Source: Daejeonella oryzae DSM 19973 (GTDB taxonomy: Bacteria; Bacteroidota; Bacteroidia; Sphingobacteriales; Sphingobacteriaceae). From it: a stretch of DNA of 64,000 bases. Position numbers and translations under genes: made by a program. Below the pieces are notes generated by a model. The model saw only the letters and a program-made list of their open reading frames with translations, did not search any database and was not told where the DNA came from. Positions 1 through 64,000 of the stretch are shown one piece after another (within the stretch, counting starts at the first letter, position 1; each line of letters starts with the position of its first letter). The DNA lies in assembly GCF_000422945.1 (NCBI RefSeq), contig NZ_KE383964.1, positions 310,001 through 374,000 on the forward strand, in the 5' to 3' direction.

Positions 1-1
1 G

Positions 2-490
2 AAAGAAGATGACGTTGTGGTAATTATTTTTCATGATCACGGATCGCGTTACATGGGGAAAATGTATAATGATGATTGGTTGCGTGAGCGTGGTTTTTTA
101 AAGGATGAAAAACTTACGGCAGGTTCTATCTTATCTAAAAGAGAGAGCCATGAAATTGTAACCATTGACTGTGAGAAATCTGTTTTGGAAGCAGTAAACA
201 CCATCAGAAGCCTTAATATTTCTCAAATGCCGGTTACTCAGCAGGGAATGTTTGTGGGCAAGATCACAGAAAATGATATTCTTCATGCTTTGATTGAGAA
301 TCCTTCATTAAAATCGAGCAGCGTTAAAGATATAATGACCGCTTCTTTTCCTTTTGTTGATATCAATACGTCCATTGAAAAAATCTCAGGATTGATTAAC
401 CGTGAAAATTCAGCGGTTTTGGTTGAAGATGAAAATGGCCAGATTCAGATCATCACGCAATGTGATGTTATCAGTGCTATTTCAGAATAA
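2..490 (+). CDS. Cystathionine beta-synthase-like enzyme, C-terminal part with CBS pair (partial)
   Basis: The gene enters from outside the window; the frame is open from base 2, so the GTG at 17 is not a real start. What is visible is the tail of a PLP-dependent cysteine synthase/cystathionine beta-synthase fold (a stretch reading HDHGSRYMGKMYNDDW is typical of that end) followed by two CBS domains, roughly residues 45-95 and 100-160 of the visible part. CBS pairs in this family usually sense adenosyl ligands and tune activity. The PLP lysine lies upstream and cannot be checked. The family is confident; whether the substrate is serine plus homocysteine or O-acetylserine cannot be settled here. 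A hairpin terminator follows directly. Confidence 0.85.
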   Translation, partial: KEDDVVVIIFHDHGSRYMGKMYNDDWLRERGFLKDEKLTAGSILSKRESHEIVTIDCEKSVLEAVNTIRSLNISQMPVTQQGMFVGKITENDILHALIENPSLKSSSVKDIMTASFPFVDINTSIEKISGLINRENSAVLVEDENGQIQIITQCDVISAISE

Positions 491-508
491 AAAATTTATA
501 AATTTATT

Positions 509-545
509 AAGCCTGGTTTCGTGAAAACGATTCCGGGCTTTTTTA
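509..545 (+). terminator. Rho-independent terminator
   Basis: Stem AAGCCTGG (509-516) pairs with CCGGGCTT (533-540) with one G-U pair, followed by a T run. It closes the CBS-domain gene and lies against the 3' end of the convergent glycosyltransferase at 543. Confidence 0.75.
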
Positions 546-2012
546 TTCCGTTTTTAATTTGGATTGACTGAAAGCATAATATAAAATCAGCCCGAATCCG
601 GATAACATGATCAAATGATAAGGCAGGAAACCAAAATCCATAAAATAGATTCCGGCAAAAACAGCAAAGAGAAAATAGATAAATAAAATGATCTCCGGGA
701 GTTCTTTAAATATGCTTTTTTTACTGAGATATTGATTGCTGATCAACGCATTTTTCCCCGTATCAATACTGAATTTAGGCGTGCGGATAAATGATGTTTT
801 CTTCCCGATAACGCCCTGAAATATGGCCGTGGTATTATGATATGATAATCCCAGAGAAACTAAAATAGCAATAGGGAACACCTGAACTATTTCTCTCAAA
901 GCTTCCCTCAACGTATTTTTTTCTGTCCAGATGGTTGTTAAACAATAACTGAAATTTATAATAAATACAGAAAAGAAGATTGCATTCAGTTTAAAAAATA
1001 AGTCGAAATCGGGATCGAGGTTTTTCACAAACATAGCCGGAACACTCAAAACACTGCTCATTAATATAAACAGATATACATAGTTACTAAGCAGGTGAAA
1101 GGAGCCGAAAATCTTTACGCTTAAAGATACCTCTGATTTCCAGAGGTCGGTAATAATTTTTTTAGAGGTTTCAATACCACCTTTAATCCACCGGAATTGC
1201 TGAGTTTTTACTCCATTTAATAAAAATGGGAGCTCAGCCGGTGTAACTATATGAGGACAATAGCAAAGTTTCCATCCTTTCATTTGAGCACGGTAACTTA
1301 AGTCCAGATCTTCTGTAAGTGTGTCATATTGCCAGCCTCCCGCATCAACAATGCAGGATTTACGCCATATGCCCGCTGTTCCGTTAAAATTAATGAAGAG
1401 GTTAGATTTATTACGCCCTTCCTGGTCAATGATAAAATGCCCGTTTAAGCCCAGTTCCTGAGCACGTGTTAGCCAGGACTGATTTCCGTTAATATGTCCC
1501 CAACGTGTTTGAACAAGCCCGATATTCGGCGTGCTGAAATAGGGTAGTGCTTTGAGTAAGAAATCAGGTTCAGGAATAAAATCAGCGTCAAAAATCGCAA
1601 GGAAGTCGCCTTTGGCAATCAGCAATCCTTCCTGTAAAGCTCCGGCTTTAAAGCCTATTCGATTTGCTCTTTTAATATGCCGGATGTTGAAACCTGATTT
1701 TTGTAACTGCTTAATTTTATTGCTGCAAATTAAAACAGATTCATCTGTAGAATCATCCAAAACCTGAATTTCTAATTTTTCTTTAGGATAATTAAGTTTT
1801 GAAACTGCATCCAATAAGCGTTCGATAACAAATTTTTCATTGTATAAAGGTAGCTGCACAGTTAAAAGCGGGAGAAACTGCCTTTTTAACTTCGGCTGTT
1901 TTTTATGCCGATTTTTAAAAAATTTATATAGCAATGCCAGTTGTCCAACACTAAACAGAATGACAAAAAAAACTGAAATTGAATATAAAATAACAATGCT
2001 AATCTCCCACAT
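543..2012 (-). CDS. Cellulose-synthase-like family 2 glycosyltransferase
   Basis: 489 aa, processive-type GT2 membrane enzyme. One N-terminal membrane helix (about residues 4-28), a cytoplasmic GT-A domain with DDSTD (86-90), DAD (142-144), TED (233-235) and QQFRW (271-275), then about four to five C-terminal membrane helices. The D, DxD, TED, QxxRW set is that of cellulose synthase, ceramide glucosyltransferase and related enzymes, so a nucleotide-sugar is probably transferred to a lipid or growing glycan at the inner membrane. Last gene of a six-gene minus-strand run, 21 nt after the DPM1-like transferase. No PilZ domain and no BcsB-type partner nearby, which argues against true cellulose synthesis. 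Acceptor unknown. Confidence 0.85.
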   Translation of the reverse strand: MWEISIVILYSISVFFVILFSVGQLALLYKFFKNRHKKQPKLKRQFLPLLTVQLPLYNEKFVIERLLDAVSKLNYPKEKLEIQVLDDSTDESVLICSNKIKQLQKSGFNIRHIKRANRIGFKAGALQEGLLIAKGDFLAIFDADFIPEPDFLLKALPYFSTPNIGLVQTRWGHINGNQSWLTRAQELGLNGHFIIDQEGRNKSNLFINFNGTAGIWRKSCIVDAGGWQYDTLTEDLDLSYRAQMKGWKLCYCPHIVTPAELPFLLNGVKTQQFRWIKGGIETSKKIITDLWKSEVSLSVKIFGSFHLLSNYVYLFILMSSVLSVPAMFVKNLDPDFDLFFKLNAIFFSVFIINFSYCLTTIWTEKNTLREALREIVQVFPIAILVSLGLSYHNTTAIFQGVIGKKTSFIRTPKFSIDTGKNALISNQYLSKKSIFKELPEIILFIYFLFAVFAGIYFMDFGFLPYHLIMLSGFGLILYYAFSQSKLKTE

Positions 2013-2033
2013 ACTTAAAACACTATCAATGCA

Positions 2034-2720
2034 TTATAAATTTTTAAAAATGGTAAACAGAATTTTATAACCTGCAAGTATTGTTCCTTTAATTGTGCCC
2101 GAAACTTTGCTTACACCAATTCTTTTACGATAACTGACTTTAACTTCTGTACATTTCAACTTATGCTTTGCTGCCTTAACCTGCATTTCAACTGTCCAGC
2201 CAAAAGTTTTGTCCTGCATATCAATCTGTTGTAGTGCTCTCCAGGTAATTGCCCGAAATGGTCCGAGATCTGAGAAATGTATTCCGTAAAAAAGTTTGAT
2301 CAGCCGGGTTGCAAGCCAGTTCCCGAAAATTTGCTGCGGCATCATAGAACCGGCCTCGCGATTTGCACGTGATCCTATAACCAGTTGATAATTTTGCTCT
2401 TTTACGGGCTTAAGAAGCAATTCCATTTCTTTCGGAAAATCAGAATAATCACCATCCAGAAAAATAATAACATCATTATCCGCTGCTGTTGAATTTAAAT
2501 AATTAATACCTTTTAAACAGGCGTAGCCATATCCTTTCCGGGGTTCAGTTAAAACGGTTGCGCCGGCATCCTCAGCAACCTGTGCGGTATCGTCTGTTGA
2601 GCCATTATTCACCACAATAATCTCGGTAATAAGGTGTTGGGGAATATCGTAGATTACTTTTCCAATGGATTTACTTTCATTAAAAGCAGGGATTATTGCG
2701 AAAACTTTAAAATTATGCAT
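2034..2720 (-). CDS. DPM1/DPG-synthase-like family 2 glycosyltransferase
   Basis: 228 aa, soluble GT-A domain without membrane helices. It starts with the strand VFAIIPAFNE (about 6-15), has NNGSTDD (38-44) for nucleotide binding and the metal-binding DGD (89-91). The region around FSDLGPFRAI resembles polyprenyl-phosphate mannose/glucose synthases. The likely reaction is transfer of a sugar from a nucleotide donor to a polyprenyl phosphate, making a donor that a membrane GT39 enzyme can use; a GT39 gene lies upstream in the same run. It sits 42 nt after the iron-sulfur protein gene and 21 nt before the cellulose-synthase-like gene, so co-transcription is likely. Exact sugar unknown. Confidence 0.82.
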   Translation of the reverse strand: MHNFKVFAIIPAFNESKSIGKVIYDIPQHLITEIIVVNNGSTDDTAQVAEDAGATVLTEPRKGYGYACLKGINYLNSTAADNDVIIFLDGDYSDFPKEMELLLKPVKEQNYQLVIGSRANREAGSMMPQQIFGNWLATRLIKLFYGIHFSDLGPFRAITWRALQQIDMQDKTFGWTVEMQVKAAKHKLKCTEVKVSYRKRIGVSKVSGTIKGTILAGYKILFTIFKNL

Positions 2721-2762
2721 GAAAGTTATTTGCGAAAAATTTCATCTCCTGAATGAAATTAT

Positions 2763-4085
2763 TTATTTGTCTTCGGGGCGAATATACGGATCAAAACGTC
2801 CCTCTTCGGCAAGATTCTCTAGTTTTAATACGCCCCTCGGGCAAACTGAAGCGCAAATTCCACAGCCTACACAGGAGGCCCGGATTACGTTTTCGCCTTT
2901 TTGGGCATAAGCCCGGACATCAATTCCCATTTCGCAATAAGTAGAACAATTTCCGCAGGAAATACATTGTCCGCCATTGGTAGTAATTCTGAATTTGGAT
3001 TTGAAACGCTGAAAGATTCCCAATATGGCAGCCATCGGGCAACCGAAACGGCACCAAACTCTTCCGCCCATAAGGGGATAAAATCCTGTTCCAATAACAC
3101 CCGAAAATACGGAGCCGATGAGGAAACCATACCATTTGGCAAAACTGCCTGATAAGTCACCGAGGATAGCGCCCCCTTTCCAGGAATTTAACCAGAGGAG
3201 CAGGGTGGTTACAGTTACAAAAACTAAAACCGAGTATACCATCCAGCGTTCTATTTTCCATGCTTTTAATGATTTATCAGACAGATGACGATACGGATCT
3301 CCTAAAGTTTCTGCTAAACCTCCGCAACCGCAAACCCAGGAGCAATACCATCTTTTGCCATAATTATAGGTTAATATGGGTGTTGCTATGAAAGTCATCA
3401 CCGCTCCCCAGAAAACCATAAAGAATCCCACGTTGCCTGAAGAAATGAGGCTTTGTACATCATTAGGAAATAAATAAGAATACTTTAAGGGCCAGAAATA
3501 AGAGAAGTAAAATTCAGGCTGATTTAATTTAATTAGAAATGCCGGAATCAGGAAAGCAAAACCCAGCTGAAAAAACATGACTGAAAATGTACGGATAACA
3601 TGATATCGGCTGTGCCTGTATTTACCGATAAATTTTATTCCCATTATCAATATGGCAAGACTGTAAAAGGTTCCGTATAAAAACCAGTGATCAGCCTTAA
3701 TCCCCCGTAAAACGTAACTAAGCGGATCCATTATCCGAATCAGACCTTCTAACAAAGACGGGAACCAGTAAAGTATAATATAAAAGCCGGTAAAAAGTAT
3801 AGCAATTCCCCATGCGATAGCCCCGCGACTGGTAGATTTGGCAAACATAACTCCATTGTTTTTGATCCCCGCTAAGGATTTATAAACAGGAATTGAATAC
3901 AAAATTCCTCCGGAAACGGAGAGAGATATAATAAGCCAGAAGAACAAAACCGGATATTGTATCCCGGCGCCGAATGCAGCTATAAATGCCGATAATATAG
4001 CTAAAGCTACCAGCGTAGTTCCTGCTTTTTGTAAAGGATGGCTTTCTGATGGTGCGGCTATAGATAAAGAGTCTTCTGCTTTCAT
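2763..4085 (-). CDS. Membrane 4Fe-4S protein, NosR/NapH-like
   Basis: 440 aa. About eight to ten membrane helices fill residues 20-340. A cysteine cluster at 248-254 (CSWVCGC) and a second at 345-349 (CRFGC) match the paired CxxxCP-type motifs of the NapH/NosR/MauN family. The C-terminus carries two [4Fe-4S] ferredoxin motifs: C374, C377, C380, C384 and C405, C408, C411, C415. Such proteins move electrons between the quinone pool or a cytoplasmic donor and periplasmic or membrane enzymes. Only 16 nt separate it from the upstream FAD oxidoreductase, which is the obvious candidate electron donor. No nitrous oxide, nitrate or amine reductase gene is in sight, so the usual partners of this family are absent. 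Confidence 0.85.
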   Translation of the reverse strand: MKAEDSLSIAAPSESHPLQKAGTTLVALAILSAFIAAFGAGIQYPVLFFWLIISLSVSGGILYSIPVYKSLAGIKNNGVMFAKSTSRGAIAWGIAILFTGFYIILYWFPSLLEGLIRIMDPLSYVLRGIKADHWFLYGTFYSLAILIMGIKFIGKYRHSRYHVIRTFSVMFFQLGFAFLIPAFLIKLNQPEFYFSYFWPLKYSYLFPNDVQSLISSGNVGFFMVFWGAVMTFIATPILTYNYGKRWYCSWVCGCGGLAETLGDPYRHLSDKSLKAWKIERWMVYSVLVFVTVTTLLLWLNSWKGGAILGDLSGSFAKWYGFLIGSVFSGVIGTGFYPLMGGRVWCRFGCPMAAILGIFQRFKSKFRITTNGGQCISCGNCSTYCEMGIDVRAYAQKGENVIRASCVGCGICASVCPRGVLKLENLAEEGRFDPYIRPEDK

Positions 4086-4101
4086 TCTAATCAGTTCAAC
4101 T

Positions 4102-5397
4102 TTAATTTACTTTTTTAAAATCGGTACAAGCCGAAAAAGCATCCAGAATTTCAATGTAATGAGGTTTGGAAAATTCTGCATCAAACCAGCCTTCTTTCAA
4201 ATTCCTGATAGCCTGGTCAACAGATATTTTACTATTAATCCATCTCTCCGCAACATTTTGCCTGAATCTGAGCCCTAAAAAATTAAAGCCGATTAACTCA
4301 CGGCTTGCTTTTTTATAAGTCGCACGAAATGCTATTTGACCGTTTGGATGTTCCCAGTAAAAGCTAGCCTCATCCTGATTGAGTTTTGAAAATATCAATC
4401 CGTATGTCTGGTATTCGATATCCAAAAACTTGGCAGAGTTAAACCAGATTCCTCGTTCATAAACGGTTCTTTTTCCTGATATTGTTTTTGAGAGGGCTTC
4501 TGCCTGTAATTTACCGGTATACCATAATTGTTCTACAGCCGGATGATTTGGTTTTGGATTTCTAAATTCAGCGCAATCTCCTGCCGCAAACACATTCTGG
4601 ATATTGGTTTCTAAAAATTCATTCACCAGAATTCCTTTATTTGTTTGTATACCGCTATCCTTTAAAAAATCAATATTGGGATTAACACCGGCAGTAAGTC
4701 CTACAAACTGACAATTGATTTCTTCGCCCCGGCTTGTAATAATGCTTTTTACTCTGCCATTTTCATCAGAAATTATTTCCTTAAGCTCCGTTTCTACTAA
4801 TAAATTAATATGGTGTTTTTGTATATGGCGACTAATCAGGCTGGCTTCTTCCGCAGGTAGAACATTATCCCAGTACGCTTTTTCACGAACCAGAAAAGTA
4901 ACTTGAATATTTCTGCTCAGTAACATTTCGGCCATTTCAATGCCAATTAATCCACCTCCCACAACTACTGCGTGTTCAATTCCGGAAGTATGAACGTTCA
5001 TGGATTCCAGATCCTGTAAAGAATATAATCCCTGAACTCCTTTAAGATCCTGACCTGGCCAGCCAAATTTATTGGGTTTTGAGCCCGTGGCTATAATCAG
5101 TTTGCTGTAGTGAATCATGCTGCCATCTACCAGCGAAAGAGTTTTAAATTCTGTACCAATGTAACGCACATGTCCTCTGATGAGTTTGATTCTGTTTTTC
5201 TTCCAAAACCAATCTTCATAGGGCTTTGTATGTTCATACTTCATATGACCCATATAAATATACATCAGCGCAGTGCGGGAAAAAAAATGCTCGCTCTCTG
5301 AAGAGATTACAGAAATTTCGGCTTCCGGATCAGCTTTGCGAATGTTCCTGGCGCAGGTGATTCCCGTAATCCCGTTTCCTATAATTACAATGTGCAT
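4102..5397 (-). CDS. NAD(P)/FAD-dependent oxidoreductase
   Basis: 431 aa, two-dinucleotide-binding-domain flavoprotein like nitrite reductase NirB N-termini, rubredoxin reductase and NADH oxidases. FAD site GNGITG (7-12), NAD(P) site GGGLIG (147-152) and the FAD-closing AAGDCAE near residue 277. There is no CxxC redox disulfide and no fused Fe-S or Rieske domain, so it probably hands electrons to a separate carrier; the NosR/NapH-like protein encoded 16 nt downstream fits. It follows the DUF547 lipoprotein gene by 54 nt. The physiological substrate cannot be read from the sequence. Confidence 0.85.
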   Translation of the reverse strand: MHIVIIGNGITGITCARNIRKADPEAEISVISSESEHFFSRTALMYIYMGHMKYEHTKPYEDWFWKKNRIKLIRGHVRYIGTEFKTLSLVDGSMIHYSKLIIATGSKPNKFGWPGQDLKGVQGLYSLQDLESMNVHTSGIEHAVVVGGGLIGIEMAEMLLSRNIQVTFLVREKAYWDNVLPAEEASLISRHIQKHHINLLVETELKEIISDENGRVKSIITSRGEEINCQFVGLTAGVNPNIDFLKDSGIQTNKGILVNEFLETNIQNVFAAGDCAEFRNPKPNHPAVEQLWYTGKLQAEALSKTISGKRTVYERGIWFNSAKFLDIEYQTYGLIFSKLNQDEASFYWEHPNGQIAFRATYKKASRELIGFNFLGLRFRQNVAERWINSKISVDQAIRNLKEGWFDAEFSKPHYIEILDAFSACTDFKKVN

Positions 5398-5451
5398 TTT
5401 TTGATTTAAGCTTTAGATCCTGAGGAAATACCAGTTTGCAATAATTGGTTT

Positions 5452-6228
5452 TTATTCATTCAGATTCCAGTTATAAGGTATGTAATTGATTTCAGCATCC
5501 CTACTTATTTTCGTTTTTGAAAATTTATTGATGAAATCAATTAATGACCCTGTACGTGTGAAATCATTTTTATACCATTTAAATATTTCAGAAAGCTGAA
5601 CATTTTTAGCACTCAGCTTATTTTTGCGTGGATCATTTATAAAGTCAACTGCCATATTATCCATCGCCTGCTGCACATTCGCTGCCGTAAAAGCCTGATT
5701 CCATAATCGGGGACAAGAATAAGAAGCGCAATTGATTGCAAAATGAATTCGCGGATCAAAAAGATCTTTTAATAATTTTTTGCTTTCAATAGAATGTAAT
5801 GATAATTCTTCTCCATTAAATGGATAACGAAGTTTTTCTACCCAAACCTGACTGTCTCCAGTAGCTTTTGCTACAAGAGATTTGGCGTTGCGGATGTCTT
5901 TAATAGACTTAACAGGATAATTAGAAATTATCAGATCAATTGTAAATGCATTGTATGCATTGATCCAGTATGCCAACCGCTCATTTTTAGATTGACCGGA
6001 AACATTGGCACTGCTTAATAATTTTAAATACGAATCGAGTTTATTTCGGTCCTTTTTAAATCCCTTGTAGTTTACATTTCCATTAGAAGAAACATGCATT
6101 TTTAATAATTCGTTCCAGATTTTATGATCCACCGGCTTGGAGGAAGTGGTAGATTCCTTAGAATTAGAAATGCAGCTTTGACTACTTATTAAAATCAGCA
6201 GGAAGATGTATAAATATGTTTTTATCAT
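5452..6228 (-). CDS. DUF547 domain lipoprotein
   Basis: 258 aa. The signal peptide ends in SSQSC with Cys19 as the probable lipidation site, so the protein should be anchored in the envelope. The rest is one DUF547 domain, with AYWINAYNAFTI and the cysteine-containing segment HFAINCASYSCPRLW, both family hallmarks. DUF547 has no firmly established biochemistry; its conserved Cys and His residues give it a transglutaminase/NlpC-like look, which is only a suggestion. It lies between the GT39 gene (120 nt upstream) and the redox pair, on the same strand. Confidence 0.82.
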   Translation of the reverse strand: MIKTYLYIFLLILISSQSCISNSKESTTSSKPVDHKIWNELLKMHVSSNGNVNYKGFKKDRNKLDSYLKLLSSANVSGQSKNERLAYWINAYNAFTIDLIISNYPVKSIKDIRNAKSLVAKATGDSQVWVEKLRYPFNGEELSLHSIESKKLLKDLFDPRIHFAINCASYSCPRLWNQAFTAANVQQAMDNMAVDFINDPRKNKLSAKNVQLSEIFKWYKNDFTRTGSLIDFINKFSKTKISRDAEINYIPYNWNLNE

Positions 6229-6348
6229 TCTTAGATCATTTATAATAGAATAGTTTAACAGTTTGAGGTTTAGTTGACCCGGCTTGCAGCAGGTTTGGTT
6301 GATGCTAAATTACGTAAAATACGGTTTAAGAGATTTTCAAGGTGCCCA

Positions 6349-7893
6349 TTAATCAAACATCAACTTTCGCTGAGCCTGATATATCGGCATTATATCTTTA
6401 ACCGGATACGATAATAGATAAATTGCAGTTCCTTTTTCACGGGCAAACTGATTTTCTACTTCTCCAATTTTAACTACAGATTTGTAAAAGGTGCCTAATG
6501 TGTCGGGATATTCATCATCAACATACACAATATGTTTAACCGGAAAACTTGCAGGAGACCATAAAGCGTAACTGCTGCTTAAACAGACAGCCGCCGGCAA
6601 CTGATATTTTTTCCGGTAATGATCAATGGCTCCGGCCTGACCGTAATTATTAGCAAAGATTGTGGATGAATCTTTATCATCAGCAGGAATTGTTTTGTAA
6701 GCTTTAGTTACATTTTCGGCAATTTCATTCCATCCCAGCATATCGGCGTAATCCTGCGTTGTTGCATGTTCTTTCTGATCTTCCCATTTTAAGGCGAATT
6801 TCAGGTTTAATTTTTCGGCGCTGAATTTAAAAAATTTTAAAGTATTTGCTAAAGGGAGTATGGGAATCACTATAGGTAAAAATAGGAATGATGGAATAAA
6901 TATAAACGCCAGGATTGTATAATTTAAAACGGGCTTTAGGTTTTTCATCAATTTATAAAAAGCAATTCCCCCAGCTGCAAACAACATGGGATAAGCGCCG
7001 AAACTGTAATATACTTTACCTTTTAACACAATCAGCATAATGAGCGTCAGAAAGAAGGCTATTCCTAAAAACCGATATTGCCTGTTAGTTCTGGATAGGA
7101 AAAGGTAAACCAGGCCGGGCAGCCAGATAAATAATACACTGGCATGAATCAGCAGCTGTTGAAGACCGAAGTCAACTGGACTAATATAATTCAGCTGAGT
7201 TCCTCTCAATTCTTTCATGTGTCTGAAAACGGGCAGGCCGTTATTTATTTGCCATAAAAGGTTGGGAAGAAAAATCAGGAAAGCAATTAATGCGCCTATC
7301 AACCAGGCCCTGTTAACTAATAATTTTCTTTGCGCTGAGATCATCAAGGCAACAATTAGCGCAAGTGCGAAAAATGCCATTGAGTATTTATTAAGCATTC
7401 CAAACCCAATTGAAATACCTGAATAATAAATATTAACAGCTTCGCGGGTACGTATATATCGTATAAAAAAATAGGCTGTCAAAGTCCAGAAAAACTGGTC
7501 AAAAACTACCGGTTGAAATAAATATTGAGATGCTAAAAAAGAGGGAGACACAATTACTGCTGTGCAGGCAATGATTATTGCCAAACGTTTTCCACCCAGA
7601 TTTAAAACAATTAAACCTGTTAAAAATACAATTGCTGCACCAAACAAGGTAGAAAATAATCGCGTTGCAAATAAGCTGTCGCCAAAAAGGTGTGTTGTTA
7701 TCCAGGATAAGCCTGCAACAAAAGGAGGAACTTCCTTAAAGCCCCAGTCCACATGTTCCCCGAGAGCTTTATATAGTAATTCATCCCGGTGAAAACCGTA
7801 GTTATTATTCGCAATAAAATGAAGGGTGACTTTTACAAGGGTGAAAAAGATAATAAGCCTGATATTTTTCTTGTTTCGTCTGTAAAACGACAT
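6349..7893 (-). CDS. GT39 (ArnT/PMT-like) membrane glycosyltransferase
   Basis: 514 aa with roughly ten to twelve membrane helices, followed by a soluble C-terminal part (about residues 370-514). The first periplasmic loop carries the DE pair of the family (RDELLY, D37-E38), expected to be catalytic. ArnT/PMT-like enzymes use polyprenyl-phosphate sugars as donors and modify lipids or proteins on the outer face of the inner membrane. The DPM1-like enzyme three genes downstream could supply such a donor. First gene of the six-gene minus-strand run; the murA terminator lies just upstream and TAGATTTA, one base off the -7 consensus TAnnTTTG, lies between that terminator and the start. Confidence 0.85.
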   Translation of the reverse strand: MSFYRRNKKNIRLIIFFTLVKVTLHFIANNNYGFHRDELLYKALGEHVDWGFKEVPPFVAGLSWITTHLFGDSLFATRLFSTLFGAAIVFLTGLIVLNLGGKRLAIIIACTAVIVSPSFLASQYLFQPVVFDQFFWTLTAYFFIRYIRTREAVNIYYSGISIGFGMLNKYSMAFFALALIVALMISAQRKLLVNRAWLIGALIAFLIFLPNLLWQINNGLPVFRHMKELRGTQLNYISPVDFGLQQLLIHASVLFIWLPGLVYLFLSRTNRQYRFLGIAFFLTLIMLIVLKGKVYYSFGAYPMLFAAGGIAFYKLMKNLKPVLNYTILAFIFIPSFLFLPIVIPILPLANTLKFFKFSAEKLNLKFALKWEDQKEHATTQDYADMLGWNEIAENVTKAYKTIPADDKDSSTIFANNYGQAGAIDHYRKKYQLPAAVCLSSSYALWSPASFPVKHIVYVDDEYPDTLGTFYKSVVKIGEVENQFAREKGTAIYLLSYPVKDIMPIYQAQRKLMFD

Positions 7894-7919
7894 ATAGATT
7901 TTTTTTAATTAAATCTACA

Positions 7920-7947
7920 TAAAAAAAGCCCTGCGAATTGCAGGGCT
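7920..7947 (-). terminator. Terminator of the murA transcript
   Basis: AGCCCTGC (7927-7934) pairs with GCAGGGCT (7940-7947). On the minus strand it is followed by seven T residues. It separates murA from the GT39-led run. Confidence 0.85.
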
Positions 7948-7971
7948 GAAATAACTTTTAGTTTTAAAGAA

Positions 7972-9297
7972 TTAATGAGAAGGAGAAACCGCTGTAATCC
8001 GGCGAATATCTGCTCCCAAAGCACGCAGGCGAATATCGATATCCTGATAACCGCGTTCAATTTGCTCAATATTGTGAATCACTGATTCTCCCTGTGCAGA
8101 AAGAGCAGCAATTAGCAGTGATACTCCCGCTCTGATGTCCGGGGAAGTCATTTGTATACCTCTTAATTTAACTTTTTTATCCAGGCCGATAACGGTTGCA
8201 CGATGCGGATCGCATAAAATAATTTGTGCACCCATGTCTATCAGTTTATCCACAAAAAATAGTCTGCTTTCGAACATTTTCTGATGAATTAATACATTTC
8301 CTTTTGCCTGTGTTGCTACCACCAGCATAATACTAAGTAAGTCTGGAGTAAAGCCGGGCCATGGCGCATCAGAAAGCGTCATTATAGATCCATCAATAAA
8401 AGTATCTACTTCATAATGTTTTTGAGAAGGAATGTAAATATCATCTCCGCGAAGTTCAAACTGAATTCCTAATTTTCTGAACACATCAGGAATCATTCCC
8501 AGCTCCTGAAAATGCACGTCTTTAATGGTGATTTCAGATTCGGTCATGGCAGCTAAACCAATAAAAGAACCAATTTCGATCATATCAGGCAGCATACGAT
8601 GTTCAGTTCCGCCAAGCTCTGTTACACCTTCAATATGTAACAGGTTGGAACCGATGCCTGTAATTTTTGCGCCCATGCGGTTAAGCATTTTGCACAATTG
8701 CTGTAAATATGGCTCGCAGGCTGCATTGTAAAGCGTGGTTTTTCCTTTAGCTAAAACCGCCGCCATAACGACATTTGCCGTTCCGGTAACTGATGCCTCA
8801 TCTAAAAGAATGTATGCACCCTTTAAATCGCTTGCGTCAACATTGAAAAAATTAGTTTTTTGATCGTAATCAAAGCGGGCTCCCAGTTTTTCGAAACCTA
8901 AAAAATGGGTGTCTAATCTGCGTCGGCCAATTTTATCGCCTCCCGGCTTTGGAATTGCGGCTTTACCAAACCGTGCCAGTAAAGGACCAACTATCATGAT
9001 AGAACCTCTTAAACTTCCACCTTTGGATTTAAATGTATCAGAACGGAAAAAATCCAGATTGATATCACGGGCTTCAAAAGTATATGTGTCTTTAGAAATT
9101 CTTTCAACAATAACACCCAGGTCTCCAACCAGTTCAATCAATTTATTTACATCGGCAATGTCTGGTACATTGCTTATGGTCATTTTTTCTTTTGTCAAAA
9201 GAACAGCAGCAATAATCTGCAATGCTTCGTTTTTTGCTCCTTGCGGGATTATTTCTCCTTTTAAAGGTTTTCCGCCAATGATTTCAAATGCGTTCAT
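7972..9297 (-). CDS. murA: UDP-N-acetylglucosamine 1-carboxyvinyltransferase MurA
   Basis: 441 aa, full length. Cytoplasmic enzyme for the first committed step of peptidoglycan synthesis: transfer of enolpyruvate from PEP to UDP-GlcNAc. The N-terminal loop with QGAKNEAL (19-26) carries the conserved Lys and Asn. The mobile loop reads PGGDKIGRRRLD (118-129): Asp121 stands where Escherichia coli has Cys115. The same Cys-to-Asp exchange in mycobacterial and chlamydial MurA makes those enzymes insensitive to fosfomycin, so resistance is predicted here too. Last gene of a DUF4290-GNAT-murA run, 22 nt after the GNAT gene. Confidence 0.96.
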   Translation of the reverse strand: MNAFEIIGGKPLKGEIIPQGAKNEALQIIAAVLLTKEKMTISNVPDIADVNKLIELVGDLGVIVERISKDTYTFEARDINLDFFRSDTFKSKGGSLRGSIMIVGPLLARFGKAAIPKPGGDKIGRRRLDTHFLGFEKLGARFDYDQKTNFFNVDASDLKGAYILLDEASVTGTANVVMAAVLAKGKTTLYNAACEPYLQQLCKMLNRMGAKITGIGSNLLHIEGVTELGGTEHRMLPDMIEIGSFIGLAAMTESEITIKDVHFQELGMIPDVFRKLGIQFELRGDDIYIPSQKHYEVDTFIDGSIMTLSDAPWPGFTPDLLSIMLVVATQAKGNVLIHQKMFESRLFFVDKLIDMGAQIILCDPHRATVIGLDKKVKLRGIQMTSPDIRAGVSLLIAALSAQGESVIHNIEQIERGYQDIDIRLRALGADIRRITAVSPSH

Positions 9298-9319
9298 CTA
9301 TTTAATAAAATTTAAATAT

Positions 9320-9853
9320 TTAATTTTTATGCGGGTTTACATTTTTTCTCATCAGAAGGTCTGTTTGCAAATCTCCTCCTAAATTAAAAATATGGCTTCC
9401 GAATATTTCGAAACCCCACTTTTTATAAATTGTAATTGCTTTTATATTATTCTCCCAAACACCTAACCAAACTAATTCAAATTGATGATCAGCAGCGATT
9501 TTAAATGTTTTATCTATTATTTCACTGCTTATTTTTAAACCCTGAAATTTATTCAGGATATAAATCCGTTCAAGTTCCAGACATTTTTTGTCTTTTAATA
9601 ACGGCTGATCTTCATGTTCGTCGAATACGATCTTGAAAAAACCAGCGGGTTCATTGTCATATTCAGCAATGAAAAAATAATTTTTTTCATTGTTGAATTC
9701 AGCTTCAATAACTTTCTGCACGTGATTCTCATCCAAATACTTTTGAAAATGTATGGGATTATTAAGGTGAGAAAATGATTCCATGAAGGTTGTTCGGCCA
9801 AGGTTGGTTAGCAATTCAATGTCATCTTTTACAGCAGGTCTGAGCTTGATCAA
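9320..9853 (-). CDS. GNAT family N-acetyltransferase
   Basis: 177 aa, one GNAT domain. The acetyl-CoA-binding segment is ELERIYILNKFQGLKIS (about 92-108) and the C-terminal strand around WGFEIFGSH is typical. The start is TTG at 9853: an in-frame stop lies 15 nt upstream, no ATG lies between, and AGAGGAAAGG precedes it at ribosome-binding distance. It lies 12 nt after the DUF4290 gene and 22 nt before murA. The substrate is not recognisable; small molecules and protein N-termini are both possible. Confidence 0.85.
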   Translation of the reverse strand: MIKLRPAVKDDIELLTNLGRTTFMESFSHLNNPIHFQKYLDENHVQKVIEAEFNNEKNYFFIAEYDNEPAGFFKIVFDEHEDQPLLKDKKCLELERIYILNKFQGLKISSEIIDKTFKIAADHQFELVWLGVWENNIKAITIYKKWGFEIFGSHIFNLGGDLQTDLLMRKNVNPHKN

Positions 9854-9865
9854 TACCTTTCCTCT

Positions 9866-10540
9866 TTAATAACGTTTACCGCCCGGATTTGTATTCCGCT
9901 GCCGGTTACTGCCCGGAGTATTGCGGTTTGTATTCTGCCGGTTTTTATTACCCGGATTATTTCGCTGGCGGTTAACCGGGTTTGGTGCCCTGTATTCCAC
10001 ACGATTTAAATTTACATTTTCTTCAAGCTGAAGTTCTCCGTTAGACATTTCCCGCAGATCTTTGATAATCGTATCATCAGAAACCGTGTCTTTATTCCAG
10101 GTTACATAAGCCATTTTCATGAAATTGGCAATAGACTGCACCATAAGTTGTTTTCGCTCGGGCTCTTCAATTGCTTTGGCTTTACTGATCATAAGCTCTA
10201 CGGTTTTGCCATAATGCTTATACCTGATTCGCTGCTGCGGATAAGGAAGAGGCGCAGGTTTATATTTAATTGCGTCTTCGGATGGTTTGGGATAGGGCGA
10301 ATCAACATCAATTTTAAAATCAGAGATGATATGCAGATGATCCCAGAGCTTATGCTTAAAATCAGCTACATCCCGAAGGTGTGGATTTAAGAAGCCCATC
10401 AGGTCTATCACAACCTGCGCATACCGGTTGCGTTCCTCTTTAGTAGGAAGCTCCACAATATATTTAACCATATTCTGAACGTTCCTGCCGTATTCGGCAA
10501 GAATTAGTTTTCTTCGCGTGGTATTATAATCAAATGTCAT
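9866..10540 (-). CDS. DUF4290 domain protein
   Basis: 224 aa. Residues 1-170 are the DUF4290 domain, a Bacteroidota family normally found directly upstream of murA; no biochemical function is known to me. The last 40 residues are a low-complexity basic tail rich in Asn, Arg, Gly and Pro, probably disordered and possibly nucleic-acid binding. No signal peptide, so cytoplasmic. First gene of the murA run. The 274-nt gap upstream, to the CvpA-CAP gene, holds no convincing gene. Confidence 0.85.
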   Translation of the reverse strand: MTFDYNTTRRKLILAEYGRNVQNMVKYIVELPTKEERNRYAQVVIDLMGFLNPHLRDVADFKHKLWDHLHIISDFKIDVDSPYPKPSEDAIKYKPAPLPYPQQRIRYKHYGKTVELMISKAKAIEEPERKQLMVQSIANFMKMAYVTWNKDTVSDDTIIKDLREMSNGELQLEENVNLNRVEYRAPNPVNRQRNNPGNKNRQNTNRNTPGSNRQRNTNPGGKRY

Positions 10541-10814
10541 TTGTGTAAATTATATCGGCCTGCAGTCTAATTTTTAATGCTAACAGCCGAATGGGGAAAA
10601 TATCTATTAATAAAGGAACCGGGTTCCTAATGTGTTTTGTAATGATAAGGAAACTTGATTATCAATTCCAGGCTTATTTTCAGAGAGAAAACTGCTTGAA
10701 CAGCAGTGCAGAATTAATTAAGTAATGTTGTTTTTACTCCTTTATTTTGTAAATATAAAGGAAATTGCGAGACAGCAAAAATTCTGTTGAAAATAAGGCT
10801 AAAACTATCTTCAT

Positions 10815-11771
10815 TCAGTTTCTAAAGTTTTGAGTAACCATAATCCCATAGCTTCCGCCATCCAGAATTCCTATACCCACACGTCCAAAACCAGGATGGA
10901 GAATATTTGCTTTGTGGCCGGGCGATTCCATTAATCCATTATGAGCAGTTTTAAGATTTGGAGAAAGAGCAAGATTTTCTCCTGCAGTCAGAAAAATAAT
11001 TTCTGCTTTTTTTATCCTGTCAAACGGATCTTTTCCTTCAATACTGTAATGGGAGAAATATCCCCGGCTAAACATATCACGGGAATGACTTCTGGCAACT
11101 TCTCTTAATTCAGGGTCAGCCTTTAGAGGTCCTAAATTTCTTTCTGATCTTTCCCGATTAATTAATTCAAGCATTTGTTTTTCGAGGTCAGGCCTGATTG
11201 AAGTTTTACTGGCTTTAAAGGGCAGTTTAATCAGTTTATTGGTTTCAGGATGTATGGTGATCATACTTCCGGGATTGTTCATTATTTCGCTAAAAACTGG
11301 ACGTACCTTGTTTTCAATCCATTTGGTTTGAGATGTAAATTTATAAGCTATAGAACTCTCCTGTGCTTGTTCAGAAAAACTGTTACCCAATGGAATGCCT
11401 GATAATATGATCGCCAGCAAGGCCGCAAATAGTATCCCGTTTATAAATCCGGGTATAACACCTAATAGTTTATTTGAAAAACGATGGTGAATATCTTCAG
11501 GAAACTGTTTTAAGAGGCTGTTTAAAATAAGTGATAATAAGCCTCTGGCTAAAATGATGGATATTAAAAATGCCAGGGGAATTGTCCAGAAATTAGTATC
11601 AGAGATAATTTTAGACAAAAACGAGGTGATATTCGGATAGATTAAAAATCCGATCATAATACTTCCTATCCAGCTTACCAATTCTGTAAAAGAGAAAATA
11701 AAACCTCTTCTCCAACCCGAAAAGGCTGAAAGCAAAATAATTACAATTAACAGAACATCAATAAAATTCAT
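10815..11771 (-). CDS. CvpA membrane domain fused to a CAP/SCP domain
   Basis: 318 aa. Residues 1-130 form a CvpA-type unit of four membrane helices; about 190-316 is a bacterial CAP (SCP/PR1, YkwD-like) domain with HSRDMFSRGYFSH, AGENLA and SPGHKANIL, which carry the conserved His/Glu pocket. The CAP domain should face the periplasm. CvpA proteins are linked to colicin V export and envelope robustness; CAP domains bind sterols, lipids or glycans or act as peptidases in different lineages. The fusion suggests a membrane-tethered envelope function. It lies 84 nt after pcrA on the same strand. Confidence 0.85.
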   Translation of the reverse strand: MNFIDVLLIVIILLSAFSGWRRGFIFSFTELVSWIGSIMIGFLIYPNITSFLSKIISDTNFWTIPLAFLISIILARGLLSLILNSLLKQFPEDIHHRFSNKLLGVIPGFINGILFAALLAIILSGIPLGNSFSEQAQESSIAYKFTSQTKWIENKVRPVFSEIMNNPGSMITIHPETNKLIKLPFKASKTSIRPDLEKQMLELINRERSERNLGPLKADPELREVARSHSRDMFSRGYFSHYSIEGKDPFDRIKKAEIIFLTAGENLALSPNLKTAHNGLMESPGHKANILHPGFGRVGIGILDGGSYGIMVTQNFRN

Positions 11772-11855
11772 GAGACTTCAATAGCTTAACGAAATACAGC
11801 GTTCTGAATTATAAAATTGATCAGCTAAAATCATCTAACTGATCAATTAAAATTT

Positions 11856-14132
11856 TTATGAATGAATAACTCTGAGCTTTGCAAACTTTAAGAGAAGCTG
11901 CTTCTGTCCCAGATCTTTAAAAAAGATAGTTGCTTTTAAATCTGGTTTGCTGCCTTCCAGATTAAGTACTTTTCCGTAGCCGAAGCGCTCATGTTCTACT
12001 TCCATTCCTACCTGTAATCCAGAGGTGTCAGAAGGAGCAAAGCCTTCACTCGGAACATGTGCCTTAGGCAATATGGAAGTTGTTTTAGGAATTGCGGCAG
12101 CTGGTTTAGGTTTTGAAAATGTTTCTTTCTGTTGCCATGCAGATCGTTCATCATCAAAAAATGGATTCCCGGTAGGTTTTTGCTGCGGTTTGTAATCAAG
12201 TTCGAGATATTTAGCATCAATTTCCTCCAGAAATCTGCTTGGTTCGCAGCTTGTTAAAGTTCCCCAGCGATATCTTGAAGTAGCGTAGGAAAGGTGTAAT
12301 TTTTTTCCGGCCCGTGTGGTGGCTACATAAAATAAACGCCGTTCCTCCTCCAGATCCGTGCGGGAATTTAATGACATCTGAGAAGGGAACAAGTTTTCTT
12401 CTAATCCCACCACAAAAACATTGTCGAATTCTAATCCCTTTGCGGCGTGAATGGTCATTAATGAAACCGTATCTGCATTTGGATTTTTGTCATTATCATC
12501 ATTTGTGAGCAAAGCAACGTCCTGCATAAATATATCCAGTCCGCGATCTTCAATGTCCTCACGTTCACTAAATTCTTTGATACCGTTTAACAATTCCTGG
12601 ATATTTTCATACCGGCTTAGTCCCTCTACAGATTTATCTGCATATAAATCTTTTAATAAGGTTGAATGCTGTGCAATGTGCAATGCCGTGTCGTAGGCAG
12701 AATGTTGTTTGGCCATCACCTGGAAACTCTGGATTAGCGTTGCAAAATTTCCTACCGAGGTCGCACTTCTGGCATCGAGATATTTGTCAGCTTCGCAGAT
12801 AATATCCCAGATAGTTAAATTATGCTGATCTGCGGCAATCATAATTCTATCCATGGTGGTATCTCCAATTCCACGTCGCGGGTAATTAATTACCCTTTTT
12901 ATTGCTTCTTCGTCATTGGGATTAAAGGTTAGCCTGAAATAGGCTATCAGATCTTTTATTTCTTTGCGCTGATAAAATGAGAGACCTCCGTAGATTTTGT
13001 AAGGTACATTAAGTTTACGCAAAGCTTCTTCCATAGATCTGGATTGTGCATTTGTGCGGTATAATATGGCAAAGTCATGGTAAGCGCAACCACTGGTTGC
13101 TCTTTGTTGAACAATGGCTTCGGCAACAATTTTGCCTTCTTCATTATCGCTAAATGCTCTGGCAACTTTAATTTTATCCCCTGTTTCATTCTCGGAGAAT
13201 ACATTTTTCTTAAGCTGATTTTTATTATTTGCGATAATACTATTGGCAACATTAACGATGTTTTGCGTCGAACGGTAGTTTTGCTCAAGTTTGAAAACCT
13301 TTAAATCAGGATAATCTTTTTCAAAATTTAAAATATTTTGAATGTTTGCTCCCCTGAAAGCATAGATACTCTGAGCATCATCGCCCACAACGCAAATATT
13401 TTCATTAATTGCAGCCAGCCTTTTAACAATTAAGTATTGGGAAAAGTTAGTATCCTGATACTCATCTACCATTAAAAATTTAAACTTGTTCTGGTATTTA
13501 TATAATACATCAGCATGCTCTCTTAAAAGAACGTTGGTTTTGAAAAGGAGATCATCAAAATCCATGGCTCCAGCTTTAAAACAGCGCTGCGCATAAATCT
13601 GATAAAGTTCTCCTAATTTTCCTCTGCCGGTCGAATTGTCTTCTGCCTGAATGTGTTCATTCTTTAAATATTCTGCAGGAGAGATGAGATTATTCTTGGC
13701 GTTGGATATTCGGTTATAAACAAAATTTGCATTATAAAGCTTATCGTCCAACTGCTGTTCTTTAAGTATAGCCCTGATCAGGCTTTTGCTGTCATCCGTA
13801 TCATAAATAGTAAAATTGCTGGGATATCCGATTTTGGTTGCTTCTATTCTTAAGATTTTAGCAAAAACGGAGTGGAAAGTCCCCATCCACAGGTTTTTGG
13901 CCTCGGGTCCCACGGCTTTCATAATACGTTCCCGCATTTCTTTAGCCGCTTTATTGGTAAAGGTTAATACTAATATATTAAAAGGGTCGACTCCTTTTTC
14001 AATTAAATATGCTACCCTGCACGTAATGACCCGTGTTTTACCTGAACCCGCACCTGCTACAATCATCACTGGTCCTGCAGTTTGTTTAACGGCCGCCTGT
14101 TGTGAAGGATTTAATCCTTGTAAGTAATTCAA
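11856..14132 (-). CDS. pcrA: ATP-dependent DNA helicase PcrA/UvrD
   Basis: 758 aa, the usual length. Superfamily 1A 3'-5' helicase for nucleotide excision and mismatch repair and for removing RecA from DNA. Motif I GAGSGKTR (about 27-34), motif II DEYQD near residue 225, QNYRST and the late motif around VGLEENLFPS are intact. The C-terminal ~100 residues hold a proline-rich linker and the small Tudor-like domain (EHERFGYGKVLNLEGS) that binds RNA polymerase in PcrA. The start is TTG at 14132, preceded by ACAGGAG; homologues begin at this same NYLxGLNPxQ segment. Confidence 0.95.
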   Translation of the reverse strand: MNYLQGLNPSQQAAVKQTAGPVMIVAGAGSGKTRVITCRVAYLIEKGVDPFNILVLTFTNKAAKEMRERIMKAVGPEAKNLWMGTFHSVFAKILRIEATKIGYPSNFTIYDTDDSKSLIRAILKEQQLDDKLYNANFVYNRISNAKNNLISPAEYLKNEHIQAEDNSTGRGKLGELYQIYAQRCFKAGAMDFDDLLFKTNVLLREHADVLYKYQNKFKFLMVDEYQDTNFSQYLIVKRLAAINENICVVGDDAQSIYAFRGANIQNILNFEKDYPDLKVFKLEQNYRSTQNIVNVANSIIANNKNQLKKNVFSENETGDKIKVARAFSDNEEGKIVAEAIVQQRATSGCAYHDFAILYRTNAQSRSMEEALRKLNVPYKIYGGLSFYQRKEIKDLIAYFRLTFNPNDEEAIKRVINYPRRGIGDTTMDRIMIAADQHNLTIWDIICEADKYLDARSATSVGNFATLIQSFQVMAKQHSAYDTALHIAQHSTLLKDLYADKSVEGLSRYENIQELLNGIKEFSEREDIEDRGLDIFMQDVALLTNDDNDKNPNADTVSLMTIHAAKGLEFDNVFVVGLEENLFPSQMSLNSRTDLEEERRLFYVATTRAGKKLHLSYATSRYRWGTLTSCEPSRFLEEIDAKYLELDYKPQQKPTGNPFFDDERSAWQQKETFSKPKPAAAIPKTTSILPKAHVPSEGFAPSDTSGLQVGMEVEHERFGYGKVLNLEGSKPDLKATIFFKDLGQKQLLLKFAKLRVIHS

Positions 14133-14242
14133 AATTCTGCTCCTGTTTTTTAATTCTGCTAAATTAAAAAACAGGAATAGAATAAAGGCAAGGTTGTGGA
14201 AAAGCTTGTATCTTTTTGCGTTTGTGTGTCTTTTGCGGGATT

Positions 14243-15688
14243 TTAATCGGCTTTTACTAAACTTGGGATGCTGTCATCATTCAATGTTTTGTTGATATGT
14301 ATGATTTTATCATCAATATTGTGAATGCATTTATTAAGCTGTTCAACAAATTCTTCCTGTTCTATTAACATGTCTTTTTCAAGGATCATTAAGCCTTTTA
14401 AAGTTGCAATCGGTCCTCTGATCTGGTGGGAGAGGTGAGAGGAATATTCAGATAGCTTTTTATTTTTTATCTTAAGATCTTTCGTCCTGACATCAATTAT
14501 CTCTTCGAGATTATGATTAATTCGATCCAGATCCTCTTTTTGCCTGGAAACCTCTTCGTTTAAGGTGGTTAGTTTTTTATTATCTCTGGTGGATCTCTTT
14601 ACGTTTCGGATCAGCAAGAAAATAACGCCAAACGCTAGTAAGGCTACAATGGTGCTCGCCCAAAATAGTATTTGTGTATACCTTTGCCTTGCGATGGTTA
14701 ACTCGCTTTCCCTTTGCTTTTGCTCTTGTCGGTATTGCTTTTCACGAAGGCCAACTTTGGTAGACACGTTATTTGCATATACAATACTGTCTTGCGTATA
14801 AACCTGCTGCAAATAATCTAACGCTTTTTGATAATTTTTCTGTTTATGTTCTAATTTGTATGAGATGTATAAGTAATCATATTCTAATCTGGGATCTTTC
14901 ACAATTTTAGAATAAGTTATACCCTCAAGAATTGAATTTTTAGCTTCTGCAAATTTGTTTTTTGCTATATATAAAGAAGCCAGAGTGATATTACTTCTTG
15001 CAATTGTATTATTTAAATCATTCTCTTTTGCTTTTTTAACAGCCTGTAATAAATAGCTTTCTGCTTTTTCAAATTTATTAAGACTGAAATAGGCCACACC
15101 AATATTTTGTAAAATTTGCGTTAAACCTGTGGGGTTATTGAGTTTGGTAAAAAGTTCAACGCTTTTTTCGTAATTAGCTAAAGCGAGGTTGTAATTTTTT
15201 TTTCGCTGATGAATATTACCCAAGTTTCCATAAATACCAGCTAATAAATCTCTGATTTGCAGTTTTTCAGCTATTTGCTGTGATTGACGCAGGTATTCTA
15301 AAGATTTATCAAAATCAACGTCTAAATATAAGTTGCCTATGTTATTGTAGACTTTAGCAATTCCCTCCTGATTATTACTTTGCTTAAAATATCTTAGTGC
15401 ATCCAGATAATTCTCGATAGCACTTTCACTTTGATCGTGATAATACTTTCCAATACCCTTTACTCGGTAAGCCTCTGCTATACCATTTATATAATTAATT
15501 TTTTTTGCCATTTCCATGGCTCTTTCAGAATATACTATAGCTTGTTCGGCGTCAGTTAATCTAATATCATAACCCAATTTATTTAGCTTATTTACTTCAA
15601 CGGAATCATTCGGTGATTCTAAAGAGGATTGTGAAAAAGCAGAAAGATTTATTAAAAGGAGTAGAGCTAATAATGGAAAAAATTTCAT
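14243..15688 (-). CDS. TPR sensor protein with DHp-like helix but no ATPase domain
   Basis: 481 aa. Signal peptide 1-20 (ends AFSQ), about six tetratricopeptide repeats (60-290), one membrane helix (about 333-354), a coiled coil (360-415), then a histidine-kinase-like dimerisation helix with SSHLSHQIRGPIATLKGL. It ends about 55 residues after that, so the HATPase_c catalytic domain is missing although the stop is clean and no kinase remnant follows. Bacteroidota have many such TPR signalling proteins; this one would need another kinase or act by protein contact. Its own promoter probably lies in the 15689-15846 gap. Confidence 0.78.
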   Translation of the reverse strand: MKFFPLLALLLLINLSAFSQSSLESPNDSVEVNKLNKLGYDIRLTDAEQAIVYSERAMEMAKKINYINGIAEAYRVKGIGKYYHDQSESAIENYLDALRYFKQSNNQEGIAKVYNNIGNLYLDVDFDKSLEYLRQSQQIAEKLQIRDLLAGIYGNLGNIHQRKKNYNLALANYEKSVELFTKLNNPTGLTQILQNIGVAYFSLNKFEKAESYLLQAVKKAKENDLNNTIARSNITLASLYIAKNKFAEAKNSILEGITYSKIVKDPRLEYDYLYISYKLEHKQKNYQKALDYLQQVYTQDSIVYANNVSTKVGLREKQYRQEQKQRESELTIARQRYTQILFWASTIVALLAFGVIFLLIRNVKRSTRDNKKLTTLNEEVSRQKEDLDRINHNLEEIIDVRTKDLKIKNKKLSEYSSHLSHQIRGPIATLKGLMILEKDMLIEQEEFVEQLNKCIHNIDDKIIHINKTLNDDSIPSLVKAD

Positions 15689-15846
15689 CGGGTTATTTTG
15701 TAAACATTCAGAGGTAAGTTTACATATAAAATAAAATATAAAGCAAAAAAATATTCGGTTATTTCAGTCGAATGACTGGTTTAGAACTTTTCATACTTGC
15801 TTATATATTTAATATTAATCAAGAAGGTATTCTTATTGATATGCTT

Positions 15847-16263
15847 TTATTGAAATTGGTTCGTATGCCAGTCTATCAATCCAAATCGTCCATTTAATTT
15901 TCTGAATAATTTTCCGGTTCTTCTGCTTAATAATGATGCAACTGATGAACGTGTACTGCTTTCCTCTGCTAAACCCGGTATGCGGTTAACAATTTCTGCA
16001 ACAATTTCATTTGCCGACATCGATTTATTATTGTCTTCTAAAACTTTTATAATTTTTTTGGACCAGGTGAGAAGCTCGAATGATTGAGATGAGCTAATTA
16101 ACTTGGAGGAGGTTAACTTTTTTTTGTTGTATTCTGTAAGAAAATTCTCATGCTCTTTCAACTCCCTTAATATGGGGTTTAGGAGGTCAGTAAGCTCACT
16201 AATGCGATTTTTTATTGCATCTGAGAGAAGTTCGTATTGCTTATCTGTTAACTTTATAGACAT
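15847..16263 (-). CDS. Small coiled-coil/winged-helix protein, putative regulator
   Basis: 138 aa from the ATG at 16263 (an upstream TTG at 16278 would fall inside the promoter-like repeat). Residues 1-60 are predicted helical and heptad-like. Residues 66-132 (WSKKIIKVLE through GRFGLIDW) resemble a winged-helix domain of the HARE-HTH kind, with NEIV, SSVASLLSR and a final aromatic wing. I do not recognise a named family. It is divergent from the tandem lipoprotein genes, and TATATTTGGTTA repeats lie between, so it may control them and itself. That role is inference from position. Confidence 0.6.
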   Translation of the reverse strand: MSIKLTDKQYELLSDAIKNRISELTDLLNPILRELKEHENFLTEYNKKKLTSSKLISSSQSFELLTWSKKIIKVLEDNNKSMSANEIVAEIVNRIPGLAEESSTRSSVASLLSRRTGKLFRKLNGRFGLIDWHTNQFQ

Positions 16264-16268
16264 ATTAT

Positions 16269-16305
16269 AACTAACCAAATATATATATTTACATATTGGT
16301 TAGTT
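16269..16305. promoter_or_regulatory. Inverted repeat at the divergent promoter region
   Basis: AACTAACCAA (16269-16278) and TTGGTTAGTT (16296-16305) are perfect 10-bp arms 17 nt apart, immediately upstream of the winged-helix gene. Read on the minus strand, the left arm overlaps TATATTTG (16283-16276), a perfect Bacteroidota -7 box for that gene. The symmetry suits a dimeric repressor site, so autoregulation is plausible. Confidence 0.55.
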
Positions 16306-16343
16306 AAAATTTTAAATTTTTTCTTTGAAGTATTTTAAATTTA

Positions 16344-16357
16344 TATATTTGGTTAAC
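16344..16357 (+). promoter_or_regulatory. Candidate -7 promoter box of the lipoprotein array
   Basis: TATATTTG (16344-16351) matches TAnnTTTG, and the following GGTTAAC repeats the half-site of the inverted repeat at 16269-16305. TTTG at 16324-16327 could act as the -33 element, though the 16-nt spacing is slightly short. This would give the first lipoprotein gene a leader of about 95 nt. Confidence 0.45.
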
Positions 16358-16452
16358 TTATTATTTAAAATATGTTATAGTAAAACAAAATAGTAGCCAA
16401 ATAAACATTGAAGATTTAAACTCTAAACCCTTATATAATCAAACACTCACAC

Positions 16453-16590
16453 ATGAAAAAGTTAATCCTATCCTTAGTAGCCTTATCCGTAATCAGTATC
16501 AGTTCTTGTAAAAAAGAAGAAGGAGCAAAGCCAGAAATTAAAAACGACACTTCTAAAGTAGCAGCAAAAACACTTGGCAGTTTTGATTGA
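16453..16590 (+). CDS. Tandem micro-lipoprotein, copy 1
   Basis: 45 codons, too short for many gene finders. Signal peptide MKKLILSLVALSVISISSC with a lipobox ending SISSC: Cys19 should be lipidated, leaving a 27-residue charged peptide that ends AKTLGSFD. I do not recognise the family. Coding status is supported by three tandem copies with the same frame, length and C-terminus, and by the fact that the two differences between copies 1 and 2 are both silent. Mature product: a tiny envelope lipopeptide. Confidence 0.75.
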   Translation: MKKLILSLVALSVISISSCKKEEGAKPEIKNDTSKVAAKTLGSFD

Positions 16591-16644
16591 TTTTGATCAG
16601 AAATTTAAACTCACTAATTAAATCTAAAAAGAATTATAAAGCAC

Positions 16645-16782
16645 ATGAAAAAGTTAATCTTATCCTTAGTAGCCTTATCCGTAATCAGTATTAGTTCTTG
16701 TAAAAAAGAAGAAGGAGCAAAGCCAGAAATTAAAAACGACACTTCTAAAGTAGCAGCAAAAACACTTGGCAGTTTTGATTGA
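16645..16782 (+). CDS. Tandem micro-lipoprotein, copy 2
   Basis: 45 codons, protein identical to copy 1; only two silent base changes separate the genes. Same lipobox Cys19 and same C-terminal AKTLGSFD. The spacer to copy 1 is 54 nt and contains no terminator, so the copies are probably co-transcribed. The near-identity points to recent duplication or ongoing gene conversion. Confidence 0.75.
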   Translation: MKKLILSLVALSVISISSCKKEEGAKPEIKNDTSKVAAKTLGSFD

Positions 16783-16836
16783 TTTTGATCAGAAATTTAA
16801 ACTCACTAATTAAATCTAAAAAGAATTATAAAGCAC

Positions 16837-16974
16837 ATGAAAAAGTTAATCTTATCCTTAGTAGCCTTATCCGTAATCAGTATCAGTTCTTGTAAAAAAG
16901 AAGAAGTTATTAAACCGGAGAGTAAAAGTGATTCTAATAAGATATCTGCTAAAACCTTAGGAAGTTTCGATTGA
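16837..16974 (+). CDS. Tandem micro-lipoprotein, copy 3 (diverged)
   Basis: 45 codons. Residues 1-23 are identical to copies 1 and 2, including the lipobox Cys19; residues 24-37 differ (VIKPESKSDSNKIS), and the last eight residues, AKTLGSFD, are identical again although several of their codons differ at DNA level (ACC TTA GGA against ACA CTT GGC). Keeping the C-terminus at protein level while the bases change is good evidence for coding and for selection on that tail. Confidence 0.75.
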   Translation: MKKLILSLVALSVISISSCKKEEVIKPESKSDSNKISAKTLGSFD

Positions 16975-17030
16975 TTTAAAACGCAATCCAATAATCATTT
17001 AAAATTTAATTTATAACGTATATAATACAC

Positions 17031-17231
17031 ATGAAAAATTTAACATTAGCCATAATTGCATTAGTTGTTTTAGGATTTGCTTCATTAGGATTTACCATGA
17101 TCGAAGGCCAGTCGCCAAAATCAGAAGTGAAAGGATCTGCGGTATCTACAGAAAAAATGGTTTCAGAAATGTCTCAGTCAGATCAGGTTCAGGGACGTAA
17201 AGAAGGTAAAGAATTAGCAAGCTTCGACTAA
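17031..17231 (+). CDS. Secreted or membrane-anchored small peptide sharing the SFD tail
   Basis: 66 aa, starting ATG at 17031. Residues 5-24 form a hydrophobic signal or anchor segment without a lipobox Cys; the rest is polar and charged, with several Ser, Lys and Glu. It ends KELASFD, matching the KTLGSFD end of the three upstream lipoproteins. It follows copy 3 by 56 nt in the same direction. Function unknown. A weak hairpin (AGCC-ATT-GGCT then T run, 17239-17253) may end the transcript. Confidence 0.7.
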   Translation: MKNLTLAIIALVVLGFASLGFTMIEGQSPKSEVKGSAVSTEKMVSEMSQSDQVQGRKEGKELASFD

Positions 17232-17288
17232 TTATCATAGCCATTGGCTTTTTAAAAGAATTGTAAATTTCTCATAGTTTAAGATTTA

Positions 17289-17296
17289 TATATTTG
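17289..17296 (+). promoter_or_regulatory. Candidate -7 promoter box of the M20 peptidase gene
   Basis: TATATTTG, a perfect TAnnTTTG match, 18 nt before the ATG at 17315. It overlaps the alternative TTG start at 17294, which therefore cannot be the real start. Confidence 0.55.
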
Positions 17297-17314
17297 CTTA
17301 TTAAATCTTTTACG

Positions 17315-18685
17315 ATGCAAGAAATTAAAAAATATGTAAGTGATAACCAGCAACGTTTCTTAGATGAATTATTTGAGTTGTTGCGTTACCCTTCAGTAAG
17401 CGCTGATCCTAAATATAAAGAGGACGTATTAAAAACAGCGGATTATGTTGCTGATAAATTAAAAGAAGCCGGAGCTGATCAGGTAGAAGTTTGCCAGACA
17501 GCCGGATATCCGATTATTTACGGAGAAAAAATTATAGATCCTGACAAGCCAACAGTTTTGGTTTACGGACATTACGATGTTCAGCCGCCGGATCCATTGG
17601 AATTATGGAAAACACCGCCTTTCGAACCAACCGTTCGCGACGGAAAAATTTATGCCCGCGGTGCATGCGATGATAAAGGTCAGTTCTATATGCATGTTAA
17701 GGCATTTGAACTGATGATGAGAACGAATACTCTGCCCTGCAATATCAAATTTATGATTGAAGGGGAAGAAGAAGTGGGATCTAATAATCTTGGGATCTTT
17801 GTAAAAGATAACAAAGAAAGATTAAAATCAGATGTGGTTTTAATTTCAGATACTTCTATGATCAGTCTGGATCACCCTTCCCTTGAAACAGGTCTGAGAG
17901 GTTTGTCTTACATTGAAGTTGAAGTAACCGGTCCGAACCGGGACCTGCACTCAGGTGTATATGGGGGTGCGGTTGCTAACCCTGCAACCATTCTGGCTAA
18001 ACTGATCGCCTCCTTGCATGACGAAAATAATCACATTCAAATTCCAGGATTTTATGATGATGTACTTGCTTTGAGCGAACAGGAACGTGAAGACCTGAAT
18101 AAAGCTCCATACGATGAAGAGGAATATAAAAAAGATCTCGGCGTTGATGAATTGTGGGGAGAAAAAGGATATACAACATTAGAGCGTACCGGAACCCGCC
18201 CAACTTTGGAAGTAAATGGAATTTGGGGAGGGTATATTGGAGAAGGTGCCAAAACTGTACTTCCATCAAAGGCCAATGCAAAAATTTCTATGCGTTTGGT
18301 TCCTAATCAGCAGTCTGAGAAAATCACAAAACTATTTACCGATCATTTTCAGAAAATTGCTCCCAAAAATGTAAAAGTTACAGTTACGCCCCATCATGGT
18401 GGGGAGCCTGTTGTAACACCTACAGACAGTATTGCTTACAAAGCTGCTCAAAAGGCTATTTTCGATTCATTTGGAAAAGAGCCAATTCCAACCCGAGGCG
18501 GTGGAAGTATTCCAATTGTAGCTTTATTTGAAAAGGAACTGGGAATTAAAACTGTATTAATGGGTTTTGGGCTTGATAGTGATAATCTTCACTCTCCAAA
18601 CGAAAAATATGATATTGCCAATTACTATAAGGGTATTGAGACAATCCCTTTATTTCATAAATATTTTGCCGAATTAAGTAAATAA
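17315..18685 (+). CDS. M20 family metallo-dipeptidase
   Basis: 456 aa from ATG 17315. CNDP/PepV-like di-zinc exopeptidase, probably cytoplasmic (no signal peptide). Metal ligands and catalytic residues lie in GHYDVQPP, ARGACDDKG, EGEEEVGS and the late HSPNEK; the lid dimerisation domain (about residues 200-350) is present. It should cleave small peptides, including dipeptides from protein or peptidoglycan turnover. It starts 83 nt after the small-peptide array, probably from its own promoter, and is followed at once by a terminator before the GH25 gene. Confidence 0.92.
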   Translation: MQEIKKYVSDNQQRFLDELFELLRYPSVSADPKYKEDVLKTADYVADKLKEAGADQVEVCQTAGYPIIYGEKIIDPDKPTVLVYGHYDVQPPDPLELWKTPPFEPTVRDGKIYARGACDDKGQFYMHVKAFELMMRTNTLPCNIKFMIEGEEEVGSNNLGIFVKDNKERLKSDVVLISDTSMISLDHPSLETGLRGLSYIEVEVTGPNRDLHSGVYGGAVANPATILAKLIASLHDENNHIQIPGFYDDVLALSEQEREDLNKAPYDEEEYKKDLGVDELWGEKGYTTLERTGTRPTLEVNGIWGGYIGEGAKTVLPSKANAKISMRLVPNQQSEKITKLFTDHFQKIAPKNVKVTVTPHHGGEPVVTPTDSIAYKAAQKAIFDSFGKEPIPTRGGGSIPIVALFEKELGIKTVLMGFGLDSDNLHSPNEKYDIANYYKGIETIPLFHKYFAELSK

Positions 18686-18696
18686 TTAAAATTATC

Positions 18697-18721
18697 CCTG
18701 CCGGTAATTCCGGCAGGTTTT
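18697..18721 (+). terminator. Terminator between the M20 and GH25 genes
   Basis: CCTGCCGG (18697-18704), loop TAATT, CCGGCAGG (18710-18717), then TTTTAT. It lies directly upstream of the GH25 start at 18724, so GH25 expression may depend on read-through or an internal promoter. Confidence 0.85.
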
Positions 18722-18723
18722 AT

Positions 18724-19575
18724 ATGCTGTTTCTGAAAAAGAAATCCGTAGAATCCCGAAAAAAAAGCAGAAGTAAAAAGAAACGGAATATCCGGTTTCC
18801 CCGTTGGCTGCTTATACTGCCTTTATTATTGTTAATTCCTTTCTATTACGGAACTATTTATTCAAAAGCAGTTGCTGCATATCAGTGGTTTTTTAAGCCA
18901 TTCTCAAGCAAAGATTATCCCCATTACGATTCTTACACTATCCGAATTCCACAGGGTTATCAGATCCATGGTATTGATGTAAGCTGGTATCAGGGTAAAA
19001 TAAACTGGGAAAATGTTTCCCGTATGGAAGATGATGGGATAAAAATTCATTTTTCATTTATAAAAGCATCAGAAGGAGTATTTATAGCAGATAGGCATTT
19101 CCAGCGAAACTGGAAAGAATCGGCCAAAGCAGGAATTATACGCGGAGCTTATCACTATTTCAAACCATCAAAATCTGGTTACTGGCAAGCAAGATTTTTT
19201 TTGCAAACCGTTAATTTTAAAAAAGGAGATTTGTTGCCTGTTGTGGATGTTGAAGAACGTGGTGCAAAATCAAGGCAGGAATTCCAGGCAAATCTAAAAG
19301 CTTACTTGGATGAAATTGAAAGGGAGTTAGGTGTAAAACCTATTATTTATTCAGGTTATAAGTTTTATGAGGATTATCTTTCTGGGGATTTTGATGAATA
19401 TCCATTGTGGGTAGCTCATTATTACCGGCCTAAATTAAAGAAGCTTTCGGGCGATGTGAATTTAAGATTCTGGCAGCATTCAGACAGGGGCCGCGTTGAT
19501 GGAATTCAACATCGGGTAGATATGAATGTTTTTAACGGTTCTGTTGAAGAATTAAGCCAAATGCTGATAAAGTAA
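18724..19575 (+). CDS. GH25 lysozyme-like muramidase, membrane-anchored
   Basis: 283 aa. A very basic N-terminus (residues 3-24) and one membrane helix (about 25-47) without a clear cleavage site suggest anchoring in the inner membrane with the enzyme in the periplasm. The GH25 barrel covers 75-280: GIDVSWYQG at the start, FIKASEG, GAYHYF and PVVDVEE, whose Asp and Glu are the catalytic residues. The reaction is cleavage of the MurNAc-GlcNAc beta-1,4 bond. Start ATG 18724 lies seven bases after the M20 terminator stem. Confidence 0.9.
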   Translation: MLFLKKKSVESRKKSRSKKKRNIRFPRWLLILPLLLLIPFYYGTIYSKAVAAYQWFFKPFSSKDYPHYDSYTIRIPQGYQIHGIDVSWYQGKINWENVSRMEDDGIKIHFSFIKASEGVFIADRHFQRNWKESAKAGIIRGAYHYFKPSKSGYWQARFFLQTVNFKKGDLLPVVDVEERGAKSRQEFQANLKAYLDEIERELGVKPIIYSGYKFYEDYLSGDFDEYPLWVAHYYRPKLKKLSGDVNLRFWQHSDRGRVDGIQHRVDMNVFNGSVEELSQMLIK

Positions 19576-19579
19576 AATG

Positions 19580-19615
19580 TTAAAATTGTCCTGATTAATA
19601 TCAGGAGCAATTTTA
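19580..19615. terminator. Bidirectional terminator between convergent genes
   Basis: TTAAAATTG+TCCTGAT (19580-19595) pairs with ATCAGGA+CAATTTTAA (19599-19615) with a single bulged G. A/T tails on both sides let it serve both the GH25 gene and the convergent epimerase gene. Confidence 0.8.
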
Positions 19616-19617
19616 AT

Positions 19618-20715
19618 TTATATGATCCATTTTTCGCAATCCTTCAGAAAATTTTCATCAGCATCTGCACCAATACCCGGCTTATCCGGCAAATCCAGAA
19701 AATAACCCTTGTATTCTACCCCGCCAATAACCGGATCAATAAGGTGACCGATCATGCAGGTATCCAAATCATAAAACTGAATGTTTGGACAGGCATACAC
19801 CAAATGCAATTTAGCACTTAAAGCAATCCGGCTTTCGAGCATTCCGCCCATCATACAGGGGATTCCGGCCTCAGTAGCAACCTGATGAATCTTTAATGCT
19901 TCTGCAATTCCTCCCGATTTGGAGAATTTGATATTGATATAATCGCATGAGCCGGAATTGATTTGTTTTCTGGCGTCGTGGTGATTAAAACAACTTTCAT
20001 CGGCCATAATTTTAACAGGAGATTTGCGGCGAAGCTCGGGTAATAAATCATCATGCCATGTGCGCATGGGTTGTTCGCAAAACTGGATATTCACGTCTTC
20101 CATTGCTTGTAAAGCTTGTAGCGCTTCCTCAAAAGTCCAGCCCTGATTGGCATCAATCCGAATTATTATTTCTGTACCAACCGCATTGCGGATGGCTTTA
20201 ATTCTGCTCACATCATCATGAACATTTTTACCAAGTTTAACCTTTAGCAAGCTGGCGCCATTTGCTTTAAATTTCAAAGCAGCTGCAACCATTTCGTTTA
20301 CACTTCCAATTCCAATGGTAATATCAGTTTCAACCGGTTTTTTTTCTCCGCCAAGATATTTGTAAAGCGGTTTATTCTCCGCTTTAGATGCAATATCATA
20401 CAAGGCCAGATCAAAGGCACTTTTAATAGTATGATTGTGAGAAGTAAAATTATCCAGATCTTTCATACGTGCTTTCATATCCAATGCGTCTTTTCCCTTC
20501 CAGATTGCGGCAAAATCACGTGCCATCGCCAGACAGGTTTCCTGGGTTTCGCCAACAATCATCGGAAACGCGGAACATTCTCCAACTCCGTAAATTCCTT
20601 CATCTGTATAAACCCTGATAAAAACATTTTGGGCAAAGTGCATGGTTCCGGTTGCAATTACAAATGGAATCATCGGAATACTAAATCTGTAAATCTCGGT
20701 GTGCGTTATCTTCAT
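19618..20715 (-). CDS. Dipeptide epimerase (enolase superfamily)
   Basis: 365 aa. Muconate-lactonising subgroup: KVK with K158/K160, metal ligands in DAN (188-190), E214 and D239, and a second catalytic Lys near 263-266. The barrel ends with FYDLDT, whose D316-x-D318 motif is the mark of dipeptide epimerases such as L-Ala-D/L-Glu epimerase, because it holds the dipeptide amino group. A role in recycling murein peptides fits the nearby GH25 and M20 genes. The exact dipeptide preference cannot be read; hydrophobic or cationic dipeptide epimerases have the same fold. Confidence 0.85.
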   Translation of the reverse strand: MKITHTEIYRFSIPMIPFVIATGTMHFAQNVFIRVYTDEGIYGVGECSAFPMIVGETQETCLAMARDFAAIWKGKDALDMKARMKDLDNFTSHNHTIKSAFDLALYDIASKAENKPLYKYLGGEKKPVETDITIGIGSVNEMVAAALKFKANGASLLKVKLGKNVHDDVSRIKAIRNAVGTEIIIRIDANQGWTFEEALQALQAMEDVNIQFCEQPMRTWHDDLLPELRRKSPVKIMADESCFNHHDARKQINSGSCDYINIKFSKSGGIAEALKIHQVATEAGIPCMMGGMLESRIALSAKLHLVYACPNIQFYDLDTCMIGHLIDPVIGGVEYKGYFLDLPDKPGIGADADENFLKDCEKWII

Positions 20716-20796
20716 AAAACGGTCAATTCGTTGAAATTTTAAATCTAAAAAAACTTTTAGACCTCACAACCTTTAACTTTACATAAACCTTTGATT

Positions 20797-22821
20797 ATGG
20801 CAAACAGACTGATACATGAAACTTCTCCCTATTTATTGCAGCATTCAAATAATCCGGTAGAATGGTTTCCCTGGGGCGATGAGGCTTTGGAGAAAGCTAA
20901 AGCTGAAAATAAGTTGATCCTCGTCAGCATTGGCTATTCTGCCTGTCATTGGTGCCATGTGATGGAACATGAAAGTTTTGAAGATGGCCAGGTTGCTGAA
21001 ATTATGAACCGTCATTTTGTATGCATTAAGATTGATAGGGAAGAGCGTCCGGATATTGACCAGATTTACATGAATGCGGTTCAATTGATGACCGAAAGAG
21101 GAGGCTGGCCCTTAAACTGTTTTTGTTTGCCGGATCAAAGACCAATATACGGCGGTACTTATTTTAAAAAGCCGGACTGGAGCAGCTTGCTGTTAAACCT
21201 AGCTAACTTCTGGAATGAAAAACCGGAAGAGGCAATTACTTATGCAGAAAGATTAACTGAAGGGGTTAGGCAAAGTGAGAAGCTGATTTTAGTAAAAGAT
21301 CTAACGGAGTTTTCTAAAAAAGATCTTGAAGAAATTATGGAACCTCTAAAAAGATCTTTTGATATATCTGAAGGTGGTTATAACCGTGCTCCCAAATTCC
21401 CGCTTCCCAATAACTGGCAGTTTTTAATCAGGTATGCTCATTTGATGAATGATGATGCAGCTCATGTAATCAGCCGGTTAACGCTTCAGAAAATGGCTTT
21501 CGGTGGAATTTATGATCAGTTAGGCGGTGGCTTTGCCAGATATTCGGTTGATGAAAAATGGCATGTTCCGCATTTTGAAAAAATGCTGTATGATAATGCT
21601 CAGCTAATTTCTTTGTATTCCGAAGCATTTCAATATTCTCCGCATGAACTTTTTAAAAATGTAGTTGATGAAACGATTGAGTTTGTAAAGAGAGAGTTAA
21701 CTTCCACCGAAGGCGGATTTTATTCCGCTTTAGATGCCGATAGTGAAGGGGTTGAAGGTAAGTTTTACACGTTTACAAAAGATGAACTTGATCTTATTCT
21801 GGAGGACGAATCTGAATTATTTTGTATTTACTATCATGTTACTGAAGATGGAAACTGGGAAGAGGAAAATACAAATATCTTACTTCGCAAATCGGAGGAC
21901 ACGGAGCTTGCAGAGAAATTAGGCATACCGGTGGAGGAATTGAAGGAAAAAATTGCTGTTTCCCGGGAAAAAGTTTTTAAGGCACGCTCCAAAAGAATTC
22001 GGCCGGGTTTAGATAATAAGATCCTGGCTGCATGGAACGGGATGATGCTGAAGGCTTTAACAGATGCTTTCAGAGTTTTTAATACTGCAGATTTTTTAGA
22101 TCTCGCTCTGCGGAATGCAGATTTTATTATTCAGAATTTATCTGACAATCAGCAGCTGAAACGGGTTTTTGACCCCCGAAAAAACAAAGTTAATCCCACT
22201 AGAGAAAATGCTTTTTTGGATGATTATGCATTTGTAATTGAAGCTTTAATCGGATTATATGAAGTCACCTTTGATGAAAAATGGCTCGAACATGCCAAAT
22301 CATATCTGGATTACAGCATTCAGAATTATTTTGATGAAGAAAGCGGGATGTTCTTTTATACTTCTGCTCGTGGAGAACAGTTAATAGCCCGCAAGCAAGA
22401 AATAATGGATAATGTAATTCCTGCTTCTAATTCGGTAATGGCACATAATCTTATAAAATTAGCTCGCTTTTACGATAACGAAACATATTACAGCAAGGCC
22501 ATTCAAATGCTCAGAAATGTTAAACCCCATATAAAAACGTATCCATCGGGATATTCAAACTGGGCATCCTTATTATTAAATGAAGTTTTTGGTGTATTTG
22601 AAATTGCAATAACCGGCAGCCATGCAGAATTAAGAAGAGCAGAATTAGAAAAACATTATATTCCCAATAAAATTGTTTTGGGCGGTAAATCAGGAAGTTT
22701 ACCTTTGCTCCAGGATAAATGGGTAAAAGAAACCAAGATTTTTGTTTGTGAAAACAGAACATGCAAATTACCCGTTAATACTACTGAAGAAGCAATTAAA
22801 CAAATTTTTAACCACAGTTAA
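20797..22821 (+). CDS. YyaL/SSP411-type thioredoxin-domain protein (DUF255)
   Basis: 674 aa from ATG 20797 (a TTG six bases upstream is less likely). N-terminal thioredoxin-like DUF255 domain with the CHWCHVM motif near residues 46-52, followed by an (alpha/alpha)6 barrel resembling N-acylglucosamine 2-epimerases and cellobiose epimerases. The family is widespread but poorly characterised; a redox or carbohydrate role has been proposed without clear proof. No signal peptide, so cytoplasmic. It is divergent from the epimerase gene. Confidence 0.88.
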
Positions 22822-22871
22822 GCGTTACCGGATTTTAATATAAATCCTGCTTTAAACAACAAATTATCAAT

Positions 22872-23369
22872 ATGAATATTCAACCCAATAGCGTTGTTGC
22901 GCTAACTTATGATCTTTACACTAAAACGAATGGTGAAGAAGAATTTGTAGAACAGGCAAATGAAGAAAATCCATTGGTGTTTTTATATGGTGTAAGTATG
23001 ATGCTACCCAAATTTGAAGAGAATTTAACAGGTCTGGCTGCAGGTGACAGTTATGATTTTCATCTGATTGCCGCTGATGCCTATGGCGATAAGGATGAAA
23101 ATGCGGTTACTGATTTACCAATAGATATGTTTGGTGATATGGAAAAACCTCAGGTTGATTCTATTTTACCTTTACAGGATAATAATGGCAATCAGTTTAG
23201 TGCCCGCGTTACCGAAGTTTCTGAAACTGTTGTAACCGTAGATTTAAATCACCCTATGGCTGGACAAGATCTTCATTTTAAAGGTCTTATTCTTAGTGTT
23301 AGAGAAGCTACCGAAGATGAATTAGCTCATGGTCATGCTCACGGAGCTGATGGCCATGCTGCTCACTAA
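22872..23369 (+). CDS. SlyD-like FKBP peptidyl-prolyl isomerase
   Basis: 165 aa. FKBP fold with an inserted IF chaperone domain (about 70-125), as in SlyD: VALTYDLYTKTNGE, a segment around YGVSMMLPKFEENLTGL, and HPMAGQDLHFKG near the end of the fold. The last 15 residues are His-rich (HGHAHGADGHAAH), a typical SlyD metal-binding tail. It acts in the cytoplasm as a folding catalyst and possibly as a nickel or zinc buffer. It follows the YyaL-type gene by 50 nt and ends in a strong terminator. Confidence 0.9.
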   Translation: MNIQPNSVVALTYDLYTKTNGEEEFVEQANEENPLVFLYGVSMMLPKFEENLTGLAAGDSYDFHLIAADAYGDKDENAVTDLPIDMFGDMEKPQVDSILPLQDNNGNQFSARVTEVSETVVTVDLNHPMAGQDLHFKGLILSVREATEDELAHGHAHGADGHAAH

Positions 23370-23389
23370 GTTTCATTACATTTTTTAAA

Positions 23390-23424
23390 AAAGCGCCGGT
23401 CAATATTTTGTCCGGCGCTTTTTG
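23390..23424 (+). terminator. Terminator after the SlyD-like gene
   Basis: AAAGCGCCGG (23390-23399) pairs with CCGGCGCTTT (23412-23421), followed by TTTG. Confidence 0.88.
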
Positions 23425-23732
23425 TTTATAGCAATAGATACAAACCCAACTGAAGGCAATACAAATAGCTTGCGTGTGAAAACGAACGTCTGATTATAAA
23501 AAAATATTTAATGGCAACCATTACATTAAATGTTCGTAATTATTATAACAATTATCCACATACGTAAATCTGCAAGTATTAATTGCGGGTTATTTTTTGA
23601 AAATCCGTCGTAGTCTGAGAGCCCCTCGTTGTATCCTTTACCCTGTTTCAATTTTTGTTGAAGATTATTTAATAGTTAGCTGATTAGATTAACATCTGTA
23701 GTTCAACATATTAATTATTTAAATAATATCCT
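23425..23732. other. Gene-free stretch upstream of the sugar dehydrogenase gene
   Basis: About 300 nt, strongly AT-rich. I see no convincing open frame, tRNA, riboswitch or repeat. It presumably holds the promoter of the downstream lipoprotein gene, but no clean TAnnTTTG box stands out close to that start. Confidence 0.5.
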
Positions 23733-25154
23733 ATGAAAACGAAAGCCAAAACACCAGAACTCCTGATCAATGACGTGGTCTCTGACAGGAAATCCAAAAG
23801 CATAAGGTATGCTTTTGCATTTTTAATCGCTGTAATGTTCATCACAGGATGTGAAAAGTTTTCTGGCATTCCCTCAGACGGGCCATTGACTAATACGGCA
23901 TCCATCGGTCTGGAGTTGATAGCAGATAATTTAGTTTCACCATTATCTGCGGTACAAGCGCCCGACTCAAGTAATCGATTATTTATACTTGATCAGGTTG
24001 GTAAGGTATGGATTATAGGTGCAGATGGACAAAAGCTGGCCGAGCCTTTTGCGGATGTGAGTTCTAAGCTAATTTCTCTTTCTCCCCAATATGATGAAAG
24101 GGGATTGTTAAGCATTGCTTTCCATCCTGAATATAAGAATAATGGGAAATTCTATTTGTTTTATACAACTTCTCCCCGAGCTGGTGGACCTGCACCGGGG
24201 GTAAACTGGAATCATTTAAACAGAATTTCCGAATTTAAAGTTCTATCTGGAAATCCCAATAAAGCAGATATGGCATCTGAACGGGTGGTAATGGAAATTG
24301 ATCATCCGCAAGGAAATCATAATGGAGGTACGATTGCTTTTTGTGCTGATGGATATCTGTACATATCTGTTGGAGACGGCGGCAATGCGGATGATGTGGG
24401 AGCCGGACATGTACCTGATTGGTATGAAGTGAATGCCGGAGGAAACGGACAGGATATTCTGGCTAATCTCCAGGGCAATATTCTGCGGATAGACGTCAAC
24501 TGTGCTACAGGATATCTAATCCCAAAAAGTAATCCTTTTGTGGGTAAACCTGGATTGGATGAGATTTGGGCCTTTGGTTTTAGAAATCCCTACCGGTTTT
24601 CTTTCGATTTAGGAGGCAAGCATCAGCTTTATGCAGGTGATGCCGGACAAGGCTTATATGAAGAAATTGACATAGTTAGCAAGGGAGGAAATTATGGCTG
24701 GAACGTTAAAGAAGGTACGCATTGTTTTAATACCGATAATAATTCAGTAGTAAGACCTACGTGTCCGGATACAGATCCCGACGGTCGGAAATTAATAGAT
24801 CCCATAATAGAAGTAAATAATGTGGCAAATCCTAATGGGGGAATAGCGACAACAATTGTAGGAGGGAACGTATATCGGGGAAAAACCATTCCGCAATTTC
24901 AGGGAAAGTATATTTTCGGGATATTTTCTTCAGGATTTACTACCCCAAACGGAAAGATTTTTGTTTCAGAATCTGCATCTTCAGGCCTTTGGTCATATGA
25001 AGAAATAGTCCTTAAAGATTTCAGTAATAATTTAGGATTGTTTCTAAAAGGATTTGGTCAGGATTTGAAGGGAGAGATATATATAGTTGGATCTACCCAG
25101 CTGGGTCCTTCGGGTAACAGCGGTAAGGTTTATAAACTGGCCATGGTTGAATGA
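23733..25154 (+). CDS. PQQ-type glucose/sorbosone dehydrogenase-like lipoprotein
   Basis: 473 aa. A long basic N-region precedes the signal helix and a lipobox ending FITGC with Cys40, so this is an envelope lipoprotein. The mature part is a six-bladed beta-propeller of the soluble glucose/sorbosone dehydrogenase family: RGLLSIAFHP, the GGTIAF blade with SVGDGGNADD (metal and PQQ site), GFRNPYRFSFD and GNYGWNVKEG. It probably oxidises a sugar or other polyol in the periplasm; PQQ is not made by any gene in this window, and some members use it only when supplied from outside. Substrate unknown. Confidence 0.85.
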   Translation: MKTKAKTPELLINDVVSDRKSKSIRYAFAFLIAVMFITGCEKFSGIPSDGPLTNTASIGLELIADNLVSPLSAVQAPDSSNRLFILDQVGKVWIIGADGQKLAEPFADVSSKLISLSPQYDERGLLSIAFHPEYKNNGKFYLFYTTSPRAGGPAPGVNWNHLNRISEFKVLSGNPNKADMASERVVMEIDHPQGNHNGGTIAFCADGYLYISVGDGGNADDVGAGHVPDWYEVNAGGNGQDILANLQGNILRIDVNCATGYLIPKSNPFVGKPGLDEIWAFGFRNPYRFSFDLGGKHQLYAGDAGQGLYEEIDIVSKGGNYGWNVKEGTHCFNTDNNSVVRPTCPDTDPDGRKLIDPIIEVNNVANPNGGIATTIVGGNVYRGKTIPQFQGKYIFGIFSSGFTTPNGKIFVSESASSGLWSYEEIVLKDFSNNLGLFLKGFGQDLKGEIYIVGSTQLGPSGNSGKVYKLAMVE

Positions 25155-25319
25155 GTAAGGTTAACGTTTTAAAGAGTTAAAGGATTTTTTTGTTAACAAG
25201 GGTAAATATTCTGAAACCTTAAAATCTAGTCCGGATGAGGTTGTCAAAAAAAAATGAGATTTTGGAAAAGTTAGCTTCTGGGATTGTAATCTCAGCTTTT
25301 ATCCGAGTCGTCCTAAAAA

Positions 25320-25347
25320 AAAAGCCATCTTCAATAAGATGGCTTTT
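25320..25347. terminator. Bidirectional terminator, 12-bp perfect stem
   Basis: AAAAGCCATCTT (25320-25331), loop CAAT, AAGATGGCTTTT (25336-25347), with A and T tracts outside. It serves the convergent sugar dehydrogenase and ABC-F genes. The 160 nt before it hold nothing I recognise. Confidence 0.85.
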
Positions 25348-25366
25348 ATAAAATTATTTGCGTCTC

Positions 25367-27028
<1,662 letters not shown>

Positions 27029-27139
27029 TCAAGTACATATGAAAGCAATTTGAGGTTTTGACAATAAGGTAACTTATCAGAATTTGATAGTATGGCATGG
27101 CGGCCGGTTTATAAAATCTGAATATAGCCAGTTAGGGCT

Positions 27140-27712
27140 TTAAAAAGGCCATCGCTGCAGCATCCAGAAAGTGGCCTGAGCCAATACAGGAATTGAGATT
27201 AGATAATTGATTGTTTGCTTATTTACTTTTAGAAACGTTCTCAGTATCATTAAAAAGCTCATAATAAATAAGATAATTATAAATTGTCCGGCTTCTAATC
27301 CCAGATTAAATGGCAGCAGGGTATTCAGTACATTAAATTCCATTCCCATAAAAAGGTCTTTAAGCAATCTGGAAAAACCCATGCCGTGGATCAGACCAAA
27401 AACAAACGAAAATCCCATGCGGTAGGGATGCAGCTTCCTGAAAAATAAATTTTCCAGGCAAGTAAAAAAAATGGTAAATGCTATCAGAAATTCAACTAAT
27501 TCAGGGCTGACGAATATAAAATTTAAAACACTGAGCGCAAGCGTTAAAGAATGAGCAATTGTAAAAGATGTAATAATCCAAAGTATTGTCTTCCAGTCAT
27601 TTAATGAATATATGGCGCATATAGCCAATAGAAATAAAATATGATCATATCCCTGAAGATCCAGAATATGAAAAAAGCCCTGTTCCAGAAAAATATAAAA
27701 TTCGCTTAGCAT
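27140..27712 (-). CDS. HupE/UreJ-like membrane protein
   Basis: 190 aa, about six to seven membrane helices. It starts with GYDHILFLLA (20-29), then ITSFTIAHSLTL and VFGLIHGMGF, whose His residues are the metal-like motifs of the HupE/UreJ_2 family. Relatives are proposed nickel or cobalt permeases, but Bacteroidota copies often stand alone with no hydrogenase or urease, as here. Divergent from the GreA/B-like gene; the 143 nt back to the ABC-F start hold no gene. Confidence 0.82.
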   Translation of the reverse strand: MLSEFYIFLEQGFFHILDLQGYDHILFLLAICAIYSLNDWKTILWIITSFTIAHSLTLALSVLNFIFVSPELVEFLIAFTIFFTCLENLFFRKLHPYRMGFSFVFGLIHGMGFSRLLKDLFMGMEFNVLNTLLPFNLGLEAGQFIIILFIMSFLMILRTFLKVNKQTINYLISIPVLAQATFWMLQRWPF

Positions 27713-27796
27713 CCGCGGCGAAAATATAAAATCCCTTTGTTTATAAGCATAAATATCATTTTAGTAATCCTCTTTTTTAATTTGCTTCTTTGTACT

Positions 27797-28249
27797 ATGA
27801 ATCTGATAAAACTACAGCTTTACGAACTTTGCAATACATATATCAACGAACGGATTAAAACCGCAGAGAATGCGATTGAAGCTGCAAGAGAATCTGCTAA
27901 TGATGATACCAAAAGCAGTGCGGGAGATAAGTATGAAACGGGCAGAGAAATGATGCAGCAGGAGATTAACAGAAATACGCTGCAATTGCATGAAGCACGT
28001 AAGCTTCAGCAGATTCTACAATCTATAAATCCTGAACATTCTGCAGGTTTTATTCGTAACGGAAGCCTGGTCATTACAAACCATGGTAATTTTTATATCT
28101 CTATAAGTGCAGGCCACCTGGTGATAGACGGTACAGATTACTTTGCAGTATCGACGTCATCTCCGATAGGAGCGATTCTAATCAAATCTGGTTTGGGCGA
28201 CACATTTGATTTCAATGGTAAAAAATTTACTGTTCTTGATATTCTGTAA
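27797..28249 (+). CDS. GreA/GreB-like protein (often mislabelled 3-oxoacyl-ACP synthase)
   Basis: 150 aa from ATG 27797. Residues 1-75 are a helical hairpin with SAGDKYETGREMMQ, closely resembling the coiled-coil N-terminus of transcript-cleavage factors GreA/GreB; residues 80-150 resemble their FKBP-like C-domain (ASTSSPIGAIL-type segment, here VSTSSPIGAILIKSG). Database entries of this Bacteroidota family are commonly called 3-oxoacyl-ACP synthase, but no thiolase fold or catalytic Cys is present. It may bind RNA polymerase through the secondary channel, as Gre or Rnk-like factors do. Cytoplasmic. Confidence 0.75.
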   Translation: MNLIKLQLYELCNTYINERIKTAENAIEAARESANDDTKSSAGDKYETGREMMQQEINRNTLQLHEARKLQQILQSINPEHSAGFIRNGSLVITNHGNFYISISAGHLVIDGTDYFAVSTSSPIGAILIKSGLGDTFDFNGKKFTVLDIL

Positions 28250-28256
28250 ATAAAAA

Positions 28257-28277
28257 AACCGGCTGTTAGCCGGCTTG
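28257..28277. terminator. Terminator between convergent genes
   Basis: CCGGCT (28259-28264), loop GTT, AGCCGG (28268-28273), A tract before and TTGATTTTTTT after. It suits both the GreA/B-like gene and the convergent PPOX gene. Confidence 0.75.
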
Positions 28278-28283
28278 ATTTTT

Positions 28284-28799
28284 TTATTTCAAATTTATCT
28301 TTACATTTTCTCCCGGATGATATTCTGTACCGGTTATTGTTGCTTTAACAAAGCCAATCAGTTGAGAAATTTTAGTGTCGGGCGTATCCCAGATTTCTGC
28401 CTGGTCTAAATCAACCTTTAACAAAGCTACAGAGGGATCATCTTTTCCTTCGGGAAACCAGGCTTTTAAAAATGGATTCCATAATTCGTCTATTTTAGCC
28501 TTATCCTGATTTACAGAAGCAACGCCACTGGCCGAAATAAATAAATCTTTTCCGGGATCACTGTAATTTAAATTCACAATAGGGTTTTTACGAATCTCAT
28601 CTACTTTATGTGATTTGATATCTATAAAAAACCAAATTAATCCATCTTCTTTAATTGGCTGGGTGTACATCGGACGGCTATGAATTTTGCCTTCTTCATT
28701 AATTGTTGCCAGCATACACAACTTTACATCTTTGATTTTATCGGCAAGCATTTGAATATTGCCCTCATGTTTTAAATTCGAATCCTGTTGATTTTCCAT
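28284..28799 (-). CDS. Pyridoxamine 5'-phosphate oxidase-like (general stress protein 26) FMN-binding protein
   Basis: 171 aa split-barrel flavoprotein. CMLATINEEGKIHSRPM (about 28-44) and the KSHKVDEI and NLNYSDP segments match the general stress protein 26 branch of the PPOX superfamily. It is expected to bind FMN or another flavin or F420-like cofactor and to reduce a small molecule; members are induced in stress. It is not PdxH: the family's pyridoxal-phosphate residues and C-terminal domain are absent. It stands alone, 60 nt upstream (in transcription, after) of rluF. Confidence 0.85.
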   Translation of the reverse strand: MENQQDSNLKHEGNIQMLADKIKDVKLCMLATINEEGKIHSRPMYTQPIKEDGLIWFFIDIKSHKVDEIRKNPIVNLNYSDPGKDLFISASGVASVNQDKAKIDELWNPFLKAWFPEGKDDPSVALLKVDLDQAEIWDTPDTKISQLIGFVKATITGTEYHPGENVKINLK

Positions 28800-28859
28800 A
28801 GTCTGTTTTGTTATAACTACAGCATTTTTAATGGAATTGTTTAAATCATTTGTGGAAAA

Positions 28860-29618
28860 TTATTCGGATTGGTTTAAAACGGATGCTTCTTCAGTTTTTA
28901 CAGATGTTGAAATCATCTGATTGATATTTGTAATTTCCTCTGTACTTAAATATCTCCATTTACCGGCACTCAAACCGGCTACATTTACATTCATAATGCG
29001 GATACGTTTCAACTTAAGAACATGATAGCCCAATACTTCGCACATTCGGCGAATCTGTCTGTTAAGTCCCTGAGTTAAAATGATACGAAACCTTTGTTTA
29101 TTTTCCTGATAAACCTTGCATTTCTGAGTTACCGTGTTTAAAATAGCAACCCCATTGGCCATCTTTTTTATAAAATCACGGGTAATAATCCGGTCTACAG
29201 TAACAATATATTCCTTTTCGTGATTATTTCCGGCTCTTAAAATCTTGTTTACAATATCTCCGTCGCTGGTTAAAAAAATCAATCCTTCTGACTGCTTATC
29301 TAACCGGCCGATAGGAAAAATCCGTTCTTTATGGCTTATATAATCAATGATATTTCCTTTTATGTCCCTTTCGGTGGTGCAGGTTATACCAATGGGTTTA
29401 TTAAATGCGATGTAAATGGGCTCTTTTTTAGCTTTTAAAGGTTTGCCATCAATATGCACCACATCTCCATCATTCACTTTAGTGCCCATTTCGGGGATTA
29501 TTCCATTTAAAAGAACACGGCCCTGCTCAATTAATTTGTCAGCTTCTCTGCGGGAGCAGAAGCCGGTTTCACTTATGAATTTATTTAAACGGGTTTGTTT
29601 TTGTTCGGGGATAATCAT
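28860..29618 (-). CDS. rluF: 23S rRNA pseudouridine synthase RluF
   Basis: 252 aa. N-terminal S4 RNA-binding domain (8-65, with SRREADKLI), then the RsuA/RluB/E/F catalytic fold. GRLDKQSEGL contains the catalytic Asp107, and GLNRQIRRMCEVLGY is the late conserved helix. The SRREAD and TTERDIKGNIIDY details resemble RluF, which modifies U2604 of 23S rRNA (E. coli numbering), better than RluB or RluE. Cytoplasmic. Upstream lies the hydrolase gene, 26 nt away on the same strand. Confidence 0.88.
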   Translation of the reverse strand: MIIPEQKQTRLNKFISETGFCSRREADKLIEQGRVLLNGIIPEMGTKVNDGDVVHIDGKPLKAKKEPIYIAFNKPIGITCTTERDIKGNIIDYISHKERIFPIGRLDKQSEGLIFLTSDGDIVNKILRAGNNHEKEYIVTVDRIITRDFIKKMANGVAILNTVTQKCKVYQENKQRFRIILTQGLNRQIRRMCEVLGYHVLKLKRIRIMNVNVAGLSAGKWRYLSTEEITNINQMISTSVKTEEASVLNQSE

Positions 29619-29644
29619 TTGTTGTAAGAGGGAGATCGTAAAAT

Positions 29645-30532
29645 TTAGCGGGATAGATTTTTAAGAAGCCAGTTATTTAATTCTACACTTAAAGCAATTC
29701 GTTTATTAGTAAATGCATGATCGGTACTCCAGATTTGATATTTTAAAGTTTCTTTATCCTTGTACTTGTTCAGATACATATTGTTTTTATGCTCATCAAT
29801 AATTAGAATCGGCTTTTTTGTTTTTTTAACAAGCTCCTCAATATTATAACTGATTACATTAGATAAAAGTTCTTTTAAATATGTGTTAGGATCACAGTTT
29901 AATACGCCTAATGAAGAAATATATTCTTTAAGGCTTGTTAAATTTCCTTTCGTCTCATTGCCTTTAAAAATTGTGTATGGATTAAAAACCGAAATGCCGG
30001 CAATGGCTTTGACGCGGGGATCGTTGATTCCTTCAATCAAAGCTAAACCAGCACCCTGACTATGGCCAATAAGGGCAATCCGGTTGACATCTATTCTTAA
30101 AAGCTCTTGATTCTTCGGATCTGTAAGATGGTCTATAACAGAACCAATATCGGCCAGACTGTTTGAAAAGCTATAAATCCCCTCACTCCCCCAGGAACCT
30201 CTGTAATTAAAGAAAACAACATTATAACCTGCCCTTCTTAAATTCTGGGCCAGATCTAAATTTCGTTCATTGCCGGGCAACCCGTGCAATAAAATTACAG
30301 TAGGATGGGGCCCTGCACCATTGGCCTTATATTCAAAGCCGTAAATAGTGGAGCCGGAAGAGTTGAATTTTAGTTCTTCAATTCCTGCCGGATTAATTGA
30401 ATCTGGTTTTTCGTCAACAACTATAAAATTTATGGAGGATTTGCCCGGGTCTTTAGCTTTATGAGTGCATGAATAAGTGCAGAAAGCAATCAATGCAAAC
30501 AGAGAAATTAACTGAGGGTAAATTTTCACCAT
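29645..30532 (-). CDS. Alpha/beta hydrolase lipoprotein
   Basis: 295 aa. Lipobox ending TYSC with Cys22 probably lipidated. The hydrolase fold begins near residue 68: ILLHGLPGNE forms the oxyanion loop, GHSQG puts the nucleophile at Ser158, and the catalytic His is in DHAF near the C-terminus. It resembles prolyl-oligopeptidase or dienelactone hydrolase-like esterases of unknown substrate. It may be co-transcribed with rluF (26 nt spacing). Confidence 0.85.
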   Translation of the reverse strand: MVKIYPQLISLFALIAFCTYSCTHKAKDPGKSSINFIVVDEKPDSINPAGIEELKFNSSGSTIYGFEYKANGAGPHPTVILLHGLPGNERNLDLAQNLRRAGYNVVFFNYRGSWGSEGIYSFSNSLADIGSVIDHLTDPKNQELLRIDVNRIALIGHSQGAGLALIEGINDPRVKAIAGISVFNPYTIFKGNETKGNLTSLKEYISSLGVLNCDPNTYLKELLSNVISYNIEELVKKTKKPILIIDEHKNNMYLNKYKDKETLKYQIWSTDHAFTNKRIALSVELNNWLLKNLSR

Positions 30533-30590
30533 ATTCCTTTTTTTAGGAAAAATAGCAATATATCTATCAATTAAACAAAATATAATAAAA

Positions 30591-30622
30591 AAAGCTCAAG
30601 CTGCTAATGCAGCCTAAGCTTT
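30591..30622 (-). terminator. Terminator of the DUF2911 gene
   Basis: AAAGCT-CAA-GCTGC (from 30591) pairs with GCAGC-CTA-AGCTTT (to 30622) through two stem blocks with a small symmetrical internal loop; T run on the minus strand. Confidence 0.7.
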
Positions 30623-30643
30623 AAATTATAAATTATTTAATTA

Positions 30644-31159
30644 TTACTTTACATTCAAATCGGCTTGAACATCAGCCCACATTAATGAAATTTTTCCTTC
30701 TTTAGCAATTTTAAAGGTCATTTTTTCCATGTTCGCCGCAGATTTTAAGGGCTTCACATCAACGCGTAAAGCATCCTGGTTTTCTTCATATAAAGTTCCC
30801 CACTGATCCCAGATTTTATTAAAGATAAAAGTCCATTTGTCAGTGCCGGGGATTGAGTACAAACTGTATTTACCTGCAGGCAACGTTTTCCCCTCAATCT
30901 TCAAATCTTTAGAAGTTTCAAATACAGTAGCTTCATTTGCACCTGTACGCCATACTACTCCGTAAGGGGCAATATCGGTCCCTATTTTTCTCCCTTTTAA
31001 AGAAGGCTGACTGTAATTAATCGTAATTGTTGCGCCAGAGGCAATGGTCTCTGAAACTTTAGCAGGAGGACTTGGTCTTTTACTTTTATCTTGCTGTGAT
31101 GATGCGCTCATGCCTGTAAACAAGCCTGCAATCAAAGTTAATACTACTATCTTTTTCAT
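30644..31159 (-). CDS. DUF2911 domain periplasmic protein
   Basis: 171 aa with a cleavable signal peptide (1-21, ends SASSQ). The rest is one DUF2911 domain: INYSQPSLKGRKIG, VWRTGANEAT and LPAGKYSLYSIPG are the family's markers. DUF2911 is common in Bacteroidota envelopes; the beta-sandwich fold is predicted and its function is unknown. It has its own terminator and lies 73 nt after the polysaccharide deacetylase-like gene. Confidence 0.87.
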   Translation of the reverse strand: MKKIVVLTLIAGLFTGMSASSQQDKSKRPSPPAKVSETIASGATITINYSQPSLKGRKIGTDIAPYGVVWRTGANEATVFETSKDLKIEGKTLPAGKYSLYSIPGTDKWTFIFNKIWDQWGTLYEENQDALRVDVKPLKSAANMEKMTFKIAKEGKISLMWADVQADLNVK

Positions 31160-31232
31160 AAAATATGGTTTTAATTAATTTAACGCATAAAATTGAGAAA
31201 TATTGATACCATTACTCATTTAAATCTAAGTT

Positions 31233-32099
31233 TTAAAAGCTCCGGATAATACTTGTATGTAAAGTTTTCGGACTCCAGTAACCACTTGCAATTATTCTAC
31301 GGATTGTAAATAACGGATCGTTTTCATCCCGTTTCTCTGCAAGTATAAAGGCGCCGATAAAACCTCTCTTTTTTAATTCAGGAATAGCTTGCGGGTTCCA
31401 TAAACCGAATGGATAGGCGAAATATTTTATATCTTTTCCGGTAATTTCTTTTAAAGTTTTAGTAGGTTTTTCAATTTGTGTTACCCAATCTTCGCCCTGA
31501 TATTTTTTTACGTTGTGATGATCCCAGGTATGGGAGCCTATAACATGCCCATCATCTGATAGTTCTTTTACCTGAGCTTTTGACATATAATTTGGTCGGC
31601 CTAATGAAACTGTCATGATAAAAAATACTCCCTTAAACCCGTATTTTTTCATCTCCGGAGCTGCAACAGTAAATTGATCCAGGTCTGTATCATCAAACGT
31701 AAGCATGATGGGTTTGCTGGGTAACTTTGCACCGTTGTTTAAATAATTGTAAAGCTGATCTGGTAAGATTGTATGATAGCCGCTGTCGGCGAGCATTTTT
31801 AAATGTGCTTTAAATTGATCAATAGGCACAATATAATCTTTTGCGGCTTTTGAATCTTTAGCCTTCCAATCTCTAATCTGATGATAACATAAAATGGGTA
31901 CCTGCGGGCGTGCTAAAATAGTAGCTGCAGAAGCAATTTTATCAGTAGGAGACTGGATCAGTTCTGTTTCTGTTTTTAAATTACTGGAAGTGTCTTTCGC
32001 GTTAGTAGTTGCACTTGTTTTCGCATCTGTTGTTGACTGGCATGATGAATTACATAGCGCAGCAACCAGTAGTAAACCGGGAATAGAAATTTTAAACAT
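31233..32099 (-). CDS. Polysaccharide deacetylase (NodB) lipoprotein
   Basis: 288 aa. Lipobox ending NSSC (Cys20), then a Ser/Thr-rich linker (21-60). The NodB domain shows the metal-binding TFDD (134-137) and SHTWDH with H190 and H194. It should remove acetyl groups from an N- or O-acetylated glycan in the envelope. The CYHQI entry (71-75) resembles PgaB/IcaB-like and xylanase/chitin deacetylase proteins. No poly-GlcNAc synthesis genes accompany it, so the substrate is open. Confidence 0.88.
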   Translation of the reverse strand: MFKISIPGLLLVAALCNSSCQSTTDAKTSATTNAKDTSSNLKTETELIQSPTDKIASAATILARPQVPILCYHQIRDWKAKDSKAAKDYIVPIDQFKAHLKMLADSGYHTILPDQLYNYLNNGAKLPSKPIMLTFDDTDLDQFTVAAPEMKKYGFKGVFFIMTVSLGRPNYMSKAQVKELSDDGHVIGSHTWDHHNVKKYQGEDWVTQIEKPTKTLKEITGKDIKYFAYPFGLWNPQAIPELKKRGFIGAFILAEKRDENDPLFTIRRIIASGYWSPKTLHTSIIRSF

Positions 32100-32203
32100 T
32101 TATGGAGGGGATTTTAAAGTTTGACTGTTGTTTTTCTATCGGCTAAATTACGTAAAAGGTATCAGATGAATAAAGTCCGATTTGATTAAATAAAAATAAA
32201 TTT

Positions 32204-32218
32204 ACCCCAATTTGGGGT
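32204..32218. promoter_or_regulatory. Short perfect palindrome in a divergent intergenic region
   Basis: ACCCCAA-T-TTGGGGT, 7-bp arms around a single base, between the deacetylase-like gene and the DEAD-box gene. It could be a regulator site; there is no further support. Confidence 0.3.
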
Positions 32219-32253
32219 TTCGCAGTACTTTATTATTCCGGTTAATATTCCAT

Positions 32254-32261
32254 TACCTTTG
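32254..32261 (+). promoter_or_regulatory. Candidate -7 promoter box of the DEAD-box gene
   Basis: TACCTTTG, perfect TAnnTTTG match, 21 nt before the ATG at 32283. No clear TTTG at the -33 position. It overlaps the upstream TTG (32259), supporting ATG 32283 as the start. Confidence 0.5.
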
Positions 32262-32282
32262 CACTCTAAATTAAGCAGCCTG

Positions 32283-33584
32283 ATGACTAAAAAAGTATTA
32301 GAAAATTTGAACATCGAATCTTTAAATGAAATGCAAATCGCATCCCAGAACGTAGAATCAAACCGGGATGTTATTTTGCTCTCACCAACAGGTTCTGGTA
32401 AAACAATAGGCTTTCTCCTTCCAGTTTTAAAAATGCTTAATGCAGATAGTTCTATGGTGCAGGTTCTGGTATTGGTTCCTTCGCGGGAGCTGGCTTTGCA
32501 AATAGAGCAGGTTTTTAAATCTATGCAAACAGGTTTTAAAGTGAATTGCTGCTATGGAGGTCATTCTACAAAAATCGAAAAGAATAATTTTAATCATCCT
32601 CCGGCAGTCCTTATAGGTACGCCGGGTCGTCTGGCTTATCATCTCAGAAATGAAAATTTTGATCCTTCTTCCATACATACTCTTATTTTAGATGAATTTG
32701 ATAAATCACTTGAGTTTGGGTTTGAAAATGATATGTCATACATTATCCGTCAATTAAGCGGATTAAAAAAGCGGGTGCTCACCTCGGCAACCAGAATGGA
32801 TGAAATTCCTACTTTTACCGGTGTTAAAAATCCGGTAGAAATAGATTTTTTAAAGGATGCCAGAAGTTCTCCTGATCTGAAAATCAAAGCGGTAATCTCT
32901 CCGGCGGCAGATAAACTGGACACATTATTTTCCTTAATCTGTCAGATTGGAAATAAACCAACATTGATTTTTTGCAATCATCGGGATGCTGTAGAACGCA
33001 TCAGCGATCTTTTATTTGAAAAAGGATTAAGACACGATATTTTTCATGGCGGCATGGAGCAGGAGGATCGTGAAAGAGCGCTGTTGAAATTTCGAAACGG
33101 CAGTTTTCACTTGCTGATCACAACCGATTTGGCTTCCCGTGGCCTGGATATTCCTGAAATTGAAAATATAATTCATTACCAGATGCCTCATAATGAAATG
33201 GCATTTTTGCATCGTAATGGACGTACCGCCCGGATGCATTCTTCAGGAACTTCTTATTTAATTTTAAGTCCTGATGAGCAGCCTGCATATCTTAAAATTA
33301 ATCCCGAAATTATTGAAGTAAATGAGCAGGATACCTTACCCCAGAAGTCTGATTGGGTTACCTTATATATTGCTGCAGGGAAAAAAGATAAAATCAATAA
33401 AGTTGATATAGTTGGGCTTTTATTGAAAAAAGGAGGTTTGAATAAGGATGAATTAGGAATTATTGAAGTATTGGATAATTCATCTTACGCGGCAGTTAAA
33501 AGGAATAAAATAGAGAAATTAGTATCTCTGTTAAAGGATGAAAAAATTAAAAATAAAAAAATCAAAATAGAAATATCCCGTTAA
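32283..33584 (+). CDS. DEAD-box RNA helicase
   Basis: 433 aa from ATG 32283. Superfamily 2 helicase core: Q-motif region near NEMQ, motif I PTGSGKT (35-41), PSRELAL, TPGR, motif II DEFD (Phe in place of Ala), SAT, TTDLASRGLDIPE and HRNGRTAR. The C-terminal ~75 residues after the helicase core include KDKINKVDIVGLL and GIIEVLD, a small RNA-binding DbpA-like domain. DbpA acts in 50S subunit assembly by binding 23S rRNA, so a similar role is plausible. Overlapped by no other gene; DUF1456 follows 10 nt later. Confidence 0.9.
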   Translation: MTKKVLENLNIESLNEMQIASQNVESNRDVILLSPTGSGKTIGFLLPVLKMLNADSSMVQVLVLVPSRELALQIEQVFKSMQTGFKVNCCYGGHSTKIEKNNFNHPPAVLIGTPGRLAYHLRNENFDPSSIHTLILDEFDKSLEFGFENDMSYIIRQLSGLKKRVLTSATRMDEIPTFTGVKNPVEIDFLKDARSSPDLKIKAVISPAADKLDTLFSLICQIGNKPTLIFCNHRDAVERISDLLFEKGLRHDIFHGGMEQEDRERALLKFRNGSFHLLITTDLASRGLDIPEIENIIHYQMPHNEMAFLHRNGRTARMHSSGTSYLILSPDEQPAYLKINPEIIEVNEQDTLPQKSDWVTLYIAAGKKDKINKVDIVGLLLKKGGLNKDELGIIEVLDNSSYAAVKRNKIEKLVSLLKDEKIKNKKIKIEISR

Positions 33585-33594
33585 ATTCAAATCC

Positions 33595-33822
33595 ATGAGT
33601 AATAATGATATAATGAAAAAGCTCCGCGTGGCGCTTAAATTAAATGATGAGGAGATTGTTGAAATTCTGAAGCTCGCCAATTTTGCAATTACAAAAAGTG
33701 AACTCGGAGCGATTTTTCGTAAGGAAGATCACCCCAATTTTAAGCCTTGCGGCGATCAGTTATTAAGGAATTTTCTAAATGGTTTAATTATTTATAAAAG
33801 GGGACCCATGCCTTCTAATTAA
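33595..33822 (+). CDS. DUF1456 (YehS-like) single-repeat protein
   Basis: 75 aa. NNDIMKKLRVALKLNDEE and SELGAIFRKEDHPN are typical DUF1456 segments. E. coli YehS holds two copies of this repeat (about 156 aa); here there is one, with a clean stop. Function unknown. Ten nucleotides behind the DEAD-box gene, so probably co-transcribed with it. No truncation is evident because no second-repeat remnant follows. Confidence 0.8.
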   Translation: MSNNDIMKKLRVALKLNDEEIVEILKLANFAITKSELGAIFRKEDHPNFKPCGDQLLRNFLNGLIIYKRGPMPSN

Positions 33823-33900
33823 GTATTAATGCATTATTTTATTAATTTTTTTTGATTGTTTATCATTCTGTTTTTGTAAGTTTAGGTAAACCTTTTTATT

Positions 33901-34023
33901 ATGAAAACATATATGCACATGGGGGTGGCGGGATTCTTTTCGGGCTTAGCATTATGGTATTATATTAATGAAGACGAGCTTGAAGATACAGATGATTTTT
34001 TGTTGTTCCGCTCATTTAATTAG
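33901..34023 (+). CDS. Small single-helix membrane protein
   Basis: 40 aa, below the size cut-off of most gene callers. Short N-terminus, one hydrophobic helix (about residues 7-21, GVAGFFSGLALWYYI), then an acidic tail with EDELEDTDD and a final LLFRSFN. I do not recognise the family. It lies next to two other small stress-type genes in the same direction, and the acidic tail after a membrane helix suggests an inner-membrane regulator or structural microprotein. Coding status is only moderately supported. Confidence 0.45.
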   Translation: MKTYMHMGVAGFFSGLALWYYINEDELEDTDDFLLFRSFN

Positions 34024-34165
34024 CCTCCCTTTTAAATTTATTTTTTCCCGGTTTATTTCTACTTATTCTAATTCTACTCTTTCCGATTCCTGTATAAATA
34101 CCTTTATCAGAACAAAGGGGATACAGACTTGTTAAGTAATTATCGGTTAATTAAAAAAGATAATT

Positions 34166-34552
34166 ATGATACCAGAGGAAAATAAAGAGGAAAATGTGAA
34201 TAATCAGGATTCTCATGAATCACAATCTCAGAATAATAATGGAAACATTGGCCGCCAATCTGGCAAAGAAGAAGATTCTGAACCTGCTTTTAGTAGTGAT
34301 GGTAAATCAACTGATGATTCTGAAAAACCGGTTAATGAAGAAGGTGTTGGAGAAAATCAGAAAAATCACTGGACAGGTAATTATGGACAGAAAAGTTCTA
34401 ATATGCATGGTTCCGGAAGTGCTGATGGATTCAGAGATCAAAATCTCAGCAACGGATCTCAGCAAAATCAAGCAGCAAACCATGTAACTAATGCCGGCGG
34501 AACTTCTCAGGAAGATTTGGAAAATGGAAAGACTGGTCTTAAAGAAGAGTAG
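34166..34552 (+). CDS. Low-complexity hydrophilic protein, probably disordered
   Basis: 128 aa rich in Asn, Gln, Ser, Gly, Glu and Asp, with no hydrophobic stretch and no Cys. No signal peptide. The composition resembles hydrophilin or LEA-like desiccation proteins, although no named repeat is present. The flanking genes encode a one-helix membrane peptide and a YtxH-like protein, suggesting a stress-response group. Another frame (34215-34487) is open as well but has lower coding plausibility. Confidence 0.55.
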   Translation: MIPEENKEENVNNQDSHESQSQNNNGNIGRQSGKEEDSEPAFSSDGKSTDDSEKPVNEEGVGENQKNHWTGNYGQKSSNMHGSGSADGFRDQNLSNGSQQNQAANHVTNAGGTSQEDLENGKTGLKEE

Positions 34553-34672
34553 ATACTTCTTAACTATTTGCCAGATGAATTTTAATCATAAAATATTAAA
34601 AAAAAATTATGAATATGAGTTTTTTGGCAGGGTATTTATTCAGTAACACAGTATAAACCAAAATTTAACACC

Positions 34673-34915
34673 ATGAGCAACAAAAGAGATAATTCAGCAT
34701 TAGCACCAATATTATTAATCGGATTAGCAGCAGGTGCAGCAGCCTGGTATTTGCTAAAAACTGAAAAAGGGAGAGAAACGAAAGATACGTTGTTAGATAC
34801 TTTCAATGAGTTAAGTAATACTTTTAAAGAAAAAGCTTCTGATAGCATTAACCAGGTTACCGAGCAGGCAAAAACTGTAATTGATAATCTGAAAGCCAGA
34901 ACAAGCAACGTTTAA
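34673..34915 (+). CDS. YtxH-like small membrane protein
   Basis: 80 aa. One membrane helix (about 10-26, containing GLAAGAAAWYLL) followed by KTEKGRETKD, the typical YtxH junction, and an amphipathic helical tail (40-75). YtxH-like proteins belong to the general stress response of Bacillus and are widespread in Bacteroidota; the molecular role is unknown. A strong terminator follows. Confidence 0.8.
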   Translation: MSNKRDNSALAPILLIGLAAGAAAWYLLKTEKGRETKDTLLDTFNELSNTFKEKASDSINQVTEQAKTVIDNLKARTSNV

Positions 34916-34930
34916 GCTTTTAAAAAGATA

Positions 34931-34968
34931 AAAAAACCATCAGGAATATTTTTCTGATGGTTTTTTTT
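34931..34968 (+). terminator. Terminator after the YtxH-like gene
   Basis: AAAAAACCATCAG (34931-34943) pairs with CTGATGGTTTTTT (34954-34966), followed by more T residues. Confidence 0.88.
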
Positions 34969-35188
34969 ATGCCTGATTTTTCAGTTTTGATTATTTCTGA
35001 AACAGTTGTTTCTTGATTGCAATTCTCCCTTAATACTAGAGCATCTATCAAAATCTTTTTAGATTACATTTCATTGTAGCTTCGCTTAGATTTTTTAATT
35101 ATAAAAACTGTTTATGATTCTTCCTTAATCATCCCTTGTGAAATGCTATTTTTCAGTACACTGATTATAACTATTTTTACCTTCGGAT

Positions 35189-36730
35189 ATGAAATTTCAA
35201 ATTTTAACAAAACTTTTGCTGCCTGTATTTTTGCTTGCAAGCGCATGCGGAACCAGAAAATTGCCTTTGATTAAGGACGACGGAAAAATTAACGTGGTTT
35301 TTATTCAGATTAATGATGTGTATGAAATTGCTCCGCTAGCTAATGGTTCCATAGGAGGAATGGCACGTGTAGGACAATTGAAAAAGGAATTGAAGCAAAC
35401 TAATCCCAACACTTATATGCTCATGGCAGGAGATTTTCTCAGTCCATCGGTTTACAATAGTTTAAAATACGAAGGCAAATCAATCCGCGGACGGCAAATG
35501 GTTGAAGCTATGAATATTGCTGGTGTAGATCTGGCTGTTTTCGGCAACCATGAATTTGATATTAAAGAAGATGAATTGCAGGATCGTATAAATGAATCCA
35601 CTTTTAAATGGGTTTCTTCAAATACTTTTCAAGTTAAAAATAGTACAGTTCAGCCTTTTGAGAAACGTACCAGTATCACTTCTGAAAAATTTCCAGAATC
35701 CTATATTTTATCTGTAAGAGATACCGATGGTACCACAGCCAAAATCGGATTTATAGGAATTACTTTGCCTTTTAATAAAGCCTCTTTTGTAAGTTATACT
35801 GATCCGTTAATAACTGCTAAAAAAGTTTATAATCAAATTAAAGATTCGGTTGATGCAGTTGTTGCCTTAACTCACCAGCTGATGGAAGATGATGTTGAAC
35901 TTGCCCGTCAGATTCCCGGCTTACAGGTTATTGCAGGCGGTCATGAACATGATATGCGTTTTCAGAAAGAGGGGAATGTATACATCACAAAAGCTCATGC
36001 AAATGCAAAATCAGCATATGTAATTAATATGAGTATTGATAAAAATACAAAGTTGGTTACCGTAAATCCGGTTTTAAAAAATCTGGATCAAAGTGTTTTA
36101 ATAGATAGTACGGTTAATAAAGTTGTTGACAAGTGGATAGAAATTGCAGATGGCAGCTTCGGAGCTCAGGGTTTTGATTCTAAGGCAATCGTGCTCGCAA
36201 ATTCGGAACCTCTGGACGGCCGTGAAACTGAAATTAGAACACAATCAACTAATCTTACGCGACTGGTTACCAGCTCCATGCTGTATGCTTACCCCGAGGC
36301 GGATGGTTCTATTTTTAATTCAGGATCTATTCGGGTAGATGATGTATTGCAGGCACCGGTTACCCAATATGATATAATCAGAACTTTGCCTTTCGGCGGA
36401 GGAGTACATCTCACAGAGATGAAAGGAAATTTACTTCAGCAAATTTTGGATACTGGTTTAAAAAACCGGGGAATTGGCGGATTTCTTCAATATGGCAATA
36501 TAAATTATGAAACCAATAATACCTGGACGGTTAAAGGTTTGCCAATTGATCCCCAAAATAATTACAAAATTGTAATAACAGACTTCTTATTGACCGGAAA
36601 TGAAGCCAATCTGGAATTTCTTACAGAAAATAATCCCGGTATGATAAAAGTTTATCCGGAAGAAAATAATCCGAAAAATTTAAAAAGTGATATCCGTCTT
36701 TTGATAATTGATTATCTGAAGAATAAATGA
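35189..36730 (+). CDS. 5'-nucleotidase/UshA-family lipoprotein
   Basis: 513 aa. Lipobox ending ASAC (Cys20). Metallophosphatase domain (about 30-270) with QINDVYEI, AGDFLSPS, FGNHEFD and GGHEHDM supplying metal ligands; 5'-nucleotidase C-terminal domain (about 330-510) with the NSGSIRVDD segment. It should dephosphorylate nucleotides or other organic phosphates in the envelope. TACCTTCG, one base off the -7 consensus, ends three bases before the ATG, so a leaderless or nearly leaderless mRNA is possible. Confidence 0.87.
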   Translation: MKFQILTKLLLPVFLLASACGTRKLPLIKDDGKINVVFIQINDVYEIAPLANGSIGGMARVGQLKKELKQTNPNTYMLMAGDFLSPSVYNSLKYEGKSIRGRQMVEAMNIAGVDLAVFGNHEFDIKEDELQDRINESTFKWVSSNTFQVKNSTVQPFEKRTSITSEKFPESYILSVRDTDGTTAKIGFIGITLPFNKASFVSYTDPLITAKKVYNQIKDSVDAVVALTHQLMEDDVELARQIPGLQVIAGGHEHDMRFQKEGNVYITKAHANAKSAYVINMSIDKNTKLVTVNPVLKNLDQSVLIDSTVNKVVDKWIEIADGSFGAQGFDSKAIVLANSEPLDGRETEIRTQSTNLTRLVTSSMLYAYPEADGSIFNSGSIRVDDVLQAPVTQYDIIRTLPFGGGVHLTEMKGNLLQQILDTGLKNRGIGGFLQYGNINYETNNTWTVKGLPIDPQNNYKIVITDFLLTGNEANLEFLTENNPGMIKVYPEENNPKNLKSDIRLLIIDYLKNK

Positions 36731-36741
36731 TATAAAATAAA

Positions 36742-36772
36742 AGTCAGGCAGGGTTGTTTCCCTAGCCTGACT
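36742..36772. terminator. Terminator between the nucleotidase gene and clpB
   Basis: AGTCAGGC-AGGG (from 36742) pairs with CCCT-AGCCTGACT (to 36772). Followed by CTATCTTTTT on the plus strand; also close behind convergent clpB. Confidence 0.75.
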
Positions 36773-36780
36773 CTATCTTT

Positions 36781-39405
36781 TTAAGATACATCCAAATCTG
36801 CTTTCTCTTCTTTTTTGGTATTCATAAATACAAACTGATTGTCAAAAACATCCAGTTTAATTTTGCTTTCCTTATCCACTTTTCCAGCCAGGATATCCTT
36901 AGATAATTCATTTAAAATTCTTTTCTGAATAACCCTTTTCAATGGACGGGCACCAAACTGAGGATCATAACCTAATTGAGCAAGCCAGTCCAAGGCATCA
37001 TCAGAAGCTTCAATCTGAATTCCCATTTCTGCTAATACGTGCTGTACACCTTTAAACTGAAGTGAAACAATATCCCGCAGTTCTTCGCGATTAAGCGGTG
37101 TAAACATAATCAGCTCATCAATCCGGTTCAAAAATTCAGGTCGGATGGTCTGCTTCAGCAGTTCAAATAATTCAGTTTTTGTTTTTGCAACAACTTCATC
37201 ACGGTTCACATCATCCAAATCTTTGAAATTTTCCTGGATCAGGTGAGAGCCGATATTTGAGGTCATGATGATGATGGTGTTTTTAAAATTTACTACCCGA
37301 CCTTTGTTATCAGTTAAGCGACCGTCATCTAAAACCTGCAGCAAAATATTAAATACATCCGGATGAGCCTTTTCAATTTCATCTAAAAGAATCACCGAGT
37401 AAGGCTTGCGCCTAACGGCTTCAGTAAGTTGTCCGCCTTCATCATAACCCACATACCCCGGAGGAGCGCCAATTAGCCTTGAAACAGAGTGGCGTTCCTG
37501 ATATTCGCTCATATCAATACGTACCATGGAGTGCTCATCGTTAAACAGGAATTCAGCCAGGGCTTTTGCCAGTTCAGTTTTACCCACACCGGTAGTCCCC
37601 AGGAAAATAAAAGAACCGATTGGTTTCCGTTTGTCCTGTAAGCCCGCTCTTGAACGTCGTATAGCATCAGAAATGGCTTCGATCGCCTCATGCTGACCGG
37701 CTACACGTTTATGTAATTCCTGCTCCAGATGAAGCAGTTTTTCCCGCTCACTCTGTATCATTTTAGTAACCGGAATTCCGGTCCAGCGGGAAACAACTCC
37801 GGCTATATCTTCTGCAGTAACTTCCTCTTTCAGCATCCGGCTTTCAGACTGAGTTTCTTCCAGTTCTTTTTTTAGATTTTCAACTTCGGCCTGAGCCTCT
37901 TTAATTTTTCCATAGCGTAACTCTGCAACTTTGCCGTAATCTCCGGCACGTTCAGCCTGTTCGGCTTCCAGTTTAAAGTTTTCTATTTGCTCCAGTTTAT
38001 TGTTAATTCCATCTACATGGTCTTTTTCGCCCTGCCATTTGGCCCGCAAAGAATCGCGTTCATTAGATAAATTAGCAATTGCTTCGCTCAGGTCCTTAAC
38101 TTTCTTTTCGTCATTTTCCCGTTTAATAGCTTCACGTTCAATTTCAAGCTGCATAATGCGGCGCTCCAGTTCATCCACCACTTCGGGAACAGAATCCATT
38201 TCCAGTCGTAATTTTGAAGCAGCCTCATCCATCAGGTCAATAGCCTTATCCGGCAAAAAACGATCTGAAATATACCGTTGTGATAGTTCTACGGCAGCTA
38301 TGATGGCTTCATCCTTAATCCTGACTTTATGATGCGTTTCATATTTTTCTTTCAGCCCACGCAATATGGATATGGCATCCTGAGTATCGGGTTCATCGAC
38401 CATTACTTTCTGGAAACGGCGTTCCAGGGCTTTGTCTTTCTCCAGATACTTTTGATATTCATTTAATGTAGTTGCACCAATTGCTTTCAATTCTCCACGG
38501 GCAAGTGCCGGTTTCAAAATATTAGCGGCATCCATTGCACCTTCACCGCCGCCTGCACCTACAAGTGTGTGTATTTCATCTATAAACAGAACAATTTCTC
38601 CGTCACTCTGGGTAACTTCTTTAATAACTGCTTTTAGTCTTTCTTCAAATTCGCCTTTATATTTAGCTCCCGCGATTAAGGCGCCCATATCCAGTGAATA
38701 AACTGTCTTTGTCTTCAGATTTTCAGGAACATCTCCTTTGATGATTCGAAAAGCAATTCCTTCGGCAATTGCGGTTTTTCCAACACCGGGTTCACCAATT
38801 AAAATGGGATTATTTTTGGTACGTCTTGAAAGTATCTGAATCACTCTTCTGATCTCTTCATCACGTCCGATAACAGGATCGAGCTTTCCGGTGCCAGCAT
38901 ACTCATTGAGGTTGCGGGCATATTTATTTAATGCATTATAGGTGGCTTCGGCATTTTGATCGGTAACATGACTGTTTCCACGAAGTTCAAGAATTGCCTT
39001 TTTAAGATCTTTCTCATTAACCCCCGAATCTTTGAGGATATTACTTACTTTATCTCCCGAATTTAGGATGCCTAACAGGATATGCTCGACAGATACAAAT
39101 TCATCCTTAAATTCTTTAAGATATGACTGCGCTTTCTGTAAAGCACTATTGGAAGAAGAAGACAAATACATGTCGCCTCCGGTAACTTTTGGAAAACTTT
39201 GAATCTGGGCATCTAAAACAGATGTGATTCTGTTAATATTTACATTCAGTTTTTTTAGTAAATAGTTGATTACGTTTTCATCAACCATTAACAAACCTTT
39301 TAATATGTGGGCAGTTTCAATAGCCTGCTGCTGATTGCCAACTGCGATTTCAGAAGCCTTTTGAATAGCTTCCTGAGCTTTGATTGTAAAGTTGTTCAGA
39401 TTCAT
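36781..39405 (-). CDS. clpB: ATP-dependent disaggregase ClpB
   Basis: 874 aa, full length. N-terminal Clp repeat domain (1-145), AAA1 with GEPGVGKT near 205, middle coiled-coil domain (about 410-530) that distinguishes ClpB from ClpA/ClpC, AAA2 with GTTGVGKT near 610, arginine fingers and C-terminal ClpB_D2-small domain. It unfolds aggregated proteins with DnaK. There is no ClpP-binding IGL/F loop. No HSF or CIRCE-like site was seen upstream. The final tail is short and acidic. Confidence 0.97.
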
Positions 39406-39549
39406 GCTACAATTTACTCAAAACCAAAACCATTCATTGAAAATGATTTTAATAATGATTTTTTGTCGCTGAAATTTATCTTCTTATGACGAAAGGGCCG
39501 ATGAGAATAAAATAATCGGAAAAAGTTGCAGTAAGAATAGAGAAAAATT

Positions 39550-39577
39550 AAGAGGCTCTGAAATTTCAGAGCCTCTT
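39550..39577 (-). terminator. 28-bp perfect palindromic terminator
   Basis: AAGAGGCTCTGAAA (39550-39563) is followed directly by its exact complement TTTCAGAGCCTCTT (39564-39577), with AATTTTT behind it on the minus strand. It ends the pyrE-SRPBCC transcript before clpB. Confidence 0.85.
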
Positions 39578-39582
39578 AAAAA

Positions 39583-39975
39583 TTATATCGATTGCAATTT
39601 GCTGGTTTGCTGATCAGCCAGTTTTTGTAGCGGGCCACTCGCAAGCATTTTCATCATCATATTCAAGTCTGCGGAGATGGTTAAAAAAGCTTCGGTTGTG
39701 TTATTGCCGTTATCTTGTAAATTCCATTTCAGCTCTACATCAAAAGGTGCTTTTTCAGAAGGTATAATTACAATTTCCTGATTTTCACTTCTGGCCGATA
39801 CTTTCAATGCCAGTTTCGCCATATTCTGGATGGTAAAGCGTGCTTCATCAGTAGTTGATGACCAGTTGTAAATATTTTCGGGCATTAACTGCTCGTGATT
39901 ATTCAGATCGGAAAGAAAAGCATAAACCTCATTTACAGGTTTATTTATGGTTATTTTACTTTGAAATTTAGTCAT
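39583..39975 (-). CDS. SRPBCC family (START/Bet v1-like) protein
   Basis: 130 aa. Begins FQSKITINKPVNEVYAFLSDLNNHEQLMP, a typical polyketide cyclase/SRPBCC entry broken here for length; the rest alternates strands and ends in a long C-terminal helix, as the fold requires. Such proteins bind hydrophobic ligands or act as small-molecule cyclases; ligand unknown. It lies 13 nt after pyrE and shares its transcript. The pairing of this family with pyrE recurs in related genomes as far as I recall. Confidence 0.8.
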   Translation of the reverse strand: MTKFQSKITINKPVNEVYAFLSDLNNHEQLMPENIYNWSSTTDEARFTIQNMAKLALKVSARSENQEIVIIPSEKAPFDVELKWNLQDNGNNTTEAFLTISADLNMMMKMLASGPLQKLADQQTSKLQSI

Positions 39976-39988
39976 ATCAATATTTAGA

Positions 39989-40648
39989 TCAGGCTATATT
40001 TTGAATTGTGTTGGTCCACTCTGATGGATTTTCTCTCCATTTACGAAGCAGCAAAAGATCATCTTCTGATACGAAACTATGTTTTGCAGCATAATCTATC
40101 AAGGCGTTGTAATTTGAAAGAGTAGAATATCTGCATTTTGCATTTTTAAAATTTTGTTCAGCTGCATCAAATCCGTAATTGAAAATAGCAGCCAATCCGG
40201 CAACTTCGAGCCCGGCATTTCTCAACGCATCTACAGCCTGCAAGCTGCTTTTACCTGTTGAAATCAAATCTTCTACAACTGCCACACGCTGACCTTCGGA
40301 GAATTCGCCTTCAATAAGACTTCCCGTACCGTGATCTTTTGGTTTAGACCGTACATAAATAAATGGTAATCCCAGTTCCTGAGCTACCAAAACTCCCTGT
40401 GGTATTCCGGCGGTTGCAACACCTGCAATCACACTCACAGATCCATATTCTTCCTGAATAAGGGAGGCTAATTTCTGACGGATATAAGTTCTGATGGATG
40501 GATGAGACAAAGTAATGCGGTTATCACAATAAATTGGAGACCTCCATCCAGAGGCCCATGTAAAAGGGTTATTAGGTTGTAATTTAATTGCTTTAATTTG
40601 CAACAAAAATTCAGCAACTTTCTCTTCAATCTCACTCTTGTTACTCAT
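39989..40648 (-). CDS. pyrE: Orotate phosphoribosyltransferase
   Basis: 219 aa. Pyrimidine synthesis: orotate plus PRPP to OMP. The PRPP loop VAVVEDLISTGKSS (about 121-134) and the flexible loop with RSKPKDHGTG (99-108) are intact; TWASGWRSPIYCDNR is the orotate-side signature. Start ATG 40648. Its promoter appears to lie across the start codon of the divergent NUDIX gene, leaving almost no 5' leader, so PyrR- or attenuation-type control is unlikely. Confidence 0.95.
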   Translation of the reverse strand: MSNKSEIEEKVAEFLLQIKAIKLQPNNPFTWASGWRSPIYCDNRITLSHPSIRTYIRQKLASLIQEEYGSVSVIAGVATAGIPQGVLVAQELGLPFIYVRSKPKDHGTGSLIEGEFSEGQRVAVVEDLISTGKSSLQAVDALRNAGLEVAGLAAIFNYGFDAAEQNFKNAKCRYSTLSNYNALIDYAAKHSFVSEDDLLLLRKWRENPSEWTNTIQNIA

Positions 40649-40654
40649 AGGCTA

Positions 40655-40682
40655 CAAATGTATAGAATATATATTAACCAAA
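40655..40682 (-). promoter_or_regulatory. pyrE promoter overlapping the NUDIX start codon
   Basis: On the minus strand TTTG (40682-40679) is followed after 16 nt by TACATTTG (40662-40655), a perfect -7 box, and then by TAGCCT and the pyrE ATG. Transcription should start within a few bases of that ATG. The box covers the NUDIX ATG at 40658-40660. Confidence 0.65.
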
Positions 40683-41260
40683 CTGCTTTAATCATAACCG
40701 AAACAGCACCTTTTTCTGATGAAAACTATCAACAAATTGAACCAGAAGGATTTGTGTTCACGCAATTTTACCAGCGCTTTAAGCAAGAAAATTCAGGCGG
40801 TATATTCGTTCTGCTAACATCAAATGCCAGACGATTGTTTAAGCAAATTAAACAATCTTTAAAAATAATTAAGGCTGCGGGTGGAGTTGTCAGAAGTGAT
40901 GAGAATAAATTCCTGTTCATTTACCGAAAAGGGGTTTGGGACTTGCCTAAGGGAAAGATTGAAAAAGGAGAAAAAACTAAAATCGCTGCCATTAGGGAAG
41001 TGGAGGAAGAATGCGGAATAATTATTTCTTCTGCCGGAGATAAAATTTGTAAAACGTACCACGTATATGAAATGAGTGGTCAGATTGTATTCAAAAAAAC
41101 CAGCTGGTACTGGATGAAAGCAGATAATTTACAGCCCCTGATTCCACAGCTGGAAGAAGATATTACCGATGTTCAATGGATGGCCCCGGGAGATTTCAGT
41201 TTGGTAAAGCAAAATACATACCCGCTGATACGGGATGTAATGAGTTTAATTGAAGGATAA
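40658..41260 (+). CDS. NUDIX hydrolase
   Basis: 200 aa from ATG 40658; the frame is open further upstream into pyrE but nothing there looks like the family. An N-terminal extension (1-65) precedes the NUDIX fold. The Nudix box GKIEKGEKTKIAAIREVEEE is complete with the RExxEE metal core. The family hydrolyses nucleoside diphosphates linked to another group; substrate unknown, though the Bacteroidota position beside pyrE hints at nucleotide housekeeping. It converges on coaD with only 8 nt between the stops and no visible terminator. Confidence 0.88.
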   Translation: MYRIYINQTALIITETAPFSDENYQQIEPEGFVFTQFYQRFKQENSGGIFVLLTSNARRLFKQIKQSLKIIKAAGGVVRSDENKFLFIYRKGVWDLPKGKIEKGEKTKIAAIREVEEECGIIISSAGDKICKTYHVYEMSGQIVFKKTSWYWMKADNLQPLIPQLEEDITDVQWMAPGDFSLVKQNTYPLIRDVMSLIEG

Positions 41261-41268
41261 GACGCCGG

Positions 41269-41736
41269 CTATTTGTGTAAAAACGCTTGGGCTTCTTTAG
41301 GTATAAACTGGCTTACATCCCCGTGATTTCTTAAAATATCTCTAACAATTGTTGAACTAATAGAGGAATAGCCGGGTTTACTCACAATAAAAATGCTTTC
41401 GATGTCCGGTACTAAGGCGTGATTCATTTGCGCTATGGCTTTTTCATATTCAAAATCAGAAACGGTGCGAATGCCCCTGATCATGTATTTTGCATGAATG
41501 GTTTTGCAGAAATCAACCGTTAATCCTTCGTAGGTCATTACTTCAACCTTTGGCTCATAAGCAAAAACTGCCTCAAGCATTTTTTTCCGGGTTTCTGGTT
41601 CTAAGAATGATGCCTTGTTGCTGTTTAACCCAATTCCTACTATTACTTTATCAAATAAAGAGATTGACCGTTTTAAAATGTCTACATGGGCTTTAGTTAC
41701 CGGATCAAAAGAGCCTGGGAAAAGAGCTATTTTCAT
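41269..41736 (-). CDS. coaD: Phosphopantetheine adenylyltransferase CoaD
   Basis: 155 aa, normal length. Coenzyme A synthesis: 4'-phosphopantetheine plus ATP to dephospho-CoA. GSFDPVTKAH (8-17) is the nucleotide-binding TxGxH-type loop, RGIRTVSDFEYE and the late SSISSTIVRDI are both family signatures. Downstream of rsmD in the same direction (136 nt gap). Confidence 0.96.
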   Translation of the reverse strand: MKIALFPGSFDPVTKAHVDILKRSISLFDKVIVGIGLNSNKASFLEPETRKKMLEAVFAYEPKVEVMTYEGLTVDFCKTIHAKYMIRGIRTVSDFEYEKAIAQMNHALVPDIESIFIVSKPGYSSISSTIVRDILRNHGDVSQFIPKEAQAFLHK

Positions 41737-41872
41737 CCTTTAGAATTATTAAGTAGTGTGATTGCCATATAGAATTTAAGTATCATAGCTTATATTAACT
41801 GCTCTGAATTGATTTATAATACGGTAAAGTTAAAGTATAAATCTTTAATTCAAAGTTCTGCTTTTTTTAGAG

Positions 41873-42409
41873 CTAAGAGAGGCTGAAAAAGCTGAACGAA
41901 GATGAGCCATATATGCGCTGCTCCTTAAAATTGGGATGATTGCTCAATGTTTTCATGCTCGGATGTTCAACAATAAGGTAGCCTTTTTTGCTGACAAGGT
42001 TTCTTTCAAATACAATTTTAACGATCTCGGGTATGCGGCTTAAATCGTATGGAGGATCAGCAAAAATGATATCAAAAGGCTCGGTTTCTGCTTCCATAAA
42101 TTTAAAAACATCATCCTTGTAAACCTGTATATTTTCCAGCTTATGTTGTTTAGCTGTATTTTTTAAAAAGTTTACGCAGCCTGAATCACGGTCTACAGAA
42201 ATGATTTGAGGAACTCCGCGAGAAGCAAATTCTAGAGAAATATTTCCCGTTCCGCTAAAGAGATCCAAAACTTTAATTTCTTCGAAATCAAACTGATTAT
42301 ATAAAATATTAAATAAAGCTTCTTTGGCCAGGTCTGTGGTCGGCCTTACTGGCAAATTAGCCGGAGGATTTATTTTTAGTCCTTTTAATTTGCCCCCAAT
42401 TATTCGCAT
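41873..42409 (-). CDS. rsmD: 16S rRNA (guanine966-N2)-methyltransferase RsmD
   Basis: 178 aa. SAM-binding motif I LDLFSGTGNISLEFASRG (about 45-62) and catalytic DPPY in FADPPYDLS (about 117). It methylates G966 of 16S rRNA in the small subunit. The first 10 nt overlap the end of the DUF3822 gene, so the two are co-translated. Confidence 0.95.
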   Translation of the reverse strand: MRIIGGKLKGLKINPPANLPVRPTTDLAKEALFNILYNQFDFEEIKVLDLFSGTGNISLEFASRGVPQIISVDRDSGCVNFLKNTAKQHKLENIQVYKDDVFKFMEAETEPFDIIFADPPYDLSRIPEIVKIVFERNLVSKKGYLIVEHPSMKTLSNHPNFKEQRIYGSSSFSFFSLS

Positions 42410-43248
42410 AAACTTAAGCTGAGTAAAGAAAAATAGGTATGCAACCCTTCATTTGTTGCTAAGGACCAGGATTCTTTCAGAATATGTGGTACTTCGCCTA
42501 AACTAATTTCATGGAAGTACTTTGAAATGCGCTCTGTAAGTTGGTTATTAAAATCAATATCCCCTGTTAATTGAATATTCGTGTGCTGCACATCCAAATT
42601 AAGTTGCTCAATAATATTCAGCAGAAAATAATTGAATTCATCTTCTGTTGTAAATTCAAACCGATTATAGAATATAAAATTTCCTTCTTTATAATGTGCT
42701 GCTTCGAAAGCTGATTTTTGAAAATTTAAAAATAGAATGGATGAATTTGATTCTTTAGCTATTTGCGAAGTGCTTTCAATATATGGATCAATACTGCTTA
42801 CAATTAGCGGATTGTGAAACCTCTGTTTTAATTCTTTTGTAAGTTCAGAATCTATGGCGGTCAAATTAATTAATCCGGCTTTTTCAATAGCAGATGCTTT
42901 TGCTTCTGATCCGCTTGCCGGTTTAATAAATTGCAGGTAGTCATTTAATAAATCTTCAGAATAAAGTTCCTGAGGTATAAAAGTAAATTCAGGAGTTTCT
43001 AAACTGATCTTAATCTTTCTGAAATTCAGCTGTAGATAATCTGAAGATTCGCGGATATTATCAAGATTATTAATGGCAGAAATATGCTCATCATTCTTAC
43101 GTGGATGATTTCTTAGAATTACTAACTGATTGTTTTGATCAATTATTGAATAGGCTATACTATTACTGCCCAAATGAAGTAATAAATCGCATTTATCGGA
43201 ATGTTGCACTTGGAATTGTTCGTCTGTGAAATGGAGCGTATTATTCAT
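42400..43248 (-). CDS. DUF3822 family protein
   Basis: 282 aa. A Bacteroidota-specific family regularly found directly upstream of rsmD. The opening DLLLHLGSNSIAYSIIDQNNQ resembles the phosphate-1 loop of an actin/hexokinase-like ATPase, and the family is predicted to have that fold. No established function. The 10-nt overlap with rsmD suggests a link with ribosome or tRNA modification. Divergent from the RecD-like gene. Confidence 0.82.
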   Translation of the reverse strand: MNNTLHFTDEQFQVQHSDKCDLLLHLGSNSIAYSIIDQNNQLVILRNHPRKNDEHISAINNLDNIRESSDYLQLNFRKIKISLETPEFTFIPQELYSEDLLNDYLQFIKPASGSEAKASAIEKAGLINLTAIDSELTKELKQRFHNPLIVSSIDPYIESTSQIAKESNSSILFLNFQKSAFEAAHYKEGNFIFYNRFEFTTEDEFNYFLLNIIEQLNLDVQHTNIQLTGDIDFNNQLTERISKYFHEISLGEVPHILKESWSLATNEGLHTYFSLLSLSLCE

Positions 43249-43327
43249 CGGGAAACAAAAGTAAAATTTTTTAGCTAATAAACCTTTTGTCTGCTATAGT
43301 TCAGGCAGAATATGCAAATTTGCCCTT

Positions 43328-44734
43328 GTGAGCATACATCAGCTAATTGAACAGCATTTTGGTAAAATACCTACCAGCCAGCAGCGTGAAGCTTTTCTCA
43401 TTATAGAAAGTTTTTTAAAATCTGAATCAGGCGATGCGTGTTTTGTACTGAAAGGGTATGCAGGTACAGGTAAAACAACGCTGATTGCTGCGCTGGTTAA
43501 AGTTATTCCTAAACTGAACCTGCGTTCGGTATTACTTGCGCCCACCGGGCGTGCCGCCAAGGTTATCAGTAATTATTCAGGTAAAAAGGCCTTTACCATT
43601 CATAAAAAAATATACCGTAAAAAGGATGCGGCTAGTCCGGATATGAATTTTGCTTTAGGCGATAATCTTGCCGAAAATACTGTTTTTATTGTCGATGAAG
43701 CATCTATGATTTCTGACCAGGGCAGCGACTTTAGCAAAAGCAGCTTATTGCATGACTTGTTAAGCTTTGTTTACAACGGCAAAAATTGCAAACTCATGCT
43801 GGTTGGAGATACCGCTCAGCTGCCGCCGGTGGGTTCGCCCAATAGTCCGGCGCTGGATTTAAAAATAATGCAAAGTTCTTTTTCACTCCGCATTTTCAGT
43901 TATGAACTTACCGATGTGGTGCGCCAGGAAAAAGCTTCGGGTATTTTATATAATGCTACAGAAATCCGTGAACTTATTCGTCAGGATGAAAATGCTTTCC
44001 CCCAAATCAGGGCTAAAGGATTTCAGGATATTTTCCGCATGACGGGCGAAAAGCTTGTGGAAGGATTGAACTATGCTTACAATAAGTTTGGAATGGAAAA
44101 TACGCTTGTAATCTGCCGTTCCAATAAAAACGCAAATGCGTATAATCAGAATATCCGTAACCGGATTTTGTACCGTGAGGAAGAACTTACAGGAGGAGAT
44201 TATATCATGGTGGTCCGAAATAATTATTTCTGGCTGCAGCCTGAAGAGAACAGCGGAGCATTTATTGCCAACGGCGATATTTGCCGGATCCGGAAAGTGA
44301 GGAATATGCATGAACAATACGGGTTTCGCTTCGCTGAAATTGTGCTCGAGCTGGTTGATTATCCGGATGAAGAACCCTTAACCTGCAAAGTATTACTGGA
44401 TACTTTATATGCCGAAACTCCAAGCCTTTCTTCTGCAGATAGTAAACGCTTGTTTGAGGCGATAATGGAAGATTATCAGCATATTCAGAATAAACGCCTG
44501 CGGATGCAGGAATTAAAAAAAGATCCGTATTACAATGCCTTACAAATAAAATTTGCTTTTGCTGTAACCTGTCATAAAGCGCAGGGCGGACAATGGGAAG
44601 CAGTATTTATAGATCAGGGATACCTGACGGATGAAATGATGAATACCGAATTTCTGCGCTGGCTTTACACCGGTATCACCCGAAGTACCAAAGAACTATT
44701 TATGGTCAATTTCTCCGACCAGTTTTTTGAATAA
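43328..44734 (+). CDS. RecD-like superfamily 1 DNA helicase
   Basis: 468 aa, GTG start at 43328. Walker A GYAGTGKTT (43-51), LAPTGRAAK, motif II in FIVDEASM, GDTAQLPPVG and the UvrD_C_2 motif FAVTCHKAQGGQWEAVFID with the terminal TGITRSTKEL. This is the compact RecD2/exonuclease V alpha-like form; no RecB or RecC gene is near, so it probably acts alone in repair. A TTTG box ends six bases upstream of the GTG. Confidence 0.88.
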   Translation: MSIHQLIEQHFGKIPTSQQREAFLIIESFLKSESGDACFVLKGYAGTGKTTLIAALVKVIPKLNLRSVLLAPTGRAAKVISNYSGKKAFTIHKKIYRKKDAASPDMNFALGDNLAENTVFIVDEASMISDQGSDFSKSSLLHDLLSFVYNGKNCKLMLVGDTAQLPPVGSPNSPALDLKIMQSSFSLRIFSYELTDVVRQEKASGILYNATEIRELIRQDENAFPQIRAKGFQDIFRMTGEKLVEGLNYAYNKFGMENTLVICRSNKNANAYNQNIRNRILYREEELTGGDYIMVVRNNYFWLQPEENSGAFIANGDICRIRKVRNMHEQYGFRFAEIVLELVDYPDEEPLTCKVLLDTLYAETPSLSSADSKRLFEAIMEDYQHIQNKRLRMQELKKDPYYNALQIKFAFAVTCHKAQGGQWEAVFIDQGYLTDEMMNTEFLRWLYTGITRSTKELFMVNFSDQFFE

Positions 44735-44794
44735 AGATTCAAAATGTTGTAAAAAATTATAATAATGATGTAAGCCTCCTGCAATGGCTTGTGT

Positions 44795-44802
44795 TAATTT
44801 TG
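44795..44802 (+). promoter_or_regulatory. Candidate -7 promoter box of copA
   Basis: TAATTTTG, perfect TAnnTTTG match, 16 nt before the copA ATG. No convincing -33 TTTG at the right distance, which fits a promoter that needs an activator such as the AraC-type product encoded two genes downstream. Confidence 0.5.
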
Positions 44803-44818
44803 ATGTAATTCAAATTAT

Positions 44819-47041
44819 ATGAAAAATTCGAACCAAACTTTGATTTTACCGGTAACTGGAATGAGTTGTGCTTCCTGCGCAAGCAGTGTTGAAAGCATGA
44901 CCGCCGCCATTAAAGGGGTAGAAAGCTCTGCGGTAAACTATGCTAACCAGTCTTTAAAAATAACTTTCAATGAAACGGAAATAAAACTTTCCGAGATTCA
45001 GAAAGCAGTGCAAAGCATTGGATATGATTTGATTATTGATACAGAAAATGCCGAAGAAAAGCAGGAGGAACTGATCCTTAACTATTATTTGGAGCTAAAG
45101 CAGAAAACCATTTTTGCCGCTGTTTTAAGTCTCCCCATAGTTATTATCGGTATGTTTTTGATGCATATGCCATATGCCAATTGGATTATGCTGGCTCTGG
45201 CAACTCCGGTTGTGTTCTACTTTGGGAGTAGTTTTTTTATAAATGCGATTAAACAAGCCCGGCATGGAAAGGCTAATATGGATACGCTGGTTGCATTAAG
45301 TACCGGTATCGCTTATATTTTTAGTCTTTTTAATACCATTTATCCTGACTTCTGGCTGAGTCGGGGAGTAGAACCCCATGTTTATTTTGAAGCGGCAGCA
45401 GTAGTAATTGTATTTATCATGCTGGGTAAACTCCTCGAAGAAAGGGCTAAAACGAATGCTTCTTCAGCTATAAAAAAACTGATCGGTCTTCAACCTAAAA
45501 CGGTTAGGGTTATACAGGGACAAACAGAAAAAGAAATACTCATATCCGATGTAAAAGTCGGTGATCAGATCTTGGTTCGCTCTGGTGAAAAAATACCTGT
45601 CGACGGACTGGTTTATGAAGGAAGTTCCTTTGTTGATGAAAGTATGATTAGCGGGGAACCGGTTGCGGTTGAGAAATTAAACGGAAGCAAAGTTTTTGCC
45701 GGAACTATTAATCAAAAAGGAAGTTTCAAATTTAAAGCAGAAAAAGTTGGATCAGAAACTATGCTGGCTCAGATTATCCAGATGGTGAAAGATGCACAGG
45801 GCTCCAAGGCTCCGGTTCAACGCCTGGTTGATAAAATTGCCGGGGTTTTTGTACCTGTGGTTATTCTTATTTCAATTCTCAGTTTAGTTGCCTGGATTAT
45901 TTTGGGCGGAGAAAACGGCTTTACTCACGGTCTGCTGGCAATGGTAACCGTGCTGGTTATTGCCTGTCCCTGCGCACTTGGATTAGCTACACCTACAGCG
46001 ATAATGGTTGGAGTGGGAAAAGGAGCCGAGAACGGAATTTTAATAAAGGACGCCGAAAGTCTGGAATCAGGTCATAAAGTAAACGCGGTAATTCTGGATA
46101 AAACGGGAACAATTACCAATGGCAAACCCTTGCTTACAGATATAATATGGAACATTCCGCAGGAAGAACAGCAGGAGTTTAGCCGCATTTTACTGGCCAT
46201 AGAAAGCAGTTCTGAGCATCCGCTGGCTGCTGCAATTGTTATGAAGCTGGCAGAACAGGATATATCTGCAGTAAGCATAACTGATTTTGAAAGTTTAACA
46301 GGCAGGGGAGCAAAAGCTAAATTCAGCGGGGAAACCTATTTTGCCGGAAGCCATCATCTGCTATCTGAAAATAATATTGAGGTTCCTCAAGAGATAAATA
46401 AGGAGATTAAATATTTTCAGGAGAAGGCTAAAACGGTTATTTATTTCAGTTCGGCACACAAACTTTTGGCGGTAATTGCTCTTGCCGACCAAATTAAAAC
46501 CGGGTCTGTACAGGCTATTGCTGAGTTGCAAAACAAAGGAATAGACGTGTATATGCTCACAGGCGACAACAGCCATACAGCTTCCGCGGTAGCAAAAGAA
46601 GTTGGAATATCTAATTTTAAGGCCGAAGTTTTACCTGCCGGGAAATATGATTTTGTGAAGCAATTGCAAAAGGAAGGTAAAATTGTAGCGATGGTAGGAG
46701 ATGGTATAAATGACAGTCAGGCTTTAGCTCAGGCTAACGTTTCTATTGCAATGGGCAAAGGTTCTGATATTGCTATTGACGTTGCCAAAATGACGATCAT
46801 TTCTTCCGATCTCAATAAAATTTCGCAGGCGCTTAACTTGTCTAAACAGACTGTTAAGACTATTAAGCAGAATTTATTCTGGGCTTTTATTTATAATTTG
46901 ATTGGTATTCCGATTGCGGCCGGACTTTTATACCCGTTTAACGGATTCTTACTGAATCCAATGATCGCCGGAGCAGCAATGGCTTTAAGCTCAGTTTCTG
47001 TAGTATCAAATAGCCTGCGCTTAAAATGGCAGAAACTTTGA
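44819..47041 (+). CDS. copA: Copper-exporting P1B-type ATPase CopA
   Basis: 740 aa. One N-terminal HMA domain with MSCASC (Cys17, Cys20), eight membrane helices, the TGES-like actuator motif (SGEPV), transmembrane metal site CPC (C383-P384-C385), phosphorylation motif DKTGT with Asp427, and the hinge GDGINDSQAL. CPC plus the MSCASC HMA is the Cu(I) pattern. It pumps Cu(I) out of the cytoplasm. First gene of a three-gene cop cassette with 50- and 12-nt spacers. Confidence 0.95.
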   Translation: MKNSNQTLILPVTGMSCASCASSVESMTAAIKGVESSAVNYANQSLKITFNETEIKLSEIQKAVQSIGYDLIIDTENAEEKQEELILNYYLELKQKTIFAAVLSLPIVIIGMFLMHMPYANWIMLALATPVVFYFGSSFFINAIKQARHGKANMDTLVALSTGIAYIFSLFNTIYPDFWLSRGVEPHVYFEAAAVVIVFIMLGKLLEERAKTNASSAIKKLIGLQPKTVRVIQGQTEKEILISDVKVGDQILVRSGEKIPVDGLVYEGSSFVDESMISGEPVAVEKLNGSKVFAGTINQKGSFKFKAEKVGSETMLAQIIQMVKDAQGSKAPVQRLVDKIAGVFVPVVILISILSLVAWIILGGENGFTHGLLAMVTVLVIACPCALGLATPTAIMVGVGKGAENGILIKDAESLESGHKVNAVILDKTGTITNGKPLLTDIIWNIPQEEQQEFSRILLAIESSSEHPLAAAIVMKLAEQDISAVSITDFESLTGRGAKAKFSGETYFAGSHHLLSENNIEVPQEINKEIKYFQEKAKTVIYFSSAHKLLAVIALADQIKTGSVQAIAELQNKGIDVYMLTGDNSHTASAVAKEVGISNFKAEVLPAGKYDFVKQLQKEGKIVAMVGDGINDSQALAQANVSIAMGKGSDIAIDVAKMTIISSDLNKISQALNLSKQTVKTIKQNLFWAFIYNLIGIPIAAGLLYPFNGFLLNPMIAGAAMALSSVSVVSNSLRLKWQKL

Positions 47042-47091
47042 TGCAGTTAAATAAATCACATACACTAATTTTTACACTATAAATTTTACGG

Positions 47092-47301
47092 ATGAAAACT
47101 TTAAAATTCAAAACAAACATAAAATGCGGCGGATGCATTGCTGCTGTAACTCCGGTGCTTAATAAAAAACAAGCTATAGAAAACTGGCAGGTAGATACTT
47201 CAGATCCTGATAAAATACTAACCGTAAATGCAGAAGATGTTTCTGCTGAAGAAATCATTTCTGATTTAAAGTTGGCCGGATACGAAGCGCAGCAGATTTA
47301 A
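47092..47301 (+). CDS. Small HMA-domain metal-binding protein
   Basis: 69 aa ferredoxin-like HMA domain with the metal site CGGC (Cys12, Cys15) after FKTNIK. The middle glycine pair differs from the CxxC of typical CopZ (usually MxCxxC). It probably ferries Cu(I) to CopA, or delivers it to the AraC-type regulator encoded 12 nt later. Cytoplasmic. Confidence 0.85.
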   Translation: MKTLKFKTNIKCGGCIAAVTPVLNKKQAIENWQVDTSDPDKILTVNAEDVSAEEIISDLKLAGYEAQQI

Positions 47302-47313
47302 TTATATTTAAAT

Positions 47314-47877
47314 ATGATCCTGAGAATAAAAAATATGGTTTGCGACCGATGTATAATGGTGGTTGAGCAACAGTTAGAACATTTAGGTTTCAGGCCTTTG
47401 AAAATTGTGCTGGGCAAAGCAGAGTTTTCCGAAAATTTGCAGGATCAGGAATTATCTAAAATCAGATCAGCTTTAAAATTAGTTGGATTTGAATTAATTG
47501 ATGAGTTTCGAAATCAATTGGTGGACGAAGTAAAAACGATTATTATTCAGCAGGTTCATCATGCGGATTCAGCCGAAATGAACATCAATTATTCGGAACT
47601 CATTTCATCAAAACTTCATAAAGATTATGCCTATCTGAGTAATCTGTTCTCAGAATCTGAGGATATCACCATTGAAAAATATATCATTCAGCAAAAAATT
47701 GAAAAGGTTAAAGAGCTGATAGAATACGGGCAGCAAAACCTGAATGAGATAGCTTATACCTTGGGATATAGCAGCAGCGCTCATTTATCAACGCAGTTTA
47801 AAAAGGTAACCGGATTAACGCCAAGTCAGTATCGTGAAAATCATAATTATAAAAGAGACCCGATTGATAAAATTTAA
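47314..47877 (+). CDS. AraC-type regulator with N-terminal HMA-like domain
   Basis: 187 aa. Residues 1-70 resemble an HMA fold with MVCDRC (Cys10, Cys13) at the metal-site position. Residues 95-180 form the AraC DNA-binding unit with two helix-turn-helices (ITIEKYIIQQKIEKVKELI and the late YSSSAHLSTQFKKVTGLTP). There is no sugar-type cupin. This looks like a direct copper sensor that controls its own operon. It follows the small HMA gene by 12 nt. I know of no characterised member, so function is inferred from architecture and context. Confidence 0.78.
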   Translation: MILRIKNMVCDRCIMVVEQQLEHLGFRPLKIVLGKAEFSENLQDQELSKIRSALKLVGFELIDEFRNQLVDEVKTIIIQQVHHADSAEMNINYSELISSKLHKDYAYLSNLFSESEDITIEKYIIQQKIEKVKELIEYGQQNLNEIAYTLGYSSSAHLSTQFKKVTGLTPSQYRENHNYKRDPIDKI

Positions 47878-47898
47878 GTCATCGGCAATCTTCAACGA

Positions 47899-49632
47899 TT
47901 AATTATTGGTATGCTTTAGCGGCAGGGTGATGCAAAAAGTAGATCCTTCATTTATGCGACTTTTAACCCCCATTTTTCCCTGATGTCTTTTTACAATTTC
48001 ATTTGAAATATAGAGGCCCATTCCTAAACCTGATATAACCGGCGACAATTCTTCGGCCCTGAAAAAACGGTCAAATACTTTTTCCTGATTTTCTTTTGAA
48101 ATTCCCAGTCCCTGATCTATAACTTCAATGCGGACTTCATCACTCAACACAACCGCATTTACATAAATGGATGAAGCGCCGGGTGAGTATTTAATAGCGT
48201 TTACCAGTAAATTAGTCATAGCCTGCTCCAGCCTCAAAATATCCCCGTAAAGTTCAACATCAGGTATAGAATCTTTCTTAATGATCTGATGCGTACTGTA
48301 CATATGCTGCACATTTTCAATACTTTCATCAATCATGCTGATGACTGAAAATGTGGCATTGTTTAACTGCAATCTTCCGGCCTGTACTTTAGACACATCC
48401 AGCAAATCACCAATCAGATTGCTCAGTTTATTGACATTTGAATTAGCTTTCTGAATGAAGTTCTTTTCCCGTTCATTCAAATCTGCCCGTTCCAGCAGTT
48501 GCATATACGCTTTAATGCTGGTTAAGGGTGTTTTAAGCTCATGACTGGCAATACCAATAAATTCGTCTTTTTTACTTTCCAGGGATTTACTCAGCAGTAA
48601 TTCTTCGGCAATTTCAGACTGGCGCTTAATAATATTGAAGATGAGAAGAGATAGCAAAACACTGATTGAGATTCCAAAAATAAATATCAATGCAGGTTGC
48701 TGTCTCTCCAGAACTGAACCGAACTGATTGTTTGGAGTGACGAAAATGCCCCAGGGATTTCCTGCAATGCTAATATTTAATTTAGCTTTAAAATCCGATT
48801 TTTTATTAAATGCAAAGAAATCGTTTGTCTTTAATGAATCTGAATTATATAAAAGTTGCTCCTTTAAATCCTGTTTCCCATCATAAATTTCAATGTTAAA
48901 ATCAGAATAGCGCTCAAATAAAACGCTCATCAGGTCATGCGCACGAAACACATTTGAAACCAGTCCGGTTACATTTTGCAGTCTGTCCTCCGGTGTTCGT
49001 ATGCTTCTACCGTTTTTGTAGATCGGCAGAAATATTAAAAAACCCGGTTGAACATTTTTTGAAGTTTCCTGAACAAGCTTAATTTTTTTGGTGATGGAAG
49101 CTTCGCCGGTGACAATAGCCCGGCGAATAGCTGCCCTCCGGATAGAATCGCTGTAAAGATCATATCCTACTGCTCGTTTATTACGTTCGTTTAAAGGTTC
49201 TATAAAAACTATCGGTGTCAGAATTTTATTGGTAAACGTAGATTGTATTTTAAAATCTTTTTTTATTCTTTGGATCTTGCTTTCTAAAGCAGCGTGTTTT
49301 TTATTTGAAATATAAGGTGCATAAGCCATAGCCTGAATGCCCGGATAATTTTCAGAAACTTTTAAATTATTGGTATAAATTTTAAAATCATTTTCAGAAA
49401 CGGTATCCGAAGCATAAAAAAACGCCTGACAACCCTTTAAAATCTGGATATAATTACTCATGCCTGATTTTACATCTTCAGATAAACGCTGAACACGGGC
49501 ATCAAATAATTTAGAGCGTCTGTCGTAACTGGCAATTCTGGCACCCTCATAAGCCTGATAGGAAAACGCGACCAGAATTACAAATACCAATAAGGCAGGA
49601 TAATATTTTTTAATAAATAATTTAAACTTCAT
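47899..49632 (-). CDS. CHASE-domain sensor histidine kinase
   Basis: 577 aa. Membrane helix 13-33, periplasmic CHASE domain (about 70-270, with AYAPYISNKKH and a FIEPLNERNKRAVGYD motif), second helix near 310-330, then HisKA with SHELKTPL (phospho-acceptor His364) and HATPase_c with NLLVNAIKYSP, DQGLGISKE and GLGMGLYIS. The domains are complete. CHASE domains bind cytokinin-like or other small ligands. No response regulator gene is adjacent, so its partner is elsewhere. Convergent to the AraC-type gene with 21 nt between. Confidence 0.92.
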   Translation of the reverse strand: MKFKLFIKKYYPALLVFVILVAFSYQAYEGARIASYDRRSKLFDARVQRLSEDVKSGMSNYIQILKGCQAFFYASDTVSENDFKIYTNNLKVSENYPGIQAMAYAPYISNKKHAALESKIQRIKKDFKIQSTFTNKILTPIVFIEPLNERNKRAVGYDLYSDSIRRAAIRRAIVTGEASITKKIKLVQETSKNVQPGFLIFLPIYKNGRSIRTPEDRLQNVTGLVSNVFRAHDLMSVLFERYSDFNIEIYDGKQDLKEQLLYNSDSLKTNDFFAFNKKSDFKAKLNISIAGNPWGIFVTPNNQFGSVLERQQPALIFIFGISISVLLSLLIFNIIKRQSEIAEELLLSKSLESKKDEFIGIASHELKTPLTSIKAYMQLLERADLNEREKNFIQKANSNVNKLSNLIGDLLDVSKVQAGRLQLNNATFSVISMIDESIENVQHMYSTHQIIKKDSIPDVELYGDILRLEQAMTNLLVNAIKYSPGASSIYVNAVVLSDEVRIEVIDQGLGISKENQEKVFDRFFRAEELSPVISGLGMGLYISNEIVKRHQGKMGVKSRINEGSTFCITLPLKHTNN

Positions 49633-49799
49633 TTAACATGCTCTCTCAATTCGGATCTGTGATTTTATTGCATTAAATCATCTGTATCTGCTTAAATTTA
49701 AGTGGTAAAGATACTAAGGTTCATCTATACCCTGCAATTATGAATCATTATTATAGGATTCAATTTATCGCCTCCTGATTATATTAATTCTGCAAACTA

Positions 49800-50927
49800 T
49801 TATAAACCCTTCCACCAGGTACTTGCCGGGTATGCTTCACCTAGAATCACCGATTCGCCAATTCTGGGTGTACTTAATTTTAAGCCAAGTTCTTTTGATT
49901 TTGCGGATACCCGCTCAATGGGATCTGTCCACGAATGAAATGCAAGGGTAAATGCTGCCCAGTGAATGGGCATAAAAATTTTTGCCTGTACATCTATAGA
50001 AGCCTGTGCAGTTTGCTCGGGCATCATGTGAATGGCACTCCATTGTTCATTGTACTGACCGCATTCCAGCATTGCGAAGTCAAAAGGACCATATTTTTTT
50101 CCAATTTCTTTGAAATGCGGACCATATCCGCTGTCGCCGCTAAAATATATTTTTTCAGTTTCTGATAAAATGACCCAGGAGCTCCACAACGTGGTAGAAT
50201 TATCGGTAAATCCTCTGCCCGAAAAATGTCTGGCAGGCGTACATACCAATTTCAGATTATCCAGTTTAATTTCATCCCACCAGTCCAGCTCATGAATTTT
50301 ACGTTCATCTACTCCCCATTTTTTAAAATGCCTTCCTACGCCCAGAGGCATATAAAATTCATCTGCTTTATCTTTCAGCTTTAAAATGCTTTCGTAATCC
50401 AGATGATCGTAATGATCATGCGAAATGATAATTGCATCTAAATGAGGCAGTTTTTCAATTTCAATGGGAAGTTCAGCATTGTATCGTTTTTTTCCGAGAT
50501 AGGGATGCGGCGCAGCAACTTCTCCAAACATCGGATCAATCAAAATATTTTTTCCTTTTATTTCCAGCAGAAATGCCGAATGACCAAACCATGTAATGCG
50601 TGTCATGCCGGAGGGTTTATTGACAATGGCTAATGAATCTATTTTTAAAACGCTGAGATCATTTTTTGGCTGCCGACCTTTCGAGTTCCCGAAATATTTA
50701 GCAATCATTCCGGGATAATCTTTTAGTTTGATATCCAGCGAAGTGGGTATTTGGTTTACAAATTTATTCGCTTTCCAGTTTTTAGACTTTGCATAGCTAG
50801 TTTTTAATTCACTGTTTAGGCTTCCGCCAAATTGCGGACTCAAAAATATAAACAGCAAGGTGAAAATGCTGAGCAATATCAATATAGTTCCGATAGCTAA
50901 TCCTGTCATTTTTAATAATTTAATCAT
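49800..50927 (-). CDS. MBL-fold metallo-hydrolase (NAPE-PLD/UlaG-like), membrane-anchored
   Basis: 375 aa from ATG 50927 (upstream TTG is weaker). One N-terminal membrane helix (about 5-28) then the MBL fold with SHDHYDH (H170, D171 (not a ligand in all members), H172, D174, H175) and later ARHFSGRG, GDSGYGPHF and PIHWAAF. The sequence between resembles N-acylphosphatidylethanolamine phospholipase D-type lipid hydrolases. Substrate unknown; a phospholipid-like one fits the anchor. Downstream of a TetR gene by 28 nt and probably under its control. Confidence 0.87.
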   Translation of the reverse strand: MIKLLKMTGLAIGTILILLSIFTLLFIFLSPQFGGSLNSELKTSYAKSKNWKANKFVNQIPTSLDIKLKDYPGMIAKYFGNSKGRQPKNDLSVLKIDSLAIVNKPSGMTRITWFGHSAFLLEIKGKNILIDPMFGEVAAPHPYLGKKRYNAELPIEIEKLPHLDAIIISHDHYDHLDYESILKLKDKADEFYMPLGVGRHFKKWGVDERKIHELDWWDEIKLDNLKLVCTPARHFSGRGFTDNSTTLWSSWVILSETEKIYFSGDSGYGPHFKEIGKKYGPFDFAMLECGQYNEQWSAIHMMPEQTAQASIDVQAKIFMPIHWAAFTLAFHSWTDPIERVSAKSKELGLKLSTPRIGESVILGEAYPASTWWKGL

Positions 50928-50955
50928 TCTTGTCAACAATTGTCAGTTCGTTATT

Positions 50956-51477
50956 TTATAGATGATATTTGCTTAATAACACCTTTAATATGGCTTTTGT
51001 ATTCTCCGGCTTATGCAATAACAAAGAGGTGACGGCTCCATCAAGAAAAATCATGATCAATTCACTTTCTGCTTCCGGATCAGCATAGTTCAAATTTCTG
51101 AACGCATTTTTCAAAGCCAGTTTTAATGTTTCTGCTTTATTACTATTGTATAAATTTACCTGCCATTTTAAAGAATAAACCAGTCGCCAGTATCCGTATT
51201 CAGATTCCTTAAACGTGTAAGGGAGTTCTAAAGCTTTTTTTATAAGACTTTTAGGATCATCCGTTAGCAATACTTCTGCAAAAATTTCGGTGGCTTTCTC
51301 ATTTCCGGCGTTTAAAACCGCTGCCAGTAAACCCTCTTTGTTTTCAAAATGCCTGAAGATCAGAGCTTCTGAAACTCCGGCCATTTTTGCTACTTTACTG
51401 GTAGATGTATTGTGATAACCTTCCTGTGCAAACAGCTCTAATGCAGCTTTTAAAATATGTTGCTGTTTATCGGTCAT
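50956..51477 (-). CDS. TetR/AcrR family regulator
   Basis: 173 aa. TetR_N helix-turn-helix (about 5-50, containing YHNTSTSKVAKMAGVS and IFRHFENKEGLL), then an all-helical ligand domain whose sequence gives no ligand clue. It heads the operon with the metallo-hydrolase gene (28 nt), and an inverted repeat lies 11-37 nt upstream of its ATG, so it probably represses itself and that gene. Confidence 0.9.
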   Translation of the reverse strand: MTDKQQHILKAALELFAQEGYHNTSTSKVAKMAGVSEALIFRHFENKEGLLAAVLNAGNEKATEIFAEVLLTDDPKSLIKKALELPYTFKESEYGYWRLVYSLKWQVNLYNSNKAETLKLALKNAFRNLNYADPEAESELIMIFLDGAVTSLLLHKPENTKAILKVLLSKYHL

Positions 51478-51487
51478 AAATTTTATG

Positions 51488-51514
51488 AGTGAGTAATCAC
51501 TTACTAACGTAAGT
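51488..51514. promoter_or_regulatory. Candidate TetR operator
   Basis: AGTGAGTAATCACTTACT (51488-51505) is an imperfect palindrome (14 of 18 positions symmetric), and ACTTAC (51499-51504) with GTAAGT (51509-51514) makes a second overlapping perfect one. Both sit just upstream of the TetR start codon at 51477, where a repressor would block transcription. Confidence 0.6.
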
Positions 51515-51738
51515 AATTTTAATTACTATACAGAAATTTAAATTATACTGTTTATTGATCTTGTATAATTAAATTTTTATGCCGTACTTGATAATACAAT
51601 TCCTGCCTGTAAATCCGCTCCACATAATTTATTAGCTACTACATTTCTTACCATCCAGATTAGCTGATCAATTAGAATATGATGCTGTAACCCTTCTGCA
51701 GAACTAAATTTTTAGTAAATCATATAATCAGATAACCT

Positions 51739-52680
51739 ATGAAAAATTTTAAAATCTACATCCTGGCAGCATGTTCTATGCTATTTATCACCTGTAAAGA
51801 AAATTCTGTTACGGAGGATCAGCTTTCGGCAGAAAATCAAAAATTAGAATTGCGCTCAAAAGACGCCCGTCTGATGAGTCTGGGAGCTGAACCACGTGCG
51901 CTTGCAAATTTAAATGGTAGACATGTCGTATTGTATAAAGCTGAATATCTCTCATCAGGAGAAGGAGAGGAGATAGGACGTGAAGTCTATTTCAACAATC
52001 GTGGAAATAAGCAATTGAGCGATGATTTTGTTCCCGGTTTGAGTTTAGACGGATCAAATAATATTTCGTATTACGTAGATAATAAGCGTGCTTGCGCAGA
52101 TCTCCCGGCATCCACTACTGAAAATGCGATTGACAGAGCAATGGCTACCTGGAACGGAGTTGACTGCTCTTCTCTGGGAATGACAAAAATTCCGTTTAAC
52201 AGCACTGTTTCCACAGGTTTTGTGGCTGCTCTCTTAGGCTATCCCGGAAGTTTAAACTACACGGCCGATTTGGTTCATGCCGGCTGGTTGCCCGGGGCGT
52301 TCTTTGATCAGCTTGCTCCGGGAGGAAGCAATTTTATTCTCGGCGTAACTTTCACAATTATATTCACTGATGAGCTGGGCAACCCTGTTGATACAGATAA
52401 TAATAACAAAGCAGATGTTGCCTTTCGTGAAATTTATTATAATGATGCTTTTACCTGGAGAGATGGCGGCACTTATGATGTGGAAACCGTAGCCCTTCAT
52501 GAATCCGGACATGGCTTAAGTCAGGCACATTTCGGTTCAGCCTTCAGATCAGCTAATAATAAATTGCATTTTTCTCCGCGGGCGGTAATGAATGCCGCCT
52601 ATTCCGGTACTCAAACAAAAATTGAAAAAACAGATCTCGGCGGACATTGCAGTAACTGGGCAAGCTGGCCAAACAGATAA
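51739..52680 (+). CDS. Matrixin-like (M10) zinc metalloprotease lipoprotein
   Basis: 313 aa. Lipobox ending FITC (Cys19). The extended zinc motif HESGHGLSQAH (H254, E255, H258, H264) is the metzincin form HExxHxxxxxH; a Met-turn methionine (AVMNAAY) follows about 25 residues later. It should degrade or process proteins at the cell surface or outer membrane. There is no pro-domain with the Cys-switch PRCGxPD. The 258 nt before it, up to the TetR gene, hold only the operator and nothing else recognisable. Confidence 0.85.
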   Translation: MKNFKIYILAACSMLFITCKENSVTEDQLSAENQKLELRSKDARLMSLGAEPRALANLNGRHVVLYKAEYLSSGEGEEIGREVYFNNRGNKQLSDDFVPGLSLDGSNNISYYVDNKRACADLPASTTENAIDRAMATWNGVDCSSLGMTKIPFNSTVSTGFVAALLGYPGSLNYTADLVHAGWLPGAFFDQLAPGGSNFILGVTFTIIFTDELGNPVDTDNNNKADVAFREIYYNDAFTWRDGGTYDVETVALHESGHGLSQAHFGSAFRSANNKLHFSPRAVMNAAYSGTQTKIEKTDLGGHCSNWASWPNR

Positions 52681-52702
52681 ACCTGTGAAAAAATACCTGA
52701 AT

Positions 52703-52734
52703 AATCCTCTGTAATTTTATTGCAGGGGATTTTA
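52703..52734 (+). terminator. Terminator after the matrixin-like gene
   Basis: AATCCTCTG (52703-52711) pairs with CAGGGGATT (52723-52731) with one G-U pair; TTT follows. Confidence 0.65.
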
Positions 52735-52815
52735 TGTTTTAGAATTAAACGGGAACTGATTGTTATTAAATCACTTGCTGAAGATTTACTATATTCAGCA
52801 AAATATTGGTTTATT

Positions 52816-53493
52816 ATGAAATGGGCTTTCGCAATACAGCGCAAAATACGGGTGGCTATATTACTGGCAATTATGATGCTGGTTATCATCATGTTCAGTT
52901 TAATGGAGTCTTACAACATCAACCGCATATCCAAATCGTTTAATTCAATTTACGAAGACAGGTTAATTCCGGCGGTAGATCTTTTTTCTATTGCCGACCA
53001 GATCAATGATAAGAGAGATCATCTGTTTACTTTTCTTTTTACCGATGAGATTAGTATGGACGAAATGAAAACTTACTTAAAGGCTGCAAATATCCGGCTC
53101 GACAGCGTTTTAGAAAAATATGAAAGCACTTATCTGGTAAAGGAAGAATCAGGTCATCTGCAAAATCTAAAGCGAAATTTACAAATCTATCAGCGTGATG
53201 AGCTGCTGCTGATCAATGCCGCTTCGGGCAATAAAGAAGTGGCCCGTTCGCTCTATTTAAAAAATACCGTTCAGCTTTACAAAGAGCTGAACAAAGACCT
53301 GCGGCAATTAACGCAGGTGCAAACACAGGTAGGAAAAAACCTGGTCATAGAATCGGTTAAAACCCAGGCTAGTTCAACATTCATCACCCAGCTATTACTC
53401 ATTATTACTGTTATTCTCGGCGTGGTGATTGTCATATTGGTCATAACCGGCAAGCAGTTTATGCTCAAACAGGAAAAATATCAGATGAACTAA
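52816..53493 (+). CDS. 4HB_MCP-type two-helix membrane sensor without output domain
   Basis: 225 aa from ATG 52816. Membrane helix near 14-34, a periplasmic four-helix bundle of the 4HB_MCP_1 type (about 38-180), and a second membrane helix near 192-215. Only ten residues follow, so there is no HAMP, kinase or methyl-accepting domain. Function unknown; it could sense a ligand and pass it to a partner protein through the membrane. Similar stand-alone 4HB proteins are common in Bacteroidota. Confidence 0.72.
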   Translation: MKWAFAIQRKIRVAILLAIMMLVIIMFSLMESYNINRISKSFNSIYEDRLIPAVDLFSIADQINDKRDHLFTFLFTDEISMDEMKTYLKAANIRLDSVLEKYESTYLVKEESGHLQNLKRNLQIYQRDELLLINAASGNKEVARSLYLKNTVQLYKELNKDLRQLTQVQTQVGKNLVIESVKTQASSTFITQLLLIITVILGVVIVILVITGKQFMLKQEKYQMN

Positions 53494-53682
53494 ATTTTCA
53501 TTGTAATTTCAATCGGGTAAGACAGGATTCTTAATATCTCATAAAATCACCACAAAAATGTCTGCTATCATTGGCCTGATATCATGATGCGGTCATTTAG
53601 CGAAATCTCAGAAACACTGCACACTTGCTGCTGTTTATCTTCCAACAGTATTTTTTATTAATCCGAATCAAAAATCAGGGAC

Positions 53683-54402
53683 ATGAATACAAATCTCAGC
53701 AATAAAGTAGCTTATATCACAGGCGGAACTAAAGGAATTGGTTTTGGTGTAGCCAAAGCATTACTTGAAAAGGGAATGCGGGTAGCCATTAGCGGTAGAA
53801 ATTTATCATCGGCGCAGGAGGCAGCTAAGTCATTAAGCAGTGATCATTCAAAAGTGCTGGCTCTGGAGTCAGATGTAAGTTCTCTGGCATCAGAACAAAA
53901 GGCCTTGAAAGCAGTGACAGATCATTTTGGGCAGTTGGATGTGCTGGTTGCTAATGCAGGAGTCGGTCATTTTGCCCCGATAGAGCAATTGTCTGAAGAA
54001 GACTGGAAGAATACAATAGATACTAATCTGACTGGTGTTTTTCACAGTGTGAAATCCGGTATCGATGCCCTGAAAAAATCTCAAGGGTATATTATCACGA
54101 TTGCCAGCCTTGCCGGTACTAATTTTTTTGAAAATGGTGCCGCCTACAATGCCAGCAAATTCGGACTTGTTGGTTTTTCTCAGGCCATCATGCTCGATCT
54201 GCGCAAGCACGGTATAAAAGTAACGACCATTATGCCCGGATCTGTGGCTACCGAATTTAATGACCATGTTCCTTCTGATGCAGATGCCTGGAAAATTCAG
54301 CCCGAAGATATCGGGAAACTGGTAGTTGATCTTCTTGAAATGCATCCCAGAACCTTGCCGAGTAAAATTGAGGTAAGGCCAACTGTGCCGGGTAAAGGCT
54401 GA
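53683..54402 (+). CDS. SDR family oxidoreductase
   Basis: 239 aa classical short-chain dehydrogenase. Dinucleotide site GGTKGIG (about 14-20), NAG (about 90), catalytic Ser in TIASLAG and YNASK (Tyr and Lys, about 155-159). The KGIGF and SGRNLSS pattern suggests NADP(H). It resembles 3-oxoacyl-ACP reductase-like enzymes, but the true substrate is unknown. It stands alone with its own terminator. Confidence 0.9.
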   Translation: MNTNLSNKVAYITGGTKGIGFGVAKALLEKGMRVAISGRNLSSAQEAAKSLSSDHSKVLALESDVSSLASEQKALKAVTDHFGQLDVLVANAGVGHFAPIEQLSEEDWKNTIDTNLTGVFHSVKSGIDALKKSQGYIITIASLAGTNFFENGAAYNASKFGLVGFSQAIMLDLRKHGIKVTTIMPGSVATEFNDHVPSDADAWKIQPEDIGKLVVDLLEMHPRTLPSKIEVRPTVPGKG

Positions 54403-54454
54403 TTTTAAAAGATTTTATGGGATAATGGAGGTAATTGTAATTTATCTCTTAGCG

Positions 54455-54483
54455 AAGAGGAATTGAAAAATTCCTCTTTTTTG
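54455..54483 (+). terminator. Terminator after the SDR gene
   Basis: AAGAGGAATT (54455-54464) and AATTCCTCTT (54469-54478) form a 10-bp stem with a four-base loop, followed by a T run. The remaining ~210 nt to the serine hydrolase gene show nothing I recognise. Confidence 0.85.
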
Positions 54484-54694
54484 TTGCTGTATTAAACTAG
54501 GTTCTTACTTGAAAATTCATCCGAACTGAGTCGCCGGCTTAACAAATGATGAAAGAGAAATAATTCTATGCAGAGAAAAGAAAATTGTAACAGTCAACCG
54601 CTTTGGAATTCTAAATGATTTTAAATAGTTGTATGAACATCACTTTGAGTGAATATTGTGTGATTCAAAAAAATAAGACAATTATAAATTTATA

Positions 54695-56137
54695 ATGAAC
54701 GCTGAATATCTTTTGAAAACCACATGGTATCGGGCAGTAAAATGTCGGAAAACTATTTTTAAAAAATCAGGAACCGCGGCGAAGAGCCTGTTAACTTTTT
54801 TATTTATTATTCTGACCACCCACGCCTTCAGCCAAAATAACCTAACTCAAAAACTGGAGGCATATATGAAAGGTCAGAATGCTGTTAATCAGTTTTCGGG
54901 AACTGTAATGGTGACCAGGAACGATACGCTATTATTTCAAAAGGCCTATGGATTTGCTGATTACGAATGGCAGGTCCCCAACACTATAGATACAAAATTC
55001 GGTATGGCCTCCATTACCAAACAGTTTACGGCCATATCAATTCTTCAGCTGGTGGAGAGAGGGCAACTTAAATTTGAAGACAGGTTAAGTAATTTCTTCC
55101 CGGATTTTCCCAATGGCGACAGCATTACTGTACACATGCTGTTAACACATACATCAGGCCTGGCTTTGGATTTCGAAGAGCTTTATCTGTATCAAACATC
55201 ATTAACAAAAGATAGCGCATTAACTTATATAAAGACATTGCCACTGCAATTTAAACCGGGTAAAAATTTGGCCTACAGCAATGTGGCTTATTTTCTGCTT
55301 TCGCAAATAATTGAAAAAACTTCAGGACTTAGTTTTGGTGACTATCTTCAAAAGAACATCTTTGATATCCTGGGAATGAAGAATTCGGGATTGAATAGCA
55401 ATGAAAAAATAGTGCCGAAACTGGCAAGGTCATATTACAGGGAAGGGGAGGGTTTTTTTAAAAATCCCTACATCAACTGGGAAGTAAATATTGGCCTGGA
55501 TGGAATGTATTCAACTGCCGCTGACCTGTACCTGCTTGACCGTGCACTGTATGGTAATTCGCTGCTTTCTGCAAGTTCTAAAGCCAAAATGTTTACTCAG
55601 TATAATAAAGCTTTTTCTGATAACGGCTTTTTAGACAGCTACGGCTATGGGATATTTATAAACCCATATTTTAATCACGGTCATGAAATGCTTACCCACA
55701 GCGGAGGTTATTTTGGGGTAATGACTACTATGGACCGCTATCCTGAAGATAATATTTTCATCACCGTGCTATCCAATAATCAGTCGGAATCTCACTGGAT
55801 AGCTTACGGACTTGCAGGAATTATGTTTGGTAAAGATGTAGAGCTACCTTACATACATGTTCAGAAAAGTATAGATCCTGCGTTGCTGAGCAGATATGCC
55901 GGTAAATACGGAAGTTTCGAGATTATTGCAAAAAACGATAAGCTTTACCTGAACACGATGAATGTGGAATTGATACCTGAATCGGACAGAAAATTCTTTC
56001 GGAAAGATAACCCCGACCGGACATTTGAATTTTTATATAATAAAAAGACCGGCAAACGCAGCATGATCCTCACCAAAGGAGGAGTCAGAGAAACAATACA
56101 GGGCGCAAAAGTTCAAAAGAAGAGTTATAGGTTATAA
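54695..56137 (+). CDS. Beta-lactamase family (class C-like) serine hydrolase
   Basis: 480 aa with a long N-terminus before the signal helix (about 30-48, ending HAFSQ). Serine hydrolase motifs: SITK (nucleophile Ser106, Lys109), YSN (about 189) and HSG near 335. This is the penicillin-binding-protein-like esterase/DD-peptidase group rather than a true AmpC, because the C-terminal 85 residues add a separate small beta domain (DUF3471-like). It acts in the periplasm on peptides or esters. Confidence 0.88.
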   Translation: MNAEYLLKTTWYRAVKCRKTIFKKSGTAAKSLLTFLFIILTTHAFSQNNLTQKLEAYMKGQNAVNQFSGTVMVTRNDTLLFQKAYGFADYEWQVPNTIDTKFGMASITKQFTAISILQLVERGQLKFEDRLSNFFPDFPNGDSITVHMLLTHTSGLALDFEELYLYQTSLTKDSALTYIKTLPLQFKPGKNLAYSNVAYFLLSQIIEKTSGLSFGDYLQKNIFDILGMKNSGLNSNEKIVPKLARSYYREGEGFFKNPYINWEVNIGLDGMYSTAADLYLLDRALYGNSLLSASSKAKMFTQYNKAFSDNGFLDSYGYGIFINPYFNHGHEMLTHSGGYFGVMTTMDRYPEDNIFITVLSNNQSESHWIAYGLAGIMFGKDVELPYIHVQKSIDPALLSRYAGKYGSFEIIAKNDKLYLNTMNVELIPESDRKFFRKDNPDRTFEFLYNKKTGKRSMILTKGGVRETIQGAKVQKKSYRL

Positions 56138-56230
56138 ATTTCACTGACTCTTTCAAAAAATTAAGGAACATCCATCATTATCAAACAATGGCTAAAGATA
56201 TAATTGATAGTAACACTTACGATGTAACTA

Positions 56231-56267
56231 AAAACCCCTTGTAAATATCTGATTTACAAGGGGTTTT
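56231..56267. terminator. Bidirectional terminator (tmRNA and serine hydrolase)
   Basis: AAAACCCCTTGTAAAT (56231-56246) pairs exactly with ATTTACAAGGGGTTTT (56252-56267) around a five-base loop. It lies 12 nt beyond the 3' end of the tmRNA on the minus strand and also downstream of the serine hydrolase gene. Confidence 0.9.
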
Positions 56268-56278
56268 TTGATTGTTTG

Positions 56279-56644
56279 TGGAGCCGGAGGGATTCGAACC
56301 CTCGTCCAAACATGGGACAAATTATGCTTTCTACATGCTTAACTGCTATTTAATTGTCGGGAAGGGGAAGGTTAGAAGTTCACCTGTACCGTCTTCCGTA
56401 GATGTGTTGTCTCGTCGGGTTTTACATCATTATACCCTGACCAGTTCTGTTATTCGATGCTCCTGATGCTAAGTAACAGAACAGAACCTAGCGGAACAAA
56501 AGCTTACTTAATTCTAAATTAAGCAGCTAAGGCGTAGTTATTTTCGCCAACTGTGGTTTGAGAGTTCAGATTTAAGCGCTATATACTCACAATGCGCTGC
56601 ATGCTTACATACGTATCTCCACCCTGTCAATTCCGGTCGGCCCC
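56279..56644 (-). ncRNA. ssrA: Transfer-messenger RNA (tmRNA)
   Basis: About 366 nt. The 5' end GGGGCCG (from 56644) pairs with the 3' end CGGCTCC (to 56280) as an acceptor stem, and GGTTCGAATCC in the 3' half is the T arm. The tag frame reads GENNYALAA then TAA (56548-56519), resuming at a glycine codon; the tag is typical of Bacteroidota. CCA is not encoded, so it must be added after processing. It frees stalled ribosomes with SmpB. ORFs called across this region are spurious. Confidence 0.96.
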
Positions 56645-56753
56645 GTTGTAATAGAAAAAAGATCAAAGAACAATGATCAAAAGCCGAAGCTTAAGACCCT
56701 GCCGTTTGCAAACTTACAAATAAAACTAATTCTTACCTGTTAATTCTCAACTC

Positions 56754-57956
56754 TTAATTGATAACCCTGCCCGGATAAACTTCCAGAGCCTTTTGAAGGC
56801 AGATCATTGCGTTCTTCAAATCTTCTTTATTCAAAACATATGCCAAGCGAACTTCCTGTGTTCCGGCTGCCGCAGAGCTGTAAAATCCGGTAGCAGGAGC
56901 CATCATAACTGTCTGATTGTCATATTCAAAGTCCTCCAGCATCCACTGGCAGAATTTGTCGGAGTTATCTATTGGAAATTTAGCAACCACATAAAAGGCG
57001 CCACCCGGATTCGGACAATAAACACCTTCAATCTGGTTAAGGGATTTTACAAGAATATCCCGGCGTTCACTGTATTCTTTATTTACTTCCTGGAAATAGG
57101 AATCTGGAGTATCAACAGCGGCCGTTCCGGCTATTTGCGCCACCATACCCGGACTAAGTCTGGCTTGTGCAAACTTTAAGGAAGCCGCCATCACAGCTTT
57201 GTTCTTTGTGATCAGGCATCCCAGGCGGGCGCCACAAGCACTATAGCGTTTAGAAACGGTATCCATCACCACCACATTTTCATCCAGCCCGCTCAAAAAC
57301 ATCGGCGAAATAAATTCTTTTCCGTCATAACAGAATTCGCGGTAAGCTTCGTCAGAGAATAAGAAAAGATCATATTTCAAGCATAGCTTTTTCAGCTCTT
57401 CCAGCTCCTCTCGGGAATAAAGATATCCTGTTGGATTATTGGGATTGCAAATCAGTATTGCTTTTGTTTTATCCGTGATCAGCTTTTCAAATTCGTTGAT
57501 CGGCGGAAGCGCAAATCCGTTTTCTATATGAGATAAAATTGGTTTTACAACCAGGTCGCTCATGCATGCAAAACCGTTATAATTTGCATAAAACGGCTCC
57601 GGAATAATCACCTCATCACCAGGATCAAGGCATGCGCCCATAGCAATGGTGATGGCTTCAGATCCGCCATTGGTAACCAGTACATTTTCAGGGCTGATAT
57701 TGTAATTTAGTTTATTGTAATATTCGGCAAGCTTGCTCCGGTAAGTTAAGGTTCCCTCAGAAGCGGTATAAGCCCACACCTTAAAATCAATATTTTTAAT
57801 CGCGTTCAGCATTCCTTCGGGCGTTTCTATATCCGGCTGACCGATATTCAGATGATATACTTTTTTACCTTCACGTTTGGCCTGATCTGCATAAGGCGTT
57901 AATTTACGGATGGGAGAGGCAGGCATGTGCTCGCCCTTGCTTGATATTTTTGGCAT
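56754..57956 (-). CDS. PLP-dependent class I/II aminotransferase
   Basis: 400 aa from ATG 57956. Fold-type I aminotransferase; the PLP lysine lies in VSKRYSACGARLG, preceded by NPNNPTGYLYS and FSDEAYREF. It resembles aspartate or aromatic aminotransferases of the subgroup Ib type. Specificity cannot be fixed. Cytoplasmic, single gene; the terminator of the upstream DUF1573 gene lies just before its start. Confidence 0.9.
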   Translation of the reverse strand: MPKISSKGEHMPASPIRKLTPYADQAKREGKKVYHLNIGQPDIETPEGMLNAIKNIDFKVWAYTASEGTLTYRSKLAEYYNKLNYNISPENVLVTNGGSEAITIAMGACLDPGDEVIIPEPFYANYNGFACMSDLVVKPILSHIENGFALPPINEFEKLITDKTKAILICNPNNPTGYLYSREELEELKKLCLKYDLFLFSDEAYREFCYDGKEFISPMFLSGLDENVVVMDTVSKRYSACGARLGCLITKNKAVMAASLKFAQARLSPGMVAQIAGTAAVDTPDSYFQEVNKEYSERRDILVKSLNQIEGVYCPNPGGAFYVVAKFPIDNSDKFCQWMLEDFEYDNQTVMMAPATGFYSSAAAGTQEVRLAYVLNKEDLKNAMICLQKALEVYPGRVIN

Positions 57957-57971
57957 AGGCTGCAAAAATAA

Positions 57972-58000
57972 AAAACCTCTCCGTATGATGGAGAGGTTTT
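57972..58000 (-). terminator. Terminator of the DUF1573 gene
   Basis: AAAACCTCTCC (57972-57982), loop GTATGAT, GGAGAGGTTTT (57990-58000), T run on the minus strand. It is just upstream of the aminotransferase start, so that gene needs its own promoter. Confidence 0.85.
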
Positions 58001-58020
58001 AAATAATTATTTAAAAAAGA

Positions 58021-58404
58021 TTAATTGGCTACAACTTCACCTTTAATGTACAAAAGTTTAACAGGCGTACGGGCGTTTGATTTAATAGTAACAGCTTTTG
58101 AAAAAGCCTGGGCACTTGCCGCATTAAACGTAACAGTGATAATACCGCTCTGTCCTTTTAAAATAGGAGTTTTAGTATATACCGGAACTGTACAACCACA
58201 GGTAGATTCTACGTTAGATATAATTAAAGGCTCTTCACCGGAATTGGTAAATTTAAATTCAAAGCTTACAGGTTTCCCCTGAGGAATTTTACCGAAATCA
58301 TGGGTCTCTTTTTCAAACTTAAAAACGGCCTTATTATCTGTCTGCATGGCAGTAAAGGCGATAAAGCCAATAACTACTGCACATAATGTAAAAAATTTTT
58401 TCAT
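58021..58404 (-). CDS. DUF1573 domain periplasmic protein
   Basis: 127 aa from ATG 58404; an earlier in-frame ATG (58425) lacks a signal-peptide-like start. Signal peptide 1-20, then one Ig-like DUF1573 domain with THDFGKIPQG and NVESTCGCTVP, in which the CGC cysteine pair is conserved. Bacteroidota have many such single-domain proteins; some are thought to act in envelope stress or to bind partners. Function unknown. Confidence 0.85.
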   Translation of the reverse strand: MKKFFTLCAVVIGFIAFTAMQTDNKAVFKFEKETHDFGKIPQGKPVSFEFKFTNSGEEPLIISNVESTCGCTVPVYTKTPILKGQSGIITVTFNAASAQAFSKAVTIKSNARTPVKLLYIKGEVVAN

Positions 58405-58568
58405 TCTAAGTTTATAATTATACAAATGTAATTAATTAGTTAATTCAAAAAGTATTCCAAATATTCAAATTTTAACGAAAGATTGCAAGTTAGAGTTACG
58501 ATATGTAATTAATCAGATTCATTATGAATAATTACAGTAGCAAAACTTCATTTCATGCTGGCTTTTGT

Positions 58569-58576
58569 TATTTTTG
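58569..58576 (+). promoter_or_regulatory. Candidate -7 promoter box of the fused E1 gene
   Basis: TATTTTTG, perfect TAnnTTTG match, 19 nt before the ATG at 58596. No clear -33 TTTG. Confidence 0.45.
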
Positions 58577-58595
58577 ACCAAACTAACCATTCTCT

Positions 58596-61016
58596 ATGTC
58601 ACTATCAGAAGTAAAAGAAAGCAACCCGGTAACCGGTACTGAACTTAGTTTTGACGATTTTAAGTCCATTATTATCGCGGATTATAAAATAGCATACGAA
58701 AGTCGCCAGGCAAGTTTACTGGGGAGGAAGGAAGTTTTAACAGGTAAAGCTAAATTCGGAATCTTCGGCGACGGCAAAGAAGTAGCCCAGCTGGCTATGG
58801 CAAAAGCCTTCAAAAATGGTGACTGGAGGTCGGGGTATTACCGCGATCAGACATTTATGTTTGCTACCGGGATGTCTAACATCAGCGAATTTTTTGCTCA
58901 GTTATACGCTCATCCTGACGAAAAAGCAGAACCCTCTTCGGCCGGAAGGCAGATGAACGGGCATTATGCCACCCGTACGCTAAATGAGGATGGAAGCTGG
59001 AAAGATTTAACGGCCATCAAAAATTGTTCTGCAGATATTTCGCCTACCGGCGGACAAATGGCCCGTTTGCTGGGTCTTGCCTATGCATCAAAATTATTCC
59101 GCAACAATCCGGAACTTGACTATTTAAAGAATTTTTCTTCAAACGGAAACGAGGTTGCTTTCGGAACTATAGGCAATGCCTCTACTTCTGAAGGTGTATT
59201 TTTTGAAGCTATTAATGCCGCCGGAGTTTTGCAGATACCAATGGCAATTTCTATTTGGGATGACGCATTCGGAATTTCTGTTCCATCAGAATACCAGACC
59301 ACTAAGCAGGATATTTCCGAAATATTAAAAGGTTTCCAGCGGGATGAAAAAGGTCAGGGATATGAAATTTTTAAAGTTAAAGGCTGGGATTATCCCGGAC
59401 TTTGCGAGACTTATGAAAAAGCCATTCAGATTTGCCGTGAGCAGCATGTTCCGGTAATGATCCATGTGATCGAAATGACGCAGCCACAGGGTCATTCTAC
59501 TTCGGGTTCGCATGAGCGGTATAAATCAAAAGACCGCTTAAGCTGGGAGCTTGAATACGATTGCATTTTGCAAATGCGCCAGTGGATGCTTGATTCGGCC
59601 ATTGCTACCGAAGATGTATTAACAGAACTGGAAACAGAGGCAAAAGTATATGTGCGTAACTGCCAGAAAAAAGCATGGGCAGATTTTAATGCCGGAATAA
59701 AAAATGAAGCGGAATCTGCTATCAGTTTATTAAATGCGGTAGAGCATGATGAAGTTAAACTTCTTTCTCAAATACTAAAGTCCATTACAGATCCAACCCG
59801 TAAAGATGTTAACAGCACAGTAAGAAAAGCCATACGGTTACTGCGTTCTGATGAATCTCCCGCAAAGGAGAAACTGATGCAATGGTATAAAGAAGAAAGT
59901 GAGCAGAATTTCGACCGCTTTAACTCTAAACTTTTTACAGGTTCTTCTGAAAGTCCTTTAAATATTTCTGCGGTGCCTGCCGAATTTGATTCGGATTCGA
60001 AAATGATGGACGGCAGAGAGATTTTAAATGCGTGTTTTGATGCTCATTTTAGTCGCGATCCAAGAATTATTGCCTTCGGTGAAGATTTGGGTCATATTGG
60101 TGATGTTAACCAGGGTTTTGCAGGTTTGCAGGATAAATACGGCACATTAAGAATTACAGATACCGGAATCCGGGAAATGACCATTGCTGGTCAGGGGATA
60201 GGTTTGGCTATGCGAGGCTTAAAACCAATTGCCGAAATTCAATATCTTGATTATCTGCTTTTTGCCATTAATATTTTGAGTGATGATCTGGCTACATTAA
60301 GTTACAGAACCAAAGCAGGACAAAAAGCACCTGTAATTATCCGCACCCGCGGTCACCGGTTGGAAGGAATCTGGCACTCTGGCTCACCGCTGGGTATGAT
60401 CATCAATTCTTTACGCGGCATGCACGTTTGTGTTCCCAGGAATATGACCCAGGCTGCCGGCATGTACAATACTCTGCTTCGGGGGGATGAACCTGCATTG
60501 GTTATTGAATGTCTGAACGGGTATCGCCTCAAAGAACGTTTGCCTTCTAATATTAGCGATTTTACTGTTCCCTTGGGAAAAGCAGAGTTGCTCCGGGAAG
60601 GTACCGATATTACGATCGTTTCTTACGGATCTACTTTACGGATAGTTCAGGAAGCGGCTGATGAACTGGAGAAACTGGGGATTTCAATAGAGATTGTTGA
60701 TTCGCAAACCTTACTTCCGTTTGATACTGATCATCTTTGCGGCGACTCATTAAAGAGAACCAATAAGTTACTGGTTGTTGATGAAGATGTTCCGGGAGGT
60801 GGTTCTGCGTACATATTGCAGCAGATTTTAGAAAATCAGAAAGGTTATTTCCACCTGGATGCGCAACCGGTAACATTAACCGCAAAAGCTCACCGCCCGC
60901 CTTACGGTTCGGATGGTGATTATTTTACAAAACCTTCGGTTGATGATGTAATTGAAACAGTTTATAAGATGATGACTGATTCAGATCCGGATAAATTCCC
61001 TGAATTGTATTCATGA
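58596..61016 (+). CDS. Fused alpha/beta 2-oxoacid dehydrogenase E1 component
   Basis: 806 aa: E1-alpha-like half (1-430) and E1-beta-like half (470-806) in one chain, as in branched-chain 2-oxoacid dehydrogenases of Bacteroidota. The beta half has FGEDLGHIGDVNQGF, GIREMTIAGQGIGLAMRG and VIRTRGH, with a C-terminal transketolase domain (LLVVDEDVPGGGS). In the alpha half the TPP/Mg motif region reads GNASTSEGVFFEA: Asn194 stands where I would expect Asp of GD(G/A), and DD replaces the usual late NN. It probably decarboxylates branched-chain 2-oxoacids and needs a separate E2 and E3, not in this window. Confidence 0.88.
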   Translation: MSLSEVKESNPVTGTELSFDDFKSIIIADYKIAYESRQASLLGRKEVLTGKAKFGIFGDGKEVAQLAMAKAFKNGDWRSGYYRDQTFMFATGMSNISEFFAQLYAHPDEKAEPSSAGRQMNGHYATRTLNEDGSWKDLTAIKNCSADISPTGGQMARLLGLAYASKLFRNNPELDYLKNFSSNGNEVAFGTIGNASTSEGVFFEAINAAGVLQIPMAISIWDDAFGISVPSEYQTTKQDISEILKGFQRDEKGQGYEIFKVKGWDYPGLCETYEKAIQICREQHVPVMIHVIEMTQPQGHSTSGSHERYKSKDRLSWELEYDCILQMRQWMLDSAIATEDVLTELETEAKVYVRNCQKKAWADFNAGIKNEAESAISLLNAVEHDEVKLLSQILKSITDPTRKDVNSTVRKAIRLLRSDESPAKEKLMQWYKEESEQNFDRFNSKLFTGSSESPLNISAVPAEFDSDSKMMDGREILNACFDAHFSRDPRIIAFGEDLGHIGDVNQGFAGLQDKYGTLRITDTGIREMTIAGQGIGLAMRGLKPIAEIQYLDYLLFAINILSDDLATLSYRTKAGQKAPVIIRTRGHRLEGIWHSGSPLGMIINSLRGMHVCVPRNMTQAAGMYNTLLRGDEPALVIECLNGYRLKERLPSNISDFTVPLGKAELLREGTDITIVSYGSTLRIVQEAADELEKLGISIEIVDSQTLLPFDTDHLCGDSLKRTNKLLVVDEDVPGGGSAYILQQILENQKGYFHLDAQPVTLTAKAHRPPYGSDGDYFTKPSVDDVIETVYKMMTDSDPDKFPELYS

Positions 61017-61027
61017 ATTTAAAGCCT

Positions 61028-61345
61028 GTCATACCGGGGCCATCCCGGTATTTGCATTCTAATGTCATACCGGGCCCGACCCGGTAACTCCAACATAGTG
61101 CAATAGCCATTCATTCATGAGATTGCGGGTCAGGCCCGCAATGACAAAAACGCAGACCCAACCACACGTGTCATACCGGGCCCGACCCGGTAACCCTGAC
61201 ATAGTGCAATAGCTTTCATTCATGAGATTGCGGGTCAAGCCCGCAATGACAAAAACGCAGACCCAACCACAAGTCTTACCGGGCCGACGCGGTATCTCCA
61301 ACATAGTAGCAATAGCTTTTCATTCATGAGATTGCGGGTTCCCTT
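61028..61345. repeat. Tandem palindromic (REP-like) repeat block
   Basis: Two alternating palindromes, GTCATACCGGG..CCCGGTA and GAGATTGCGGGTCA..CCCGCAATGAC, recur in a unit of about 106 bp. Palindrome P at 61028, 61064, 61170 and a degraded copy at 61273; palindrome Q at 61119-61145, 61224-61250 and a truncated copy at 61329. Spacers CATAGTGCAATAG and CGCAGACCCAACCA are also repeated. The block fills the gap between two convergent genes and can form strong hairpins. The sequence type is that of dispersed short palindromes seen in several bacterial phyla. Confidence 0.85.
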
Positions 61346-61965
61346 CATTTTTTTGTTCCCGCAAACTTCTTTTCTCCGGCCTTAACAGCAATTTTTATGT
61401 CATTTTCCTCGGGGGGAATAGGGCAGCTGTAGCCGCTGCTGTACGCACAGTATGGATTATAAGCTTTGTTAAAATCGAGTTGAAAATTCCCTGAGGAAAT
61501 ATCTTTTATCTTAAGATCGATATAACGTCCGCCGCCATAGGTGGAAGAAGCGTTAGTCAGATCGGTAAAAGGAAGGAACAGATAATCTTTATACTGTTCG
61601 TTATCTTTCAATGCGATGCTCTGGTAGAGTGTTAATATTTGATCTGCACCCTGCAGTTTAAATTTCAATAGCGCATAACGAACATACTGTTTGGCGGAAC
61701 CGTCGAAGGTTAGCATTTTAAAAACCTGCTGATCCTGCAGGATTTCAACTGCTGCATTTACAGAATAATTTTCATCCGGTTTGTAAAAGCGAAGTTTTGA
61801 AAGATCATTTTTTAGCAGCGGCGACCTGGTTTCCTTCAAAAAATCATCTTTATATTCCTGACGATGCTTTTTAATTTGCTGAGAATAGCTGCCCTGATTT
61901 ATTTCCTGCGCATAAGAAGAAAAATTGCATAGCAAAATGAACAGGAATGTAAGTATAGTTCTCAT
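61345..61965 (-). CDS. DUF1684 domain secreted protein
   Basis: 206 aa with signal peptide 1-19 (ends SSYAQ). DUF1684 hallmarks: YLFLPFTDLTNASSTYGGGR, DFNKAYNPYCAYS and CPIPPEEN. Function unknown; members are periplasmic and conserved in Bacteroidota and beyond. It directly follows aroC on the minus strand with no gap (stop of aroC at 61967, start at 61965), so it belongs to the aro transcript. Confidence 0.88.
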   Translation of the reverse strand: MRTILTFLFILLCNFSSYAQEINQGSYSQQIKKHRQEYKDDFLKETRSPLLKNDLSKLRFYKPDENYSVNAAVEILQDQQVFKMLTFDGSAKQYVRYALLKFKLQGADQILTLYQSIALKDNEQYKDYLFLPFTDLTNASSTYGGGRYIDLKIKDISSGNFQLDFNKAYNPYCAYSSGYSCPIPPEENDIKIAVKAGEKKFAGTKK

Positions 61966-61966
61966 T

Positions 61967-63070
61967 TCAGATACGGCTGGTTTTGTTTCTTAAAAAGTGA
62001 TCGGCAATAACCAAAGCTGCCATAGCTTCAACAATAGCCACGGCCCGGGGCACAACGCAGGGGTCGTGTCTGCCTTTTCCTTTAATTTCTGCAGCTTCGC
62101 CGGATGAATTAACTGTAGCCTGGCTCTGCATAATTGTGGCTACAGGTTTAAAAGCAACTTTAAAAGTAATATCCATCCCATTAGAAATTCCGCCCTGTAC
62201 ACCTCCTGAAAAATTTGTTAAAGTTTTATAATTACCGGTCTCATCGGCAGAGGAATTTGGAATCAGGAGATCATTATGTTCTGAACCAAACATCTCTGAG
62301 CCGGAAAAGCCTGATCCGTATTCAAAGCCATGAACTGCATTAATACTCAGCATTGCTTTTCCTAAATCGGCGTGAAGCTTATCAAAAACAGGTTCGCCAA
62401 GTCCGACCGGACAGTTGCGAATCACACCAGAAATTTTACCGCCAATGGTATCTCCGGATTTCCTTGTTTTTTCAATCAGTTCAATCATTTGATTCGCTGA
62501 AGCCGGATCGGTACATCGTACGATGTTATTTTCCCTGGCTTCCAGTAAATCAGTTAACGGCAGATTTTCCAGGTTAGGCGCATTTAAACTTCCTACAGAT
62601 GAAACGTGCGCAAATATCTCAATTCCATGCTGTGCTAAAAGCAGTTTAGCAATGGCCCCGGCAGCCACACGTGCGGCTGTTTCCCTGGCAGAAGATCTGC
62701 CGCCTCCGCGATAATCACGGTTGCCATATTTGGCATCGTAAGTAAAATCAGCGTGAGAGGGGCGGTAGGTATCTTTAATATGTGAATAATCTTTGGATCG
62801 CTGATCTTCATTCGGGATGATCATGGCAATGGGCGTTCCGGTAGATCTCCCTTCAAAAACTCCCGAAAGAATCTGTACAGTGTCGCTTTCTTTTCTTTGG
62901 GTAGTAATTTTTGATTGTCCGGGCTTACGTTTGTCCATTTCAGACTGGATAAAGTCAAGGTCAATCTCAAGGTTTGAAGGACATCCGTCAAGAATTACCC
63001 CGATGGCTTCACCATGAGATTCTCCGAATGTTGTGATACGAAATAATTGCCCGAAGGAATTGCCTGCCAT
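61967..63070 (-). CDS. aroC: Chorismate synthase AroC
   Basis: 367 aa from ATG 63070 ([10 protein letters not shown]); upstream in-frame codons to 63121 do not match the family. FMN-dependent last step of the shikimate pathway: EPSP to chorismate. The three signatures are present: [10 protein letters not shown] near the N-terminus, RPSHADFTY and [18 protein letters not shown] (with the catalytic/FMN-binding histidines and arginines), and [10 protein letters not shown] late. It follows aroA, 118 nt downstream of its stop. Confidence 0.96.
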
Positions 63071-63188
63071 GTTATTTAGATGAGAGATGTGAGATATGAG
63101 ATATTGTACTCCGGACCCCAAATCCTAATTAGTTTAATAATAGTTAAAAAATATAGATTCCCGAATCTCAGATTTAATATATTAAATC

Positions 63189-64000
63189 TTATTTTATTCT
63201 AAAACCCGCTTTTTCCAGATCATTCCAGAAACCGGGGTAAGATTTTTCTACCACCTGAGGATCTTCAATTTCTAATTCCGGAATCAGCAATGCCAGGGGC
63301 GCAAATGCCATGGCCATGCGATGATCCTCATAAGTGCTGACTTTAAGTTTTTCAGGAAATTTAAGACCTGAACAATCCAGTTTGCAGGTAAGATTTTTTT
63401 CAATCAGCTTAACGCCGATTTTTTGAAGTTCTGTTTGCAAGGCCTTTACCCGGTCTGTTTCTTTAATTTTTAAGGTTTCCAGTCCGGTAAAGCTGGCATC
63501 ATGGCCCAATGCCGCACAACAAACAATAACCGTTTGGGCCAAATCAGGACAATCTTTAAAGTCAAATATTCTGCGCTCCAGTTTTTTGTTCTCTTTGGTG
63601 AGTAACACCCCGTCGTTAATAAATTGAGAAGTAATTCCGAAATTGGCCATTATCTCCGTAATGCGGCTGTCGCCCTGCAAACTATATTGCGTTAATCCCG
63701 GAAGAAAGATTTCAGCCGAATCTGATAAGGCGGCGATGGCATACCAGTAAGAAGCTGCGCTCCAGTCGGGTTCAATACTCAAGGTAGAAGGCTTGAAGTC
63801 CTGCCGGTCTATCTGTATCCGGTTTTCCTGCCAGTCAGATTTAATTCCCGCCTGCTCAAGCATGGCTAAAGTCATTTCTACATACGGCATCGAAGTTAGT
63901 TCGCCGCTTATCCGGAGCTCCAATCCCTGATCCAGAGTAGGAGCTATAAGCAGCAAGGCAGAAATATACTGACTGCTGATATCTCCTTTAACAGAAATGC
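63189..64000 (-). CDS. aroA: EPSP synthase AroA, C-terminal part (partial)
   Basis: The frame stays open to the window edge, so the N-terminus is missing; about 270 residues are visible. It carries the EPSP synthase markers KGDISSQYISALL (the Ser and Gln of the shikimate 3-phosphate site), ETDRVKAL near the middle, and DHRMAMAFAPLAL (catalytic Asp, His, Arg) towards the end. The enzyme adds enolpyruvate from PEP to shikimate 3-phosphate, the step before AroC. Same strand as aroC. Confidence 0.95.
   Translation of the reverse strand, partial: ISVKGDISSQYISALLLIAPTLDQGLELRISGELTSMPYVEMTLAMLEQAGIKSDWQENRIQIDRQDFKPSTLSIEPDWSAASYWYAIAALSDSAEIFLPGLTQYSLQGDSRITEIMANFGITSQFINDGVLLTKENKKLERRIFDFKDCPDLAQTVIVCCAALGHDASFTGLETLKIKETDRVKALQTELQKIGVKLIEKNLTCKLDCSGLKFPEKLKVSTYEDHRMAMAFAPLALLIPELEIEDPQVVEKSYPGFWNDLEKAGFRIK

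Follow-up and report, generated by a model that had tools for sequence, protein, structure and literature searches.

What do four very small genes share a C-terminus for, and which neighboring product would recognize it? The question is raised by an array in the soil bacterium Daejeonella oryzae DSM 19973, within a window of 64,000 nucleotides (contig NZ_KE383964.1, positions 310,001 to 374,000) analyzed as a whole (Table 1). Three tandem 45-codon genes (A1–A3) each code for a lipoprotein with a lipobox Cys19 and a 27-residue mature part, and a fourth, 66-codon gene (B) follows them; all four products end in K-x-L-(G/A)-S-F-D, as AKTLGSFD three times and GKELASFD once. This arrangement, set out in the initial annotation, was confirmed from the ORFs. 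The annotation went on to suggest that the tail is recognized by a shared partner, or that it has a signaling role like that of pheromones derived from lipoproteins. Comparison with relatives supports both suggestions, and the candidate partner that emerges from the sequences is an adjacent TPR sensor: we consider it probable that the four genes encode precursors of a short peptide signal that differs between species and is sensed by a periplasmic TPR domain.

Table 1. Features of the array and its surroundings (positions within the window).
Feature	Positions	Strand	Remarks
UvrD-like helicase	11856-14132	-	named by eye from sequence; conserved flank, opposite side
TPR sensor, 481 aa	14243-15688	-	predicted signal peptide, TPR repeats, one membrane helix, DHp/HisKA; proposed receptor
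Winged-helix (HARE-HTH-like) gene, 138 aa	15847-16263	- (sensor strand)	accessory
Divergent control region	16264-16452		contains 20-nt inverted repeat
Precursor A1, 45-aa lipoprotein	16453-16590	+	AKTLGSFD tail at 16564-16587
Precursor A2, 45-aa lipoprotein	16645-16782	+	AKTLGSFD tail at 16756-16779
Precursor A3, 45-aa lipoprotein	16837-16974	+	AKTLGSFD tail at 16948-16971, codons differ
Precursor B, 66 aa	17031-17231	+	hydrophobic N-terminus without Cys; GKELASFD tail at 17205-17228
M20 dipeptidase	17315-18685	+	conserved flank

A1–A3 form a tandem repeat with a unit of 192 bp, in which copies 1 and 2 match at 190 of 192 bases and copies 2 and 3 at 137 of 192. Copy 3 agrees with copy 1 at 69 of the 72 initial coding bases and at 43 of the remaining 66; its final eight residues are the same as those of copy 1 though five of their eight codons have changed, just as had been read from the sequence at the outset. 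Across the 3.45-Mb genome, a degenerate tail-plus-stop pattern matched four times, always in this array, and the reversed pattern, used as a control, had no match. The window precursors reached no curated cut-off in Pfam or NCBIfam, nor did those of relatives (nine compared with NCBIfam and eight with Pfam). The PG1828-family lipoprotein model (NCBIfam NF050142; cut-off 50 bits) gave matches of 26.6 and 27.4 bits, too low to place the proteins in that family; they covered residues 1-36, with the tail outside.

Dedicated control of the array had been proposed to come from the winged-helix protein and the repeated TATATTTGGTTA sites. These sites do form a 20-nt inverted repeat with 95% complementarity (16272-16291 and 16336-16355); a weaker copy lies at 17278-17300. 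The repeat is genuine, but a scan of the window for a Bacteroidota promoter spacing showed no excess (two matches versus 5.2 expected, neither at the array), and we do not retain TATATTTGGTTA as a dedicated operator. The winged-helix protein matches HARE-HTH below threshold (E 0.00089; 20 bits, cut-off 25.9); among the loci searched for it, its gene was present at only three distinct ones (the window, L111 and L130), which rules it out as a constant partner. Beyond the repeat itself, dedicated control through the TATATTTGGTTA sites was not supported.

The initial annotation had advised searching relatives for small ORFs and a neighbor that always accompanies them; this search was positive, and the neighbor that stays constant is the TPR sensor rather than the winged-helix gene. 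Members of the Sphingobacteriaceae (Daejeonella, Mucilaginibacter, Arcticibacter and others) carry the sensor gene next to genes for small, divergent proteins that are probably secreted. Our set comprised 75 sensor loci plus the window (76); five of 80 loci were left out of the counts, namely the paralogues L182, L183, L184 and L187 and the distant L190. Candidate divergent ORFs, presumably secreted judging by their signal-like N-termini, adjoin the sensor gene in 67 of the 76 loci, with 1-12 in each (those of L135, L137, L139 and L143 cross masked stretches, read as X). An octapeptide ending in D, with K/R at -7 or -6, is found at 64 of these 67. Seven of the nine candidate-less loci have just 97-577 bp upstream before the contig end; of these, L113 has an ORF that runs off the contig end at ...GEKKDMG, and L127 has a 35-aa lipoprotein ORF under the length limit. 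Of the other two, L150 has a partly masked repeat precursor that was missed by the filter, and L176 is a genuine negative with no precursor candidate. The final residue is exactly D in 202 of the 270 candidates, in contrast to 10 of 152 control ORFs taken from elsewhere in the loci with the same filter (1 of 89 without sensor ORFs). Further loci outside the set, from the best 30 of another listing, had such tails in 12 of 12 cases. The exact AKTLGSFD or GKELASFD occurs at none of the 75 other loci, which bear other versions of the tail. Since many relatives have tail versions of their own alongside the same sensor gene, the small proteins look like precursors of a peptide signal.

Genes that recur around the sensor, named by eye from the 16 largest neighbor clusters, are those for UvrD, the M20 peptidase and an Xre-type regulator, together with others that look unremarkable. 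UvrD-like relatives flank the sensor at 69 of the 75 loci, and the helicase is outside the system. The M20 peptidase is the upstream flank at 52 of the 75. As a maturation enzyme it was rejected: it is found in 20 of 20 genus genomes, including those without sensor and peptides, and for this reason we treat it as a flank that is probably not part of the system. Among these 20 Daejeonella-genus genomes, the sensor is present in 13, all with A and/or B precursors, and absent in seven, of which six have no precursor at the M20 locus; in the seventh (G011), what is left is a B tail close to the end of a contig. Precursor B is homologous to the final array gene in several Daejeonella relatives. This joint presence and absence bears on the reading of the tail as a sorting or proteolysis signal, that is, a C-terminal degron or export signal for a general envelope machine, with the sensor linked incidentally. 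Tails at or near the C-terminus and mostly Asp-ended would suit such a role, but besides coming and going with the sensor they vary among species, occur also inside tandem repeats and, in the window genome, are restricted to this locus. We consider this explanation very improbable.

Tails are variable across species: the 64 loci analyzed yield 47 distinct consensus octamers. This analysis and the distance analysis below used 64 of the 74 aligned loci, with consensus octamers fixed by hand for six (L138, L139, L146, L150, L156 and L174). At least two precursors have the octapeptide in common at 38 of the 52 multi-precursor loci; the other 14, which weigh against the proposal, have no octamer in common at a level of at least 6 of 8, and include six Daejeonella-type loci where the W-D motif of the A protein is internal, not terminal. 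Also against it, the small lipoprotein at L175/L178 ends in TTYGE. Mean tail identity within a locus is 5.86 of 8, compared to 3.77 with shuffled labels (maximum of 500 shuffles, 4.12). For pairs with body identity <0.3 it is 5.68 within loci (n = 470) and 3.56 between them (n = 4438), where the between-locus pairs are a 15% draw and the final D is fixed by anchoring. Array duplication likewise makes tails alike within a locus. Selection on the tail peptide, first proposed from copy 3, is supported by the loci of relatives: pN/pS is 0.26 for the tail (final D excluded) versus 0.79 for the preceding eight codons, and the tail value is below the upstream one at 38 of 43 usable loci. At L130, KKDTTQWD is kept across seven precursors with pN 0 and pS 0.99. 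Of 166 distinct tails, 153 have K/R at -7 or -6. Tandem D-ended hexamers (at least two copies) are found in 98 precursors from 40 loci, with 12 and 9 residues as the commonest spacings; the spacing of 9 may bound the peptide unit in some loci.

Small, repeated precursors would also suit RiPPs or peptide toxins. In that case the tail would act as the core, as the site recognized by an enzyme or as a toxin that kills, with regulation or immunity provided by the sensor. Some lipoprotein forms weakly match a chryseobasin-related RiPP model (sub-cutoff E 0.002-0.014), and some A proteins of relatives carry CRGCGDWD. However, the matches to this model stop before the C-terminal octamer, Cys is present in few tails, and the tails vary by species. 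Further, among the 16 largest neighbor clusters (ORFs of at least 110 aa within the stored flanks of 75 loci), we recognized by eye no RiPP maturase beside the precursors, and no exporter or immunity gene. These products are in our judgment quite improbable.

The sensor was predicted from a reading of its sequence to have a signal peptide and one membrane helix. It matches TPR in Pfam with an E of 8.8e-26 and HisKA with an E of 0.0011, under the HisKA cut-off. We aligned 74 orthologues of 454-490 aa (L185 and L113 omitted), of which 48 match HisKA at E 0.001. Consistent with a DHp phospho-acceptor, His421, Arg424 and Pro426 are invariant in a conserved HxxRxP box. No HATPase domain was found among the matches listed for the 74 sensors (25 of 30 Pfam families, the final ones having one member each); the window sensor ends 60 residues beyond His421, and the other sensors share this plan. 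Relative to an orthodox sensor histidine kinase (HisKA plus HATPase_c), the protein thus appears to have the DHp domain, with the catalytic domain not detected. Arg75, Asn115, Asn116 and Asn155 are invariant too, and would suit a clamp-like role in reading an Asp-ended C-terminus.

Motif distances correlate with those of the TPR part (r 0.56) and of the DHp part (r 0.53), and in partial Mantel tests with TPR given DHp (0.36) and DHp given TPR (0.31); as the two are about equal, receptor–peptide coevolution is not separated from common ancestry. Concerted tail change between orthologues gave 26 cases for, 26 against and 17 ties. At the aromatic position, A and B match each other in the window (F/F) and at L181 (Y/Y) but differ at L180 (Y/W) and L144 (M/W), which weakens the case for A/B covariation.

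Under the proposed peptide-signal mechanism, each precursor would enter the envelope via a lipoprotein or ordinary signal peptide, and a cut near the conserved basic residue would release a peptide such as TLGSFD or ELASFD. The signal would be a linear peptide of ~6-9 residues with an -SFD terminus, supplied by all four precursors. The neighboring sensor would capture it in the periplasm with its TPR domain, perhaps via the peptide's terminal Asp, and binding would alter the cytoplasmic DHp domain, whichever direction the response may take. Given the conserved His and the lack of a detected ATPase domain, the DHp domain may work together with a separate two-component protein, as its phosphatase or its phosphotransfer partner. 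An octapeptide that is species-variable and amplified by arrays and tandem repeats could report on kin, which would be a cell-to-cell role. Alternatively, the tails could bind the sensor in the same cell and report on secretion or lipoprotein traffic, never being exchanged. Many precursors are lipoprotein-like (87 of the 270 candidates fit a crude lipobox pattern) and may stay anchored, and no exporter appears among the 16 largest neighbor clusters; yet species-specific sequence is unnecessary for a secretion reporter and, together with tandem-repeat precursors, better suits a released, diversifying signal. We regard a purely cell-autonomous ligand as rather unlikely.

The proposed peptide signal has partial parallels in known systems. 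In precursors of the yeast alpha-factor type, one short peptide is repeated between spacers and secreted, with a GPCR as the receptor; the repeats of a short peptide within a secreted precursor are alike, but that system is eukaryotic, with a GPCR receptor and different processing enzymes. In RRNPP receptors, the TPRs are preceded by a domain of the HTH (DNA-binding) or Rap type. No such N-terminal domain was found among the matches listed for the 74 sensors (25 of 30 Pfam families), and RNPP_C matches two of the 74. The sensor profile matches chains of RapI/J/F, NprR and Rap3T by sequence, but as LGN, kinesin light chain and Hop also match, some of them better, this is not RRNPP-specific. RRNPP/RRNPPA quorum sensing is described as a Firmicutes (Bacillota) family with cytoplasmic receptors (Rap-Phr, PlcR, NprR, AimR), some systems having several pheromones per propeptide or several similar propeptides (PMC9765709, PMC10075063). 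As in that family, the gene of a TPR candidate receptor adjoins that of a small, predicted secreted propeptide, and the signal proposed here is a short linear peptide; unlike in it, the TPRs are predicted to lie between a signal peptide and a membrane helix followed by a C-terminal DHp, in a Gram-negative Bacteroidota, rather than in a cytoplasmic receptor. The best reading is that the system would function like RRNPP, by analogy, yet is outside its membership.

For Bacillus phage Rap-Phr systems, PMC11343458 describes tandemly duplicated pheromones in Phr3T and Phr105, which resemble our repeat precursors in having several pheromone copies in one propeptide; they belong to Rap receptors of the cytoplasmic family, whereas here there are also arrays of separate lipoprotein precursors. 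A Bacteroidota sensor, FimS of Porphyromonas gingivalis, has a periplasmic TPR domain, as predicted for our sensor, and its signal is stated to be unknown, with a polypeptide suggested by the authors (PMC11053733). FimS, a histidine kinase, is longer (its NCBIfam model has 618 positions), and the score of the window sensor with that model is 76.7 bits, where the cut-off is 600. Finally, TPRs recognize the C-terminal EEVD motif of Hsp70/Hsp90 (PMC8913300); an Asp-ended C-terminal peptide read by a TPR domain would be the analogous event here, though that is a eukaryotic chaperone system.

The chances are about even, in our estimation, that these loci represent a hitherto undescribed class of peptide quorum sensing for Gram-negative bacteria, located in the Sphingobacteriaceae, with species-specific, Asp-ended pheromones and TPR membrane sensors without a kinase domain. 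Such sensors would read pheromones outside the cytoplasm, having kept DHp and lost the kinase domain, and the linear pheromones would be made from lipoprotein arrays and tandem-repeat precursors. No description of such a system was found among the matches listed in an open-access library of papers other than preprints. The loci provide defined, synthesizable candidate ligands beside a candidate receptor in many species, including some cultured strains, and with 47 consensus octamers in 64 loci, specificity and exchange are directly testable. If the proposal is true, it would add peptide communication to a Gram-negative phylum for which none was found among the literature matches listed, a DHp-only sensor type with output routed through a partner, and the first candidate ligand class for Bacteroidota TPR sensor kinases such as FimS.

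The window, on contig 3 of the 3.45-Mb Daejeonella oryzae genome, carries four small ORFs, all of which have K-x-L-(G/A)-S-F-D as their C-terminus. Across the whole 3.45-Mb genome, a degenerate pattern of this tail plus stop matched at four sites, each an array gene, and the reversed control pattern of tail plus stop matched nowhere. Copies 1 and 2 of the array are near-identical; in copy 3, five of the last eight codons are altered but all eight residues are kept. The shared-tail array reported in the initial annotation stands, the pattern with its stop being unique to these four sites. The idea of a dedicated partner holds up too, our analysis pointing to the TPR sensor and not to the winged-helix protein.

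Small-gene array of the window and its neighbors
Feature	Coordinates	Strand	Arrangement and basis
TPR sensor (481-aa TPR/DHp protein)	14243..15688	-	Beyond the HARE-HTH-like gene; divergent from the array
HARE-HTH-like gene			Divergent from the array; weak match
Three 45-codon lipoprotein genes (A1-A3)		+	Consecutive; 192-bp tandem repeat
66-codon small gene (B)		+	After the lipoprotein genes; hydrophobic start unlike theirs
M20 dipeptidase			Downstream of the array

When 60 relatives were searched using the 66-residue peptide, homologs were recovered at the corresponding genomic place in other members of the genus. The sensor has an ortholog in 13 of the 20 genomes of the genus, and lipoprotein-type and/or B-type peptides adjoin it in all 13, with seven tandem precursors in G013, every one ending KKDTTQWD. 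In six of the seven sensor-less genomes the M20 locus has no such peptides, and four of these six have uvrD immediately next to the M20 gene; in the sensor-less G011 a B tail remains near a contig end. As genomes of one genus are not independent, these counts show linkage and do not amount to a strict statistical test. Other sensor matches in the genus (33–41% identity, reading frames of 511–641 residues) were taken as paralogs. These longer TPR proteins (loci L028-L039) are found in 12 of the 20 genomes; no D-tailed peptide array was found at L182, L183, L184 or L187, four loci related to them from the scan of named genomes.

We then scanned named genomes with the sensor alignment, which confirmed 113 relatives; the best 80 loci were kept and five of them set aside as paralogous or distant. 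Small secreted ORFs, often arrayed, adjoin the sensor gene of Daejeonella, Mucilaginibacter, Arcticibacter, Hufsiella, Paradesertivirga and others, with tails such as KKDVGTAD, KKDVSSAD, KRDLGSAD, KNNLATAD, KHNTGSSD, RTALGNAD, RKELATAD, KQDLGQAD, KKDMSGWD, IRDIGTWD and KRPSGTMD. Candidates (270 ORFs in all) occur at 67 of the 76 loci scanned, window included, and at 64 of these 67 at least one contains a D-terminated octamer whose position -7 or -6 is K or R. In a separate set of 64 loci with consensus octamers, 47 of these octamers are distinct. The exceptions are L139, with masked stretches in its repeat precursor, and L175 and L178, both from Pedobacter glucosidilyticus, where the small lipoprotein adjoining the sensor has TTYGE as its last residues and lacks the terminal Asp. 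Among the nine candidate-less loci, seven have just 97–577 bp before the contig end; at L150 a repeat precursor, masked over one stretch, emerges once the filter is dropped; and L176 is a true negative, with no precursors beside the sensor. L176 and L172 are two sensor copies in one Mucilaginibacter bin, the former adjoining ORFs that by eye resemble a transposase and a mobile-element ATPase. Of the 30 best loci from a search of the order, 18 repeat the earlier set, including L150, again without a candidate (as L219), and all 12 others have such tails. The recurrent flanks are uvrD (69/75 loci) and M20 (52/75). At 43 of 75 loci (L119 6563-6928 and equivalents), the sensor is followed downstream by a convergent gene resembling an Xre-type regulator; in the window, just ~110 bp separate the sensor from uvrD, and this gene is therefore absent. 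It may serve as an output regulator or be a simple neighbor.

Several lines of evidence point to the octapeptide as the functional unit. First, an exact C-terminal Asp is seen in 202 of the 270 candidates, compared to 10 of 152 control ORFs, which pass the same filter and come from the opposite strand or the other side at these loci; with sensor ORFs removed from the controls, the figure is 1 of 89. Second, for precursors with body identity below 0.3 (a crude measure), tails match at 5.68 of 8 positions within loci versus 3.56 of 8 between loci, the latter from a 15% draw and with the D anchoring fixing one position in both classes. Shuffling locus labels lowered the observed 5.86 to 3.77, with a maximum of 4.12 in 500 shuffles; shared ancestry of array members contributes to the within-locus likeness. 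Third, the tail is under selection: pN/pS is 0.26 for the tail codons minus the final D and 0.79 for the eight codons before, and in 38 of the 43 usable loci the tail has the smaller value, within-locus pairs not being independent. At L130, the seven tails are identical as peptides, and their synonymous sites are almost saturated (pS 0.99). Fourth, at least two copies of one D-ended hexamer occur in 98 precursors from 40 loci, with spacings starting at 9 residues (94 cases) and most commonly of 12 (152 cases); in L125 and L153, units of 9 residues directly abut one another, which limits the functional unit there to at most 9 residues. Very long tandem precursors (~380 to 550 residues) with many tail-motif units are found at L139 (partly masked), L146 and L154. 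Finally, K/R stands at -7 or -6 in 153 of 166 distinct tails; this is a plausible site for N-terminal cleavage, which would yield a peptide of 6 or 7 residues.

Against the signaling model proposed below, in 14 of 52 multi-precursor loci no octamer is common to the precursors at 6 of 8 positions, and the aromatic residue of A and B is unequal in L180 and L144. Six of the 14 (L114-L118, L167) have an A protein with an internal W-D followed by a variable tail. These lipoprotein A forms have an internal Cys-x-x-Cys-G...W-D type motif (e.g., CRGCGDWD), in contrast to the other loci, whose motif is C-terminal. Further, peptide distance tracks the whole sensor, not the TPR part alone, and a concerted-change test of the tails had a neutral outcome.

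All 74 aligned sensor orthologs (454–490 residues, start codons set by rule) match TPR models and 48 match HisKA at E 0.001; no HATPase family was among the 25 of 30 families shown for the 74. Invariant residues include His421, Arg424 and Pro426 and, in the TPR part, Glu72, Arg75, Asn115, Asn116 and Asn155. A signal sequence and a single membrane helix before the DHp domain predict an extracytoplasmic TPR domain. At the sequence level, the profile is similar to many TPR proteins of solved structure, among them RapI, RapJ, RapF, NprR and Rap3T; it also matches designed TPRs, LGN, kinesin light chain and Hop, some better than the RRNPP chains. The resemblance thus suggests nothing beyond a peptide-binding TPR fold. 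Across the order sample, the sensor finds matches at E 1e-90 in 150 of 400 genomes (11 of 22 genera), at least two of which (G001, G002) appear to be longer paralogs; in the class sample 7 of 345 match, all from the same family.

RRNPP, the Bacillota quorum-sensing systems, likewise pair a TPR receptor with a small secreted propeptide, at times with several pheromone copies (PMC9765709, PMC11343458, PMC10075063). The sensor system, however, departs from their defining cytoplasmic location and domain plan, and we therefore do not file it under RRNPP. The closest studied Bacteroidota TPR sensor found is FimS of P. gingivalis, whose signal is stated to be unknown, with a polypeptide suggested (PMC11053733). 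Among the literature matches listed, drawn from open-access papers other than preprints, none described such a system or any of six literal tail sequences. The frequent C-terminal Asp recalls TPR domains reading the C-terminal EEVD of Hsp70/Hsp90 (PMC8913300).

We propose that precursors would be exported via signal peptidase I or II routes, and that the C-terminal peptide would be cleaved off and sensed, possibly from cell to cell, by the TPR domain of the neighboring sensor, whose DHp domain would hand the signal to a phosphorelay partner. If the TPR domain reads the C-terminal Asp, tandem precursors would need a cut immediately after it. The difference in tails between species suits a kin-specific signal, and the system most likely represents a family of peptide signals that are species-specific and have a TPR sensor outside the cytoplasm.
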